Positions 1 to 64,000 of a stretch of DNA of 64,000 nt are shown piece by piece (position 1 is the first letter of the stretch; each line of letters begins with the position of its first letter). Source of the stretch: Gigantopelta aegis (Eukaryota > Mollusca > Gastropoda > Neomphalida > Peltospiridae). The stretch covers positions 2,958,293 to 3,022,292 of the forward strand of contig NC_054699.1 in the NCBI RefSeq assembly GCF_016097555.1, given 5' to 3'. A program made the position numbers and the translations under genes. The notes below the pieces were generated by a model. That model was not told where the DNA came from and made no database searches. It saw only the letters and a list, made by a program, of their open reading frames with translations.

Positions 1-1300
1 CTCGATAAAACTCGTGACGACTGAAAATTATTTCACTCTGGACATAAATTTGATAATAACTGGTAACTTGTTTATTATCATATATATAAATACATCATTT
101 TATTACATTGGCTAGATATGATGATTAGATCAATCTCTCTATTTTCAGTTACTGACCCAAAATATAGGTAGAGTATTTGAGACTAGATTTTCAATAAACA
201 TACTCTTTAAATCATTTGTTTAAGTACAGTAAATGCAAATTACTTTTAGTTTTGCAATACGTAACAATACAAAAACTTGTATATGTATATTTATGAGTTA
301 AGTTCAGAAACGCTTTTTAAATGTGACAGAATGTAGCTAGCGTCTTACAAAGAATGACGTCATGTATCTTGTATGACATCATACGGCAAACGATACTCTA
401 TTTGCGTACACAAAAATGGAATAAATAATGAATTTCCAACTATTCCTGTAGAATTGCAGGATAAAAGAAATAACTGCTCAGGTCGAATGGCGAATGCAGC
501 ACGGCAGAGCCTCATTGTATTGGCCATTCTAACCTTCGCAGGATAAAGCCAATATCTTAAGACAGTAACCAGTTATTCCCTATCTATCTTCAACACTAAA
601 ATATATTGACTATTATTGGCCATTATTAAGACTTAAAATAAGAGCTGGATTTGTGTAAAATTTTACCAAATAAAATTTAAGACAAAAAGAATACAATTTT
701 AGCAAGTTGGTAAAATGTAACTTTGTATTTCTTTTTTATTCTGAATTGTGGCACTAGAAAATTTCCTGTTGGTGTGTACATTCTGTATGGATGCCCCCCT
801 CACCTCCAACTGTAAATATGAAAATGTACATACACATTGTAACAAGCAATCTGAACATACATGTAGACTTTCGTCTATTGATCAATCATATGTATAAGAA
901 AAAAGAAAAATGGAATAAATATTGTTTTAAAAGAGAAAATGTTCTTGTGCTTATTTGTGAAAATATATTGAACCACCAGTATTTTAATATACTGTACGCG
1001 TGTGTGTAAACTCCCATCCACCCTTATGACGGCTATACTAAAGGTTGTGTGGTATGTGGTAAAAATGTAGTTTTCCGCTCCTCAAATAGAAAATCTACCT
1101 TTTCACTCTGTTATTTTATGTCATGTATTTTTTACTCCGTCTGAAATCTACCCCCTTGCTATTGAAAACAGTAATAGAAAAACAAAACAGCAACTTGCTT
1201 TATCTGACCGAGGTCATTTAATACAACAGATCTTTCAATGACAAACATGGAAGTAACTCGATTCCAATCCGTTCAACTGTGGCTGATCAAGACTCATCTT
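1..1300. other. AT-rich non-coding stretch
   Basis: I see no gene here. The only recognisable item is about 462-546, flanked by GGATAAA motifs. It is a diverged reverse-complement relative of the foldback repeat near 49866-49950: both share a stretch resembling CTGYTCAGGYCGAAT, a GCAGAGCC core and a closing CAGGATAAAG. Confidence 0.5.
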
Positions 1301-1490
1301 CACCAGGAGAGGCGAGTGATCATTCACTCTCGCCTCCACCCTCACCAGTCGAGCGATCACTCACACACCTCCACCCTCGCTATTACTCACACATCTCCAC
1401 CCTCGCCAGTTGAGCGATCACTCACACACCTCCACCCTCGCCAGTCGAGTGATCACTCACACTCACCTTCACCATCGCCTGAAAAGGTTT
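1301..1490. repeat. Minisatellite, 3-4 degenerate units
   Basis: The phrase CCTCCACCCTCGCCAGT followed by CGAGCGATCACTCACAC recurs three to four times with small changes. The open frame across it is a by-product of the repeat. Confidence 0.8.
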
Positions 1491-1554
1491 AGGAGAGCAA
1501 CAAATTAATCGCCTGGCAATAAATGTTTCAAAGAAGCAGACCCTGTACACAGGA

Positions 1555-1808
1555 AAATACCATCTAAAAATGGAATTGAGATTGGCTCAATTACCATTAC
1601 TTCTCACAGGTACATGCATTTTTAGAATTACAATTTTTTATATATATATTTTGGGGCATTACAAAAACCGATGACACCAAAACACTTCGGATGTATGAAA
1701 ACGGATGTTTCAAACTATTTTTTTTTATTACTTTTAATTTAAATGATAAAAAAAAAGGCTCTAATAATAAAAAAATATGTGGTAGCATTTGAACACTAGG
1801 GTCTCATT
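1555..1808. mobile_element. Decayed relative of the TTAA MITE at 8461-8831
   Basis: This stretch shares an ordered set of words with the complete element at 8461-8831: ATTACTTCTCAC, a GATGACA-containing block, an ACTTCGGATGTATG-like block and a terminal ACTAGGGT. The outer ends are poorly preserved, so the limits are approximate. Confidence 0.55.
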
Positions 1809-1810
1809 TT

Positions 1811-2399
1811 TAATGCATTTTATTTGAAACTTCATGTGATTGCTAGTCTAGTACTTCAGCTCACCTAGCACCATTTCAGGTGAGTGATCTTTCGCCTGCC
1901 TCCATTTTTTACAACTGGCGAAGACTGAGAAACCACTCGTACAACTGACACATACATTTTTTTATTTTTTTTTTGTGTGCAAACTATTCATTCATCTATA
2001 CTGTTATGTTACAAGTTTTATTTCTTAAAGTCTGATCAATACCAGACTATACATTAAGATCAACACACCAAAATAGTGTTTTCAATTAAATAGTAAGTTT
2101 TTAACTGAATAGTAGGCACTAAAAACAAAAAAAACCATACAATGCCTAATAAACATTAGTGATTATGTACCTAACATCATAGGTATAACATGAGTTTAAT
2201 CCATAACGTTTGTTACATTCTATTATTGCCATGGTACTACAAATGGCAGATGGATAAAAAGAAAGAGAAAACACAGCTATAAACAAAGGTTTGCATCATG
2301 TTGTAAAGCTAATAATACTTTATGCTTTGCAGGACATAAAATTTCACGTGTATATCGGTAAATTCAATATCAATAAAAATAATTCTTTAAAATTCTGTG
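1811..2399. other. Non-coding, nothing recognised
   Basis: AT-rich sequence without a credible open frame or a recognised repeat. Confidence 0.5.
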
Positions 2400-2895
2400 C
2401 AGTTGAAACTATTTTGTGATCTAATGTCTGTATTCTGTGTACTAATGGATGTTGTATTAAAACTTTGTGGTCTAATCGTTGTAATATGGAAAGTTTGTGG
2501 TCTTAATGTTGTTTGATGTTTGGACTATCAAAAGTTAGTGGCTTAGTCGTCTGATGTTTGAACTAACAAAACTTTTATGGTCTAGTGGTTTCATGTCTGG
2601 ACTGGGCTATCCAAAGTTTGTGGTCTAATGTCTGGACTATCAAAATTTAGTGACTTGTCGTTTGATGTCTGGATTCAAAATTTAGTGACTTAGTCGTCCG
2701 ATGTCTGGATTCAAAATTTAGTGACTTAGTCGTTTGACTATCAAAATTTAGTGACATAGTCATTTGATGTTTGGACTATCAAAATTTAGTGGCTTAGTCG
2801 TTTGATGTTTGGACTATCAAACACTTTATGTTCTAGAGGTCCCTTCTGAATTGGGCTGTCAAAACTGGTCTAAAGTTTGGACTAGCAAAATTTTT
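2400..2895. repeat. Degenerate tandem repeat, ~36-45 bp unit
   Basis: The theme GTTTGATGTCTGGACTATC followed by AAAATTTAGTGACTTAGTC recurs about a dozen times with variable spacing. It lies well 3' of the minus-strand repeat-protein gene; whether it is transcribed cannot be told. Confidence 0.75.
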
Positions 2896-3342
2896 AGTCC
2901 AATGTTTGCAGGTACATAAAAATGGTATAAGTTTGCAGCAACAACACTGTGGTCTAATGTCTGCATTATGCCGAATACAAAACTATGCTGTGTTTTTCTT
3001 TAAAATATAGCTTAAAATTTCAAGGCACATAAATAGGTAACAGTAATAAGTAAGATAAATCTTAATTAAAATTAATGTTTGAAAAGTATACATTAAACAA
3101 TAATGTCACAACCCACTTTCGTCAGTATCCTAACGGTGATACATGAATTTGATTTTGGATGATGAAGTGTTTTTAGAAACTCAATAATTCCACGACATGT
3201 AATTATAATGAGAAAATGTATGGTATATACTGTGCAACACAAGAAATGCAAATAAATATAAATACTGTACATAATCGCATTGTGTAAATTATATTTTTAA
3301 TTGCTATTAATTAAAACAGAAATTTGATCCTTTTAGAAAATT

Positions 3343-3847
3343 AGGCATCGAAATAAGTCGAGAACGGTCGTTCAGGTTACCGGGAGGTTACCACATGTAT
3401 ATAAAAAGTTGAGAACGGTGTTTCATTCTCGACAAAAATTTCAACAACGGTAGTTTCATTTCCGAATGTAAACCAGGCAATGCATTCCGGACTTCAGCGT
3501 TTCATTTTCTCGTAAGGAATTGCATCGATGTGCAATTGCAAGCAGTAATAGTCATTCCACATTTAAGCTGCGTCCACTAGCTCAATTTACTTCCGCGTTT
3601 CGTTTTCTCGTACGAAATTGCACCTACGTTCGTGCACATTTTTGCAATTGCTAAGCAATTTCAGCGATCCGTGTTTAAGCAACGCCCACTAGATAAATTT
3701 ACTTCCAGATTTTGTTAGTCGTAGGCTACTGATAACAGGAAGTCAATTCTAACTTTCATGTAGTTGTGGTAACCTATAGGTTACCAGGCTATATTTTGTG
3801 GTAACCTGTAAATGGGTTACCAGACACAAGGCTTATTTCGAAAGCCT
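3343..3847. mobile_element. Non-autonomous hAT-like MITE
   Basis: The ends form an inverted repeat: AGGCATCGAAATAAG at the left, and a right end that reads inward as AGGCTTTCGAAATAAG. The flanks agree at six of eight central positions (agaaaatt / ggaaaatc), as expected for an aged 8-bp hAT duplication. Inside, two direct copies of ~110 bp (about 3480-3590 and 3590-3705) share ACTTC-GCGTTTCRTTTTCTCGTA and CACTAG motifs. No transposase is present. Confidence 0.65.
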
Positions 3848-3855
3848 GGAAAATC

Positions 3856-5240
3856 TCAGCATTTTTCTGTTTATTTCACACCACCATAAAACAGTCAATT
3901 GTTTCATAAATATTTAATTTTGGAGTAAATTCCATAGTATGAAAAAAGGACTCTAGATTCGTGCTTGTTTTTTTCCCTACAGACTGACAAATAATACAGA
4001 AATTTAGTTACAGATTCTTTTGATTTTCATTTATGGGAATTTAATTCCTATTGAAAAGTGAGTCATGATATGCATTTTTTCTTAACTATTAAACATTCGC
4101 ATTTACTATTATGATGCAGTAATAGATGTACAGTGTCTGTAACATGCTATAAATGTCAAGGATAATCCAGTAACAACTTTCAACTGATACAAAGTGAAAC
4201 ACGAACCTGGAAACATCACAACACATTAGCCATGTTCAGGAGGCCAAACGCTCAGTCTCGTTATGTTTTTTCACTCAACATTAAGAGAATGTGACAAGAT
4301 AGAACAGGACAGAAATAAGACCAAATGTTCACGAGCGCTTGTCTTCCTGAACATGACAGCTGATTCATACACAAACACAAACATCAGATCTGTAACTTAA
4401 AAATATATACACATATAACATAAAAACGTTTACAAAAATGTGAATGAAGCATAAAAAAATAAATTTAACTTCTGACAACAAAAAATATTCATTAAAAAAG
4501 AAAACATCTTTGATATATTTACAAAACAGTGATAAAAAAAATACATGTTGATGGGATGTGCATTATTGGAATAATCAAAGGACTACTTATAATAGTTTTC
4601 TTTGAAATCTTCAACACAATATAACTGGAAGCATTGAGAAGCCAGCTACAGTGAATACAACCAACTACCGCATCAAGCATACACGCAGCATGGCAACAAC
4701 TATTAGTAGCATCCTATCCTCCTAACATGAAGATTGAAAAAGGCTTAGTATGTTTGTTTTTTAAAGACCGAGAGACAACTTATGAATTGGCTTAAGCAGG
4801 GCACAATATTTCACTGGCCGTTTTGTTTATGCGACGATTACGCAACTTCAAATTCAAGCAAACTGCCAATCACTTTAGTGACAGACCTTTACATTCTAAT
4901 ATTGAAAGTTACAAACTTTAGGATCATCAGAATTTTATTTGCTATGCAAATATGGTTTGTGTAATCAAATAATCGGTAAAATAATAGGTGAAGACAATGT
5001 GAAACAAGTTCGGCTTTACCTAACATTTTAAAATGTTGTCCCCTGCATGAGCAAAAGCAGATTTATTGTTGCACTGATCTATTTAAGTATCTGTCTATCC
5101 ACAGATCTATCCACTGTTTAATGAAAATCACTAATACAGAGACTGGTGAGGATAAATGCGGGAAGACTCTTCGAATGTGGGGTCCACACATCACAGCCTA
5201 ACTTCTGTACTTTTAACCATCTCTAACAAAGACATTGATA
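3856..5240. other. AT-rich non-coding stretch downstream of repeat-protein gene
   Basis: No gene or clear transposon is visible. The stretch could include 3' untranslated sequence of the minus-strand gene ending at 6388, but nothing fixes the transcript end. Confidence 0.4.
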
Positions 5241-5850
5241 AGGGGAAGTTACACTGTTAACAGCGCAACTGGAATGGGTATTTTACAGTAGTAAAAATAC
5301 TACCAGAAAGGGTACTATATTTTACTTACAAACAAATATCAGAAAAGGTATCATATTTCACGCACAAGACTTTGATAGAGGGTACATTATTTTACTAACA
5401 TGACTACCAGAAATGGCACCTAGTTTTACTAACAAGACTACCAGAAAGGGTACGATATTATACAGAAAAAGAATCCGAATTTTTTTATTGTATTTTACTA
5501 ACAAGACGTTTGCAGAAGGTACATTATATTACCACTAGAAAGAGGTACATTATATAGAACTGAAAAAAAAGTAACATTATATTGTACACAACACCACTGA
5601 CCAGCATACACGTACCTTTTAGTACTATTGTTACAGGCACATTAAAGTAAAACTGGCAAGGGTACATGTATTTTGATCCTGGTATAGGTAAATTTTAAAG
5701 TTTAAAGCACTAACAGTAAAAGTACTGGCAATGGTACAGTATGGTACTAACTACTAATACTACTGGCATGGAACATTTATAGTATTACGAAATACTATTG
5801 GAAAAGGTATATTATAGTATTAATAAGACAACCAAAATGTTGCACTTAAA
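5240..5850. repeat. Degenerate tandem repeat, ~40-50 bp
   Basis: The theme ACTACCAGAAAGGGTACATT followed by ATATTTTACTAACAAG recurs more than ten times, increasingly diverged toward the right. It lies 0.5-1.1 kb past the stop codon of the minus-strand gene. A minus-strand AATAAA (plus-strand TTTATT at 5484-5489) falls inside it and is a possible poly(A) signal. Confidence 0.7.
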
Positions 5851-6387
5851 TACATAAAAATATAATTCTCAGATCTGAATTTTTTTTTCCAAAAGAGCAT
5901 CTCGTTTGAATATGCTGTGCTTGTATTAAGAAAAACAAAGGAATGATGCTTATGACAGAGATAAATAAATGGGTGAATTAATTTTTTAAAAACATTTTAA
6001 AATTTTGTCTCAATATGAATAAAAATTGATGGGTATCAAATAAAATAAAGAAATATACGGTGGGAATAAAATAAAAATTGATATTTAAAACGTTTTAAAA
6101 ATGTCCTCTATTTTTTTTCATAAAAAGGCCACTTTTTTAATAATCAATAATACAATGCCAATAGGGCAGAATTTTTTCTCTCGAAAAATATAGCAACTGC
6201 TACAACATTCAAGCTTGTAAAACGACACCTTTAAAAATCTCAATTTTTGAGTTCGCTCAAACAATAATACACAATATCCAGTGGAACAAACTGTAACGAA
6301 ACGTTAACAAGAGTTTTCAAAATGCCATCCACCGACTAATTTTAACTCCAGATATTTTCCCGAGCCGATTCTCTCTCCCACAATGCA

Positions 6388-6550
6388 TCACCAGTCTTCG
6401 GACTTCTGCATCATGCGCTGATGCCGCGTCACTCGGTGAGTAGACTGTTGAGACTCTCCGTGCATTATGGCCGACATCTCGGTCGTCTGATTCTTCTGGT
6501 AGTACTGCATGGCTTCAGGTCGAGTCCTGGCAGGGGACGACCGAGGACGA
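6388..6550 (-). CDS. Repeat protein 1, exon 3 (C-terminus and stop)
   Basis: Third coding exon of the gene that begins at 14290. It opens after a splice acceptor reading TTTTAG on the minus strand. Its first base T completes the CC left by exon 2 to make a proline codon, so the phase fits. It then encodes RPRSSPARTRPEAMQYYQ followed by KNQTTEMSAIMHGE, which is a seventh copy of the family repeat (RPEA near its start, a hydrophobic MSAIM block at its end). The protein closes with a basic, glutamine-rich tail (HRVTRHQRMMQKSEDW) and a TGA at 6390-6388. The exon was missed by simple ORF length because it is short; the repeat match and the phase are the evidence. Confidence 0.85.
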
Positions 6551-6592
6551 CTAAAACAAAACAAAAATATTTAAAAAAAATAAAGTCATGTA

Positions 6593-6739
6593 TAGTGAAA
6601 CCCCTCTAAACTGGACACCCTCACAATCAAGACAAAAGTCCAGTTTGTAGAGGTATCCAGTTTAGAGAGGTTAAGTTCTGTACTAATGTTTGTGGGGAAT
6701 TCCGGTTTACAGAGGGTCCGGTTTTGAGAGGTTTTACTA
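6593..6739 (+). mobile_element. pogo/Tigger-like MITE
   Basis: The ends TAGTGAAACCCCTCTAAAC and GGTTTTGAGAGGTTTTACTA form an inverted repeat flanked by TA on both sides (6591-6592 and 6740-6741). Related copies lie at 20042-20214, 41771-41979 and 58821-58988. It sits just upstream (minus-strand sense) of exon 3, inside intron 2. Confidence 0.7.
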
Positions 6740-6902
6740 TAGTAAGGAATTGAAAAAGAATTCCACAGAAATGAATGTCTCATTTGCCACATTTAGTAAG
6801 GAATATTTTTATCAAGTTTGTGACTTCAAAGCACATGCTGACATTAAACCCTGCTCCCATATCATAAGGTTTGTACATTTTACAGCATTTTGTTTTAATG
6901 AC

Positions 6903-7099
6903 ACCCAGGGCTAGCTGTGGGTGTATAGAAAATTTCGCCAAATTACCCAATGAAGTCCAAAAATTGCAGAAACGCACCATTATTTTCAATAAAATATCAA
7001 CCATAGCATCAAATTATTTTGCCACTTTAATAGAAAATTTGCCAGTGGTGTTTAAAATTTGTAATTGGCAAATTTGGCAAGTGGCAGAGCTAGCCCTGA
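6903..7099. mobile_element. Small MITE with AGGGCTAGCT ends
   Basis: Left end CCAGGGCTAGCT and right end AGAGCTAGCCCTG form an inverted repeat around an AT-rich body. A diverged copy at about 49575-49765 shares the body words AAATTTGCCA/AATTGGC and the right end AGAGCTAGTCCTG. Confidence 0.55.
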
Positions 7100-7384
7100 T
7101 ACCACTAGAGCACACTGATTTAGTAATCATCGGCTATTGTATGTCAAACATTTAGTAATTTTGATGTATAGTCCTAGAAAGGAAACCATTTTTCCATTAT
7201 TAGCAAGGCATCTTTTATATGCACCGTCCCAGACAGGATAGCACATACCACGGCCTTTGATATACCAGTCACGGTGCACTGGCTGGAATGAGAAATAGCC
7301 CAATGTGCCCACCAACGGAGATTGATCCCAGACCGACTGAACATCAATTGCACACTTCACTACTGGGCTGTGACCCGCCCCAAC
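7100..7384 (-). mobile_element. tRNA-derived SINE, tail type B
   Basis: Reverse-oriented, near full-length copy. It runs from the tail motif CCACTAGAGCACACTGATTT through the shared middle CTTTTATATGCACC and ATACCACGGCCTTTGATATAC to the tRNA-related head, which ends at GGGCTGTGACCCGCCCC. It lies only about 60 bp from exon 2 of repeat protein 1, inside intron 2. Confidence 0.85.
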
Positions 7385-7442
7385 ATCATACTGTTTGTAC
7401 ACTGGGCAGCATAAAGTAAAACGGTATCAAGTAAAAACATAC

Positions 7443-7607
7443 GGATCCTCAGTGAGTTCCATGTGCTTCAGCACTTTATTTTTCTTCACGTTCTGGGGCG
7501 AGGAATTCATCGCGAGGATAGCACCCATGGAATCTGCCGAGTTCTTGCTGGCGATGGTTTCAGCCTCGGGTCTCGTACGATGGTGTGGAGGAATTTCATC
7601 CCAGCCC
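7443..7607 (-). CDS. Repeat protein 1, exon 2
   Basis: Second coding exon of the minus-strand repeat-protein gene. On the minus strand an acceptor TTTTCTCTGCAG precedes 7607 and a donor GTATGT follows 7443. The first base completes the GG left by exon 1 (GG+G, Gly). The reading frame then gives GWDEIPPHHRTRPEAETIA and SKNSADSMGAILAMNSS, a sixth family repeat with RPEAETIA and a hydrophobic MGAIL block. A linker QNVKKNKVLKHMELTEDP follows. The exon is 165 bp (1+162+2), so the phase is preserved into exon 3. It is flanked on both sides by SINE copies in opposite orientations. Confidence 0.88.
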
Positions 7608-7663
7608 CTGCAGAGAAAATCAAATATTGATTCAAAGGTAAAACAAGTTTATTTAATATAATT

Positions 7664-7970
7664 AGGGGCGGGATTTAGTCGGTTGAGTGTTCTCTTGAGG
7701 ATCAAACCATCTCGGTGGATCCATTCAACTCATTGTTTTTTGTTCCCATTCCAACCAGTGCACCGCAACTGGTCAAAGGCTGTGGTATATGCTATCCTGT
7801 TTGTGGAAATATGCATATAAAAGATCCCTTGCTGCATTACCAAAAATGTGGTGGGTTTCCTCTGATGACTATGTGTCAGAATTACCAAATGTTTGACATC
7901 TAATAGCCGATGATTAATTAATCAATGTGCTCTAGTAGTGTCGTTAAACAAAGCAAAACTTAGTTTTTCA
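7664..7970 (+). mobile_element. tRNA-derived SINE, tail type B
   Basis: Forward copy with a degenerate head (GGGGCGGGATTTAGTCGG). Then come the shared middle CATATAAAAGATCCCTTGCTG and the B tail, ending TAGTGTCGTTAAACAAAGC. It lies in intron 1 of repeat protein 1. Confidence 0.8.
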
Positions 7971-8029
7971 TTTAATTGTTATCTACTGGATGCCAAACAT
8001 TTTGTTATTCTTACTCATAGTTGTTAGAG

Positions 8030-8150
8030 GAAACCTGACCTACAGGTTTCTATTAAAAGCACAGGACAACACATACCAACCATGGAGCACTGGTTGGAAT
8101 GGATAAAATAAAAAATGGGTCCACCAAGAAGGTTTAACCCTATGGCCCAA
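8030..8150 (-). mobile_element. SINE fragment
   Basis: Decayed reverse piece of the SINE middle: ACAACACATACCAACCATGG and GAGCACTGGTTGGAATGG correspond to the GGTATGTGCT and CCAGTGCACC region of the family. Confidence 0.5.
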
Positions 8151-8460
8151 ACATGTTAGGAAAATGTTTTACTAACAAAGCTAAATTCCACTCCAACAAC
8201 TGTTCTAGGTTTGGAGGTGGTTTTTTGGTATAAACAGCTTTTTAAGAATCCCAAAGGTACATGCCCTTATCTTTTCAAAAGCTTTTTGACATTTTTTAAA
8301 ACTTAATAAAAAGTACTTAAAAAAAAAAAAATTAATAAAAAATAACTTCCTTAAAACATTTTTTTTAATTGAGCGGAAACTAAAATTATTCAGAATTTTA
8401 AATTTAATAAAAAAAATAGCTTTAAAATGTAACAAGAACTACATGTAATATGTTTTTTAA

Positions 8461-8831
8461 AGAGACATACCCTAGTTTCAACCCGTGAAAATTAACACTA
8501 AGTTTAGTTAATCTACAAACCTATAACACATTTGGATAAAGTTACAATAGAGTGAAACATGAGTCTGTGACTTTGAAATGGTGAAATACCCTCTAAAAAC
8601 AGACTAAAACTTGACTCCATAACTGTTACTTCTCAGACACACGTGCGTTTTTAAAAATATGAGAAATGCATTTTGTGATATTAAAAACACCAGGATGACA
8701 AATAACACTTCGAACGTATGGAAATTGATAATCTAAACAATAAAATCTAAGTAAAGTATGATTTAAGTTATGAAAAACGGTTATAACAGTCAAAAATATG
8801 CGTTAGTGTTTAAAAACTAGGGTATGTTCCT
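8461..8831. mobile_element. TTAA-flanked MITE (Kolobok/piggyBac type)
   Basis: The ends AGAGACATACCCTAGTTT and AAACTAGGGTATGTTCCT form a ~20-bp inverted repeat. Both are bordered exactly by TTAA (8457-8460 and 8832-8835). The body is non-coding. TTAA duplications are made by the piggyBac and Kolobok superfamilies; without a transposase the two cannot be told apart. A decayed relative lies at 1555-1808. Confidence 0.8.
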
Positions 8832-9010
8832 TTAATCTAGCTTTTAAATAAAAATAGTTTTTCAAATATGTTTTTAAATCAGTTGATTTATATACTTTTG
8901 CATCATAACAATGGTTAAGATTAAACGAGAACACACACACCCCCAACCCCCCCATCTCCTTTAATATTCATGTGTTTTGTAATGTCAAAACTCTTGTTCA
9001 GATATTTAAC

Positions 9011-10057
9011 CAGACCTGTCAACCTTTAGTCAAGAGAAAGCAGGAAGTGTGTTGAAAAAGCAGGAGATTTTGTCAAAAAACAGGAGATTTTTTAACTGCA
9101 CATGATTTAACACAATTTAAAAAAAAAGTACTACAATAAGTTATATGAACACTACATAATGTCATGTATACACTTGTCAACCTTAGTTATTGGCATTAAA
9201 AAATAATAATAATAATAATTTAAAACAAATTATATATTTAAAATTATTTTTAAATATTATTATAATTTAATACATATTTTCAAAAATAACTCTTATCCAA
9301 AAATCTTAACACTAACAAATTTAAACATTAATTAGTACATTTATGGTATTACACTTAAGGCTGCATCATCGTTATTTGTGTTTCATGAAAAGTAGACCCA
9401 AGACAAATTTATATAGGCCTAAATCTTATAAATGAATATTCAGTTTTTACTACAATAAGGTACAGTGGTGTGATACTTATTTAAAATCACCATAACCATG
9501 CAATAAACATTGTATTTCCACTAATAATTTCTACTAATCATAAGTAAAAGCTCATTACTGACATCGTGTGAAATATACCGGAATTATACCTATTTCCGTG
9601 AGTAACGTTATGTCAAACACAAGATTTATTAATCGTAGGAAAATAATCCCTTGAAGTGTACTCTTGTTACTAATATTTTACTGCACAAACCTACAAATCT
9701 AATTGATACAAGTATTGTTTATACAGCTAACTGGTCTTTCTGTTGTCTTGCTTTGACATGTGATTTTGACATCGTGTGTATTGATGCATGCGTTCCTGGT
9801 CTACTCTAGTACTTCCAACTATAGAACTTTGCATTATGTAATCCAGTGGGAAGACATTTTACGAGTCAGTGGTGTTATTAGGACTAAAGTGGATAGTTGT
9901 ATATATGGCAACACTGAATGTCAGTACACAGCCATGGTAGCTTGAATTTTTTTTATGCTTAGAAAATAACGATTTCCCGGGAGAAAAGTTTTTCCCGTAG
10001 GAAACTTGATCAAATACCGGGAGTCTCCCGCGGAATCCGGGAGGGTTGACAGGTCTG
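9011..10057. mobile_element. Non-autonomous hAT element
   Basis: Terminal inverted repeats start CAGACCTGTCAACC and end GGGTTGACAGGTCTG. The element is flanked by a perfect 8-bp duplication TATTTAAC (9003-9010 and 10058-10065). An 8-bp duplication and CAG-type ends are diagnostic of the hAT superfamily. The subterminal right side has CCCGGGAG/TCTCCCG motifs. No transposase frame is visible, so it depended on enzyme supplied elsewhere. The perfect duplication points to a fairly recent insertion. It lies in intron 1 of repeat protein 1 and immediately abuts the next MITE. Confidence 0.88.
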
Positions 10058-10065
10058 TATTTAAC

Positions 10066-10279
10066 CTATAGTCCGTCCCATCCTCTTACCATTTTTTTTT
10101 TTTTTTTTTTTAATAATTTCAGTTTGGTTTGACATAAGAAAAAAGTAAAACTGTTTTGGAAATAACACACAATTACTATTTTTGTGTGCAAGTTACAAAA
10201 CAGTCTGCTGAGAAATAAAAAAAACTTGTAGTAAATTTCATAGTATGAAAAAAGGAGTTCCCTGTGGGACAGACTATAG
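10066..10279. mobile_element. MITE with CTATAGTCCGTCCCA ends
   Basis: The left end CTATAGTCCGTCCCA and right end TGGGACAGACTATAG are inverted. The body includes GGTTTGACATAAGAAAAAAG and a TATGAAAAAAGG motif. A second copy at about 49342-49522 shares the whole body and the right end. The hAT element at 9011-10057 landed exactly against its left end. Confidence 0.7.
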
Positions 10280-10860
10280 TTCTAGTGTCATTTTGAGGGT
10301 ATTGTAAAACTAGTTATCGATGGCAAGCCAAAACATACCAAGTTGAAATTTAAATTGGACATGTCCGTTATGTTAATAAATGACAACAAAATCCTCAAAG
10401 TTAAGTACAATGTCATGTACAATCTTCTAACAAAATCTCAAATAATAGTATTTCATGACTTCATTTTAAGAACTGTTTCTGTAACACTCTACAATAAAAC
10501 TTGTACAAGTGTATCAGTGCAGAGAACAATTACACAACAGAAGGTGACGGAAAGAATTCAGAGATCAAAGACCGGGGGAAACATCTTGACAGTTCACGTA
10601 CAGAGCATGGCGGGAAATCTCAGCCGTAATCAGTGTTTTAGACATTCTGAAGATTAACAGATATGGATGCACATCACAGATCTCTGTTGCATGCATTACC
10701 ATGCAATTACCGTGTCAAAATAGACTCTGTGCAAAATGTCTCAATATTGGAAGAACTACATGGGTGTCTTTACCATCCCCCCCCCCCCCCCCCTCCCCAA
10801 GTGTAATTACAATGGACATATGTATGTACTAGGAAACAGGCATGCAAGCAATCTATAATG
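10280..10860. other. Intronic non-coding stretch with poly-C tract
   Basis: No coding evidence. The 104-codon frame at 10343-10657 has no recognisable domain and ordinary AT-rich codon content. A homopolymer C run lies at about 10778-10792. Confidence 0.5.
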
Positions 10861-10869
10861 GGTGTTCCT

Positions 10870-11235
10870 CATCCCAACTGGTGACCTATGACTGGTATGT
10901 CAAAGGCAGGGAACATTTTGTTTTCAAAATCTTGATTAACGATATTTCTAGTCAACTGAAAATTGATTAGCAACTTCTGTTTAATGTTTTAAAACCTTGT
11001 GTAGCAAATCGCGACGTGATACTGATAAAAATGGGCCCTGAAAGGCTAGGGTATGTGCTGTCCTGTCTGTGGGAAGTACATTTAAAATAGTCCTTGCTGC
11101 TAATGGAATTTTTTTATTGAGTATCCCCTATGTTAGAATTACCAAATATTTTACATCCAATATTTTACATCCAATAGCTAATGTTAAATAAATTAATATC
11201 GTAGTGGTGTCGTTTAAAAACAAAACAAACTTTAA
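10870..11235 (+). mobile_element. SINE, tail type B, decayed
   Basis: Recognisable pieces in forward order: TGACTGGTATGTCAAAGGCAG, a gap, GGTATGTGCTGTCCTGTCTGT, CTTGCTGCTAATGGAA, and a tail ATTACCAAATATTTTACATC repeated once and ending GTAGTGGTGTCGTTTAAA. Confidence 0.7.
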
Positions 11236-11319
11236 CCACATAGGCTGACCAATAAAAAGAGGAAAACAGAATCTTGAAAAAAACCCCACAAATATTCTGA
11301 GAGTACTGCTAAAGCACTA

Positions 11320-11760
11320 CATTGTACATGTCCCCTATCAGGTTATCGGGCCCAACAAATGTTCTTATTTCCTAAGTTTAAGGGCTATAACTATGAACAA
11401 TTGATAAATCACCATGAAAGTTAAACATGATATGTAACAGAACATGATAAAGCTATACATAAAATTTCAGCTCAGTATCTTGAGGCAATGCAATAAAAAG
11501 TGTACTACATGACCCCTACAGGGCCCAACAAATATTTATATCTCCTAAGTTAAAGGACCATAACTCTGTCTAAAATGGATAAAGGATCATGAAACTTGAA
11601 AGTCAAACATGATATGTAACAGAACATGATAAAGCTATACACAAAAATTCAGCTAATATCTTGAGGCAATGCAATAAAAAGTGTACTACATGACCCCTAC
11701 AGGGCCCAACAAAATTTCATATAGATCTCCTAAGTAAAAGGACCATAACTCTTGTCTAAA
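11320..11760. repeat. Dispersed repeat, 2.3 tandem copies of ~183 bp
   Basis: Two and a part copies contain TACAGGGCCCAACAAA, TCTCCTAAGTTAAAGG and CCATAACTCTGTCTAAAATG. They also hold AACATGATAAAGCTATACA and TTCAGCTCAGTATCTTGAGG. Single diverged copies lie at 20925-21090 and 59590-59790. I have an impression that this sequence is common in mollusc genomes; that is recall, not shown here. Confidence 0.75.
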
Positions 11761-11914
11761 AAACCCATCTGGAAAACTATATGTCCATGTAGATTTATAC
11801 AGAAAGACAGGAAAGAAACCTGGTTGGACAGGTAAGGCACTGCAAAAAAGCTGTTTATTGGTGCATGTATCTTAGCAAATCTTAAATTACACCTATTTGA
11901 ACATAATTTGAGGC

Positions 11915-12030
11915 CACATAATAAAAACAAAACAGACCATACATATAAGGATGTTACAGGTTTCAAATCCTCTCAAACTGGTCATTGAATTTCACGTACT
12001 TTGACCAATTTTAAACAGCAATATTTGACA
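11915..12030. repeat. Dispersed repeat, copy 1
   Basis: The words AATAAAAACAAAACAGACCAT, TTTCAAATCCTCTCAAACTGG and GTACTTTGACCAATTTTAAACAG recur in the same order at 22415-22535. Confidence 0.65.
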
Positions 12031-12063
12031 GAAAGAAAGACAGATAGAGAAAAAAATGGGGAT

Positions 12064-12065
<2 letters not shown>

Positions 12066-12131
<66 letters not shown>

Positions 12132-12140
12132 TAGAGAGAG
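12066..12140. repeat. GA microsatellite
   Basis: An almost pure (GA)n run of about 60 bp with a few interruptions at its right end. Confidence 0.95.
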
Positions 12141-12149
12141 GTGAGAAGT

Positions 12150-12390
12150 TTTTGTTTAACGACACCACTAGAGCACACTGATTTATTGATTAGATGTCAA
12201 ACATTTGGTAATTCTGACAAATATAGTCTTAGAGAGGAAACCCACTATATTTTTTCCATTAGTAGCAAAGGATCTTTTATCAACACCATCCCAGACATAG
12301 CCCAATGGGTCCATCAAGGAGCATCAATCCTAGACCGACCGCGCATCTGGTGACCAGTTTACCCCTGGTTTACATCCCGCCTTCTAGAGA
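12150..12390 (-). mobile_element. SINE, tail type B
   Basis: Reverse copy from TTTGTTTAACGACACCACTAGAGCACACTG to CCCCTGGTTTACATCCCGCC, with a shortened middle. Confidence 0.8.
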
Positions 12391-13149
12391 CAGCAACCCC
12401 ATAATTAAAACAATTATGAATAATTAGTTAAAGTACCATGTGAGACATTCTGCACCTGCGAAAATCCAAGAAAATCTCTGGATGTTATGGCAGCCTGTTA
12501 ATCAATAGAACGTAGCCTACTAATCAGTGGAATCTAGTCTGCAGAGTCTTGTACATGACTTTCAGGTAGCTAAGCAAGTACAGGCAACAGAAAACAAATT
12601 TTAATACAAGTGTGAAACCGAACACGATAATCTGTTTTAAATGTTTAAATATTCAAAATATTCTAAACACTGCAGCTTTAATCAAATCTTGCCTGAACAA
12701 AAAACATGCACTGAAGGCATCACCACATGATATACTAGTGCTTCATACGACAATAGCCGATTAACAAGACAACATTTCAATGCATCACTTGCTATGCTAT
12801 CAGTTATTTTCATGCCCATTTTCCTACAACTACATGGCACTTGTATTATGTGGCGCTGCCTTTAGCAGTCTGTATAGACTCTGTTTTAAAAAATAATCTT
12901 GTCTGGTTCTTTAAAACTTTAGGGGCAGTGACCTATCAAATGCTGTGGAAAATGGAATGTCCTGACACAATTTAATGTTTTTGTTTCTATGTTACATGAT
13001 TGTGCCATCTTTTAAAAAACACACCAAAACACAACAAAAAACAAAACAAAAACCAACAAAAAAATTGGCTCAAAATTTACCAGGAAGTTTTCCAAGTTGA
13101 GGATAGGGTACTGCACCCCTGCCTTGAATACACTCCTGTTACCATTTGC
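12391..13149. other. Intronic non-coding stretch
   Basis: Nothing recognised apart from low-complexity A-rich runs near 13020-13060. Confidence 0.45.
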
Positions 13150-13280
13150 AGGGTTCGACAAATCGACTAGCCCTCGGTTCCGGCTAGTAAAAATTATCAT
13201 CTGTATTACTATAATACATATAGAGTACTAGCCAAAGCTTCTGTGAAGGCTAATGACTATCTCAAACATTTGTCAAACAC
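13150..13280. repeat. Dispersed repeat, copy 1
   Basis: Begins GGGTTCGACAAATCGACTAG, continues GTATTACTATAATACAT and ends CTCAAACATTTGTCAAA. The same order is found at 22033-22165. Confidence 0.7.
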
Positions 13281-13673
13281 AATTTTGTAATCATCTACTC
13301 ACCCTTGGTTTAAAGTTAAACAACATTTATTGTCGTTCTCTTTGCGGTTTGAGCCTCTCCCTACATTTAACAATAGGAATATTTTACAAGCAATAAAATA
13401 AAACATAAATTGTTTCAAATTTACTAACAAAGAGGGGAAATAGAAGGAAGGAAAGGTAAAGAAGTTATTATTACCTTTAAGCATTTTACTTTATTTGGAA
13501 TTAGATGTCAGAGGAGACAGAGAATGTGACTGGTTAATTAAAATTATTTAGAATTAGATGTCAGAAGAGAGAGAATGCGACTAGTTAACTGATCTCAAAA
13601 GTTTTATATTTATAATGAAGTTCTGGACAGATTTGACTAAGCATTATTTTCTAGGAGAGTAAGGTTTACTCAC

Positions 13674-14290
13674 CCTTCTGATTCTTGGTGCAGCTTGCCT
13701 ATTTTGGGTTCTTTGGGTGACTTCTCCCCTTCCATCCTCAACAGCGGACCCATCCCTTCGCCCGTGTGTTTGGCAGCCACCTCGCTCCCGGCCTGGTCCA
13801 GCTTCACTGGGGGCGGCGTCAACGGCGCTGCGTTCGTGTTGCTGATCAGGTTGTTCACCGTCCCACGATTCCTCTCGGCATATTCCTCCGCCTCTGACCC
13901 CTTCACCTTCGGGGCGGGCTGTTCCTCCACCGCCAAACTCCCGTAGTTGTCGATCAGGTTCTTCATCTCGCCCCCTTTGTTGTTGTCCGCGATCTCGGCC
14001 GCGTCCGACGTCACGCCCCGGGGGTGGAGCTGTCTTTCGGGGACAGGGTCAGGGTAACCTCCTATGATGTCAGTCATCGAGCCTTTGTTCGTTTCAGCGA
14101 TCTGTTTCGCCTCCTCCGACCTGACCCGAGCGCCAGGTCGCGGGGAGTTGTAGTTGTTGATGTTGTCAGAGTAGTCGAACCACCTCTCCATGCCGCCACG
14201 GTTTCGTTCCGCATAGCTCAGGGCCTCGGGTTTCACACGGGGGTGGGGACGGGGGGAGGGCACGTATTCAGCATCTCCATTCACAGACAT
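13674..14290 (-). CDS. Repeat protein 1, exon 1 (N-terminus)
   Basis: First coding exon of a minus-strand gene; its protein continues in 7607-7443 and 6550-6388, for 314 residues in all. The ATG at 14290-14288 has CCGCC just before it, no upstream acceptor adjoins it, and the frame is open to a donor GTGAGT after 13674. The 205 residues here hold five degenerate repeats of ~37 residues: PRVKPEALSYAERNRGGM (residues ~14-31), ARVRSEEAKQIAETNKGSM, SDAAEIADNNKGGEM, GSEAEEYAERNRGTV and a diverged GSEVAAKHTGEGM. Each ends in a short hydrophobic block such as MKNLIDNYG. The protein is rich in Pro, Glu, Lys, Asn and Gly, with no signal peptide or membrane segment, so it is probably cytosolic and largely disordered. 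GC content is clearly higher than the flanks. A paralog lies at 33474-34445. I do not recognise the family and assign no function. Confidence 0.88.
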
Positions 14291-14403
14291 GGCGGATGAA
14301 GTGATGTAGCGTTTTTTACAGTGTTGGAAAATAAGATTATCTCGGGAGTTATTTATTGTGGAAAATCAACCATGTCCCTCTACTGTCTTCTGTGTTTACA
14401 ATA

Positions 14404-14525
14404 CAGTCACCTGGAAGTAGAGAGAATATACATACAAGACTGTGTAATTTGTAAACATATTATTAGTCACCTGGAAGTAGAGAGAATATACATACAAGAC
14501 TGTGTAATTTGTAAACATATTATTA
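14404..14525. repeat. Exact ~60-bp tandem duplication
   Basis: Two identical copies run in tandem, each AGTCACCTGGAAGTAGAGAG through GTAAACATATTATT. They lie 110-240 bp upstream of the start codon of repeat protein 1, within its likely promoter or 5' region. The lack of differences implies a recent event or strong homogenisation. Confidence 0.9.
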
Positions 14526-15235
14526 TTTACAGGTACAAAAAACAGGACAATGTTAGAGCCTCATTTGAATCAAGTGCATATATCAGAGACTGATAAAATT
14601 GTAGCTTGTATTTATACCAGTACACATATATATACGTACAGTACAATAATATGTCAACGAGCAACTCAAACTTGGTTTCTCCATGTCAGTAATTAATTAG
14701 TTTCACAACCCGAGCAGCAAACAGTGACAGGCTATGAAAGTTTTTGGGATGGGTACTGGGCTTGTAAAAATTTTGAAACATCAATAAAAATTAAAATATC
14801 CCACCCCTACCAGCTGTACATGTATGTCGCATGTCACTTGACCTCAACTGAATCAAATTACTGAAATAAAATACAGTGCATAATGTACTGTAAAAGCTTA
14901 CTAAAAAAAACAACTATCCTATATAGAAACTACATGTATGTATATGACATCTGAATAGTGACATACATTAAAAACCGGTTTATGGGTAATAAAAGACAAT
15001 ATCAAATGTTTAGGAAGCGTGGGAAATACTTCTAATTCATTTCTACAGGTGAAAACCAAAAGTATGTACTGTACATGGTGTGTTTAGCATAGACTATCAG
15101 GAGTTTACTACCTGTATACGGTACATGTATCTTTGCGGCTGTATGAGAAAAGTAAGTGACTGCATCTACTTAATACAATGAACATAAAAGGTAGGTGGCT
15201 CTGACAGCCTTACACTGTAATTAAAAACTCACTGG
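14526..15235. other. Non-coding stretch upstream of repeat protein 1
   Basis: No gene and no clear promoter motif that I would defend. AT-rich with several ACATGTA words. Confidence 0.4.
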
Positions 15236-15237
15236 CT

Positions 15238-15610
15238 GGGGGGAGCGAGACGTAGCCCAGTGGCACAGCGTTCGCTCGATGCTCGGTCGGTGTGAGATTG
15301 ATCCCCGTCGGTGTGCCCATTTCTCGTTCCAGCCAGATGTTTTATTTAACGACACACTCAACCCATTTTATTTACAGACATATGGTTAAGGACCACACAG
15401 ATATTGAGAGAGGAAACCCACTGTCACCACTTCATGGGCTACTCTTTTCGATTAACAGCAAGGGATCTTTTATATGCACCATCCCAGACAGGGTAGTACA
15501 TACCACAGCCTTTGATATACCAGTCGTGGTGCACTGACTGGAACGAGAAATAGCCCAATGGGCCCACAGACGGGGATCGATCCCAGACTGACTGCGCATC
15601 AAACGAGCAT
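15238..15610 (-). mobile_element. SINE pair: forward head fused to reverse type-A copy
   Basis: A forward tRNA-related head (15238-15336: GACGTAGCCCAGTGGCACAG, then GGTCGGTGTGAGATTGATCC) ends abruptly in the middle. It is followed at once by a near full-length reverse copy with the type-A tail (GTTTTATTTAACGACACACTC, ATGGTTAAGGACCACACAG). That copy runs back to its own head near 15600. This gives a head-to-head-like inverted arrangement whose arms could pair in RNA. Confidence 0.8.
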
Positions 15611-15887
15611 AGCAAATAAAGAACATTAAACAAGTTCCTGTGAGAGCCCACTTATATTACCAGTTTGTTTTCAGTCATACACCAAGAGCAATACACGTAC
15701 ACACATATAAAAAAGTCTTCTGGGGGTATGAGAAGAACTAGTATATATTCTCTTTAGTACATTGCACATCAATGAACATAACTGAGACAGAATTAATTCC
15801 AGTATAACTGAACAAGACATGGAAATGCTCAGACCTAAGACCGGGGAAGATGACATTACTTACTGAAATGACGTCATGTGATCCAGG
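15611..15887. other. Non-coding stretch
   Basis: Nothing recognised. Confidence 0.4.
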
Positions 15888-16065
15888 TTTCTGCCAGAGG
15901 TTAAAACAGGTAGAGTGTCATATATATCAAAAAAAAATTGCAGAATTTTTTTTGGAAGTTAACCTTTTGACAAAATTACTCTTATCATTACTGTATGATT
16001 TTCTTAACCCTAACCTTAAACTTAACCAATTTTCATTCTGGACAGTAATTTGTAGTCCCCTTTAG
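15888..16065. repeat. Partial copy of GTTTCTGCCAGA MITE
   Basis: Starts GTTTCTGCCAGAGGTTAAAA and shares AAGTTAACCTTTTGACAAAA, TTACTGTATGATTTTCTTAA and CCTAACCTTAAACTTAA with the fuller copy at 48196-48440, in reverse orientation relative to it. Confidence 0.6.
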
Positions 16066-16289
16066 CATGTCAATTGATATGGTATCAATATAGTAATAAC
16101 TAATATCTTAAATAGCTCCCCATAATGTAAATTAGGGAGCAAGTAATCACTCCCTTCTGTTTTGTTCACAGCAAGATCTGAATAGATATTTTATTAAATT
16201 ATGTGGCCAACATTAATGATAAGAATTGACAGCTGATACAAATATGAATCGAAAGAACCATGTGCACACTTTTTGCATTATGATCTAAG

Positions 16290-16500
16290 GTTTGTTTGTT
16301 TTTTAACAATTATTGGATGTCAAACATTTGGTAATTTTGAGTCTTAGAGAGGAAACCCGCTACGTTTCCATTAGAAATGATCTTTTATATGCATCATCCC
16401 ACAAACAGGATAGCACATACCAGCCTTTGGCTTGCTGAAACTAGATATAGCTCATTGGGCCCACTGACGGGGGTCGATCCTAGACCAAGTGATTTAACAA
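16290..16500 (-). mobile_element. SINE, tail type B
   Basis: Reverse copy with TTGGATGTCAAACATTTGG, GTCTTAGAGAGGAAACCCGC, GATCTTTTATATGCATCATC and head sequence GACGGGGGTCGATCCTAGACC. Confidence 0.75.
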
Positions 16501-16504
16501 TGGG

Positions 16505-16738
16505 CTATTTCCCACCCCCGCAGCATGATCTATACAGAGATATACTGTGTGTCATTGAAGTCGCAGCATGGTCTATACAGAGATATACTGGGTGTCATTG
16601 AAGTCGCAGCATGGTCTATACAGTTATACTATGTGTCATTGAAGTCGCAGCATGGTCTATACTGAGATATACTGTGTGTCATTGAAGTCGCAGCATGGTC
16701 TATACAGAGATATACTGTGTGTCATTGAAGTCGATCAG
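16505..16738. repeat. Minisatellite, ~43-bp unit, five copies
   Basis: The unit GCATGGTCTATACAGAGATA followed by TACTGTGTGTCATTGAAGTC repeats five times with few changes. Confidence 0.92.
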
Positions 16739-17100
16739 CCATGACCTCTCAAAACATTAATCCCACATTGTGGGAGATGAGTAACAAAGATCTGTTCTGT
16801 TCTGGGCAGACAGCCCATACAGTGTTAAAAGTGTGTGCTAAGGATAGCATACTTAATTAGATGTAGAAAATATATAACCACAAAGATCAAGTTAGAACCA
16901 AAAATAATATATATACAAACACACACACACATGGCTTTGTATATATCATGAAAGAGCTATGAGGCAAAAGGGAGATTCATTTATGACTATCGCAAACATT
17001 TAAATTTTAAAATAGCTATTACAAAACAACATACATGTAGCCTTTGGGGAATACTGCTGAATAGCGGAATGTTGCTATGCAAGTAATAAAAAACAATTTA
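16739..17100. other. Non-coding stretch
   Basis: Nothing recognised apart from a short CA run near 16918-16932. Confidence 0.4.
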
Positions 17101-17266
17101 TATGTACGGTATGTGTACATTTACGGTATGTGTACATTTATAGCGGTATGTGTACATTTATAGCGGTATGTGTACATTTATAGCGGTATGTGTACATTTA
17201 TAGCGGTATGTGTACATTTATAGCGGTATGTGTACATTTATAGCGGTATGTGTACATTTATAGCGT
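17101..17266. repeat. Minisatellite, 20-bp unit, about eight copies
   Basis: The unit CGGTATGTGTACATTTATAG is repeated almost without change, the first two copies being shorter. Confidence 0.95.
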
Positions 17267-17289
17267 GGGATTCAACTCACTTAGTAAAG

Positions 17290-17588
17290 GAAGGAAGGAA
17301 ATGTTTTATTTAATGACGCACTCAACACATTTTATTTACAGTTATATGGCATCGGACATATGGTTAAGGACCACACAGATATGGAGAGGAAACCTGATGT
17401 TGCCACTTCATGGGCTACTCTTTTTGATTAGCAGCAAGGGATCTTTTATATGCAACATCCCACAGACAGGTTAGTTCATACCACAGCCTTTGTTACACCA
17501 GTTGTGGAGCACTGACTGGAACGAGAAATAGCCCTAGACTGACCGCGCATCAGACGAGCGCTGTACCACTGAGCTACGTCCTGCCCCT
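17290..17588 (-). mobile_element. SINE, tail type A, near full length
   Basis: Reverse copy from GGAAATGTTTTATTTAATGACG through ATGGTTAAGGACCACACAG and CTTTTATATGCAACATCCC to the head GCGCTGTACCACTGAGCTAC-GTCCTGCCCC. The next SINE starts immediately in the opposite direction. Confidence 0.9.
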
Positions 17589-17590
17589 CG

Positions 17591-18020
17591 CTCAGTAAAG
17601 TACTTGCCTGAGGTGTGTGCATAATAGGATCAAATCACCTCAGTGGGTTCATTCTGTTATTGGGTCGTTTCAGCCAGTGCACAACTGGTATATCAGAGGC
17701 AGTGGTATGTGTTATCCTGTAACAGTTTGATCATTTACCATAATACTTTTATTCATAATATAACAATGTCAATATACAGTTTTCCCCATTGGGTTATTTC
17801 TCATTCAAGGCAGTGCACCATGACTGATATATGGCAGTGGTATGTGCTCTCCTGTCTGTGGGATTTGGTGCATATAAAAGATCCCTTGCTACTAATGGAA
17901 AAGTGTAGCAGGTTTCCTCTCTAAGACTATATGTCAAAATTACCAAATGTTTAACATCCAATAGCCGATGATTAATAAATCAATGTGCTCTAGTGGTGTT
18001 ATTAAACAAAATAAACTTAA
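17591..18020 (+). mobile_element. SINE, tail type B, with duplicated middle
   Basis: Forward copy that reads head, middle (to GTGGTATGTGTTATCCTGT), about 70 bp of unrelated AT-rich DNA, then head-proximal sequence again (CCATTGGGTTATTTCTCATTC) and a full middle and B tail ending GTGGTGTTATTAAACAAAAT. It may be two copies or one copy with an insertion and duplication. Confidence 0.75.
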
Positions 18021-18034
18021 CTTTTTTTTTTTTC

Positions 18035-18215
18035 CTGCCCTAACCAGAGCCCCATGACTGGAATACCAAAAGCCATGGTATGTGCTGTCCTGTAGGAAAG
18101 TGTATATATCCCTTGCTGCTAATATGTAGTGAGTTTCCTCTAAGACTAAATGTTTGACAGGTGTCCATTAGCAGATAATGTGCTCTAGTGGTGTCACTAA
18201 ACAAACACAACTGTA
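18035..18215 (+). mobile_element. SINE, tail type B, fragment
   Basis: Forward fragment: CATGACTGGAATACCAAAAGCC, GGTATGTGCTGTCCTGT, CTTGCTGCTAAT and TGTGCTCTAGTGGTGTCACTAAAC. Confidence 0.7.
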
Positions 18216-18780
18216 TATTTATATTTATTTATATGTAAATGATAGCAGCCAAACAAATACACCACATGATATACATCATCTGTTTACACTGTACTTACAA
18301 ATGTAACTCCTAACTACTGTACTATTCTAAGACGTGTACATTATGTTAGTTGACATGGAAACGTAGCCATGATCCTGTGGATACTTGTACCATACATACG
18401 CATACATGCAGACATCGTACATACAGGTATCGACTGAAACTATAGACATCGTACACAGAGGCATTGACTGAAACTATAGAGGCAAGTCGATGATTAGATT
18501 AGATCCTATACGCACACACACACACACAAAGCACCCACTTTACATTCCCTGACGGCTCCTAATTTACACTGGCTGTGGTTCAAAGTACTTCCTTCACCAC
18601 TTGAAAAAGTCATGTATCTGAATGTTGAGACTAAGCCAAATCCAGGTAAAGCATGTATAAACTGTACTGTGTTCGGCATAGAGATACACACATGTACCTG
18701 TACCTGCATACAGTAAACCATTTAACGTACATGTACTGAAAAGGTTAAACGTTTATTTTGTTCAACACCACCACTAAAAA
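18216..18780. other. Non-coding stretch
   Basis: No gene. A short duplication (ACATCGTACATACAGGTATCGAC / ACATCGTACACAGAGGCATTGAC) near 18410-18480 and a CA run at 18513-18528 are the only features. Confidence 0.4.
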
Positions 18781-18784
18781 AAAA

Positions 18785-19010
18785 GAGTTTGTTTTGTTTA
18801 TCAACACCACTAGAGCACACTGATTTGTTAATCATCGTCTATTGGATGTCAAACAATTAGTAATTTTGAAATACAGTCTTGAAGTCGATATCTGCTGCAT
18901 TTTTCCATTAGTAACCAGGGATATTTTATATCTCCAACAGGCAGGATAGAACATACCACAGCCTTTGATATACCAGTCGTGGATAAATGAGATATAGCCC
19001 AATGGGTAAA
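18785..19010 (-). mobile_element. SINE, tail type B
   Basis: Reverse copy from GTTTGTTTTGTTTATCAACACC to GAGATATAGCCCAATGGG; the tRNA-related head is missing. Confidence 0.75.
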
Positions 19011-19084
19011 TCAATGTGGTCTAGTTTAATTTTTTGGAACATTTTAATTGTTTATATTTATGCTGCTACCTCTCCACCAAAGAG

Positions 19085-19245
19085 GTAATTAGAGAGGAAA
19101 ACTGCCACCACCTCTCCACGGGCTACTCAATTCGATTAGCACCAAGGGATCTGTTATATATACACCATCCAAGACAGGATAATACATACCATGACATTAG
19201 TTGTGCAGCACTGGCTCGGTCAAGAAATAGCCCAAGGATGAATAC
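19085..19245 (-). mobile_element. SINE, tail type A, fragment
   Basis: Reverse fragment with TTAGAGAGGAAAACTGCCACC, CACGGGCTACTCAATTCGATTAGC, GATCTGTTATATATACACC and CAAGAAATAGCCCAA. Confidence 0.65.
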
Positions 19246-20041
19246 ATAAAGTGGATGGATGGATGAATGAAAGAATGGACGAATGAATGGATGATGGATG
19301 GTTTAACGACATTACAGTATTATACCTCCCCACGGAGCCGGTATTGTGATGTGAACCTAGCACCTACCAGCCTTAAGGCAGATGGCTTAACCCCTACACA
19401 ACTGAAGCCAGACCAACAGATCCATCTACAAAATGTATATATATATATATATATATCTATATTTGTACCTACAATCTTTCAACATGCATATACATATATG
19501 CACACACACACAAACGCCACAGAGAATTATGAATGGCAGTAGCGATATTACTCATTTAACATGACTAAATCCTGCGACCATGTAACACACACTGGGAAGA
19601 TTTACGGGTTCAGTAATTCTTTTAATGTCGCTTATCCGTCCACAATGCCATGCTTGTATACTTGACTGTGTTAATAACACAATAGCACGGTCCACTCCGT
19701 CACACCATACGGGTCCATTCTGTCACACATGACAACCTATCTTTAATCACCGAGAGCAACCCTTTAAGAGCTAACACTATTCGTGTCATGAATAAATCAT
19801 TTTTATTATTATTCTCCACACTGCTAAGTCATTAACTTTTTCAATTTCTAATACTGTGTGGATTCACAATGAAGGTTTAAGGGGAAGTATGAAATATATT
19901 AATATAATGTCAATATAATATGAAATGTTATATGGCAGTGGTATGTGCTATCCTGTCTGTGGGATTTGGTGTCAATATATTATGAAATGTATTCACCAGC
20001 TATCAATATATTACGAAATATATTCACCAGATGTCAAAATA
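19246..20041. other. Non-coding stretch with possible second tRNA-derived head
   Basis: At 19300-19420 a stretch (GGAGCCGGTATTGTGATGTG, then AACCTAGCACCTACCAGCC) resembles the reverse head seen at 32700-32820, hinting at a second SINE family. A TA run lies at 19439-19456. At 19930-19970 a forward SINE scrap reads GGCAGTGGTATGTGCTATCC. Confidence 0.4.
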
Positions 20042-20214
20042 AAGTGAAACCTCTCAAAACCACTCTGTAAACTGGCGTTTTCCCTCAAAACTGAACTTTT
20101 TAATAGTCCCTTTTTAAATACCAGTTCAGAACAGAACCTCTTAAAACTGGATACCCTTGAAATCCAGACATTTTACTTTGTCAAGATGGTGTCCTGTTTA
20201 CAGGGGTTTTACTG
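20042..20214 (-). mobile_element. pogo/Tigger-like MITE, diverged
   Basis: Ends AAGTGAAACCTCTCAAAAC and GGGGTTTTACTG. Relative to the copy at 58821-58988 it reads in reverse: AGAACCTCTTAAAACTGGATACC is the counterpart of the GAGGTATC/AAGAGGTT block. Confidence 0.6.
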
Positions 20215-20708
20215 TGTTATGAAATATATTCACCAATTATCAATAACTTATTAAACATATCTGAATACTAAATTTTAATATATTACCATATATTATGTAA
20301 CATATTCATCATGTCCAGGCTTTTGAGAATTGAATATTTGTGTAAACCATTTATATCGGTTATGGAAAAATAAATTAAGCAAACCATTTCATGTTTGCAT
20401 AACCCATCATGACTATGCAAATGGTATCCTAAATGTACTGCACAAACTAATATTGGGTTATGCAAAAACTAGGCTTGCATGGGTGACGTGTGAATGAAAC
20501 TATCATTCTTGCAATTTTGAGAGGTCTGGTGTCACGAGCGACATGTATGTCAATTTTTAATATCAATATACCCAGTGCTATGAAATAGATCTAACAAATT
20601 TCAATATATTATATACTTTTAAAATATTAAAGCTGCAATCTCAAGTGTATTTTTTATCATTCAATAATTTATAATAGATAATCCACATTAATTTTGATAC
20701 TTGCACAC
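20215..20708. other. Non-coding stretch
   Basis: Repeated short words (TATTACGAAATATATTCACCA) around 19960-20240, otherwise nothing recognised. Confidence 0.4.
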
Positions 20709-20818
20709 CAGGTGCCTAATTCACTAAACTCTCGCAATTTGCGATCTCGCAAGACTTGCAAAGAGGATGCTTTGTTGTCTAGCAGAGCCTAAGAGACCGT
20801 TTTGAATTAAGACCCTTG
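20709..20818. mobile_element. MITE with CCTAATTCACTAAACT ends
   Basis: Contains GTGCCTAATTCACTAAACTC, TTGCGATCTCGCAAGACTTG and GGATGCTTTGTTGTCTAGCAG. The same order is seen at 50893-51010, and related ends at 40402-40507 and 43789-46061. Confidence 0.7.
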
Positions 20819-20924
20819 GACTTTCCCACAGAAACTGGCCAGAATGGGAAAAACATTCAGACACGATAATTAAATCATGACTGAAACACTGATTCACTTA
20901 ATACAATGAGTCAAGTTAAAGCAA

Positions 20925-21090
20925 TGCATGTCCCCTGGCAACCAGATCCATCAAATTTTCATATCTCATAAGTTCAAGGGCCATAACTCTGTCAAAAATG
21001 GGCAATTTCTCCATAAAAGTCCAACTCGATCTTTACTACTATGGTAGATATGATTATCAATATCTCGAGGCATTGTGGAAAAAAAAAGTT
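20925..21090. repeat. Dispersed GGCCATAACTCTG repeat, single copy
   Basis: Shares ATATCTCATAAGTTCAAGGG, CCATAACTCTGTCAAAAATGG and AATATCTCGAGGCATTGTGG with the tandem copies at 11320-11760. Confidence 0.7.
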
Positions 21091-21164
21091 AAGAAAACTT
21101 TGAGGACAGAGAGACTTGTAAACAGACTGATGAACAAACACAAAATCTGTAGAAAGTTTAAAAT

Positions 21165-21630
21165 TTGTTTTGTTTAATGACACCACTAGAGCACATTGAT
21201 TTATTAATCATCAGATATTATGTCAAACATTTGGTAATTCAGACACAGTCTTTGACGGAAACACGATATATTTTTCCATTAGTCGTAATGGATATTTTAT
21301 ATGCATTTTCCCACAGAAAGGATAGCAAACACTGTGGCCTTTGATATACTAGTCACAGGACAAACCCCCTCCCCTCAAAAAAAAACAATCAGTGTTCCAG
21401 TAGCAGCAAGAGATCTTTTATATGCACTTTGCCACAGAATATCATAGTTTTTGATATACCAGTCGTGGAGCGCATTGGTGGTGGTGGTGGTGGTGGTGGG
21501 GGGGGGGGGGGGGGGGGGGGGTTGGGGAGAGAGAAACAATCAGAGAATGGGTCCTGGCTCCACTGAGGTGATTTGATGTTATGACATACGCACCACAGGC
21601 GAGCACTCTACCCACTGAGCTATTTGTCAG
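21165..21630 (-). mobile_element. SINE, tail type B, composite with G-rich tract
   Basis: A reverse copy (TTGTTTTGTTTAATGACACC to GGCCTTTGATATACTAGTCAC) is followed by a second reverse middle (AGTAGCAGCAAGAGATCTTTT, then TTTTTGATATACCAGTCGTGG). It is then cut by a (GGT)n and G homopolymer tract at about 21477-21521. Head-like sequence (GGCTCCACTGAGGTGATTTG, then GAGCACTCTACCCACTGAGC) resumes up to 21630. Confidence 0.7.
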
Positions 21631-22030
21631 CTGTACCGGTAAGTTTATTTATTTTGGAACCAATTGACATAAAATCTAAGAAATACATAATAAATATTAT
21701 GTAGATTACAAATCAATATTACATGCACATGTACATGAGTCAGGTTTAATAATGTCAACATGTATAATTCTCCTACGCATTTCTAAACCAATATTGATTA
21801 TTCTGTGAGTGTGATTCACACTCGACATTTTGAAAATGTGTGAATTTTTTCACTCTTCTACATAATGCGAAAACAACGCACAGCTCTTTACCCTGTGTTT
21901 TAATTAATCATTGGAATTTTTATATTGAGATTGAACATCAATTCATTCATATATGGTCTGACAACCAAAAGCCTATATATTTTTGTGTTAGGGTGTTGTT
22001 AAACATTCATTCAGATTTAAAAACAAAAGT
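21631..22030. other. Non-coding stretch
   Basis: Nothing recognised apart from a small hairpin (GAGTGTGATTCACACTC) near 21806. Confidence 0.4.
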
Positions 22031-22032
22031 TT

Positions 22033-22165
22033 TAGGGTTCGACAAATTCACTAGACTTTGGTCGTGACTAGTGAAAATTATCACCTGTATTACTATAATA
22101 CATAGGGCACTTGCTAGAGCTGTTGTGAGGGTTAGTGACTTTCTCAAACAGTTGTCAAAAATTAA
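22033..22165. repeat. Dispersed repeat, copy 2
   Basis: GGGTTCGACAAATTCACTAG, GTATTACTATAATACATAGG and TTTCTCAAACAGTTGTCAAA match the copy at 13150-13280 in the same orientation. Confidence 0.7.
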
Positions 22166-22186
22166 TGTAAAGTTCACTAAACAACT

Positions 22187-22295
22187 GGGCCCCGTTTCAC
22201 GAAGTGATCTTAGCCCTAAGATTACCTTAAGCGCATAGCTACCCTATGCACTTAAGTTGATCTTAGGGCTAAGATCGTTTAGTGGAACGGGGCCC
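22187..22295. mobile_element. Palindromic MITE, GGGCCCCGTTTCAC ends
   Basis: The left arm GGGCCCCGTTTCACGAAGTG and CTTAGCCCTAAGATTACCTT is matched by a right arm TTGATCTTAGGGCTAAGATC and GTGGAACGGGGCCC. Almost the whole 109 bp can fold on itself. Confidence 0.85.
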
Positions 22296-22414
22296 TGAAC
22301 TTGAATCACACAATTTTCAAAATAAGTCATTACATAACAAAATACATGTAGCTGATAAATTAAAATCATAGATCTCCAAACAGGCTTTCTGACAGAAAAT
22401 AATTCAAAGGTACG

Positions 22415-22535
22415 TAATAAAAACAAAACAGATCATATATGCCAGTGCCACTACTAGGTGGTTATGGGTTTGAAACCTTTTCAAATTGGACACTGCATTC
22501 CATGTACTTTGACCAATTTTAAACAGTACTTCTCG
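22415..22535. repeat. Dispersed repeat, copy 2
   Basis: AATAAAAACAAAACAGATCAT and GTACTTTGACCAATTTTAAACAG match 11915-12030. A GTTTCTGCCAGA-related scrap (CTGGCAGAAACCCTGTC) follows at 22606-22622. Confidence 0.65.
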
Positions 22536-23038
22536 TACTAAACAATCTTTCCTAAAATTATAAAAATGTATCCCCTAATTACCAAGATTTTAGGGTATGT
22601 AATTTTCTGGCAGAAACCCTGTCAAAGACACATTTCTACAAAATTATTCAAGTACCTGGTGTATGCTTCTGTGAAAAAAAATAGTCTGACTACATGTGAA
22701 ACACCTTGAAGTCTCACCGGTCACTCCTAGTCACACAGGCCAACAATACAGCGATATTATTCCTCTCAAACAGCATGCATGAGGCCTGACAGACAGTGGA
22801 GTTTAGCAACCCACTAAACATGTCTAGCACACTGTGATCAAGTCTTTACCCCGAGTGAGGAATGTCTAATCCCAGTAACACAGAGCTCTCAAGTGGAACC
22901 AGCCAGCTCGGTAGTAGTCGCGTGATAATTAGCTAATCACTGACTTACGCTAACTTTCTCTTTGCACTGGGAAACGGACAGTGAACCCAGCTTTGAGAGT
23001 GGTCAGGTTAAAGAGTTTTACAGTATATATTGTAATGT
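22536..23038. other. Non-coding stretch
   Basis: No gene recognised; somewhat more GC-rich around 22700-22920. Confidence 0.4.
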
Positions 23039-23041
23039 AGT

Positions 23042-23345
23042 CTTATCGGCTAAGAGTAATCGCTTGATGCATGGTCAGTCTGGGACCAATCCCTGTCGGT
23101 GGGCCTATTGGGCTATTCCTTGTTCCAACCAGTGCACCACAAATGGCATATAAACGGCTGTGGTATGTGCTATCTTGTTTGTAAACCAGTGTAAAATAAA
23201 AGATCCTCTGCTACTAATGGAAAAATGTAGCAGGTTTCATATCTAAGACTATATATGTCAAAATTACCAAATGTTTGACATCCATTAGCCGATGATAAAT
23301 AAATGAATGTGCTCTAGTGGTGTCATTAGGCAAAACAAACTTCAA
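23042..23345 (+). mobile_element. SINE, tail type B, near full length
   Basis: Forward copy from a head with GCTTGATGCATGGTCAGTCTG through TGGTATGTGCTATCTTGTTTG and ATGTTTGACATCCATTAGCC to the tail end GTGGTGTCATTAGGCAAAAC. Confidence 0.85.
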
Positions 23346-23596
23346 CTTTGCAGTGTAGTCTTATCAGCTAAAAGCAGCCATATCTATTGTGCAGTTACGT
23401 GTATCGGTTTTAACAAGCCACTTTGTAAATGTAACCCAACCGAACCAGCTAATAACAACCTCAGTGGTTTATTGGGTAATCTATCAGACTAGTAGATATA
23501 CTGATGGAAAGATATAATGGTACACCTGATATCAAAGACAAAATTCACTTTACTATACTACTACAACTATAACTACTAGAGTACAAAGTAAAATAG

Positions 23597-23910
23597 TTTG
23601 TTTTGTTTAAATTACAACACAACTAAAGCACATTGATTCATTAATCAGTGGCTATTGGATGTTAAATATTTGGTAATTTTGACATATAGTCATAGAGAAG
23701 AAACCTACTACATTTTCCCATTAGTAGCTAGGGATCTTTTATATGCACCACCCCACAGATATGACAGCACATATGATGGCTTTTGATACACCAGGCATGG
23801 TGCACTGGCTGGAACAAGAAATAGCTCAGTGGGACCACCGACGGGGATCAATCCTAGACCGACCGCATATCAAGCGAGCGCTTTACCACTGCACTACATC
23901 CTATCAGTAT
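23597..23910 (-). mobile_element. SINE, tail type B, full length
   Basis: Reverse copy from AGTTTGTTTTGTTTAAATTACA to the complete head GACCGCATATCAAGCGAGCG-CTTTACCACTGCACTACATCC. Confidence 0.9.
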
Positions 23911-24160
23911 TGATATTGAATTTGAGGATTTCTTTTGAGGATTCCACTGGAATTGTAAACATTATGTAACAGATATTTTAGAATTCCATCACATAATTTT
24001 ACGCTTACGATTCAAAATCTGCGAATTAGTGGAAGCGCCAAATCCTACTACTGTACATTCACAGCCTCCGATGTAATGTGGGACTGAATAGAATTACTGT
24101 AAAACAACAGACAGTTTCCTGATATTGTGGATGGCAGTTTTTGTTGCAGTAAAAAAAAGT
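23911..24160. other. Non-coding stretch
   Basis: Nothing recognised. Confidence 0.4.
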
Positions 24161-24161
24161 T

Positions 24162-24430
24162 TGTTTTGTTTAATGACACCACTCGAGGACATTGATTTAT
24201 TAATCATCAGCTGTTAGATGTGAAAAATTAGTTTTGACACGTAGTCACCAGAAGAAACCTGCTACATTTTTCCTAATGCAGCAAGGGATCTTTTATGTGC
24301 ACGTCCCCACATCCAGGATAGCACATACCATAGTCTTTTAATACACCAGTTGAGGGACATTGGTTGGGATGGGAAAAAACACCCACTGGCTCCACCAAGA
24401 TGGTTTTATCCTATGATCTGAACACCTTAG
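24162..24430 (-). mobile_element. SINE, tail type B
   Basis: Reverse copy from AGTTTGTTTTGTTTAATGACACC to CACCCACTGGCTCCACCAAG; the head differs from the common one and resembles that at 8030-8150. Confidence 0.8.
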
Positions 24431-24504
24431 ATGAGTTCACTACTGACAGAGATAAATCACCGATTATAAAGTCACTTTCTTTTCCAGACATGAATATATA
24501 TATA

Positions 24505-26004
24505 TACTCTTCAAAAGAAGAAACGCAAAACCACATTGTCGTAACATTTGGAGAATTGATTTAATTATTGAATGGTGAGTCCGATAATTACCAAATGTTG
24601 CAGGATTGTTCACAATTCACTCTAGTCCATTGTGAGTAAGTGATAGGACACACCACCAAGGTCACGGTCATCTGGAGTCAATACCGGGTGTGGCCTCCGC
24701 GTGTGTTGACAACTGCCTGGCACCGCCTGCCCATTGAAGCAACCAGAGTACGGATGACGTCCCGGGGGATGGTGGCCCACTCGGCCTGCAAGGCTGCTGC
24801 CAGCTCGGGCAGGGTCTGGGGCTGTGGTTGTCGCTGTCGGAGGCGTCGGTCCAACTCGTCCCATAGATTCTCAATTGGGTTTAAATCCGGTGATGTCGAT
24901 GGCCAAGGAAGGACATTAATGTTGTTGTTCTGTAGGAAAGCCGTTGTGAGACGTGCTGTGTGAGGCCTGGCGTTGTCATGTTGGAACACTGCGTTGGCGT
25001 TGGCCATAACTGGAACGATGTGTGGCCGGAGGATCTGGTCAATGTAGCCCTGTGCATTCAGGTTGCCCTGCACGTGGACCAGGTCAGTTCTGCCAGTGTG
25101 TGAGATGGCTGCCCACACCATGACACTACCCCCGCCGAATCTGTCCCCACTTCCTGCACGCAGTTTGCCGCATAACGTTCACCACGACGCCTATACACGC
25201 GACATCTTCCATCATGACGTCGGAGCAGAAATCGGGACTCGTCACTGAACCACACCTGTCTCCATCGCAGTTGAGGCCATTGTCGATGAATCTGGCACCA
25301 CTGCAGTCGGAGTCGACGGTGTTGTGGTGTTAAGATGACACCTCGAACTGGACGTCTGGCACGAATTCCTACCTCACGTAGGCGGTTCCGTACGGTCTGG
25401 TCGGATATCCTGCGCAAACCTGGTATTGCTGCGGCTGTGGAGGTGGCAGTAGTCAATCGTTCCCGAAGGTGGCGTACCCGGATATAGCGGTCCTGCCCGG
25501 GGGTAGTAAGCCGTGGTCGACCGGATCTAGGGAGGTCACGTGTTGATCCATGTTGCTGGTAACGGTCCCACAGTCTGGAGATGGTGCTTGGGGACACATG
25601 GAATGCCCTGGCAACGGCCGTTCTGGATTCGCCTGCGTCTAGTCGGCCGATGGCATTGTTTCTCTGCGGTTCACTGAGACGTGGCATGTCCTGGATTGTC
25701 AACTGTCGGCCAGATACAGAGGCCAGGCAAGCGAACACCCTGCACTTTTATACTGTCGGTGTTCATGTTGCACGTGCAGACAACGCACGTGCAGTGGTGA
25801 CATGGTTTGCACGTGGCTGCGTTTTTGCGAATATTCACATTTTGGAACTTTATTGTACAGTAGCTGCGTTTTATCGAATGTAACCGTGGGAATGTGTTTG
25901 GGACATGCAATGACCTTATATTCACAAAGCATGAACCGGTAGGAAACATAAAATCGGAGTTATAACCCATTTGTACCCTTTTGCGTTTCTTTTTTTGAAG
26001 AGTA
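24505..26004 (-). mobile_element. Tc1-type DNA transposon, complete ends
   Basis: Terminal inverted repeats of ~27 bp begin TACTCTTCAAAAGAAGAAAC at the left; the right end read inward is TACTCTTCAAAAAAAGAAAC. Both are flanked by TA, the mariner/Tc1 target duplication. The 1500-bp length is typical. One transposase gene lies on the minus strand (25687-24678). It is inserted next to a SINE in a TA-rich stretch. Confidence 0.92.
24678..25687 (-). pseudogene. Tc1 transposase, one frameshift
   Basis: Cut-and-paste transposase that would bind the element's inverted repeats and move it into TA sites. The likely start is MPRLSEPQRNNAIGRLDAG at 25687. An N-terminal helix-turn-helix region follows (TAVARAFHVSPSTISRLWDR), with a GRPRLT AT-hook-like motif between the paired DNA-binding halves. 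The DDE catalytic domain has WFSDESRF, FQHDNARPHTA and DLNPIENLWDELDRR. There are 34 residues between the second Asp and the Glu (DD34E), which marks Tc1 rather than mariner (DD34D). The frame changes once, around 25121-25160, between ANCVQEV and MVWAAISHTGRT; otherwise the ~336 codons are open and in the usual size range. High GC and uninterrupted codons suggest recent arrival. Confidence 0.9.
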
Positions 26005-29000
26005 TATAGTCAAACCTGCTCGAGCAGACACACCTACATGTATGTTAGGAAAGTAAAGGTGTACCGGTAACAGCAGCAACAGGTACAGGTGACTAACTTT
26101 AGGCAACCGAGAGGTACAAAATAAAAAGTAGCACATAGACAGAACACTCAGTGCACTGGTTTTGAACTGCCCCACCCACTCACGCAACAACTGGTACATC
26201 AAAGGCCATGGTATAAAAATACATTGTAAAAATACGCATTGTGTATAAAGATAGATAAAACTAAGGAAACAACGTACAGGGCTCCAAATGGCAGGCTATG
26301 AAAAGCAGTTAATTGTTTTTAGACCTAGCAGGAGAGATAAAAATTCACACATAAAAATATGATTTACACATGTCGTGGTACACCAACCTTAGGGAAAATA
26401 TTTTAATAATACAGGAATATTTAAGTCCTGTTGATAGCTTCTATTTTGTTGCCATTTCTTCGGCTGAGGTATCTGTAAATCAAATCAGTTTGCCTTTGAC
26501 CTCTGTCCATACAAGGTGACTGGTGCTGCTTTGTCCACATGTGAGCATGTGTACAAAATCTGGTTGACCCTGACCTACCTGGAGCATCTTTACTATAAAT
26601 GTACATTATCCAGTTTCTGAGAAACACAGGTGTACACACACACACCATGGGGTGAAGTGACCCAAGTGTAATCCTGTTTACCTGTTAGTCTTTAAGTCAA
26701 GTTACACACACACAATACATGTATTCTAGTTTAAATGTGTTGATACCCAAGGTATTCTAGTTAAAATATGTTGCTTCCCGAGGTATATACTACGACAAAA
26801 ATGTTCAGCATAGATTTGCCATACAATTGTAAAACACTAAACATAGACCCAGTGATTTTCCGTTTTAAAAAAAAAAACTATTTTCCGTTTCATGTTTTTG
26901 TAAATTCTGTTTCATTTCCGTTTCAGAATACAACGTGTAGGCCTAATTAACAATTTAAATAACACAAGCTGTGACAAATTAACATAACAGGCAGACAACG
27001 CTGTTTACTGTTTACTTTTTCATAATTCTTGACAAAGTATTAAATTTTTAAGTTTTAAAAGATAAAAAAAAATTAAAAGTACCTTTTGTTAAATATATCA
27101 TAAAAAAAACAAAAACATTGCGTCTGTTTTATTTACTTTGTACGAAACCAAAACAAGGGTCCGAAAATTGACTGGTGTCGCTATTTGTTGCTAAATCAAA
27201 GTAGGCTTTCATATTAGTAGTGAAAAATCGGAGCAAAGGTTACAGTTATAACAACTATATAAAGCATATTTGTCCAACAATTGAGTGCACTGTTTTATTT
27301 AACTGGGCTTAGTGTTAACAAAACGTAAAAATCAGTTTTCCATGACAAACGTTAGCGACAAACCGCTGACTGAACTTACTCCTGAAAAAAAAAAAAAAAA
27401 ACCCCAAACCTGTCCCGTCTGCGCAGGTGTAACAGACTAAGCAGTGAGCCAGTCCCAAGTTCAGCCAGCAAACATTTCGCTAACGTTCGTGAAGTATTTA
27501 GTTCCCAACGTGGCCATTTGGTTTATGTTTTTCCACTCGGTCTGGCTGAATGTAGCACCGGTAAATACGACACTACGCGTTTGCCAATAGTACTGCACAC
27601 GGGCCAATCATCAGTTTTACAGTGTGTGGCAATAGTAAAATGGTATTAATTTTTTTAACTTCGCGGAAAATCGTAATTCCGTTTCACAATAGGAATTCCG
27701 TCCATTTTCCGCGACAGTACATATCAATTTTTCATTAACTAGAAATATCGCTAATCGAGATTTTAAAAACAAAACCTTCCCTGCTTTCATGTTTAAAGTA
27801 AGCTACATTCAATGATGTGATGGTTAAAAGCATTTCATTTTGTGTTGAAACTCTCGTTATTTATACTGACAAATAATCCAGTGTGATTTCTCTTTGAAAG
27901 TCACAAGTTTTCTTTTATTTAAAAACATGTACATTGCAAAACTTCTTTGTCTTAGTATACACATACACATAGGACTTTTGTGATCATAAATTAATATCAC
28001 CACCTACCCTGTATACATGTGTTTAGTTTTGTCATGTCAAACAAACATGTCATTTAAAATAATAATTATGTTAGATTTTTTGCACTAAAATAAATTACAT
28101 AAAATTAAGCTGAATTGAAAGCATATATTATAATTCATGTAAAATTTTATTAATAAATAATTTTTAAATATGACCATGACCGTGTATACGTGATTGACAC
28201 CCCAAACTGTGTGCATAAAATCAAATATAGTCCAATCAGTTAACATGTAAAATAAAAAACCTGAATGTAAAACAAATCCATTCTAGTAAACAAGACCATT
28301 AAATGAACAAGAAAAGGGTTATGCTAAAAACTCTGTTAAATATATGTGTATATATAAACACACATATCATCGGGGGGAGGAATACCTTTTTGGCGAATGT
28401 GCGGTTCAACCTTTTTTTTTAGTTTTTAAGGCCATTATATTAAAAAGAAAACTATATTCAGTTTTCCGTAGGTGCCTTTCAGACACCGCACTGATCCCAC
28501 AAATTTCTTTGTCAGGACCGTACAAATTGTAACCATGAAAAGAAAGGAACTGACCTTTGTGATCAGTCGTCCAATCGAATATGCAAAGGCTAGTTATCAT
28601 CAATATATCCATCAAGTAAGTACATTGTTCAAGCCCAATGGCCAGTTACATACATACATGTATACTACATGTATACATACATGTTTCTGAAATGTGTTCA
28701 GTTTGGTTCAGTATTCTTGCTAGGTGACAATTAAAGGGGGCTGTGTGAACCAACCACACTCTCATTAACCCACATGTACATGTCTGTTCTAGTTCTACAT
28801 TCGGGAAGTTTCCCCAATATATTCGACTGTTACTCTTTCTTTCATTATCTTGACAGTGCTGCATTAAAAAAGGGTGACAGACATTCTGTTCTCCGTAAAT
28901 CATATGATCAGCTTGTCATTTTTTTGTTAATGATCATAGTGATTTTCCATATAAAATAATGCTTTCATTTTAAATAAAGTGTTTCCTAAGATGATTTTAC

Positions 29001-30188
29001 GATGATCATTTTTACTTGATAAATTTAAACTTTAGTGACTTGCTGAAACTGGCTGTATTGATGATGGCTTGATTTTAGTTTTAATTCAGCAAAACTGATC
29101 ATGCAGTGGATGTTACCCAAGGTTGCACTTAAGATTGGTGAGGTTTATTGACATATTTTGCAAATGCTTCTTGAATTTACTGACTGTACCTTTGGTTCTT
29201 TTAAACACACTGTTAAATACATGTTTTTTCTGGTGAACTGGCATGTTTTCTTCCTATATTTAAAGTAGCCCTCTGCCTGTAAAAATATAGTAATTCCACG
29301 ATTTTCAAGCTTGGAAAATAACATTTGCAAATTACACAACTTCCCAGGAATTCCATGACTTGTAAGAACCTTTGATGAATCTCAATATTGTTGGAGGTTT
29401 CAAACAAGGATGGCAAACCTTTAAAACATACACCGATCAAACAACAAATCTGAAACAAAATGCATGTGCAGTCTTCACTATGAACAAAATCATACGAGTT
29501 TCAAATGAAATCCATTAAAACTTCGATTAAAAGGTGATCAATTTGTAGCCGGACGGTGAGAGATCGCTTCACAATTCTAATCTAAACCACTATTAAACAG
29601 TAGTTGCTGATCAATTATCAATTGACTAAAAATATTGCTAATAAAGATTTTCAAAACAAAATGTTCCTTGCTCGAGTATTTTGCCATTCAAAAGCCAGAC
29701 GGAGAATTGGACAGTTATGATCGCTCACTCAAACAACTCAATAGCAAAAACAGAATTGCTGCCTACCATATAGTAGGCAAAAATTTGTACTCTGATGCAC
29801 AAATAACCCCACGTAATAAATATGTTTAAAAATGTTGATTATTATAATTTATAGAATTCACCAATAACAAATACTTCACATGTATGAAGTACTGTAAAAT
29901 ACTTTATTTTCACGATTTGATGAAAATGAGTCAGTTTGCTAGGATTTATTTTCGCAAATCCCCATCCCTTCCCCCAATTAAAAAGACTAAGTACAGGCAC
30001 TGGTATCAATAATTTGGATGTTTATTGTTTACAAAATACTGTAAACTTACACAAGGTGCTTAGGCTACCGTATGCGCTTTTTCGTAATCCTCAAACTTGT
30101 TATAAAAAACGAACCCGAAAACAAAACGAAACTTGATGGCGCAATGCTAGATCAAGTTTGATTTAAACAATATTTATTACTGTCAAAA
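26005..30188. other. Long gene-free stretch
   Basis: About 4.2 kb without a supported gene. At 26160-26215 there is a weak forward SINE scrap (AACTGGTACATCAAAGGCCATGG). A-rich and T-rich runs are frequent. The only splice-like object is a short open frame around 28529-28617 followed by GTAAGT. It could be a 5' untranslated exon of the gene at 33474, but nothing supports the link. Confidence 0.4.
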
Positions 30189-30240
30189 TGTAGTAGTGTT
30201 TGGATAAAGTGCTCCTACTGGCAGTAGCTAGTGGGAATTT

Positions 30241-30312
30241 CCCTATTAGCTCAGTTGGTAGAGTGCTGGGTTCTCACACTGAGAGTCTGTGGTTCGAATC
30301 CCCTCAGTAGAG
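30241..30312 (+). ncRNA. tRNA-like Pol III unit in 5' LTR
   Basis: A box TTAGCTCAGTTGGTAGAG and B box GGTTCGAATCC have the spacing of a tRNA gene. The first seven bases CCCTATT pair at six positions with AGTAGAG at the 3' side, as in an acceptor stem. A T5 run (30318-30322) follows as a Pol III terminator. Because it is embedded in an LTR and repeated, I read it as an internal promoter/tRNA-derived module rather than a working tRNA gene. A genuine tRNA cannot be excluded; I could not settle an anticodon because the anticodon stem is irregular. Confidence 0.6.
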
Positions 30313-30512
30313 GTTGATTTTTCTGTTACATTTGGAGCCGACATAGGGACTGGGTGTGTTCTTAACACAAGAATACAATTATAACCCAGTCAGGACCCGT
30401 AACAGTTCACCTGCCCGTGGCCCACAGCTCTGGGACGTAGCTTCACTTGAGGGGGGAATATGTAGTAGTGTTTGGATAAAATGCTCCTACTGGCTGTAGC
30501 TAGTGGGAATTT

Positions 30513-30580
30513 CCCTATTAGCTCAGTTGGTAGAGCGCTGGACTCGCTGGAGTCTGTGGTTCGAATCCCCTCAGTGGAGG
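30513..30580 (+). ncRNA. tRNA-like Pol III unit in 3' LTR
   Basis: Second copy of the tRNA-like unit. A box TTAGCTCAGTTGGTAGAGC and B box GGTTCGAATCC are intact, an anticodon-arm-like hairpin GGACTCGCTGGAGTCT lies between them, and T5 (30585-30589) terminates it. It is four bases shorter than the copy in the 5' LTR. Confidence 0.6.
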
Positions 30581-30602
30581 TTGATTTTTCTGTTACAAAA
30601 AT

Positions 30603-32160
30603 ACTCATTCAGTAGTTTGCGATTGACCAACAGGTAGTGAATATGTGATATATTTTATCAACAAACTCGAAAATTTATCAATATTTAGAATGAAACAATA
30701 GGAATATTGAATTAGAGTGTGAATCTTTGTCTAACGTGTGGTGGGCAGCCATTCCTTGTTTTCGCCATACAGTTATCTCTGGAGGTAGTGAGCAACCAAA
30801 TGTCGGCATGAGTTCGACCCGTACAACCCCTTTCAATAGTTAAGGTTAGTCTTTAGAGCCTTGATATGGAGGGGTACGTGTCGAACTCTTTCCCAAATGT
30901 TGTCTACCTCTCAGAGTCAAACGGCAGAGTAGGCTAATCAATCAATTTGCAGCTCTCCTAAAACATTCCACTGTTCCAGGAGTGTGGAGGATATAGGGAG
31001 TGATCACTAGGCTGAAAAGGCTAAGACTACATGTGAAACAAACATCACAAAGTTTGAGGCATTATGCTAGAAATAATCTTATTCTAGGAAACATTTCCGT
31101 ATTTACTAAATAATTATTTTTACTTTTACTAGTTTTAGGGCCTCATTTTTTATTTTAAGAAAAAATCTAAACATTCAAATGATTTATTTAATAAACTTTC
31201 TAGATTTCATTAATTCGTTACACTTAGAAATGATTTAAAGCAAAAATCGAGTGACGAATGCAGGGAATGGTTACGACGTAGGCTATATGATTTAGTAAAT
31301 CGGAAATCGCAAACTCAAAAACAGTTGACCAGCCGGCACGGCGGCAGACTTTTCTTGAGCTTGATTACACTACAAAACCATTTTATATACTATACGATTT
31401 TCGATTTGGTGTGCTTAAACATGTTAGGTGTTAGATGCAAAAGCAAACAACTGGTTAAAAACCTTAAAATGTGTCCTATTAACTCACCAGACAGTTCAAC
31501 GATTGAAGCAAAACGTGTAAAGTTTTTTTTGTGTTTTCCCTCGCCACCGGAAGTAATCCAAGAATCTGCCAATCTTGTTTCCAAAACGAGGCTGTTGTTT
31601 GTTTATCGTAACTATGCTTATTTATCACTTTCCATTTCATACAGGACATATTTTATAATTCTCGTCACTTGTTCTTAGTTAAAACAATGACCAACGAGGT
31701 AACAGTATATTAGTTTCTAAAATAATTGGGTATTAATGCTATTTGACGACGCATGTGTGGAAATAAAATTTGAGCCGTCAACAGACTGACAACTTGATTA
31801 TTAGTTGATGAGCCTTAAGGTTATCAAAGCTGATTAATTTACCTGTGTAATATAAATTCTAAACTGCACAGGTATTAAGGTAAGAATACACTAGTTAACT
31901 ATGTATTATTAAAATTAGTATACATTTCGTAATATTGGATTTCTGTGTATAATGTCAAATGCACCGGTAGCCTAGTCTTGTAACCCCTCCCCCTTCCAAT
32001 CACACCTATTTGTTTTTCTCTCATTACCTTTTTTATTTGCCTGTCGCCTTATATCACGACTCACAGACCCCCATAAAATCCTGGCAAGTCCAATGGTAAA
32101 ATGTTCATGCTGATTCAATTAAAGAAATAGTTAATTATTTTAATTTTAAAATTAGGGAAA
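30603..32160. other. Gene-free stretch
   Basis: No supported gene. The 117-codon frame at 31325-31678 shows no domain. An ETS-like CCGGAAGT lies at 31548-31555; without a transcription start it carries little weight. Confidence 0.4.
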
Positions 32161-32171
32161 GACAGACATTT

Positions 32172-32465
32172 ATGTTTTATTTAACAACGCACTCATCACA
32201 TTTTATTTACGGTCATATGGTTAAGGACCACACAGATATTGAGAGAGCAAACCCACTACCGCCACTTCATGGGTTACTCGTTTCGATTAGCAGCAAGGAA
32301 TCTTTTATATGCACCATCCCACACAGGATAGCACATACCACAGCCTTTGATATACCAGTCGTGGTGCACTGGCTGGAACAAGAAATAGCCCAATGGGCCC
32401 ACCGACGGGGATCGATCCCACACCGACCGTGCATCGAGCGCCTTACCACTGGGCTACATCCCTTT
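32172..32465 (-). mobile_element. SINE, tail type A, full length
   Basis: Reverse copy from ATGTTTTATTTAACAACGCAC through ATGGTTAAGGACCACACAG, GTGGTGCACTGGCTGGAAC and GACGGGGATCGATCCCAC to CGCCTTACCACTGGGCTACATCCC. Confidence 0.92.
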
Positions 32466-32689
32466 AAAAGTAGGGTTGCACACAACCAGGTAACCTCCGA
32501 TTCAGACTATGGCCGAATTTACAAAGCCTGTTTTAGACTTACATGCATGTAACTACATACATTTACAATTCAACTTATTTTAAATTTTTTCCTTATATCC
32601 AATTAAGGTTCAAACATGCTGTCCTGGGCACACACCTCAGCTATCTGGGCTGGCTGACCAGGATAGTGGATTAGTTGTTAATTGTTTGT

Positions 32690-32830
32690 GGTTACTGAGA
32701 GAGACAGGGTGTAGTGGCCTTACACCTACCACTGAGTCGTTAAAACTCACTCTGGGTGGGAGCCGGTACCAGGCTGCGAACCCAGTACCTACCAGCTTAA
32801 CCATGACGCCACCAAAGCCTGTACATTTAC
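32690..32830 (-). mobile_element. Second tRNA-derived SINE head, decayed
   Basis: Reverse sequence with CACTGAGTCGTTAAAACTCAC and GCGAACCCAGTACCTACCAGC resembles the forward head at 35805-35960 (TACTGGTTTCGAATCCCAG, GAGTGAGTGCTC). The B-box-like GGTTCGCAGCC is weak. Confidence 0.45.
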
Positions 32831-33142
32831 AATGTTTAAACACATGCATTTAAGAAAAACAGGCTTTGTAAATTCGGTTCAGTATGTTTTAATCACATTG
32901 GTATTGAAAGAGGGGAGAGGTAGGGGAGGTGATGTACCCCATGTCAGAAATATTGATGGGTTCAGTGATACATTTTCATAGCCAGTGTTTTATATTGTGT
33001 GGTTTGAGGACAACATTTAAACAAGCATCCTTTGGACTTTACATGTTCCTAGATGAGTCTTCTCACTTGAGAGTTATTTCTACCCTTCAAAGAGGTCGCA
33101 ATTAATTTCAATTGATGCCATTTCATCTATATCATGTTCAGG
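32831..33142. other. Non-coding stretch
   Basis: Nothing recognised. Confidence 0.4.
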
Positions 33143-33144
33143 GT

Positions 33145-33436
33145 GGGATATAGCTCAGTGGTAAAGCAGTCACTTGATGCACGGTTGATCAGAGATAGAT
33201 GCATTTGGCTTTTTCTCGTTACAGCCAGTGCATCATGACTGTATATGTGGCTGTGGTATGTGCTGTCCTGTCTATGGGATGGTGAATAGTAAAGATCGCT
33301 TGCTACTGATGTAAAAATGTAGTGGGTTTCTTCTCTAAGACTATAATATATCAAAAGTGCCATGTTTGACATCCAATAGCCGATGATTAATACATCAATG
33401 TGCTCTAGTTTTGTTGTTAAACAAAACAAACTTTTA
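33145..33436 (+). mobile_element. SINE, tail type B, full length
   Basis: Forward copy with a well-kept A-box region (GGATATAGCTCAGTGGTAAAG), GGTATGTGCTGTCCTGTC, GTTTGACATCCAATAGCCG and the tail GTTGTTAAACAAAACAAAC. It ends about 33 bp before the splice acceptor of repeat protein 2. Confidence 0.9.
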
Positions 33437-33444
33437 ATCTATAT

Positions 33445-33469
33445 CATATTCTTTTCTTTTTTCCCCCAG
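33445..33469 (+). other. 3' splice site before repeat protein 2
   Basis: The run TTCTTTTCTTTTTTCCCCCAG ends four bases before the ATG. It is a strong polypyrimidine tract and AG. Reading AAC TAT GGT in the other frame meets a stop at once, so the upstream exon is most likely untranslated. I could not locate it. Confidence 0.75.
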
Positions 33470-33473
33470 AACT

Positions 33474-34445
33474 ATGGTTGCAGATAAAGCAGCTCCTTAC
33501 CCAGGGTATGACCCGACAGGATCTTACAGAACTCCACGACCAGCAGCTCGTGTTAAACCAGAAGCAGAGGAGAACGCCAGGAAACACAAAGGATGCATCA
33601 ACCTGTTTGATGCCAACAACCCTGGTCCTCCTCAACCTCCTCCACCAGAGCCAAAATGTCCCTCGGACAGTGCAAGACGCAACTATGAACTTGGAAGGTC
33701 AGGAAACGTGGGTTCCTTGTTATCACAAGGACAGTCACAGTCACATTCATCAGCAGTGGACTACAGTCCGGCGCCGAGAGTCAAACCTGAAGCCGAGGAG
33801 ATTGCAGAAGCCAATAAGGGCAAAGGAATAGCTAATCTCTTCAGTAACTATGGACATCTCCCTCCCTCCAGTCGACCTCCCGGCCGAGTTAAAGATGAAG
33901 GGTCGGTCAGTGCTTCCTTGGACCTTGGAGGAAGGATGAACAGTTTGTTGCATAACCCAAAGGAGATTCCAGAGTCTCCGAAACCTCAACCGCGGATAAA
34001 ACTGGAAGGCTCTCAGAATGCTTCACTGGGTGCTGGTGCACAGATGGGGAAGGTGATGGGCAGGTACGGAGAAACCCCACGTTCTACTAGAGGTGTTCCT
34101 CGCGTCAAACCAGAAGCAGCAGACATTGCAGAGCTGGACAAGGGTAAACGGGTAAACACTCTGTTCCAAAACTACGGGAAGCAACCGTCATCTGGACGTC
34201 CGGAGCCACGGGTAAAAGCTGAAGGATCCGAGCAGGCGAATCTCGATAAAGGAGGCAGAATGTCTCGACTGATGCATGAAGGTGACCGTCTGCCCAGTGA
34301 CCCCAAACCACCACCGCGGGCCGCGTCTGCTTCTGGACATCGCAATATTAAAAAGAACAGAGGAACCATCAGCCAGTTGTTTAGCGAGGCATCAAAATGG
34401 CAGGTTGTTCAAAAGCCTGGTATCAGAGGCACCAAAGTTACCTGA
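33474..34445 (+). CDS. Repeat protein 2 (PRVKPEA-type ~37-residue repeats)
   Basis: Single-exon coding region of 323 residues, paralogous to the three-exon gene at 14290-6388. The ATG at 33474 follows the splice acceptor by four bases. About eight repeats can be laid out: ARVKPEAEENARKHKG, a diverged SDSARRNYELGRSGNV, PRVKPEAEEIAEANKGKGI, GRVKDEGSVSASLDLGGRM, PRIKLEGSQNASLGAGAQM, PRVKPEAADIAELDKGKRV, PRVKAEGSEQANLDKGGRM and a final HRNIKKNRGTI. Each is followed by a hydrophobic cap (IANLFSNYG, VNTLFQNYG, MSRLMHEG) and a Pro/Ser linker. Two sub-types alternate: KPEA...KG and K.EGS...GGRM. It is basic and hydrophilic, with no signal peptide or membrane span. I do not recognise a named family; a scaffold-like or filament-binding role would be a guess. 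Confidence 0.9.
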   Translation: MVADKAAPYPGYDPTGSYRTPRPAARVKPEAEENARKHKGCINLFDANNPGPPQPPPPEPKCPSDSARRNYELGRSGNVGSLLSQGQSQSHSSAVDYSPAPRVKPEAEEIAEANKGKGIANLFSNYGHLPPSSRPPGRVKDEGSVSASLDLGGRMNSLLHNPKEIPESPKPQPRIKLEGSQNASLGAGAQMGKVMGRYGETPRSTRGVPRVKPEAADIAELDKGKRVNTLFQNYGKQPSSGRPEPRVKAEGSEQANLDKGGRMSRLMHEGDRLPSDPKPPPRAASASGHRNIKKNRGTISQLFSEASKWQVVQKPGIRGTKVT

Positions 34446-34539
34446 ACCCAGCATTAGCAGCCATTCTGCTCAGTGTGTATAGTTATTGTTTTAAATCATC
34501 CCTCAGTCCTTTTATTACAAGTGATATCCTAATGTACAG

Positions 34540-35510
34540 TCAAACAAACCTTAGTTGAACCTGTACCGATATATGAAATGTGCCTTTAATTCCTCAATTT
34601 GTAGAAACAGGCCATAATTGCACCTGTGTGCCTGTGCGTCAATGTGTAGTAAGAAGCCTTAGTTGCACTGGTATGTGAAATGTGTGTGACTGTGCCTAAA
34701 TTATGTAGAAAGAAGCTTTGGTTGTGCCTGTATGTGAAATGTACCTTTCCCTTAATTTGTAGAAACAAGCCTTAATTGCACCAATATGTGCTTGTTGCCT
34801 TGATATGTAGAAAGAAGCATTAGTTGCACCTGTATGTGAAATGTGCCTTTTCTTCCATTTTGTAGAAACAAGCCTTAATTGCACCTATGTGTGCCTGTGC
34901 CTCGATATGTAGAAAGCTTTATGTGAAATGTCTTTCTTTCATGTGTATGATGTGAAATGTACCTCTCAATCTGCAGCAGCAAGCTTTAGTTGCAGTTATA
35001 TGTGAAATGTCCGTGTACTTCAATTAGTAGAACCAAGCCTTAGTTTTACCTTTATACATGTGCCTTTGCATCAATTTGAAAACTAGTCAGTCTAGATTTG
35101 TAGAAAAAGGTCGTAGTTGCCCAGGCATGAAATTTACCTGTCTCAGTTTGTAGGAAGACGCCTTAGTTGACCCGTAAATAAAATGTATTCGTCTCAATAT
35201 GAAGAAAATGCCTTAGTTGCCCGTGCATGAAATTTACCTGCCTCAGTTTGTAGGAAGACGCCTTAGTTGCCCCATATATAAAATATATTTGTCTCAATAT
35301 GTAGAAAAGGCCTTAGTTGCCTCTATATATGAAATGTATCTCTATTTGTAGAAGAAAACCTTAGTTGTCCCGTTTCGTCTGTTTGAAGAAAAAGCATTAT
35401 TTGGCCCATTATGAAATGTATTTGGCTTGATTTGTAAGAAGTCTTGGTTGCATCTGTATATGAAGTGTCCTTCTGCTTTGATTTGTAGAATGGAGCTTTA
35501 GGAAAATGAT
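34540..35510 (+). repeat. Degenerate ~55-60 bp tandem repeat in 3' region of repeat protein 2
   Basis: The theme TTTGTAGAAACAAGCCTTAG followed by TTGCACCTGTATGTGAAATG recurs about sixteen times, starting roughly 95 bp after the stop codon and decaying to the right. It is probably inside the 3' untranslated region. Conserved GTAGAA and CCTTAGTTGC words mark each unit. Confidence 0.85.
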
Positions 35511-35804
35511 AACTGTTTTGTAACAGTTATTTGTGAATTATTTTGTTACGATTATTGTTCAGTGGTGACTGGTTTTACACAAAAGTGACTCACATCCTTT
35601 TCAAACAAAACCATCCAACTACAAAAAAAATCAGTTATTTTAGTGGTGGTGGGGGGAGAGACACTGGACGTAAACACACATCATTTCTGTGATAATATTG
35701 TCACTGTATTGTTATTATTTTGTACATCAAATACATAATATACTTAAGACTGTGTTTTAGTTTTTGATACATAGTTACTGTAATAATTTAAAAACTACAC
35801 TTGT

Positions 35805-36192
35805 AGTGGTAGAACACTCTTAGGCCATCGGTCTACAGGCTGGTAGGTACTGGTTTCGAATCCCAGTCGAGGCATGGGATTTTTAATCTAGATACTGGCT
35901 CCAAACCCTGAGTGAGTGCTCCGCAAGGCTCAATGGGTAGGTGTAAACCACTTGCACCGACCAGTGATCCATAACTGGTTCAACAAATGCTATGGTTTGT
36001 GCTATCCTGCCTGTGGGAAGCGCAAATAAAAGATCCCTTGCTGTCTGTCATAAAAGAGTAGCCTATGTGGTGACAGCGGTTTCCTCTAAAAAAAACTGTC
36101 AGAATGACCATATGTTTGACGTCCAATAGCTGATGATAAGATAAAAAATCAATGTGTTCTAGTGGCGTCGTTAAATAAAACAAACTTTACTT
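35805..36192 (+). mobile_element. SINE with alternative tRNA head, hybrid tail
   Basis: The head (TAGGCCATCGGTCTACAGGC, then a B-box-like GGTTTCGAATCCCAG) differs from the common head. The middle (GTTTGTGCTATCCTGCCTGTG, AAAAGATCCCTTGCTG) and tail (TTTGACGTCCAATAGCTGATG, GTGGCGTCGTTAAATAAAAC) are the shared type. The central part has type-A words (GAGTAGCCTATGTGGTGACAG) joined to a type-B tail. Confidence 0.75.
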
Positions 36193-36437
36193 TGGTAGAA
36201 CATTCAGACATTTTTGAACTTTTGTTACTTTGATCAACCTTTTTGAAAATGTTTGCATAGACAATACATGTCGTAAGATGTGCAAGTAAAACTGATATTT
36301 AACTTAACATAATACCATTATAGTAAATTAGAAAAAATGTTAGTTATGAAGCAACAGTTACTGTATTTCCTAAAATTGCTGTCACATTTTTGCTGACCTA
36401 TTTTTGACAGACTATTCTGTGAGAGAAATTGTATTGA

Positions 36438-36443
36438 AATAAA
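36438..36443 (+). terminator. Candidate poly(A) signal
   Basis: AATAAA about 2 kb past the stop codon of repeat protein 2, outside recognised repeats. Earlier AATAAA words at about 35178 and 36174 lie in the tandem repeat and the SINE tail, so the true end is uncertain. Confidence 0.3.
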
Positions 36444-37592
36444 TGCAAAAGTGAATGGTGATGTGCAACCTTTATGTTAATTTATGTCTATCTTAACATA
36501 TAAATATACATGTGTTTATTAATATATTGTTTAAAAAGACATGCTTAAGTGTCCCTGTGTTTTTTATACTACTGAGTACTTTCCATCTTATATATGTAAA
36601 ATCTAACAGTAAAACAAACAAGAAAACAAAGTTTATTAGAATAAGCCTCTTTTTTTGCTGTTTGCCATAAACACACAGTGGTAATAATACAACTACTGAT
36701 CATTGCTTTTTTAATACAAGACATTCATTTCTAATCTGAATAATATATACATACACAATGAAAATAATAAACAAATAGTGCACAGAATATATATTTAAAA
36801 AGTAAACAAAATATTTAAAAACAAAATTGAAATAAAAGATAAAATCAACAAGCCAATGTTTGAATTTGTTTGAAAACAACACAGAATTACATGAACATCC
36901 AAACACATGTTCTGCAACTTAAGCTTTAAAGTTCAGTAAATGCAGAAGACAATTAAATGAACACACAAAATTACACACATTTAAAACATTTTTTAATTTT
37001 TTTGCAAATATAAGAGTTCCAACCTGACACAAAAAATCTCCATTTTTATGAAGGTAAAACCCACTGGTAAAATGGAAATTTCTTAAATATTTTTAGCCAC
37101 CCTGCATAACATCTTGGTCATTTCCACGAATGTTTGATAACAGACTAAAGAATAAATTTTTAACAAAGATCCAATCAGATTTGTTGTTACAAATATACTG
37201 GATTCGAGAACATATTTTTATTGGTGGTGGGAATAAATAAGTCCAATTAGATTTGTTGGTATAAATATTTTGAATAATTAGATAAATAACTTTTCATTGG
37301 TAGTAAGAAAAAAAAACTACCTAATTACTCTTATGTTGTGTTAATTAACTTGAGTGGAAACACATTATAAACTCAAAACTAAATCTGCATAAAACCTGAA
37401 TTCCCTCTATAATGATGAGCTTATTAAAGTACTATTAAACTAAGTAAATTTTGAGCTACTGAGAATTTGAGCTACTGAGAATTTGAGCTTCCTGACAATA
37501 TTATACTAAAGAGATGTAAACTGAGCTACTACCGCTATTGGAACCCTTACTGCCTTACAAACGTACTGACATATTGCATTTGTGTTGCTTTC
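36444..37592. other. AT-rich gene-free stretch
   Basis: Nothing recognised apart from a short direct duplication (GAGCTACTGAGAATTTGAGC) near 37450-37487. Confidence 0.4.
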
Positions 37593-37596
37593 TTAA

Positions 37597-37928
37597 AGGC
37601 ATATTGTCACAGACCACTGACCTATTACATGGCTTAAAGCATTACTTTAAAATATATATATTTGATTTGTCCCTAAATGTACTTTATTCAACCATCTATG
37701 TAACCACCATACTCTACTAATTATGATATTTTGTAAAAACAATTGAATTATGGCAATGGTCCACAATTCAAAAACTAACATTGCTGAGAGGGTTGACATG
37801 GATTTCACTCCATCATGGTGTAGTTAAAGTGATGCAATAGCTAGATTTGGTCTGTAAAAATTAATGTAATTTTGATTTATCATTCATTTTTAGACAAATA
37901 AGGTCCTTAAATCTGTGACAGTATGCCT
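37597..37928. mobile_element. TTAA-flanked MITE, AGGCATAYTGTCACAGA ends
   Basis: The left end AGGCATATTGTCACAGACC and a right end reading inward AGGCATACTGTCACAGATTT are inverted repeats, with TTAA at 37593-37596 and 37929-37932. The body is non-coding. The ends differ from the TTAA MITE at 8461-8831, so it is a separate family. Confidence 0.82.
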
Positions 37929-37932
37929 TTAA

Positions 37933-38430
37933 AGTAACAGACTTGAATACTAAATATATCGGTACTAAAAGTTGATTTGAACGCTTTTCTGTCTGAATGT
38001 AATAAACTGATCTCTTACCGGGTATACTGGTATGACAGAACTGGAAACTGTGAAAAGGAAGAGAGATCTTACTACAGTTAAAACAGAATACATTAAAAAA
38101 TATACTTTCTGTCTATTCTACATGTATAGTTAAACAAAAATACATAAATACATTACAATCAAGATAAATATATTCCTATCTACCCGGTGAACAAAAACGC
38201 ATTACAGTGAACAGAGATGTATTTCTATATAATACAGAAAACTGGTCAACTAAAAATATATTCAGCCGTAAAGAAAAACAAATTGGGGAAAGAAAACATG
38301 AACATGTATATCATGAATGTAATAAAGTATAAACGTAACAAAACATCAACTGGCTCAGCTGGAACATAAATTATATAAAAGTGTATTTCCTCCCCCCTCT
38401 TCCCCCCAATATTCTCTCCTCCTTCCCCAT
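37933..38430. other. Gene-free stretch
   Basis: Nothing recognised. Confidence 0.4.
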
Positions 38431-38431
38431 A

Positions 38432-38820
38432 AGATATATAGAGATTATTATATGAGCTTGTGTGTCGTACTGATTTTATGAAATGAGTGTCAGGATTCTT
38501 GGATTGCACAAGTTTTGTAAAATCAGTACGATTCACAGGTGAGTGTAATAATTTCTTTATTATATATTATCCACATTATCAATATTTTTTTACTTTTATT
38601 TACGAATAAAAGACCATGTCAAAATGTTTCAAACATAACTGGAAGGAGATGACGCAATGACATCAGTTTGGTAAGTGATTACACAGAGCTAAGACTGGAG
38701 AAGCTGCATTAAGTTATAACGTCACTTCCCAAAATGATGTCATCTGTGTGCTCATGAAATCATTATGACATACTGGTTATATTTTCTTGAATATCTTGAA
38801 GCTTGTGGATAATAAATGAC
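38432..38820. mobile_element. Foldback-type repeat, copy 1
   Basis: Starts ATATAGAGATTATTATATGAG, holds TGTGTGTCGTACTGATTTTA and, inverted, TAAAATCAGTACGATTCACA. It continues AATAATTTCTTTATTAT and GACTGGAGAAGC and ends GCTTGTGGATAATAAA. A second copy at 51258-51665 follows the same order over ~400 bp. Confidence 0.75.
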
Positions 38821-38944
38821 ATTATATTTATAATTTGAACATGTATAAAACATGACTACATTCAGTGATGTCAGACAAATCAAAGGAAAGGGAATGTCTG
38901 TTAAAGATGCCCCAACACTTTTTAAACTGTCTATTTTGTGATTT

Positions 38945-39150
38945 TGATTAACACCACCACTAGATTCATTAATCATCGGCTATTGGTTGTCAAACATTTG
39001 GTAATTCTAATGCCACATTTTTCCATTAGCAGCAAAAGATCTTTTATATGCACTTTCCCACAGACAGTGAAGCACATACCACAGCCTTTTGACTGGCTGG
39101 AACGAGAAATAGCCCAATGGGGATCGATCCCAAACTGACCGTACATCAGG
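38945..39150 (-). mobile_element. SINE, tail type B
   Basis: Reverse copy from GATTAACACCACCACTAGATTC through CTTTTATATGCACTTTCCC to GGGGATCGATCCCAAACTGACC. A further reverse scrap (39215-39400: AGACAGGATAGTACATATCAC, then AGAGCACATTGATTATTTAA) abuts it. Confidence 0.75.
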
Positions 39151-39404
39151 CAAGGTGATGGAGAGAAAACCAGCTGCTGCCACCACACTGCTTCCAAACA
39201 AGCTGCATCTGATCTTTTATACAGACAGGATAGTACATATCACAGTCTTTGATATATGTTGTGGGACACAGGTTGAAATGGGTTTTTTTTTCAAGGTTCA
39301 AAACCAGTCTATCAAGAACCACGATGATGCTTATAGAGCACATTGATTATTTAATTATAAGCTATTGGATATCAAACACAAGTCTGACATACCAGCTGGC
39401 ACTG

Positions 39405-39575
39405 GTGGGATGGAAAAAATCCCAGTCTGAGAATGGAAGAATCCCAGTCTGATAATGGAAAAACCCAGTACGAGAATGGAAAAATCCCAGTCAGATAATA
39501 GAAAAATCCCAGTCTGAGAATGGAAAAATCCCAGTCCAAAAATGGAAAAATCCCAGTCCGAGAATGGATCCACTG
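39405..39575. repeat. Minisatellite, ~22-bp unit
   Basis: The unit AATGGAAAAATCCCAGTCTG with GA spacing is repeated seven to eight times. It lies inside what was probably SINE head sequence (GATCCACTGAGTGGATTCAATG follows). Open frames across it are by-products. Confidence 0.9.
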
Positions 39576-39639
39576 AGTGGATTCAATGCTATGTCTTGAG
39601 CACCTCACCCTAATTCTGAGATTAATAAAATCGATGGTC

Positions 39640-40052
39640 TCAACATTTCAACAATATAATTATCCTAATTAATTAACAGTAATAGTCTAAAATGTCTATT
39701 TCAGTAGATCCTAATTAATTGACAGCAATAGTCTGAAATGTCTATTTCAATAGATCCTAATTAATTAACAGTAATAGATCCTAATTAATTGACAGTAATA
39801 GTCTGAAATGTCTATTTCAATAGATCCTAATTAATTGACAGCAATAGTCTGAAATGTCTATTTCAATAGATCCTAATTGACAGTAATAGTCTGAAATGTC
39901 TATTTCAATAGATCCTAATTAATTGACAGCAATAGTCTGCAATGTCTATTTCAATAGATCCTAATTAATTAACAGTAATAGTCTAAAATGTCTATTTCAA
40001 TAGATCCTAAATAATTGACAGCAATAGTCTAAAATGTCTATTTCAATATAGA
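39640..40052. repeat. Minisatellite, ~57-bp unit, about seven copies
   Basis: The unit GATCCTAATTAATTGACAGC followed by AATAGTCTGAAATGTCTATTTCAATA is repeated, with one shortened copy around 39760-39785. Confidence 0.92.
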
Positions 40053-40059
40053 AATAAAA

Positions 40060-40130
40060 TACGATGTGCTGGGGTGTTACTAAACAATGTGCTGGGGTGT
40101 TACTAAACAATGTGCTGGGGTGTTATCAAA
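40060..40130. repeat. Three-copy 23-bp repeat
   Basis: ATGTGCTGGGGTGTTACTAA followed by ACA occurs three times in tandem. The phrase resembles the start of the SINE B tail (GTGCTCTAGTGGTGTCGTTAAAC), from which it may derive. Confidence 0.85.
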
Positions 40131-40401
40131 CCAACATTCCTTTTCTAGTATAATAGAACTAATTACATGGTTATAAACTCAAAGATTTTCCCTGAATTTA
40201 AAAAAAAAAATTGGTGCTTTTTGCAATAAGCATATACCTGTAGGTATATTTTAGTGGGAAATCTTTAAAAGACAATTAGAAAATCATTTCATCTTCATAA
40301 TCTAAGAGTCCATTGGATTTTCTTTAATTTGATGATAATTGAAGCCACTATATATATATATATGAGAATGCAGAAGAAAAAAAATCCATAATAATCTGTG
40401 G

Positions 40402-40507
40402 CCTAATTCACAAAGCTCACTTAAGTTCCCTTAAGTAACATCGCATTGTCCTTGCGCATCGCACTGCGATATTACAAAGTTGCAAGAGTTTAGTGAATTA
40501 AGCACCA
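40402..40507. mobile_element. MITE with CCTAATTCAC ends, complete
   Basis: GGCCTAATTCACAAAGCTCAC and GTTTAGTGAATTAAGCACC are inverted ends. The centre CATTGTCCTTGCGCATCGC and ATTACAAAGTTGCAAGAG matches the copy interrupted at 43789-46061. Confidence 0.75.
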
Positions 40508-41385
40508 AGACAAATATTAGCTCAAACATGGGGATACAGAAAGTACTTTACAGTGTGTGTGGTGTGTGTGCGTGTGAGGGGGGTGTATGTGCATGTATAT
40601 ATATATATATATATATTAAAAACCCAAAGAACATGAAAATTCATAAATTGAGTTCATAAAGAAAACTGTACAAGGAATATTGCATATAATACACGAGTGG
40701 CAGTACTAATATATACAGATACATCACTTACAACAAGCATCACTAACAAACACTTTACATTTCACATTCATTATAATAAAATATTAAAACTCTCTTGTAA
40801 AAATGTTTAAAAGGCACATCATCATTTATATGCAGATGTATCAAATTTCACTGGCTATTGAAATGTTTGTTCTAATCACTGTATACTGTTAATTACAATA
40901 AAATCCCCCCCCCCCCCCCACCACTTCATTTGTACACATTAATTACATCATTTTCATAGGGCTCTGCATTCATTCAACGAAGAATGTCATTATATCTGTT
41001 GTCAGATGATGCTGACAAGTTCAAGATTGGGGGTGGGGGGTCATGGGCACCTGGCTCTGACCCTTAACCTCCCCCTTCCTCTCAGCAGCAAATTTCACTC
41101 TTTCATCTTTACAAGTACCGATTTTCACAACATGTATAAAAACCTTAATTATTATTTTAATATATTTGACTTCACATACATCATAAAAAAAGATCGATTC
41201 TTTCTATGGAAACCTGTCTTTTAACCAGTCAAATATAACAATGATTAAGAGAGACCATTTAAAAAAAATAAAAATGGAAAGGTGTAGTTGCTAAAATACA
41301 GAACAGAATGAAATGGAAAAACAATTTGCATTAAAACATGGCAACAAATTAAAGAATATCATGAGATTTTATTTTATTATTAACC
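40508..41385. other. Gene-free stretch with simple repeats
   Basis: GT-rich and TA runs at 40552-40615 and a poly-C run at 40907-40919; nothing else recognised. Confidence 0.5.
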
Positions 41386-41389
41386 TTGC

Positions 41390-41600
41390 TTGCCTGAGGT
41401 GCTTGGGTTATAGGCTAGAACCACCTTGGTGGGCCTATTTGATATTCCCCCATTCCAACCACTGCCCCCATGACAGGTACATCAAAGGCCATGGTATGTG
41501 TTGTATAGGCTTTCTTCTGAAAACTTTATGTCAAATGTTTTAAATCCAATAATTGACAATTAATTAATGTGCTTTAGTGGAGTTGTTAAACAAACCCCCA
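41390..41600 (+). mobile_element. SINE fragment, tail type B
   Basis: Forward fragment: GTTATAGGCTAGAACCACC, TACATCAAAGGCCATGGTATG, and the tail TTTAAATCCAATAATTGAC to GTGGAGTTGTTAAACAAAC. Confidence 0.65.
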
Positions 41601-41770
41601 TCCCTCCAAAAACCCCCGCAACAGCAACCAAACTCATCCCAATCACTTTTTATTAACTTTAACATAGCTGTTTCATTCTATTCCATATTGACATCTCAGT
41701 TTTACCAAAAACCTGGACTAAATGTATCTTACATGAGGGAGGTGGAAGGCATCATAAATAAAAATCATTA

Positions 41771-41979
41771 CAGTCAAACTCCTCTAAACTGGACACCCTT
41801 GGCACCAAGTAAAAAGTTTGGTTTTAAGAGGTATCCGGTTTAGAGAGGTTCTCTTCTGTACAGATGTTTAAAAAGGGACCATGAGAAATGTCCAGTTTTG
41901 AGGGGATTCTGGTTTATAGAGGGTCCGGTTTTGAGGGGATTCTGGTTTACAGAGGGTCTGGTTTTGAGAGGTTTCACTG
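41771..41979 (+). mobile_element. pogo/Tigger-like MITE
   Basis: Ends CAGTCAAACTCCTCTAAAC and GTTTTGAGAGGTTTCACTG are flanked by TA (41769-41770, 41980-41981). An internal duplication of TTTTGAGGGGATTCTGGTTT distinguishes it from the other copies. Confidence 0.85.
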
Positions 41980-42590
41980 TAGTATTATTTTTGTTTGTTC
42001 ATTGTCGGTTACATGGAATTTATTTTCTACACATACTTGCTTTAAATACAATTTTATTTTGTGGGTGGAGGCACTGGTGGGAATATGCAAAACAACTATA
42101 CCACACTACTTTCTTGCAATTCCTTCTGGAACAACTCTCAGCAACATTTGTTCATTCATAGAACCTTCCCTCAACAGATATTAACGGCTGTTTACCCGCA
42201 TGGTGATGCAACACAATCTACAGGTACCATTTTCATTAGCCAATGGTTCATAAAACTTGATAGACAGCTGTGGTGACCTGTATAACCTTATGTAACACTA
42301 TGTGATACATTATGTGTCACAAAGTCATAATCCAGTAAAGATGACACCATGGAACAATAGTATTTTGAAGAATACAAATGCAGTCACTGCTATTAAATTG
42401 TACTGTAAGATTATAAGTTTTAGAATGACTGCAGTAGGAATTCAACTTGATGTACTGTGGCAAATGTGGAAGTAAATGTACAGCTTTATTTAAGCAAATA
42501 TAATTACTACGGTAACAGCATTAAGGTGCAAAACATACATTTAAGTACACGGCATAGATTTAAGGGTATGAAATTGTCTGTGAACAATCA
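41980..42590. other. Gene-free stretch
   Basis: Nothing recognised. Confidence 0.4.
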
Positions 42591-42594
42591 TGGA

Positions 42595-43445
42595 CATTGA
42601 TGGACACAAGTGTCACTACGTTCAAGGACACTGGATATTGATGTTAAACCATCGTGGATTCTAATGTTAACCCTTCATGGACACTGGTTGATGTCAACCC
42701 TTCATGGACACTGATGTCAACACACTGTCCATGGACATTGATGTCAACCCTTTATGGACACTTGTCAACCCTCCATGAACACTGATCTCAACCCTTCATG
42801 GACACTGATATCAACCCTTCATGGACACTGGTTGATGTCAACCCTTCATGGACACTGTTGTCAACACACTGTCCATGGACATTGATGTCAACCCTTTATG
42901 GACACTTGTCAACCCTCCATGAACACTGATGTCAACCCTCCATGGACAATGATGTCAAGCCACCCTCCATGGACACTTGTCAACCCTCCATAGACACTGA
43001 TGTCAACCCTTCATGGACACTGGTTGATGTCAACCCTTCATGGACACTGGTGTCAACCCACCCTCCATGGACACTTATGTCAACCCACCCTCCATGAACA
43101 CTGTCAACCCTCACTGAACACCGGTGTCAACCCTTAATGGACACTGGTGTCAACCCTTTATGGACACTGCTGTCAACCCTTTATGGACAAAGGTGTCAAC
43201 ATTCATGGACACTGGTGTCAACCCTTCATGGACACTGGTGTCAACCCTTTATGGACAAAGGTGTCAACATCCATGGACACTGATGTCAAATCTACATGGG
43301 CCATTGATGTTACTCTTACATGGGCACATACATCAACCTTTCCTGGACATTGGTGACAACCTTACATGGACATTGATATCAACCTTGCACTGACACTGAC
43401 ATCAACCCTGCATGGACATTGACATCAACCTGGCATGGACACAGG
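42595..43445. repeat. Minisatellite, ~22-bp unit, about 35 copies
   Basis: The unit GTCAACCCTTCATGGACACT with GR spacing varies slightly from copy to copy. Blocks of several units are themselves duplicated (compare 42690-42780 with 42840-42930). The frames of up to 89 codons across it are by-products. Confidence 0.95.
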
Positions 43446-43788
43446 CAACAATAACAATCGTGCACGAACAGTGGAGTCAACGATGCACGGCAACTGGCGA
43501 CTTATGAATGAGCCTACTTGTATGACTGGTGGGTATCACCTGAATAGGGTGTTGCTTTAAAATGCTTATTTGTTCAGTAGTAAAAGACCTAGTCCGAGTC
43601 CAGCCAGACAAAATAGAAAAATGCTCACTAGACTGGTTCACATGCTTTATGTTAAAACTGAATGACTACATCGGAAACCAGTCAAATAGTTCATGATAGG
43701 TCGCTTAACACATGGCTAACATTACTGGTCCCTGAATCCTATTTTTAACGCAGGCCTCTAGTTACTGTATAGACTAGGTACAGCCCTG
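43446..43788. other. Gene-free stretch
   Basis: Nothing recognised. Confidence 0.4.
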
Positions 43789-44081
43789 GGGCATAATTCT
43801 CAAAGCTCGCTTAAAGGAAACATGACACGAGACCATATTATAGCTCATTTTAAAAGAAAAATGATATAAAAATAATATACAAATAACTTTATAACAATAA
43901 AATACGTGTAGTTAACTTAAAATGAAGAAATTACGCTAACCAGTATCAAAGTACAATTTATGCATATTTCTTCGTGAGCGTTCGGAAAAAAAGGGAAGTG
44001 ACGTCAGAGCCGCTGTACTCTTCCATTGTTGTTAACTGTTTATATATGGAGTAAGGGGCTTACGATCTTTTCAGTCCAACA

Positions 44082-44246
44082 GTGCCGTACTGCGCGGCCT
44101 TCGGGTGTAATAATAAACAGTTTAAACGATCGGGATTGTCTTTTTATGGTTTTCCAAAGGATTGTATCCGAAGAAAGACGCGTGTATTTTATCGCAAAAG
44201 AAAAGATTGGACACCAACACCGCATAGTACTTTGGTGTCCGCCTAA
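44082..44246 (+). pseudogene. THAP zinc-finger remnant
   Basis: The frame reads VPYCAAFGCNNKQFKRSG, LSFYGFPKDCIRRKTRVFYR, KRKDWTPTPHSTLVSA and then a stop. This has the THAP pattern: a C-x4-C pair near the N-terminus, an FxxFPKD-like motif (FYGFPKD), a tryptophan, and an S-x-L-x-S-A segment where the second zinc-ligand pair (C-x2-H) is expected. The expected third Cys is Val and the His is lost at the stop, so it cannot bind zinc normally. THAP domains bind the ends of P and Kolobok elements. It is probably the N-terminal fragment of the element's own transposase. Confidence 0.68.
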
Positions 44247-45512
44247 TTACAGCCCGGAGCCCGAACGTTACCCCGGAGACAAAAACAGTACTCGGTTGCG
44301 AATGCCGAGGTGTACATTGTACATATTTGGCACAAAGATACACCTCAGCATGATGTATTTATATATGTTAAAACAAAAATGTAGAATTTTTTATTTATTT
44401 ATTTTTTTGGAAAAAAAAAGATTTTTCATGTTAGGGCTGTAGGCCTACATAACAAAATCTGTATTCACCGTCCGAAGAAGGAAACGTCAATAAGTAATTA
44501 AATATGGCATATACAAACATGGGATTTGGCATGAGGATACATCTCAGTACGATGTATTTAAATATGTTTTTAAAAAACGTGTAGAAAACAATAATAATTT
44601 TAAATAATGTTTTTAATCTTCGGGCGGAATACGTTACCAAAACCGTTCCTCATCGCCCGAAGCCCCAAAGCAACACGAAGTTCAATACAAAAAACCCCAC
44701 TACTGTCGGTGTCGAAATAACTATTATGTTTCATCCACGGGCTGACTTGAGAATCGGAGTGTTGTTTTAGTTAATTGGTCCTTTCTTTCCGTGGCCTGCA
44801 CATGTGATTCCTGATTGGCAGGTGTATATTGCAGGGTATCGACCAGGTAAGTGATTACCACGGTCTAGACATGCGTACAAAATACGTGCCAGTTTTTTTA
44901 AGATTACAGGGTATTGTGGCGTAACCTGTCGCGACTATAGTACAATGTTAATGGACATTATCAGCCGCCCTACTTCATTACTGTAAATAATGCTGTAAAA
45001 CCCTTGATTAAGTAGACTTTCCATCTAAAATTACAAAACTGACCAATTACGTAGTACCAAAGAAAAGAAAATTATCACTTGGGTATCGTGAGTGGTCGTT
45101 TTTACTCTAACGCACCCTACCAATAGGCCTAATAATATGCTACTTTTTTTTATGAGAGAAAAATACTATAACCCCATTTCGTTCTATTGATGCAAATAGA
45201 AATATTTTAGTTTAAAAGTTGATTATACTCTCAAGTCATTTATGTTGTTTTACAAGCCAGGTTAATGAAAGTGAAGCGCCTTGTCGTAAATTAGAGCGTT
45301 TGTTTACACTGTGCATACAGATTTCATTATGTAGCAGCCCGAACATAAAAAATGCGATATTTTCTAAAAAAAAAAAAAAAAAAAAAAAAAAGTTTGTCCT
45401 ACAGTTATATTTTTTACATATTTAAATACATCATATCGAGGTGTATCTTTATGCTAAATATGAACAGTATACACCTCGGCATTAGCATCCGAGTTTTGGT
45501 TTTGTTTCCGGG

Positions 45513-45695
45513 TTACTTTCGGGCTCCGGGCTGTAAATTGGTCGACCGGTCTGGTCTGGCACCATCAGTTTCTCCACCCTCCGACTCGCTATCCGTTTTT
45601 TCTTCAGTATCACTGTTGTAAGTAAATGTGTGTCTTTCTTCATTTACTAACAGCTCATATTGATACGGCAAAACGTTTTGCGAACGAACACTCAT
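45513..45695 (-). pseudogene. Possible second element protein fragment, minus strand
   Basis: A 60-codon frame reads MSVRSQNVLPYQYELLVNEE followed by an acidic Ser/Glu/Asp stretch (YNSDTEEKTDSESEGGETDG). Start plus VLPYQYE followed by an acidic region recalls the N-termini of THAP- or P2X7-domain proteins carried by some mollusc transposons. That is recall and weak. It shares the inverted repeat inside the Kolobok-like element and is cut off after 60 codons. Confidence 0.35.
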
Positions 45696-46061
45696 TGTTT
45701 TGGTAAGCTGTGCAAGTCTTAGATTCTTTATGAGTGGTACGGACTAATGCTTTTAAGTGTAAGGCTTCAGATCAAGCGACGCGTCTCTGACGTCAGGGAC
45801 CTCGTGATTGCCCTGCTCATTAAAGATCGGCAATTTCCGCTAAGAGCTCGTATCTGGGGTTCTTTTATGGAGATATTTTAAGTAATTAATTTTTTATAAT
45901 TTTTTTTTTTAGGTGATTCAATTTATAATTAATTGTACATGGTTGGTGCCAAATATGGTTTATGTGACATGTTTCCTTTAAGCTCTTTTAAACAACATTA
46001 TATTGTCCTTGCAAGCCTTTTTGCATTACAAAGTTGCAAGATTGAATTGAATTGGGCCCTT

Positions 46062-46288
46062 AGGACCCGTTCCAAGAAACAATCTTTGCACTAGGACTGA
46101 TTAGTGACTGAACATGGCCCCTCGGTTTTTACTTCAAGAGGATTTGGTTGCAGCCACATTGTATAATATATCTTCTGTCTTCAATGCCTGTCTTGTCTGT
46201 CAACATGTAACAAACATAAATCCAAAAGAAGTTCAAGCATGTCTGTTCTGGGCACAAACCAGTTTATATATAATATCTGGATATAATA
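46062..46288. other. Gene-free stretch
   Basis: Nothing recognised; a 60-codon frame here has no domain. Confidence 0.4.
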
Positions 46289-46289
46289 T

Positions 46290-46548
46290 GAACTAACAGC
46301 AGATGCCGATACACCGATACACATTGCTGATACTTGATGTTCTAGGTTGCTTGATACACCGATACATGTTGCCGATACTTGATACACCGATACATGTTGC
46401 CGATACTTGATGTTCTAGGTTGCTTGATACACTAATACACGTTGCCGATACTTGATGCTTTAGGTTACTTGATACACGTTGCCGATAATTGATGTTCTAC
46501 GTTACTTGATACACGTTGCTGATACTTGATGTTTCAGATTCCTGCGTG
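46290..46548. repeat. Minisatellite, GATACACGTTGCCGATACTT unit
   Basis: Six to seven copies of a ~43-bp theme (GATACACGTTGCCGATACTTG, then ATGTTCTAGGTTGCTT), some shortened. Confidence 0.88.
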
Positions 46549-47040
46549 ACACTGTATGGTAAATGTTTTTTTCTTCTCAAGCACTGCTTGATCCCTGGGC
46601 AGGGTTCACGAAATTGTACGAGTATCGGAAGTTGTTAAGACTGTCTGTTAGCGGAATCTGTTAAAATAAACAAAACATATTAACCAACTTTAAAATAAAT
46701 AAAAGTTAATGTTAAAACAGTATTTCTTATTCAGTCATGAATATTTACAAAATACAACTCAAGAGACAGAATCTGTAACAAATAATAATTAATGTAATTA
46801 ATCTGTAACAAATAATAATTAATGTAATTAATTATAATAATAATAATAATTAATTAACACAATCATTGCTTAAAAAAAGTATTGAAGCATAAAGCTTAGG
46901 GGCTGTTCATAATTGTGAAAAAAGTAGATAATTCTGAATGGTACCTTATAGTAATTAACAATGGTGAAGTTTCTTCATGTTCAGTATATTTTTTTATTAA
47001 AACAATTTTTTAATTTTTTTATTTAATTTTTTTTTTTTTT
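46549..47040. other. Gene-free stretch
   Basis: A 27-bp exact duplication (AATCTGTAACAAATAATAAT) at about 46770-46825 and AT-rich runs; nothing else. Confidence 0.5.
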
Positions 47041-47044
47041 AAAT

Positions 47045-47380
47045 CCTCCTTCATAGTGCATTCCTTGAGATGGTGAGGGGGCTTGTATGTCTCAGTGACC
47101 CAGAGAGCTATGCCAGCAGGAGCTTTGGCTTCTGTTAGGGACACCCAAGCTGGACTGGTCAATGGGTGGAGGCTAGACTGATATGGACTAAGGGTGAGGT
47201 AACCCTAACAGAAACCTTGAGTGCTGAAGTCAGAGGTATTGGGTGTGGGAGAGGCGTGCCTGAACCTTGGATAGAGGCACGTTAATAGAGTTTACGATTA
47301 CGGTATTGGGCCGTTCGGCGCACTCTAATAGACCACAATACCATGCATCAACAGCTATTATGACTACATTTAAAAATGTA
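47045..47380. other. GC-richer segment, possible transposon scrap
   Basis: Unlike its surroundings this stretch is balanced in base content (CAGTGACCCAGAGAGCTATG, GTTAGGGACACCCAAGCTGG, GTGGGAGAGGCGTGCCTGAAC). It has no long open frame. The style recalls 5' parts of LINE elements, but I cannot assign it. Confidence 0.3.
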
Positions 47381-48190
47381 GGCTTGAGTGATCACTTCTT
47401 TTTCATTATTGCACATTAAAATAACCTTTACTGATAGTTTGAGGTCTTCATCTGCAAGATAGATTAAAAGTGCAAACCATTACCTCAAATTAATGTTTGT
47501 ATTAGAAGAAATCCTGCTGTTTTATATGTGTCCTAAGGTAGGTCTCCCTGGATTGGTGTCGAGGGCTGGCTATATGCAATCAGTGTCTTTCTATGACATT
47601 AATTGTTCATTCCAAAACTCACATAGATGTTTAATTGCAAAAATTATTGACATTATTAATATTATTATATGATATATATTTTTCACAATCAATATTACGA
47701 AATAGGTTTAAAAAACCACAAGCTCTTTCAATATATAGAAATAGCATAGCTCTGCGGTAATGTCCCCCCCCCCCCCCCACTTTTGTTTCTTTGTTGTTTT
47801 TTTCCTTTTGTTACAAACTAGGTTTCATACTTGTCATGTTTTATGTCAACAATATGCAATGATGAATTCATTGGGGTATTCTAATTCCTGATATTTTCTA
47901 TGCATTATGTTAATGCCACAAAATACATTCCTGTCCTTTATAATCCAACAAACCTGTTGGGAGATTTGTTGTTGTCGCTATCATATAAATCACAGTTTAA
48001 GAATTAAAATCCTAACACTAAGTTTGATCTTTTGTGTTCACAGAGATATAAGGGAAACCAAAAATCACTCCATTCAATCAAACAACAAATATATAATAAC
48101 TCTTTCACTTGTGACAACAGCAGCTAACAAATATGACATGGATATTGATAAGATAGCTACATGTATGCGGCACACATCAGAGGTATAATA
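47381..48190. other. Gene-free stretch
   Basis: A poly-C run at 47766-47779. The 93-codon frame at 47907-48188 has no domain and sits in AT-rich sequence. Confidence 0.4.
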
Positions 48191-48195
48191 TACAG

Positions 48196-48440
48196 TGTTT
48201 CTGCCAGAAAGAAATTTTTGGGTATGGCGCTATGGAATTGAATGCAACCACAGTCAACAGGAAGTAGGGGAAGGGGGCTGCCCCAGAAAGAAAATGTGTT
48301 AAGTTTAGGGTTAGGTTAAGAAAAATCATACAATAATGACAAAGAGTAATTAATTTTGTCAAAAGGTTAACTTAAAACAATAAAATCTGCACAATTTTGT
48401 GGGTTTGGCGCCATACTCATTTTACCCTCTGGCAGAAACC
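48196..48440. mobile_element. MITE with GTTTCTGCCAGA ends
   Basis: Left end GTGTTTCTGCCAGAAAG and right end CTCTGGCAGAAACC are inverted. The body has AATGTGTTAAGTTTAGGGTTA and GTCAAAAGGTTAACTTAAAA. Partial copies lie at 15888-16065 and 22606-22622. Confidence 0.72.
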
Positions 48441-49340
48441 TTGATATATAATACATACATACGTATATAGTAAATATAAGCTAGCACTACAAAATTCCCA
48501 GTTCTGAAAATTTAATACAAGAAAACAAACCCATAACTAAATATATAAGCTACCTTGAATGGCATGCCATACTGTTGATATGTCACAGAGATAGACTGTA
48601 TCGTATGTCACTGTGACATGTCACAGCAATGGCTACAAATACCTGTCACCACAGAAGATGCAACATGCAACAAAGCTACATGCCGAGGTCAAGGTCATAA
48701 TACTAGTTACTGGTATGTGAAACATGATGAAATACCATTATCCAGGACCCAGCTTGTAACCATAAACTTGCCCTTCCATTCTAGATAAGTATGAAGATGA
48801 ATTTTAAATTAGACCTAATCCTTTCAAATATTCACATATTAATTTGCAAGATAATTTTAATTAAATGTTAGAATTAATTTTAATCAAAACTGGAATTTAA
48901 TCTTAACTAAAGACACATATGTGAAAATAAACTTTGAAAATAAACTTTGAATTTAATCACATGTTTAAAGATACATTTACTCACTCGTAAAACTATAAAC
49001 TTCCAACTTTAATCAAACGTTAAGAAATACTGTTATTCACCCATAACCTTTAAACTTGCAATTCTGATCAAATAAATTTATTCACTCATAGAACTTTAGT
49101 CTTACAACTTAATCAAATATTAAAAAATAATTATATTCGCTCATAACCTTTAAACTTCCAACTGTAATAAAATATTCAATGCCAGTCTTATTCACTTGTA
49201 ACTTTTGCCCTTTCAAGTTTAAACTGTCATTACTCATTATCCATCCATTCATTATCCATAATAATCTCATATACAAAAACCAGTAAAGACAATTATACAA
49301 AGAATATACTCAAACATCTATACTTCGTCCTATTATTCTA
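48441..49340. other. Gene-free stretch
   Basis: From about 48780 to 49210 a loose ~75-90 bp theme (ACTCATAACCTTTAAACTTCC, AATCAAATATTAA) recurs five or six times with heavy divergence; otherwise nothing. Confidence 0.45.
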
Positions 49341-49341
49341 T

Positions 49342-49522
49342 AAAAATGTTTTTTTTGGTAAATAATTTTAGGTTGGTTTGACATAAGAAGAAAAGTAAAA
49401 GTGTTTTGGAAATAACAAAAAGTATACTATTTTTATGTGCCTTTTACAAATCATAAATAAATAACTTGAAGTAAAAAAAAAAAAGTATGAAAAAAGGCGT
49501 TCCCTGTGGTACGGACTATCAT
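49342..49522. mobile_element. Copy of the CTATAGTCCGTCCCA MITE
   Basis: Shares GGTTGGTTTGACATAAGAAG, GTGTTTTGGAAATAACA and TATGAAAAAAGGCGTTCCCTG with the copy at 10066-10279; the left end is degraded. Confidence 0.68.
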
Positions 49523-49529
49523 CTAATGT

Positions 49530-49830
49530 CCATGGGCGTGTTTTACGAAGTTACCTTTGTGCTACAATCACCTTAAGGTAATGACAAACGACTAGCTTTG
49601 GGAAAGCCGAAAATTTGACCAAATCATCTATTCAAACTTCAAAAATTATTTTCTAATAAAATAACAATTATTACATGAAATTTATTCACCAAATAAAAAT
49701 AAAATTTGCTAATTGTTTTTAAAACTCGCAATTGGCGAAGTTGACAAGTGCCAGAGCTAGTCCTGCGACCATATAATTTTTCTACGATCAACAGAACTTC
49801 TCTTACAGTCGCCTTAAGTTACAATCAATA
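49530..49830. mobile_element. Nested MITE remnants
   Basis: The outer words GTTTTACGAAGTTACCTTTG and CTTACAGTCGCCTTAAGTTAC look like one foldback MITE. It is split by a copy of the small AGGGCTAGCT MITE (about 49575-49765, ending CCAGAGCTAGTCCTG). Confidence 0.5.
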
Positions 49831-49847
49831 AAGAATACCTAGTTAAT

Positions 49848-50130
49848 GACGTCAGATATCTGCTTTATCCTGTGAAGGTAACAATAGGAAATTCTGCGTG
49901 GCTCTGCTGTGCAGAATTTCTTATTCGGCCTGAACAGGATAAAGCAGATATCCGACGTCATTATCTAGTTATTATCTTTAAAAGCTATCAGTTCTGTTAT
50001 TTCAGCCACATTGTACAATTGTCTAGACGTCAAATGAGTAATTTTGGAATGTAGGCTATGCGTGTGACGTCGCATGAGTGACGTCAAAAGTCATATCTTG
50101 CTAGTAGCAGGATATGACTTTGCTTTATCC
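49848..50130. repeat. Foldback repeat with GACGTCAGATATCTGC arms
   Basis: TGACGTCAGATATCTGCTTT with ATCCTG is matched at 49935-49962 by CAGGATAAAGCAGATATCCG-ACGTC. A second small inverted pair (AAAGTCATATC...GATATGACTTT) follows at 50087-50120. Confidence 0.8.
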
Positions 50131-50163
50131 GTCATCTTATTCTGACAATAGAAACGGTGGTTG

Positions 50164-50278
50164 CAGGATAACTATTAAATAATGTTTTTATCTACTGTAA
50201 GTTCTAATACTTTAATCACAAATTAATGTTTTTATCTACTGTAAGTTCTAATACTTTAATCACAAATTAATTGTAAAG
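50164..50278. repeat. Exact ~46-bp duplication and poly-C run
   Basis: AATGTTTTTATCTACTGTAA with GTTCTAATACTTTAATCACA occurs twice in tandem; a C run follows at 50299-50316. Confidence 0.88.
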
Positions 50279-50589
50279 AATTAAAACCTCCTGCAACACC
50301 CCCCCCCCCCCCCCCAATTTGTGTTAAAATTATTTTTTAGATCAAACCCAACAAAAGCATTTGTACACCTTGTACCATGTATGTATGATGCATGCATCCA
50401 TGAACAACTATTAGCTATAATTAAATGATTTAATGCACAATCATCCCATGCAATCCCACACCATCTGCAAATGTTATTTTCTGTAACTAATTTTTAAAAA
50501 AGTATTTTAAAACTGTTGATTTAAAAAACAAAAACAAAAAACAACCCTGTTTCAAATAAGTAGCAAAGATAGACAGAAATTAGCATGAC

Positions 50590-50872
50590 ACTATGATTTC
50601 TATTACAAAGAGACACCCCCACACCCCATGCCCCAGTCAAAACTACACGTTGTTTCCATTACAAAGAGACCCCCCCCCACCCCACCCCACCCACCCATGC
50701 GCCAGTCAAAACTACACATTATTTCTATTACAAAGAGACACCCCACCCCCCATACCCCAGTCAAAACTACACATTATTTCTATTACAAAGAGACACCCCC
50801 ACACCCCATGCCCCGGTCAAAACTACACATTATTTCTATTACAAAGAGACCCCCTCCCACCCCCCCATTCCA
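50590..50872. repeat. Minisatellite, ~58-60 bp unit, five copies
   Basis: The unit AGTCAAAACTACACATTATT, TCTATTACAAAGAGACACCC and a C-rich run is repeated five times. The 152- and 90-codon frames over it reflect repetition. Confidence 0.92.
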
Positions 50873-50892
50873 TATGCAATGCTACCAACCAT

Positions 50893-51010
50893 GGGCCTAA
50901 TTCACTAAACTATCACAACTTTGCGATCTCACAGTGCAATGCTAAAAGACTTGCAAAGAGGATGCTTTGTTGTCTAGCAGATCCTGAGAGACCTTTGTCA
51001 ATTAGGCCCC
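50893..51010. mobile_element. MITE with CCTAATTCACTAAACT ends, complete
   Basis: Left GGGCCTAATTCACTAAACT and right TTTGTCAATTAGGCCCC are inverted; the centre GACTTGCAAAGAGGATGCTT and TGTTGTCTAGCAGATCC matches 20709-20818. Confidence 0.78.
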
Positions 51011-51257
51011 ATGTTATTAAAATTGATGATCATAAGAAGCCTACAAGCTGATACTAATTTTGACAGCCATACAGTATATTTCTTTTGTTTAAGGACAGTT
51101 AATTATTTAATGCACTATTTTTTTAAGGCAGTTAAAGTGACTGTCCTGAGTTTGCAGCCATTGCAAGATGTTTCTGACTAATAGAGCCTTTTTAATAAAT
51201 AAAATTACATATTAAATATTTTAAGTTGAATTAGAATATAATTGTATGTATATGTGC

Positions 51258-51665
51258 ATATATAGAGATTATTATACTAGCTTGTGTGTCGTACTGATTT
51301 TACGAAACGAGTGACAGGATTTTTGTATTGCCCGAGCAACAGCGAGGGTAATACATGAATCCTGACATGAGTTTTATAAAATCAGTACGACTCACACACA
51401 AGTGTAATAATTTCTTTATTATCCATGTTATTATTGTTGTTATCTTTATGAATAACATGACCCAATTCAAAATGTTTCAGCCACAGCTAGAAGGAGACGA
51501 CGAAATGACGTCATATTTCAATTGCACAGTCTGAGCAAGGACTGGAGAAGCAACGTCATGTTATGACGTTGCTTCCCCAAATTACATCATTACACTTGTT
51601 ATTACATGTGTGCTTCATATGATTATTATTAACTCAGTTATGTTGAATCATGTGGATAATAAAAT
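51258..51665. mobile_element. Foldback-type repeat, copy 2
   Basis: Same order as 38432-38820, with a fuller internal palindrome: CTTGTGTGTCGTACTGATTT and AAATCAGTACGACTCACACA. A second hairpin CAACGTCATGTTATGACGTTG and the end CATGTGGATAATAAAATG follow. Confidence 0.78.
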
Positions 51666-52010
51666 GTCTTTCTTGCTTCCCAAATGTCTGTAGTAGCCCA
51701 AACTGGATTTTACACCTTTGTACATATGAATTTTTTTATTATTTTAATATTTTTTTTATTATAATTTTAAAAACATTTTTATTTACAAATCCTGTTTACA
51801 GATATATTTTAAAAAACACTGCCAGAGTGGCAAAGATTATGAAGATTAAAAAGAAAATCAAGACAAAGAACAGTTACAAAGTTATCACACTACATAAACT
51901 ATAATAATATTAGTCTGTGCTACTACAAACAATAGGTCAAACATAAACACACTGGATAAATACATTAGTATTCTAAACAAAGAAATGTATTTAATATGTA
52001 AGTCAAGTCA
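51666..52010. other. Gene-free stretch
   Basis: Very AT-rich; nothing recognised. Confidence 0.4.
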
Positions 52011-52241
52011 TTAAAAAGGCTTCGCTGGTGGAAAAGATCTTGCAATGCCAAGAGACTGAGGAGTCTGTTTAAGGCAGGTTTCTAATTTAATGGGCAAGGC
52101 AACCTCTCTGTTTCTTGACAAGAACATCCAGGCCAAATGCATGAATGAAGTGTAGCAGACATTTTGAAACTCACCTTTTCCCACAAAGTCAAAGATTTCC
52201 TGTTGGAGATAACAATTAACAGAGATAAACTTGCCATGCAC
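52011..52241 (-). other. Unassigned 76-codon open frame
   Basis: The frame reads ...QQEIFDFVGKGEFQNVCYTS and FMHLAWMFLSRNREVALPIK then LETCLKQTPQSLGIARSFPP. Amino-acid use is balanced and the local base content is higher in GC than the flanks, so it looks more protein-like than other short frames here. It has no partner exon that I could find and no motif I know. It may be a decayed gene or transposon piece. Confidence 0.25.
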
Positions 52242-52808
52242 TCTGTTGAAGTGCCAACTTCAGAGATGACATCTGATTTTTGTCTTTTTCTCCTGTCTCT
52301 AGATTATAATTACTTAAATGTACTCTCTTTTGATCAATAAATAAATATAAATTTAAGTGTCTTAATCCACAATCACTATATTGTGTGGCACTTCAGATAG
52401 CTTCCCACTTTGTATGCATATGGAATTGCTGAATACAAAGACTAGGATAAGAAGGGTTAATGATGTTAGTAAACTTAATTAAAGAAAAACTTTTAATTCA
52501 ACAAAAAACTAAGCTTGGTAATTGAAAAACTGTCAAATGTGAATCAAATCAAGTCCAATAAATATTATATATACTACCGTGTATTAAAGTAGCAAAACAT
52601 GATGATCAACTTAGAACGAGAGAAAAACAAAAGGAATTCCATGGAATTATGTGGCTTGCCTACCATAACCTGTTGTGGTGCACTAGCTGTGATGAACACC
52701 CATAGGTGCGACTATCAACTACGTTTCACTGACCTAGAGTCCGAACCCAAATTGTTAACAACTACAATAAATTACTCTACTACCTTTAATTACTGTTAAA
52801 TTTGTACT
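52242..52808. other. Gene-free stretch
   Basis: Nothing recognised. Confidence 0.4.
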
Positions 52809-53272
52809 CCACTTTTTGTCCAAACATAAATTGTGAAAAACCCATTACCATTGACATGGATTCCACATATTAGACTGAAACCATATCACCTATATCGACT
52901 TTGTTAACATCTCCTTGGACAAAACACATGCAATTTTTCACCGTTTGCCATTTTGCTTTTTTGTGGAATAATCTTAAAGAGGGGTGGAAGCCTCCTATCC
53001 TAAGTATGTGACGTAATTAATCTGACGTCGTGATGAGTGTGTTATACCTTAGCGCATGTCATGACATTGTTAGATCATACCGATCCACCCCTCTTGAAGA
53101 GTATTCCATAAACAAGTAAAATGACAGACGGAAGAAAACTGTATGTATTTTGCCGTATGCAATCTCAGCAAGTTGATATTGGTGACATCGTTACAGTCTT
53201 GTATGTGGAATCTGTGTCATTGTAATTGGGTTTTTTTCTCACAATTTGTGTCTGGACAAAAGTTTTGGGAAA
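52809..53272. mobile_element. Foldback element with ~190-bp arms
   Basis: The left arm (TTTTTGTCCAAACATAAATT, ATGGATTCCACATATTAGAC, TTAAAGAGGGGTGGA) is mirrored by a right arm (TCCACCCCTCTTGAAGA, AGTCTTGTATGTGGAATC, CAATTTGTGTCTGGACAAAA). About 80-90 bp lie between the arms, including TCTGACGTCGTGATG. Nearly the whole length can form one hairpin. No coding capacity. Confidence 0.85.
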
Positions 53273-53540
53273 TCCACCGGTAGAAGATTCATTGATCGTA
53301 ATTGTTAACAATGTGGTTCAGACTTTAGGACTTACAGTTTGTAAGAAAATGATCTGATGCTAAAGTTTTAAAGATAAATTTTAATTTTAAGTTGATGCCA
53401 TTGCCGCCGGAAAAGTAAAACCGACATCTCATCTTTTTACTTTGTAAAGGTGAGACAGGCATTACTTTAAGGTCAGCTATATCAATAATTCATAACACAC
53501 TTTATGCAATACTTGATATACAATAGTTCCTTTTTTAAGA
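53273..53540. other. Non-coding stretch
   Basis: Nothing recognised. Confidence 0.4.
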
Positions 53541-53544
53541 AAGA

Positions 53545-53868
53545 AGGAAATGGGTTTTTTTAACACTGCACTCAACACATTTTATTTACGGTTATATGGC
53601 GTCAGACATATGGTTAAGGACCACACAGATATTGAGGGAGGAAACCCGATGTCGCCACTTCATGGGCTACTCTTTTCGATTAGCAGCAAGGGATCTTTTA
53701 TATGCACCATCCCATAGACAGGATAGCACATACCATGGCCTTTGATGTACCAATCGTGGTGCCCTGGCTAGAGCGAAAAATATCCCAATGGGCCCACTGA
53801 TGGGGGATCGATCCCAAACCGACCGCGCATTAAGTGGGCGCTTTACCACTGGGCTGCGTCCCTGCCGT
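53545..53868 (-). mobile_element. SINE, tail type A, full length
   Basis: Reverse copy from GGAAATGGGTTTTTTTAACAC through TATATGGCGTCAGACATATGG, CTCTTTTCGATTAGCAGCAAG and GTACCAATCGTGGTGCC to GGGCGCTTTACCACTGGGCTG. This is one of the best-kept copies. Confidence 0.93.
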
Positions 53869-54250
53869 CCCTTTGATAAGAAGTAACACACCCTTTTTCC
53901 CAGGATGGTATTTAAAGATTTCAAAAGTCAGCTCATACACTACAGTATTCAAATTAAAATTTAGCGGAATCTAAATAAGTGAAATATTAGCGACATACAA
54001 CTTTAGCAAGGTCATCATATCACAAGGCTCGTCGTTGAGATAGAAATTGCCATAGGCCGGGAGCATCACCGATGGCACAAAAGTGCCGTTGATAAAGCTC
54101 CCCAATAGTGGCAATTTTTTTTTTATCTGATATACATTTGTTGACAGTATATATACATTGGTGCATTTAAAGTATGTCTACATACAGCAAAATAACCTTT
54201 CCATATTATTGTTTTGCTGCAAAAGTCTTCTCTTTTTTCAATTGCCATGG
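53869..54250. other. Non-coding stretch
   Basis: Nothing recognised. Confidence 0.4.
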
Positions 54251-54257
54251 ACAGGCT

Positions 54258-54495
54258 TTAAATTGCCGTCAGTGGTCCATTTCACTAACTGCAATTTTGT
54301 TTTTAAATTGCCGTCGGTGGTCCATTTCACTAACTGCAATTTTGTTTTTAAATTGCCGTCGGTGGTCCATTTCACTAACTGCAATTTTGTTTTTAAATTG
54401 CCGTCGGTGGTCCATTTCACTAACTGCAATTTTGTTTTTAAATTGCCGTCGGTGGTCCATTTCACTAACTGCAATTTTGTTTTTAAATTGCCGTG
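54258..54495. repeat. 45-bp minisatellite, five near-identical copies
   Basis: The unit AATTGCCGTCGGTGGTCCAT, TTCACTAACTGC and AATTTTGTTTTTA is repeated five times; all but the first and last are identical. Because 45 is a multiple of three, several frames stay open on both strands and look like repeat proteins. No codon bias, splice site or start context supports coding. Confidence 0.95.
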
Positions 54496-54978
54496 GGAGA
54501 CAAATTCTTAAGTTCGAGCCCTTTATCAGAAACTAAAAAACTAATAAGCTTAAGTTGTAGGATCAGCTGAAATAATGTCCTTCATGAATCCTGACGTTAT
54601 ACAGCTTACATACATTTTGAATTTAGTCGAAAATTACAGCAATGTGCATGCTAACTAACTACTGTTGATTGCTATCCTTTTGGTTAATTCATTAGCATGT
54701 GTGTTCAGTTAATCACATACAAAACGATCACACAAACGTTTTTTGAAACAGTCTGCTGTATGTCTCTTTAAATTTAACATCATGAAATATTAGCGTCTTG
54801 TATGACCTTGATAAATTCATTAAACTTTTCCTGATTTACACTATACTGACACTGATTTCTAAACAAGAAAATGAACAGTGAACTGCAGCAAAACTGGATT
54901 TAAAGGGTACTAATGAAATGCACTGGTTTACACAGTTCTAGATTAGACAGATTTTCCACAAGCTGTTGTCACTGTACA
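54496..54978. other. Non-coding stretch
   Basis: Nothing recognised. Confidence 0.4.
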
Positions 54979-55101
54979 GGGCCCGTGCTTATAAAACTTA
55001 AAGTCTAGACTTTAACATAATGCTATTTGAATGGCGTTGCCGTGACGTTAAAGTCTGGACTTTATTACAGTCTAGACTTTAAGGTTTATAAGCACGGGGC
55101 C
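54979..55101. mobile_element. MITE with GGGCCCGTGCTTATAAA ends
   Basis: The left GGGCCCGTGCTTATAAAACT, TAAAGTCTAGACTTTAA and the right TTTAAGGTTTATAAGCACGG form long inverted ends; each arm also holds its own small palindrome AAAGTCTAGACTTT. Confidence 0.85.
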
Positions 55102-55160
55102 AGATCTTTGAGATCAAGCTGGTTTACACAGAAATTACTCAGTCTATAGCATTTAATATA

Positions 55161-56467
55161 TACTACTCAAAAGAATTTAAGGGTCAAAAATGTATAACCA
55201 AATAAGTTTCAGAGTGTATTATATTGATGATGTAAACTACACCAAATTTTTTATTTATTGTTCCATATTTACAAAAACCCACAAATAAACGTCACTGTAT
55301 ACAAGAAAGTCACATGACATGCTGTCAAAGTTGAAGGTTGTCAAACATGGATTTTACACATTAGAACATTCGTTTAATAGTGTGTGAATCCACCCCTGGC
55401 GCGAATACACTCGACACATCGTTGCCTCATGCTGTTGATCAGACGTCTGAAGAATTCTTGGGGAATGGCCTGCCACTCTGCCATAAGAAGTTGACCCAGA
55501 TCATGAAGGATGGCCGGAGGGGCATGGTTATCCCGAACTCTCCTGCCTAATTCGTCCCAGGCGTGCTCTATTAGGGCCAAGTCAGGCGAATATGCTGGCC
55601 AATCCATCCTGGCGATACCTTGTTGTCTGAGAAAGTCCGTTACCACCCTGGTGCGGTGGGGTCTGGCATTGTCATCCTGCAGAACTGCCCCGCCGCCAAT
55701 CTGCTGAAGGCCTGGGAGAACCAACGGCCGGATAATCTCATTCAGATAGCGGATTCCATTCAGATTGCCATCCACCACATAGAGGGGGGTCCTGTGGTGG
55801 ATAGAGATGCCGCCCCACACCATGACGCTGCCACCACCGAACCGGTGACGTTGTCTAACGTTAACGTCAGCGAAGCGCTCCCCAGGACGTCTGTAGACAC
55901 GAACCCGACCGTCATTGAACTGGAGACTAAACCTGGACTCATCAGTGAACATTACTCGACCCCACTGAACACGTTGCCACCGCAGATGAAGTGTGCACCA
56001 GTGACGTCTGGCCGTTCTGTGACGTGGTAGGAGTGGTGGTCGAACAGCCTGGCAACGGCAGCGTAGATTATTGGCTCTCAGACGATTACGTATGGTTTGA
56101 TCAGACACTCGAGTTCCAGTCGCAGTCCGCAGATTGTCACGTAATTATACGGAAATTCTGCATTGGGAACATGGAATACACATGCAAAGCGTGCAAATGA
56201 AGCGCTTTGTGAAAAAGCAAGTTATGGGCATTTAGCAGACCTTTCGCTTTCGCCCTAATTTATGTGCAAATGTAAGCATGTTTTCGCCATTAGAACTAGT
56301 CGACAGTGTCAATGACAGTGGATTTTAATTCATTTATGGGTTGCTTAGACCCACCTTCGTCAAAATGGTACAATACCATGCGTGACATTATGGTCTAGCT
56401 AATATAATTGACATTCAGAAAATAATGTCGAAAATATCGTCTGACCCTTAAATTCTTTTGAGTAGCA
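55161..56467 (-). mobile_element. Second Tc1-type transposon, 5' part of gene deleted
   Basis: The inverted ends are TACTACTCAAAAGAATTTAA and, inward from the right, TGCTACTCAAAAGAATTTAA, each followed by GGGTCA and bordered by TA. At 1307 bp it is about 200-300 bp shorter than usual. It belongs to a different Tc1 lineage from the element at 24505-26004: the ends and the transposase sequence differ. Confidence 0.9.
55374..56108 (-). pseudogene. Tc1 transposase, N-terminal domain missing
   Basis: An uninterrupted 244-codon frame carries SDQTIRNRLRANNLR (end of the second DNA-binding helix unit), then the full DDE domain: VMFTDESRFSLQF, GGGSVMVWGGIS, LQDDNARPHRTR and YSPDLALIEHAWDELGRR. There are 34 residues between the second Asp and the Glu. 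About 90-100 N-terminal residues found in full-length Tc1 transposases, including the first helix-turn-helix, are absent. Only ~360 bp remain up to the right end, so they were lost by an internal deletion. The catalytic residues are intact, but without the DNA-binding half it should not act on its ends. Confidence 0.88.
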
Positions 56468-57068
56468 TATCATTTTAATTGTTAAAACTGCTGTTCTACA
56501 GGTAGATTACTACATAAAAGAACTTCTTTCAAAAGTTCCTGGTGACATCAGTGCTGTCGTAACTTAGGAGTACAACAAGAATAAATGAAAAACAGAGCTG
56601 GAAAACTGCCTACACTGTGATATAAGTCTAGAAAATATTCCAAAGCCGTAATTATTCCACAAAAGTCCTTACCTTCAGTTTGTTCTAAGTGAATGGGCAA
56701 CTATAATTGAATTAAAACCATCAAAATTATGCAGTTAAAAATGTCTTGGTATTAAAAATGGTACTGTCTATCATGAAGAAAAGCCCATGCAATATTCAAG
56801 GTCCGGTCTGTTTTACTTGGACAGGTATTGATGACTGGATGGAATTTAGCTCAATTGAAAGAGCTCATGCCTAAGGTGCAATTAGTTGCAGAATCAATAC
56901 GAATCAATACGAACCAATGGACTTGGGTCTTCCCCATCTCATTCAATGTCCCACAATTGGTACAAAAGACAAGGTACATTCCACAAACGGATCCCTTTTC
57001 AGTACGAATCACCTGTGTGTTGGCATCGTCCCTCCCTCCTCCCTTGCTCACCCTTTTCCTCCCCTCCC
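56468..57068. other. Non-coding stretch
   Basis: Nothing recognised. A small tandem (GAATCAATACGAATCAATACG) at 56890 is noted. Confidence 0.4.
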
Positions 57069-57069
57069 T

Positions 57070-57538
57070 GCTTTAACTCTCTCTCTCTCTCTCTCTCTCT
57101 CCTGTCTCTCTCTTCCTGTCACTCTCTCTCTCTTTCTACCCCTCCCTCTCTCTCTCTCTTCTAACTCTCTCTCCCATCTCTCTTCTAACTCTCTCTCCCA
57201 TCTCTCTTCTAACTCTCTCTTCTCACTCTCCCATCTCTCTTCTAACTATCCTCCCTCTCTCTCTCTATCTCCCATCTCTCATCTAACTCTCTCCTCCCTC
57301 TCTCATCTCTTTCGCTCTCTTCTCACTCTCCCATCTCTCTTCTAACTCTCTCCTCCCTCCCTCTCTCTCTCTCTTTCCCATCTCTCTTCTAACTCTCTCC
57401 TCCCTTCCTCTCTCTCTCTCTCCCCCATCTCTCTTCTAACTCTCTCTTCCCTCCCTCTCTCTCCCATCTCTCTTATAACTCTCTCCTCCCTCCCTCCCTC
57501 TCTCTCCCATCTCTCTTCTAATTCTCTCCTCCCTCCCT

Positions 57539-57576
<38 letters not shown>

Positions 57577-57785
57577 TCTCTTCTAACTCTCCTTCCTCTC
57601 CTCTCTTCTAACTGTCCTCTCTCTCTCCTTTCTCACTCTCCCATATCTCCCTCCTCTCTCGCTCTCTGTCTCTCATCTCTCTTCTAACTCTCTCCTCTCT
57701 CTCTTCTCACTCTCCCATCTCTCCTCCCTCCTCTCTCTCTCTTTCTCTCTCTCCCTCCTCTTTTCTCACTCTCCCATCTCTCCTC

Positions 57786-57823
<38 letters not shown>

Positions 57824-58028
57824 ACTCTCCTCTCTCTCTCTCTTCTAACTCTCCTCTCTCTCTCCTTTCTCACTCTCCCATATCTCCCTCCTCTCTCTCT
57901 CTTCTCTCTCGCTCTCTGTCTCTCTTCTAACTCTCTCCTCTCTCCTCCGCTCTCTCCCTCTCTCCATCTCCCATCTCTCCTATCTCCCCCTCCTTCTCCT
58001 CTTCTCTCTCTCTCTCTCTCTATCTCTC

Positions 58029-58096
<68 letters not shown>

Positions 58097-58098
58097 CC
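57070..58098. repeat. ~1-kb polypyrimidine (CT-rich) tract
   Basis: An almost pure pyrimidine strand built from (CT)n runs and a loose ~30-50 bp theme (CTCTCCCATCTCTCTTCTAA), with isolated A and G. Open frames of 77-167 codons over it, full of Arg-Glu, are artefacts. Confidence 0.95.
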
Positions 58099-58112
58099 CA
58101 CCTTACCACAAA

Positions 58113-58618
58113 TTGTGGTACGTCCCACACCCTCAGATGAATGCTCTATCACTGAGCTACATCCCACACCCTCAGATGAATGCTCTATCACTGAGCTACA
58201 TCCCACACCCTCAGATGAATGTTCTATCACTGAGCTACATCTCACACCCTCAGATGAATGCTCTATCACTGAGCTACATCCACCACACCCTCTCTATCAT
58301 GATGACAGTGCTCTATCACTGAGCTACATCATCTCACACACCCTCAGATGAATGCTCTATCACTGAGCTACATCTCACACCCTCAGATGAATGCTCTATC
58401 ACTGAGCTACATCCCACACCCTCAGATGAATGCTCTATCACTGAGCTACATCCCACACCCTCAGATGAATGCTCTATCACTGAGCTACATCCCACACCCT
58501 CAGATGAATGCTCTATCACTGAGCTACATCCCACACCCTCAGATGAATGCTCTATCACTGAGCTACATCCCACACCCTCAGATGAATGCTCTATCACTGA
58601 GCTACATCTCACACCCTC
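58113..58618 (-). repeat. 39-bp minisatellite built from a tRNA/SINE A-box segment
   Basis: About twelve copies of a unit. On the minus strand each reads GGGATGTAGCTCAGTGATAG, AGCATTCATCTGAGGGTGT. The first half is the 5' half of a tRNA (A box TAGCTCAGTGATAGAGC) and matches the head of the SINEs in this window (reverse-strand CTTTACCACTGGGCTACGTCC). One unit around 58285-58335 is disturbed. No B box is present. Confidence 0.9.
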
Positions 58619-58820
58619 AGGACAAAAATAAACATGTACTGTTACACTGGGCTACAACATTTTATTCTTTGTGTATACAATTTTATACTATTTTAATATT
58701 GCAGTTGAACTTATTGTAAACATCTCACCTAAAAAAACAAGTCCCATAAATTTAAAAAGAACAGTTACTGTACAGATTCATTTTGATCTGTCTGTGAATT
58801 ATGTTATGTCGTTTGTTATA
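58619..58820. other. Non-coding stretch
   Basis: Nothing recognised. Confidence 0.4.
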
Positions 58821-58988
58821 CAGTGAAACCCCTCTAAACCGGACACCCTGGGGACCAAGTAAAAAGACCTGTTTTAAGAGGTATCTGTTTTAAAGAGGTT
58901 CTTTTCTGCAAATATATTTAAAAAGGGACCATAAAAAACATCTGGTTTTAAGGTTTTAAGGGAATTCCGGTTTTGAGAGGTTTCACTG
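58821..58988 (+). mobile_element. pogo/Tigger-like MITE
   Basis: The ends CAGTGAAACCCCTCTAAAC and GGTTTTGAGAGGTTTCACTG are inverted; the left is preceded by TA. Confidence 0.85.
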
Positions 58989-59585
58989 TGTATTATATGT
59001 TGTTATGTTATCATGTTATATGTCGTTATGTTATCATGTTATATGTGTTGTGCAGTGTTGTGTTGTGTTATATTATTAATTTTATTATATTTCCAATCCT
59101 TTCCAAAGCAAACAACATAATCACAAACACCACCATTCCATTATGAGTACTTCATATAAATATATCAACATACAAACAACTATAATTACTTTGATAAAAT
59201 TAGTGTTATAAATACACTACCAACACCAACCCATTAATTTACCTTTATGAAAATCAACTACTAAATGATATAACAGCAATAACTGGATTTTAATCACATG
59301 TTAAAAGATACAATTTCAGTAATTTAAGTAATAGTGCCCATTGAAGGTCCTCGGTACTCTTAAAACACTGTATGATACTTCAGTTTCTTGCTTAGTATAT
59401 TGACACAAAGTTCGTACGTAAGACTTTCTTACCTACGTTAATCGGATATGTTTTTGACATAGGAAAAAAGTAAAGTTTATTTTATTTAATGACACCACTA
59501 GAGCACATTGATTTTTTAATCTGATATGTTTTTGACATAGGAAAAATCCTCACCTGACAGCAATTTTTAGCTTTCTTTTTGCAAA
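58989..59585. other. Non-coding stretch
   Basis: A short ATGTTATCATGTTATATGT repeat at 58995-59050 and a SINE B-tail scrap in reverse at 59474-59522 (TTATTTAATGACACCACTAG). A TTTTTGACATAGGAAAAA phrase occurs twice around it, which may mark a target-site-like duplication or simply a repeat. Confidence 0.5.
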
Positions 59586-59589
59586 AAAA

Positions 59590-59792
59590 AATAAAAAAAT
59601 TAATAAGTATTCCGAGAATACTGCTAAAGTAATACATGACCTCTAGCGGGCACAAAATTTGTTCCATATCTCCTAAATTCAAGAGGCATAACTCTGTGAA
59701 AAATGGTTAAATCTGTAATAGTACATGGCAAAGATATACACAATATTTCAGCTCAATATCTTAAGTTATCGCGATTGAAAAAGTCCAGAAAA
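59590..59792. repeat. Dispersed GGCCATAACTCTG-type repeat, single copy
   Basis: TACATGACCTCTAGCGGGC, CATATCTCCTAAATTCAAG, ATAACTCTGTGAAAAATGG and TTTCAGCTCAATATCTTAAG match the family at 11320-11760. Confidence 0.7.
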
Positions 59793-60155
59793 CTAATTTT
59801 CATGGCTCGTAGTGATTTGTTTGCAACCCTATATAGCTGTTTGGTGGTAATGCTAATATGAATAGATGTTGTTATCCAGATCCGGGCATTTTCATTTAAT
59901 TCAGACAAAAGCCAGACTGCCCCCTCCTACAAAAAAGGGAGCCCGTATGCCTATGGTATATTACACACTCTGAAATAACTTTCACACAATTAGATGTGAA
60001 ACAAATAAAAACTATTTTCAAGCAAGAAACTGAGTTTGAGACAGAAATACCACACAGTGTTGTCAGAGATCCAAGTACTTTCAACAACACACTGCCGCCA
60101 CCGGCCCACTAACACTGAGACTTGGTGAAAACAAACTGCAGACTAGTTTACCTTT
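59793..60155. other. Region 3' of DOCK gene
   Basis: Probably 3' untranslated or downstream sequence of the minus-strand DOCK gene. No further exon recognised. Confidence 0.4.
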
Positions 60156-60291
60156 TCACCAAACAAGGGTTGACAGTCGTTCGACGGTTTCATTGAAGCC
60201 CACTTTGAGCGACTCGTGGTATTCCTTTTGATCGGTTGTTATAAGTTGAGCGTTCAGGTCAAGACCTTCTTTGCATACATTGATAAATTCT
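60156..60291 (-). CDS. DOCK (zizimin-type) last recognised exon
   Basis: C-terminal exon of the DHR2 (DOCKER) domain of a Rac/Cdc42 guanine-nucleotide exchange factor. On the minus strand the acceptor CATCCCTTTCAG precedes 60291. Its first A completes the AG of the previous exon (Arg). It encodes EFINVCKEGLDLNAQLITTD, QKEYHESLKVGFNETVERLS and TLVW, ending at TGA 60158-60156. The DQxEYHExLK segment is the conserved C-terminal helix of DOCK proteins, and the ELNxxLIxxDQ pattern is closest to DOCK9/10/11. A GTGAAA right after TLVW-Trp's first bases could be a donor leading to another short exon, so the stop is likely but not certain. Confidence 0.85.
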
Positions 60292-60429
60292 CTGAAAGGG
60301 ATGGAGACATTTTGTTTTAGAAGTATGGTACATGTAATCACAGAATTTGACGTCATTAATTGGCAGAATCTGGTGACTCACTACAGGTAGAAGACTTCAA
60401 TGGCACATTATTTATACATTGTACTGCTA

Positions 60430-60747
60430 AACTTGTCAGAAATGATTATGACGTACTCAATACATATTTATTGATGGTTTATATGGCATAAAACATACAG
60501 TTAAGGACCACAGAGATAACGAGAGAAAACCTGCTGTTGCCATTCCATTGGCTACCCTCTTTCAATTAGCAGCAATCTTTTATATGTAGAAGCCTACAGA
60601 CAGGATAGTACATACCATGGCTTTTGTCATACTAGTTATGGAGCACTGGCTGGAATGAAAAATAGCCTAATGGGCTCATGGATGGGGATTGATCTTCGAT
60701 TGATCGTGCATCAGGTGACCTCTTACCACTATGTCCCGCCCTCAGGC
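60430..60747 (-). mobile_element. SINE, tail type A
   Basis: Reverse, diverged copy inside a DOCK intron: TACTCAATACATATTTATTG, GGTTTATATGGCATAAAACA, TACAGTTAAGGACCACAGAG and the head CTTACCACTATGTCCCGCCC. Confidence 0.8.
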
Positions 60748-60817
60748 GTAACAGCATAAACTATAAATTACCTGTTGGTCAAGGAGTGAAGAAATCTTTA
60801 CTTAAGACTCGGCCTAC

Positions 60818-60918
60818 CTGAAGACATTTTTCAAGGCTTCTACTTTCTGCTCCTTGTATTTTCCCACCACATCCACATTCAGGAAGGCTTCCGCATAGGC
60901 GAGTGGACCAGCATTCAC
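60818..60918 (-). CDS. DOCK (zizimin-type) penultimate exon
   Basis: Encodes [20 protein letters not shown] followed by [13 protein letters not shown]. It lies between an acceptor GCTGTTACAG and a donor GTAGGC on the minus strand. The 101 bp (33 codons plus 2 bases) pass phase 2 to the next exon, which fits. VNAGPLAYA is one of the most conserved strings in DOCK DHR2 domains. The leading Val is in the loop known in DOCK9 as the nucleotide sensor that expels Mg2+ and helps GDP leave; that role is taken from family knowledge. The change YARAF to YAEAF is a small departure from vertebrate DOCK9-11. Confidence 0.93.
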
Positions 60919-61237
60919 CTGTAACAGCATAAAAGTGCTATCTGTTTAATACATGTACTGATAATATATGGAGACTTTACCGGTATTGTGTGTAAAAATT
61001 AATACAAATAATGATCACACATATATATGTGATTAATTGATTCATAAAACAGTAAATATTATATGCTTAATTCCCGAAGCAAAGGAGGGGGCAAAAACAC
61101 ATTATTATTAGTTTGTAATTTTAGCAGGTGCATTTTTATTTCACCTGCTGTGTCTAAAAAATGGACTGCTTTTCACTTTTTGAAGGCCGCTATTTCTAGC
61201 TCTGGGTGCAATTAATCACTCGCCTAAATTTGTTTTA

Positions 61238-62058
61238 CACCTTGAAATCTGCATTACCTGTGTAGCAACACTTCCCGATAATGTCACTAACCCACCTTGA
61301 GGTCAGTATTACCTGTGTAGCAACACTTCCCGATAACGCCACTAACCCACCTTGAGGTCAGTATTACCTGTGTAGCAACACTTCCCGATAACGCCACTAA
61401 CCCACCTTGAGGTCAGTATTACCTGTGTAGCAACACTTCCCGATAACGCCACTAACCCACCTTGAGGTCAGTATTACCTGTGTAGCAACACTTCCCGATA
61501 ACGCCACTAACTCTCACAGAAGCTTTAACTAGTGCTCTATAGTAATACAATTGATAATTTCCACTAGCCCACCTTGAGATCAGTATTACCTGTGTAGCGA
61601 CACTTCCCGATAACGCCATTCAGTATTACCTGTGTAGCGACACTTCCCGATAGCACCACTCGCCACCTTGAAATCAGTAACGCCACACTAACCCACCTTG
61701 AGGTCAGTATTACCTGGGTAGCGACACTTCCCGATAACGCCACTAGCCCACCTTGAGGTCAGTATTACCTGTGTAGCGACACTTCCCGATAGCGCCACTA
61801 GCCCACCTTGAGGTCAGTATTACCTGTGTAGCAACACTTCCCGATAGCGCGACTAGCCCCCCTTGAGGTCAGTATTACCTGTGTAGCAACACTTCCCGAT
61901 AGCGCCACTAGCCCACCTTGAGGTCAGTATTACCTGTGTAGCGACACTTCCCGATAACGCCACTAGCCCCCCTTGAGGTCAGTATTACCTGTGTAGCGAC
62001 ACTAGTACTTCAACGATAACGCATCCGAAGCACTAGCCCACCTTGAGGTCAGTATTAC
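61238..62058 (-). repeat. 55-bp array made of a DOCK exon 3' end plus its splice donor
   Basis: About 14 units, several of them exactly 55 bp apart (61291, 61346, 61401, 61456). On the minus strand each reads CAAGGTGGGCTAGTGGCG, TTATCGGGAAGTGTCGCTAC, ACAG then GTAATACTGACCT. This is the same sequence that ends the DOCK exon at 62059 (SGSVATQ-like codons then donor GTAATA). In the frame leading into the next exon it reads GLVALSGSVATQ, matching the LQGSVSVQ that precedes VNAGP in other DOCKs. Array copies near 61500-61700 are rearranged. Confidence 0.88.
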
Positions 62059-62286
62059 CTGTGTAGCGACACTTTTCCCGATAGCGCGAGCTGCCCACCT
62101 TGATGAGCCCAGCGAACCGTGGCGACTGAGGTACCTCGTGGAATGTCGGACACTTTCTTCTGAGCGCGACTTTCTCATCGCCATGGCCACCTCGATGGGC
62201 TGCAGTATCATCTCCTTCCCGATGTCGCGCTAGCCACATCCGCTTCTTCACATACGGGAATAGTGCGAATAGCTTTTGAAACAAAC
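62059..62286 (-). CDS. DOCK (zizimin-type) exon with disturbed frame
   Basis: Contains the conserved DOCK strings LFPYVKKRM, EMILQPIEVAM, QKKVSDI and, at its end, a GSVATQ-like segment before donor GTAATA. The matching family order is SHLFPYVKKR, LNPIEVA, KKVxEL, LQGSVSV. These strings fall in different frames, so the sequence as given cannot encode one continuous segment: frame changes are needed before LFPYV, after KKRM, after PIEVAM, after VSDI and near the end. The flanking exons are intact and in phase, which argues for assembly or consensus errors beside the 55-bp array rather than a dead gene. The acceptor is either ACAG before 62286 or AAAG before 62272. Confidence 0.75.
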
Positions 62287-62349
62287 CTGTGTCAAGATAA
62301 CGCCCACTCATTTTAGGATGTTACCTTGAGATATTTTTTTAACCTCTAG

Positions 62350-62885
62350 CCCGGTTGAAATCAATTACTTTTTTTTCTCCCACAGGATTGAGGTCAGATT
62401 TTTTAGCGACTCCCGACAGGGTTGAAGATGTATAGATATCGTGGTGTCGACACTTTCTATAGCTGATATGTTTTTCCTCCCCACAGGGTTGAAAAGATAT
62501 TTTTTTCTCCAAATACGGGTTGAAGATAGACATTTTTCCTTCCAAAAGGTTGAAGGATGTATAGATATGTTTTTCTCCAGGTTGAAAATCTGTTTTTTTC
62601 TCCACAGGGTTAAAGATAGATATTTTTCTCCCACAGGGCTGAAGATGTATAGATATGTTTTTCTCCCACAGGGTTGAAAATAGATATTTTTTTCTCCCAA
62701 AGGGTTGAAGATAGATTTTTTCTCCCAAAGGGTTGAAGATGTATAGATATGTTTTTCTCCCACAGGGTTAAAAATAGATATTTTTTCTCCCAAAGGGCTG
62801 AAGATGTATAGATATTTTTTTCTCCCACAGGGTTGAACATAGATTTTTTTTTCCCCCAAAGGGCTGATGAGATATTTTTTCAAGA
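62350..62885. repeat. ~40-50 bp array, TTTTTCTCCCACAGGGTTGA unit
   Basis: About a dozen units of TTTTTCTCCCACAGGGTTGA and AGATGTATAGATATG with frequent small length changes. It is in a DOCK intron. The minus-strand 200-codon frame over it (KKYLFSTLWEK-like) is a by-product. The plus strand looks like a string of acceptors, but the host gene reads the other way. Confidence 0.9.
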
Positions 62886-62989
62886 TTGAAGATAGACACA
62901 AAACTCTCATGTCTCTCTTTTTCTCAGCTATTTTGCATTCATCAAGATATTTATTGTTTCTTAACATTTCGGTATTTTGGTATTTGCTT

Positions 62990-63728
62990 GGTATTGTAAA
63001 TCGGTATTGACATGATACCGATACCGGACGGTATATACGGTATACTGCCCAGCTCTACTTACTGTTAAAAATCGTACAGTAAATCAGTATTGACATGATA
63101 CTGATACCGGACGGTATATACGGTATACTGCCCAGCTCTACTTACTGTTAAAAATCGTACGGTAAATCAGTATTGACATGATACCGATACCGGACGGTAT
63201 ATACGGTATACTGCCCAGCTCTACTTACTGTTAAGAATCGTCCTCCATTTAAACTGCTGACTGATGTCGCCTCACGTCTTGCCGTCCTTCGTGAAGGGAG
63301 TCTCGTACATGATACCGATACCGGACGGTACATACGGTATACCGCCCAGCTCTACTTACTGTGAAGAATCGTACAGTAAATCGGTATTGACATGATACCA
63401 ATACCGGACGGTATATACGGTATACCGCCCAGCTCTACTTACTGTGAAGAATCATCCTCCATTTAAACTGCTGACTGATGTCGCCTCACGTCTTGGTATA
63501 CCGTTCCTTCGTGAAGGGAGTCTCGTACATGGATACCGATACCGGACGGTACATACGGTATACCGCCCAGCTCTACTTACTGTGAAGAATCGTACCTCCT
63601 CACATTTAAACTGCCGGACTGATTGGTTGCCCATTCACTTACGCATCTTGCCATCCTTCGTGAATGGCGTCTCATACATGATACCAATATCGGACGGTAT
63701 ATACAGTATACCGCCCTGCTCTACTTAC
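62990..63728 (-). repeat. Array of partial DOCK exon copies, each with a splice donor
   Basis: Seven occurrences of the minus-strand donor phrase AACAGTAAGTAGAGCTGGGC (near 63054, 63138, 63221, 63352, 63435, 63572 and 63720, the last being the real donor, with variants). They are separated by GATACCGATACCGGACGGTA-type sequence. Three units (63230-63310, 63440-63533, 63582-63678) also carry 75-95 bp of the exon's 3' end: ATGTACGAGACTCCCTTCAC, AAGGACGGCAAGAC and GACATCAGTCAGCAG. These copies are damaged and not open. Confidence 0.88.
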
Positions 63729-63939
63729 TGTTAAGAATCGTCCTCCGTTTACACTGCTGACTGATGTCGCCTCGTGTCTTGCCGTCCTTCGTGAATGGCG
63801 TCTCGTACATGAAGCAGCGGATGTTGTTGTTCCTCTCGAAGTCCGTCAGTCTCTCCAAGTTATCCTTGTCGTCGAAGTAGGGAATCACGTGGGTGATCTG
63901 GATGTGGGCAAACTTCGGATCCAGCTCACTCGGGTTCAC
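63729..63939 (-). CDS. DOCK (zizimin-type) exon, first in window
   Basis: Encodes [60 protein letters not shown] and [10 protein letters not shown], between an acceptor TTGCACCCAG and a donor GTAAGT (minus strand). [18 protein letters not shown] and QCKRRTIL are signature strings of DHR2 domains, and the [12 protein letters not shown] wording is closest to the DOCK9/10/11 (zizimin, class D) group, which mainly act on Cdc42, DOCK10 also on Rac. The exon ends in phase 1. Upstream exons lie beyond the right edge, so only the last ~200 residues of what is usually a ~2000-residue protein are visible. Confidence 0.93.
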
Positions 63940-63961
63940 CTGGGTGCAAAAAAAAGATGAA

Positions 63962-64000
63962 GCTTGTTTTGTTTAACACCACCACTAGAGCACATTCATT
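63962..64000 (-). mobile_element. SINE B tail, cut by window end
   Basis: GCTTGTTTTGTTTAACACC and ACCACTAGAGCACATTC mark the 3' end of a reverse SINE beginning right beside the DOCK exon acceptor. Confidence 0.75.

Follow-up and report, generated by a model that had tools for sequence, protein, structure and literature searches.

The stretch of Gigantopelta aegis DNA analysed here, 64 kb long and referred to below as the window, contains a complete copy of a TRIM, a miniature LTR retrotransposon, on the plus strand at positions 30189–30597, recognised both by direct reading and by a repeat search. In order, the 409-bp unit consists of a first LTR, a 2-nt spacer (TT), a primer binding site (PBS), a hairpin, a purine tract and a second LTR, all in the same orientation. 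Sequence reading and the repeat search place the 5′ LTR (142 bp) at 30189–30330 and the 3′ LTR (137 bp) at 30461–30597. Both have TG..CA ends, starting with TGTAG and ending with GTTACA, and they diverge at 6.6% of aligned positions, with a further length difference of 5 nt. The internal region between them (130 bp, 30331–30460) is non-coding, as read in this copy and in the internal regions of the family. It begins with the spacer and the PBS (30333–30351), which in this copy is complementary to tRNA-Lys(TTT) at 18 of 19 nt when matched to tRNA-Lys genes. A polypurine tract (PPT), GAGGGGGGA, lies ahead of the second LTR at 30449–30457 and was identified by sequence reading and from the tails of 45 internal regions. 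AAAA stands directly on each side of the element (30185–30188 and 30598–30601), forming a 4-bp target site duplication that is seen both by reading the sequence and in the flank analysis (row L048), and that was missing from the features listed in the earlier note on this DNA.

Each LTR also holds the elements of a tRNA-type Pol III promoter. Pattern matching locates the A box of the 5′ LTR (TAGCTCAGTTGG) at 30247–30258 and its B box (GGTTCGAATCC) at 30291–30301; the corresponding boxes of the 3′ LTR lie at 30519–30530 and 30558–30568. This combination of boxes at tRNA-like spacing occurs twice in the 64-kb window, both times within the element, and in none of 100 shuffled sequences. A run of five T residues (T5) resembling a Pol III terminator is read at 30318–30322, 8 nt before the end of the 5′ LTR, and its counterpart in the 3′ LTR (30585–30589) would form the 3′ end of the genomic RNA. 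Alignment of sampled LTRs further defines a TATA-like position at 30203–30208, which reads GATAAA in the window copy. The earlier note, made from the letters alone, had described a TRIM layout with TG..CA repeats, PBS, purine tract and non-coding interior, and an A box, a B box and a T5 in each repeat, and all of these features are present as described. Its near-complete acceptor stem was overstated: by eye, approximately 3–4 of 7 pairs form in the window copy, ARAGORN reports no tRNA in the 64-kb window, and at E ≤ 1 cmscan detects none between 29900 and 30900.

The hairpin that directly follows the PBS (30349–30390) has a predicted folding energy of −15.2 kcal/mol (z −4.0 against shuffles), and none of 200 shuffled sequences folds as well. 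Over 45 rows of family internal regions it is paired in 650 of 672 cells. No change affecting both sides of a pair was found among these 672 cells, leaving the structure without covariation support. The hairpin may possibly act as a packaging or dimer signal.

The window contains several other features. Two stretches encoding transposases of the Tc1/mariner type (Pfam DDE_3 and HTH_Tnp_Tc3_2) lie on the minus strand at 24678–25747 and 55374–56144, the former split over two overlapping frames. Open frames at 13670–14365 (minus strand) and 33438–34445 (plus strand) carry the same kind of repeated motif (RVKPEA...) and look like paralogous genes; neither has a Pfam match at 0.01. Tandem arrays and a long CT tract occupy 50683–50858, 54257–54494, 57077–58620 and 61238–63773, the arrays having periods of 56, 45, 39, 55, 83 and 214 bp, among others.

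The genome searched for further copies was that from which the window comes (1,149,253,464 bases in 5216 contigs, C1–C15 being chromosome-sized and C16–C20 5–8 kb long). The G. aegis genome, that of a neomphalid gastropod, has been described as 1.15 Gb in 15 pseudo-chromosomes (PMC7895826). A COX1 sequence located on C6 looks, by eye, like a common lophotrochozoan form and does not resemble that of mussels. The abalone marker egg lysin (PF01303) gave 0 matches in this genome, and the controls gave none either, so this search carries no information. As a separate observation on this assembly, its five matches to haemocyanin beta-sandwich domains all fall on C2783 and C5121, where misassembly or contamination is possible.

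With the full element as query, scoring 40 of 1984 first-look candidates yielded at least 45 matches at 90–100% identity, of which 43 are nearly full length, one starts at base 42 and one spans 46 bases. The LTR alone gave 2093 first-look candidates and the internal region alone 681, with 40 scored in each case. Patterns made from 25-base cores, allowing up to two mismatches, matched 1144 LTRs and 350 internal regions, while their reversed controls matched nothing; on known copies, these patterns recover 93 of 98 LTRs and 42 of 45 internal regions. The TRIM family is thus dispersed through its own genome in roughly a thousand pieces. The ratio of LTRs to internal regions in the core counts, approximately 3.2, exceeds the value of 2 expected for complete copies, which implies that solo LTRs exist. 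Some copies are joined in tandem arrays (L012, L035, L038 and L047), and on C5 four internal regions are spaced at 274 bp. Sampled copies that are complete and have both LTRs measure 409–419 bp. In 43 elements the two LTRs of a pair differ by a median of 2.8% (range 0–12.7%, two pairs identical), suggesting that the sampled family is fairly young, although the copies were drawn from the best matches to the window element and these figures are therefore biased rather than an unbiased age profile. The window copy lies above the sample median.

The LTRs of the family offer a view of how its promoter-like parts have been maintained. In 98 LTRs, the mean minority frequency per alignment column is 3.7%. 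The A box, at 0.7%, ranks first of 131 twelve-column stretches for conservation, while the region corresponding to the anticodon arm (30264–30281), at 8.6%, ranks 124th of 125 stretches of its length. Conservation is not unusual in the B box (2.2%, rank 53 of 132), the T5 (4.1%, 95 of 138) or the TATA position (2.0%, 56 of 137), and a U3 stretch without known boxes (30209–30240) is also conserved (1.6%, rank 10 of 111). Because this boxless stretch is conserved and the B box, T5 and TATA position are unremarkable, conservation alone fails to single out Pol III. The boxes themselves are widely retained, with an exact A box in 88 of the 98 LTRs, a B box of the form GGTTCRANTCC in 81 and a run of at least four T residues in 95.

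The tRNA-like part was compared with 12 tRNAs from the genome. Eleven of these give mean scores of 44–55 against 16–21 for the reversed control, and the remaining one, Arg-TCG, scores 24.5 against 14.2. Among the 12, the closest tRNA is Lys for 50 of the 98 LTRs, Thr for 37 and Arg for 11. The Rfam tRNA model finds 11 matches in 10 of 20 family loci, all within LTRs, in the sense direction and in the right register. These matches are weak (E 0.06–4.9), the best reaching 27.7 bits against a gathering score of 29. Among 55 loci, four have an LTR overlapped by an ARAGORN tRNA call (L019 with no isotype, L022 and L045 as Glu-CTC, and L109 as Ala-GGC), and one further call lies outside an LTR (L090). 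Since the A box is the most conserved part of the unit and the anticodon region nearly the most variable, it resembles a promoter rather than a tRNA gene; judged by its sequence, it is a decayed tRNA-derived promoter. The central claim of the earlier note, that both LTRs of a TRIM carry a tRNA-type Pol III promoter, is upheld at this level by the boxes and by the conservation of the A box. We read the element, with a probability of roughly 85%, as a TRIM of the Helenus/TRIMp3 kind, a non-autonomous LTR retrotransposon that would be transcribed by Pol III and mobilised by a helper, its insertion producing a 4-bp duplication.

Alternatively, a TATA promoter in the LTR could drive transcription of the same TRIM by Pol II, with the tRNA-like part a passenger from an inserted SINE that serves only as filler or R region. 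TRIMs are generally held to be Pol II elements (TRIMp2, PMC10886601), and 86 of the 98 sampled LTRs have TATAAA in their first 35 nt, roughly 30 nt upstream of where transcription is predicted to begin, yet the window copy has it in neither LTR. The well conserved U3 stretch at 30209–30240 (rank 10 of 111) would likewise suit a Pol II promoter, but a passenger leaves unexplained why the A box, the best conserved stretch of the LTR, sits beside a drifting anticodon region, and the T run of at least four that 95 of 98 LTRs have close to their end also speaks against it. On balance Pol II transcription appears unlikely, with a probability of about one quarter, and a promoter of the Pol III type remains preferred.

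The ends of the copies bear on how the family has spread. In the flank analysis, 80 loci were examined, and both outer ends were recognised in 53 rows, comprising 40 complete copies (including the window copy, L048), nine solo LTRs and four others; the remainder were partial or cut. Immediately beyond the TG..CA ends, the two flanks agree over at least 4 bp in 32 of the 40 complete copies, and in 29 the match is exactly 4 bp. The three with longer matches all lie in simple repeats. Among the eight complete copies without a 4-bp match, five have none, two have 3 bp and one has 2 bp. Solo LTRs show a flank match of at least 4 bp in six of nine cases, leaving three without, and the other rows in three of four, the failing row being L080, which was misparsed by the script. 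When flanks were paired across different rows as a control, 61 of 2756 pairs agreed (2.2%). The sets of 98 LTRs and 45 internal regions include neither L048 nor L080, and the window sequence replaces L048 there. The earlier note had looked to many copies of one LTR-PBS-PPT-LTR layout, to duplications of 4–6 bp and to solo LTRs for support, and all are found in the genome of the window (1144 LTR-core and 350 internal-core matches; among the 40 complete copies, 29 duplications of exactly 4 bp and 32 of 4 bp or more; nine solo LTRs in the flank sample).

Local copying of a tRNA gene, or a dimer of a tRNA-derived SINE, would explain why each repeat has a tRNA-like A box and B box and why family copies give weak Rfam tRNA matches. 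It is refuted by copies of uniform layout dispersed at hundreds of places, with exact 4-bp duplications, a PBS and a PPT, and the window yields no ordinary tRNA call, with ARAGORN calls overlapping LTRs in only 4 of 55 loci. The local duplication with a conserved anticodon that the earlier note had named as its refutation likewise does not agree with dispersed copies whose anticodon region is variable, and this reading is highly improbable. Spread by recombination of a satellite-like tandem repeat with units of approximately 272 bp, suggested by the four arrays and by the closely spaced internal regions on C5, has a negligible chance of being correct, given that 40 of the 53 sampled places with both ends recognised hold one LTR-internal-LTR unit each, that 32 of these 40 have a duplication to themselves, and that arrays L012 and L038 are each flanked by a single 4-bp duplication around the whole array.

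Retrotransposition of a TRIM, the reading favoured here, calls for a primer, and the PBS predicts the tRNA 3′ end CCCTAYGTCGGCT. A pattern for this end matches 34 places in the genome with at most one mismatch, and its reversed control matches none. Of these places, 20 were made into loci, and ARAGORN found tRNA-Lys(TTT) in 13 of them, at the matched place in 11; several of the matching genes lie on C4, about 1 kb apart. The reverse complement of the tRNA-Lys end with CCA added begins TGGAGCCGACGTAGGGACT. Compared with 19 nt of this sequence, the PBS is exact in 24 of 45 internal regions, has one mismatch in 18 (the window copy among them) and two mismatches in one, while the remaining two fail the comparison or are shifted. 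By sequence, the PBS suits the CCA-bearing 3′ end of a tRNA-Lys(TTT) that multiple genes of the same genome encode. Printed copies of these genes, examined by eye, have two acceptor-stem mispairs and U at the discriminator position, and their scores reach at most 65.6 bits, whereas the best tRNA-Lys scores 76.5, so some of them may be inactive. Clusters of this tRNA-Lys(TTT)-type variant were observed at C4:21775998–21783894 by ARAGORN, and at C9:423367–429206 and on C2902 by pattern and Rfam matches only.

Three loci carry what may be traces of the primer itself. At L120 (C1:185019), L123 (C3:43164807) and L138 (C5:32520478), LTRs of other families are followed by the PBS and then, by eye, by a 29–36-nt 3′ part of tRNA-Lys with CCA. 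These look like inserted reverse-transcription intermediates that retained a copy of the primer, and because they contain a copied-in tRNA-Lys continuation, they support priming by such a tRNA-Lys. A modified base at tRNA position 58 is expected to halt copying; the tRNA copy at these three loci extends past that position.

The PBS also leads to a candidate for the helper. Excluding the TRIM's own continuation, the PBS pattern occurs at 122 places with at most one mismatch, and its reversed control at none. Among 20 chosen from the places listed, the PBS is preceded by a TRIM LTR in six (L141, L148, L149, L151, L152 and L153), which are mutated, rearranged or hybrid copies, and by other sequence in 14, nine of which end in ..TACA-TT ahead of the PBS, like the TRIM. 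One LTR family, L156/L007, has the tail ..GTTACA-TT-PBS, the L007 copy ending in CTGTTACA-TT. Among the 41 places listed for it, same-strand LTR pairs lie 9.0 kb (C1), 11.2 kb (C6) and 8.9 kb (C4) apart, and the PBS adjoins the upstream LTR in all three. The two pairs at about 9 kb, C1:8023113–8032194 and C4:45971798–45980825, include partial LTR matches (query bases 1–81 for the second C1 member and 161–242 for both C4 members). This family of approximately 9–11 kb has the size of an autonomous element and is a candidate autonomous helper. Near the leader of L007 the longest frames are 81–101 aa, the longest of them of low complexity. In the sequence read, what the TRIM has in common with the candidate helper is confined to the LTR tail, the spacer and the tRNA-Lys PBS. 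Several other LTR families also carry this PBS, so that the assignment of the helper is not unique.

A hybrid locus, L149/L159, joins the two families. It consists of a TRIM LTR, 89% identical to that of the window copy, followed by the PBS and a leader like that of L007, to which it is 82% identical across an initial 236 nt that takes in the PBS and 91% identical across a later 174 nt. Its translation contains many stops and reveals no coding capacity near the leader. We read this single locus, covered from its TRIM LTR into the leader-like part, as a probable product of template switching between TRIM RNA and helper RNA, pointing to the two RNAs sharing one particle.

In the Pol III reading, the geometry of a type 2 promoter sets the start site relative to the A box. 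Pol III would begin in the 5′ LTR near 30230–30240, approximately 7–17 nt ahead of the A box. The TATAAA located about 30 nt upstream of this start in most sampled copies, though not in the window copy, may place TFIIIB or serve Pol II. The T5 of the 5′ LTR would be read through part of the time, and otherwise an RNA of only about 90 nt would result; read-through has to be assumed because this T5 should stop many Pol III transcripts before the PBS, which poses a sharp question about the route to full-length RNA. Transcription would end at the T5 of the 3′ LTR, giving an RNA of approximately 350 nt with an R region of about 85–90 nt and a U5 of just 8 nt. This RNA would be packaged by the proteins of an autonomous LTR retrotransposon using the same tRNA-Lys primer, probably a Gypsy-like one, a label chosen because animal Helenus elements share their PBS with Gypsy elements (PMC10886601) and because of the 4-bp duplication. 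Reverse transcription would start from the PBS and the second strand from the PPT, and the integrase of the helper would insert the TRIM DNA, producing the 4-bp duplication. A broader proposal, in which the family represents a gastropod Helenus lineage outside bivalves, the 9–11-kb family is its helper and the recombinant locus traces the co-packaging of Pol III RNA with Pol II helper RNA, is tentative, and we put it at somewhat less than an even chance.

Elements with comparable parts are known from other systems. tRNA-derived SINEs carry an A box, a B box and a T run, as the window element does; unlike them, the window element has LTRs, a PBS, a PPT and duplications fixed at 4 bp. A 5S promoter is of a different type from a tRNA-type promoter. 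Cassandra TRIMs resemble the window family in having a Pol III promoter and terminator inside their LTRs and in forming tandem arrays, but they are found in plants and their promoter is derived from 5S rRNA (PMC7215508). The biv-TRIM of bivalves is likewise a molluscan TRIM with tandem arrays and solo repeats, but has repeats of 202–218 bp, an internal region of 77–80 bp and no unambiguous PBS, and the available passages of its description do not mention a tRNA-like promoter (PMC6934838).

The closest counterpart is Helenus, a group of TRIMs with a tRNA-type promoter named in 2024 and reported from bivalves, fish, wasps and fungi (Kojima 2024, PMC10886601). The existence of molluscan Helenus elements removes the suggestion of the earlier note that a tRNA version in a mollusc would be a parallel invention. 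Like Helenus, the window family has a tRNA-like A box (TRGCY..YGG) and B box (GGTTC) in each LTR, a PBS to a tRNA 3′ end, a PPT, a non-coding interior, solo LTRs and tandem arrays. Its complete copies of 409–419 bp lie inside the published length range of 311–1263 bp, its target site duplications (exactly 4 bp in 29 of 40 complete copies) agree with the 4 bp of animal Helenus, and its tRNA-Lys primer is shared with some bivalve families (PMC10886601). The window family thus fits Helenus, to which it is assigned by these published features. A full-text literature search for Helenus TRIMs found only that paper, and the passages of the literature examined describe no gastropod TRIM, although Repbase may hold an entry for this species. 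Molluscan Helenus elements are listed, in the available text of the paper, only for pteriomorph bivalves, covering five bivalve orders; in contrast, the host of the window family is a gastropod, and its PBS fits a tRNA-Lys variant with discriminator U. The kind of element is therefore known, and what is new here is a gastropod as host, tRNA-Lys genes matching the PBS, the candidate helper family and one hybrid locus. Together, these extend the host range of TRIMs carrying a Pol III-type promoter to a gastropod, and they bring into one genome the pieces for testing the question left open by Kojima, namely what ties a TRIM to a helper with unrelated LTRs (PMC10886601).
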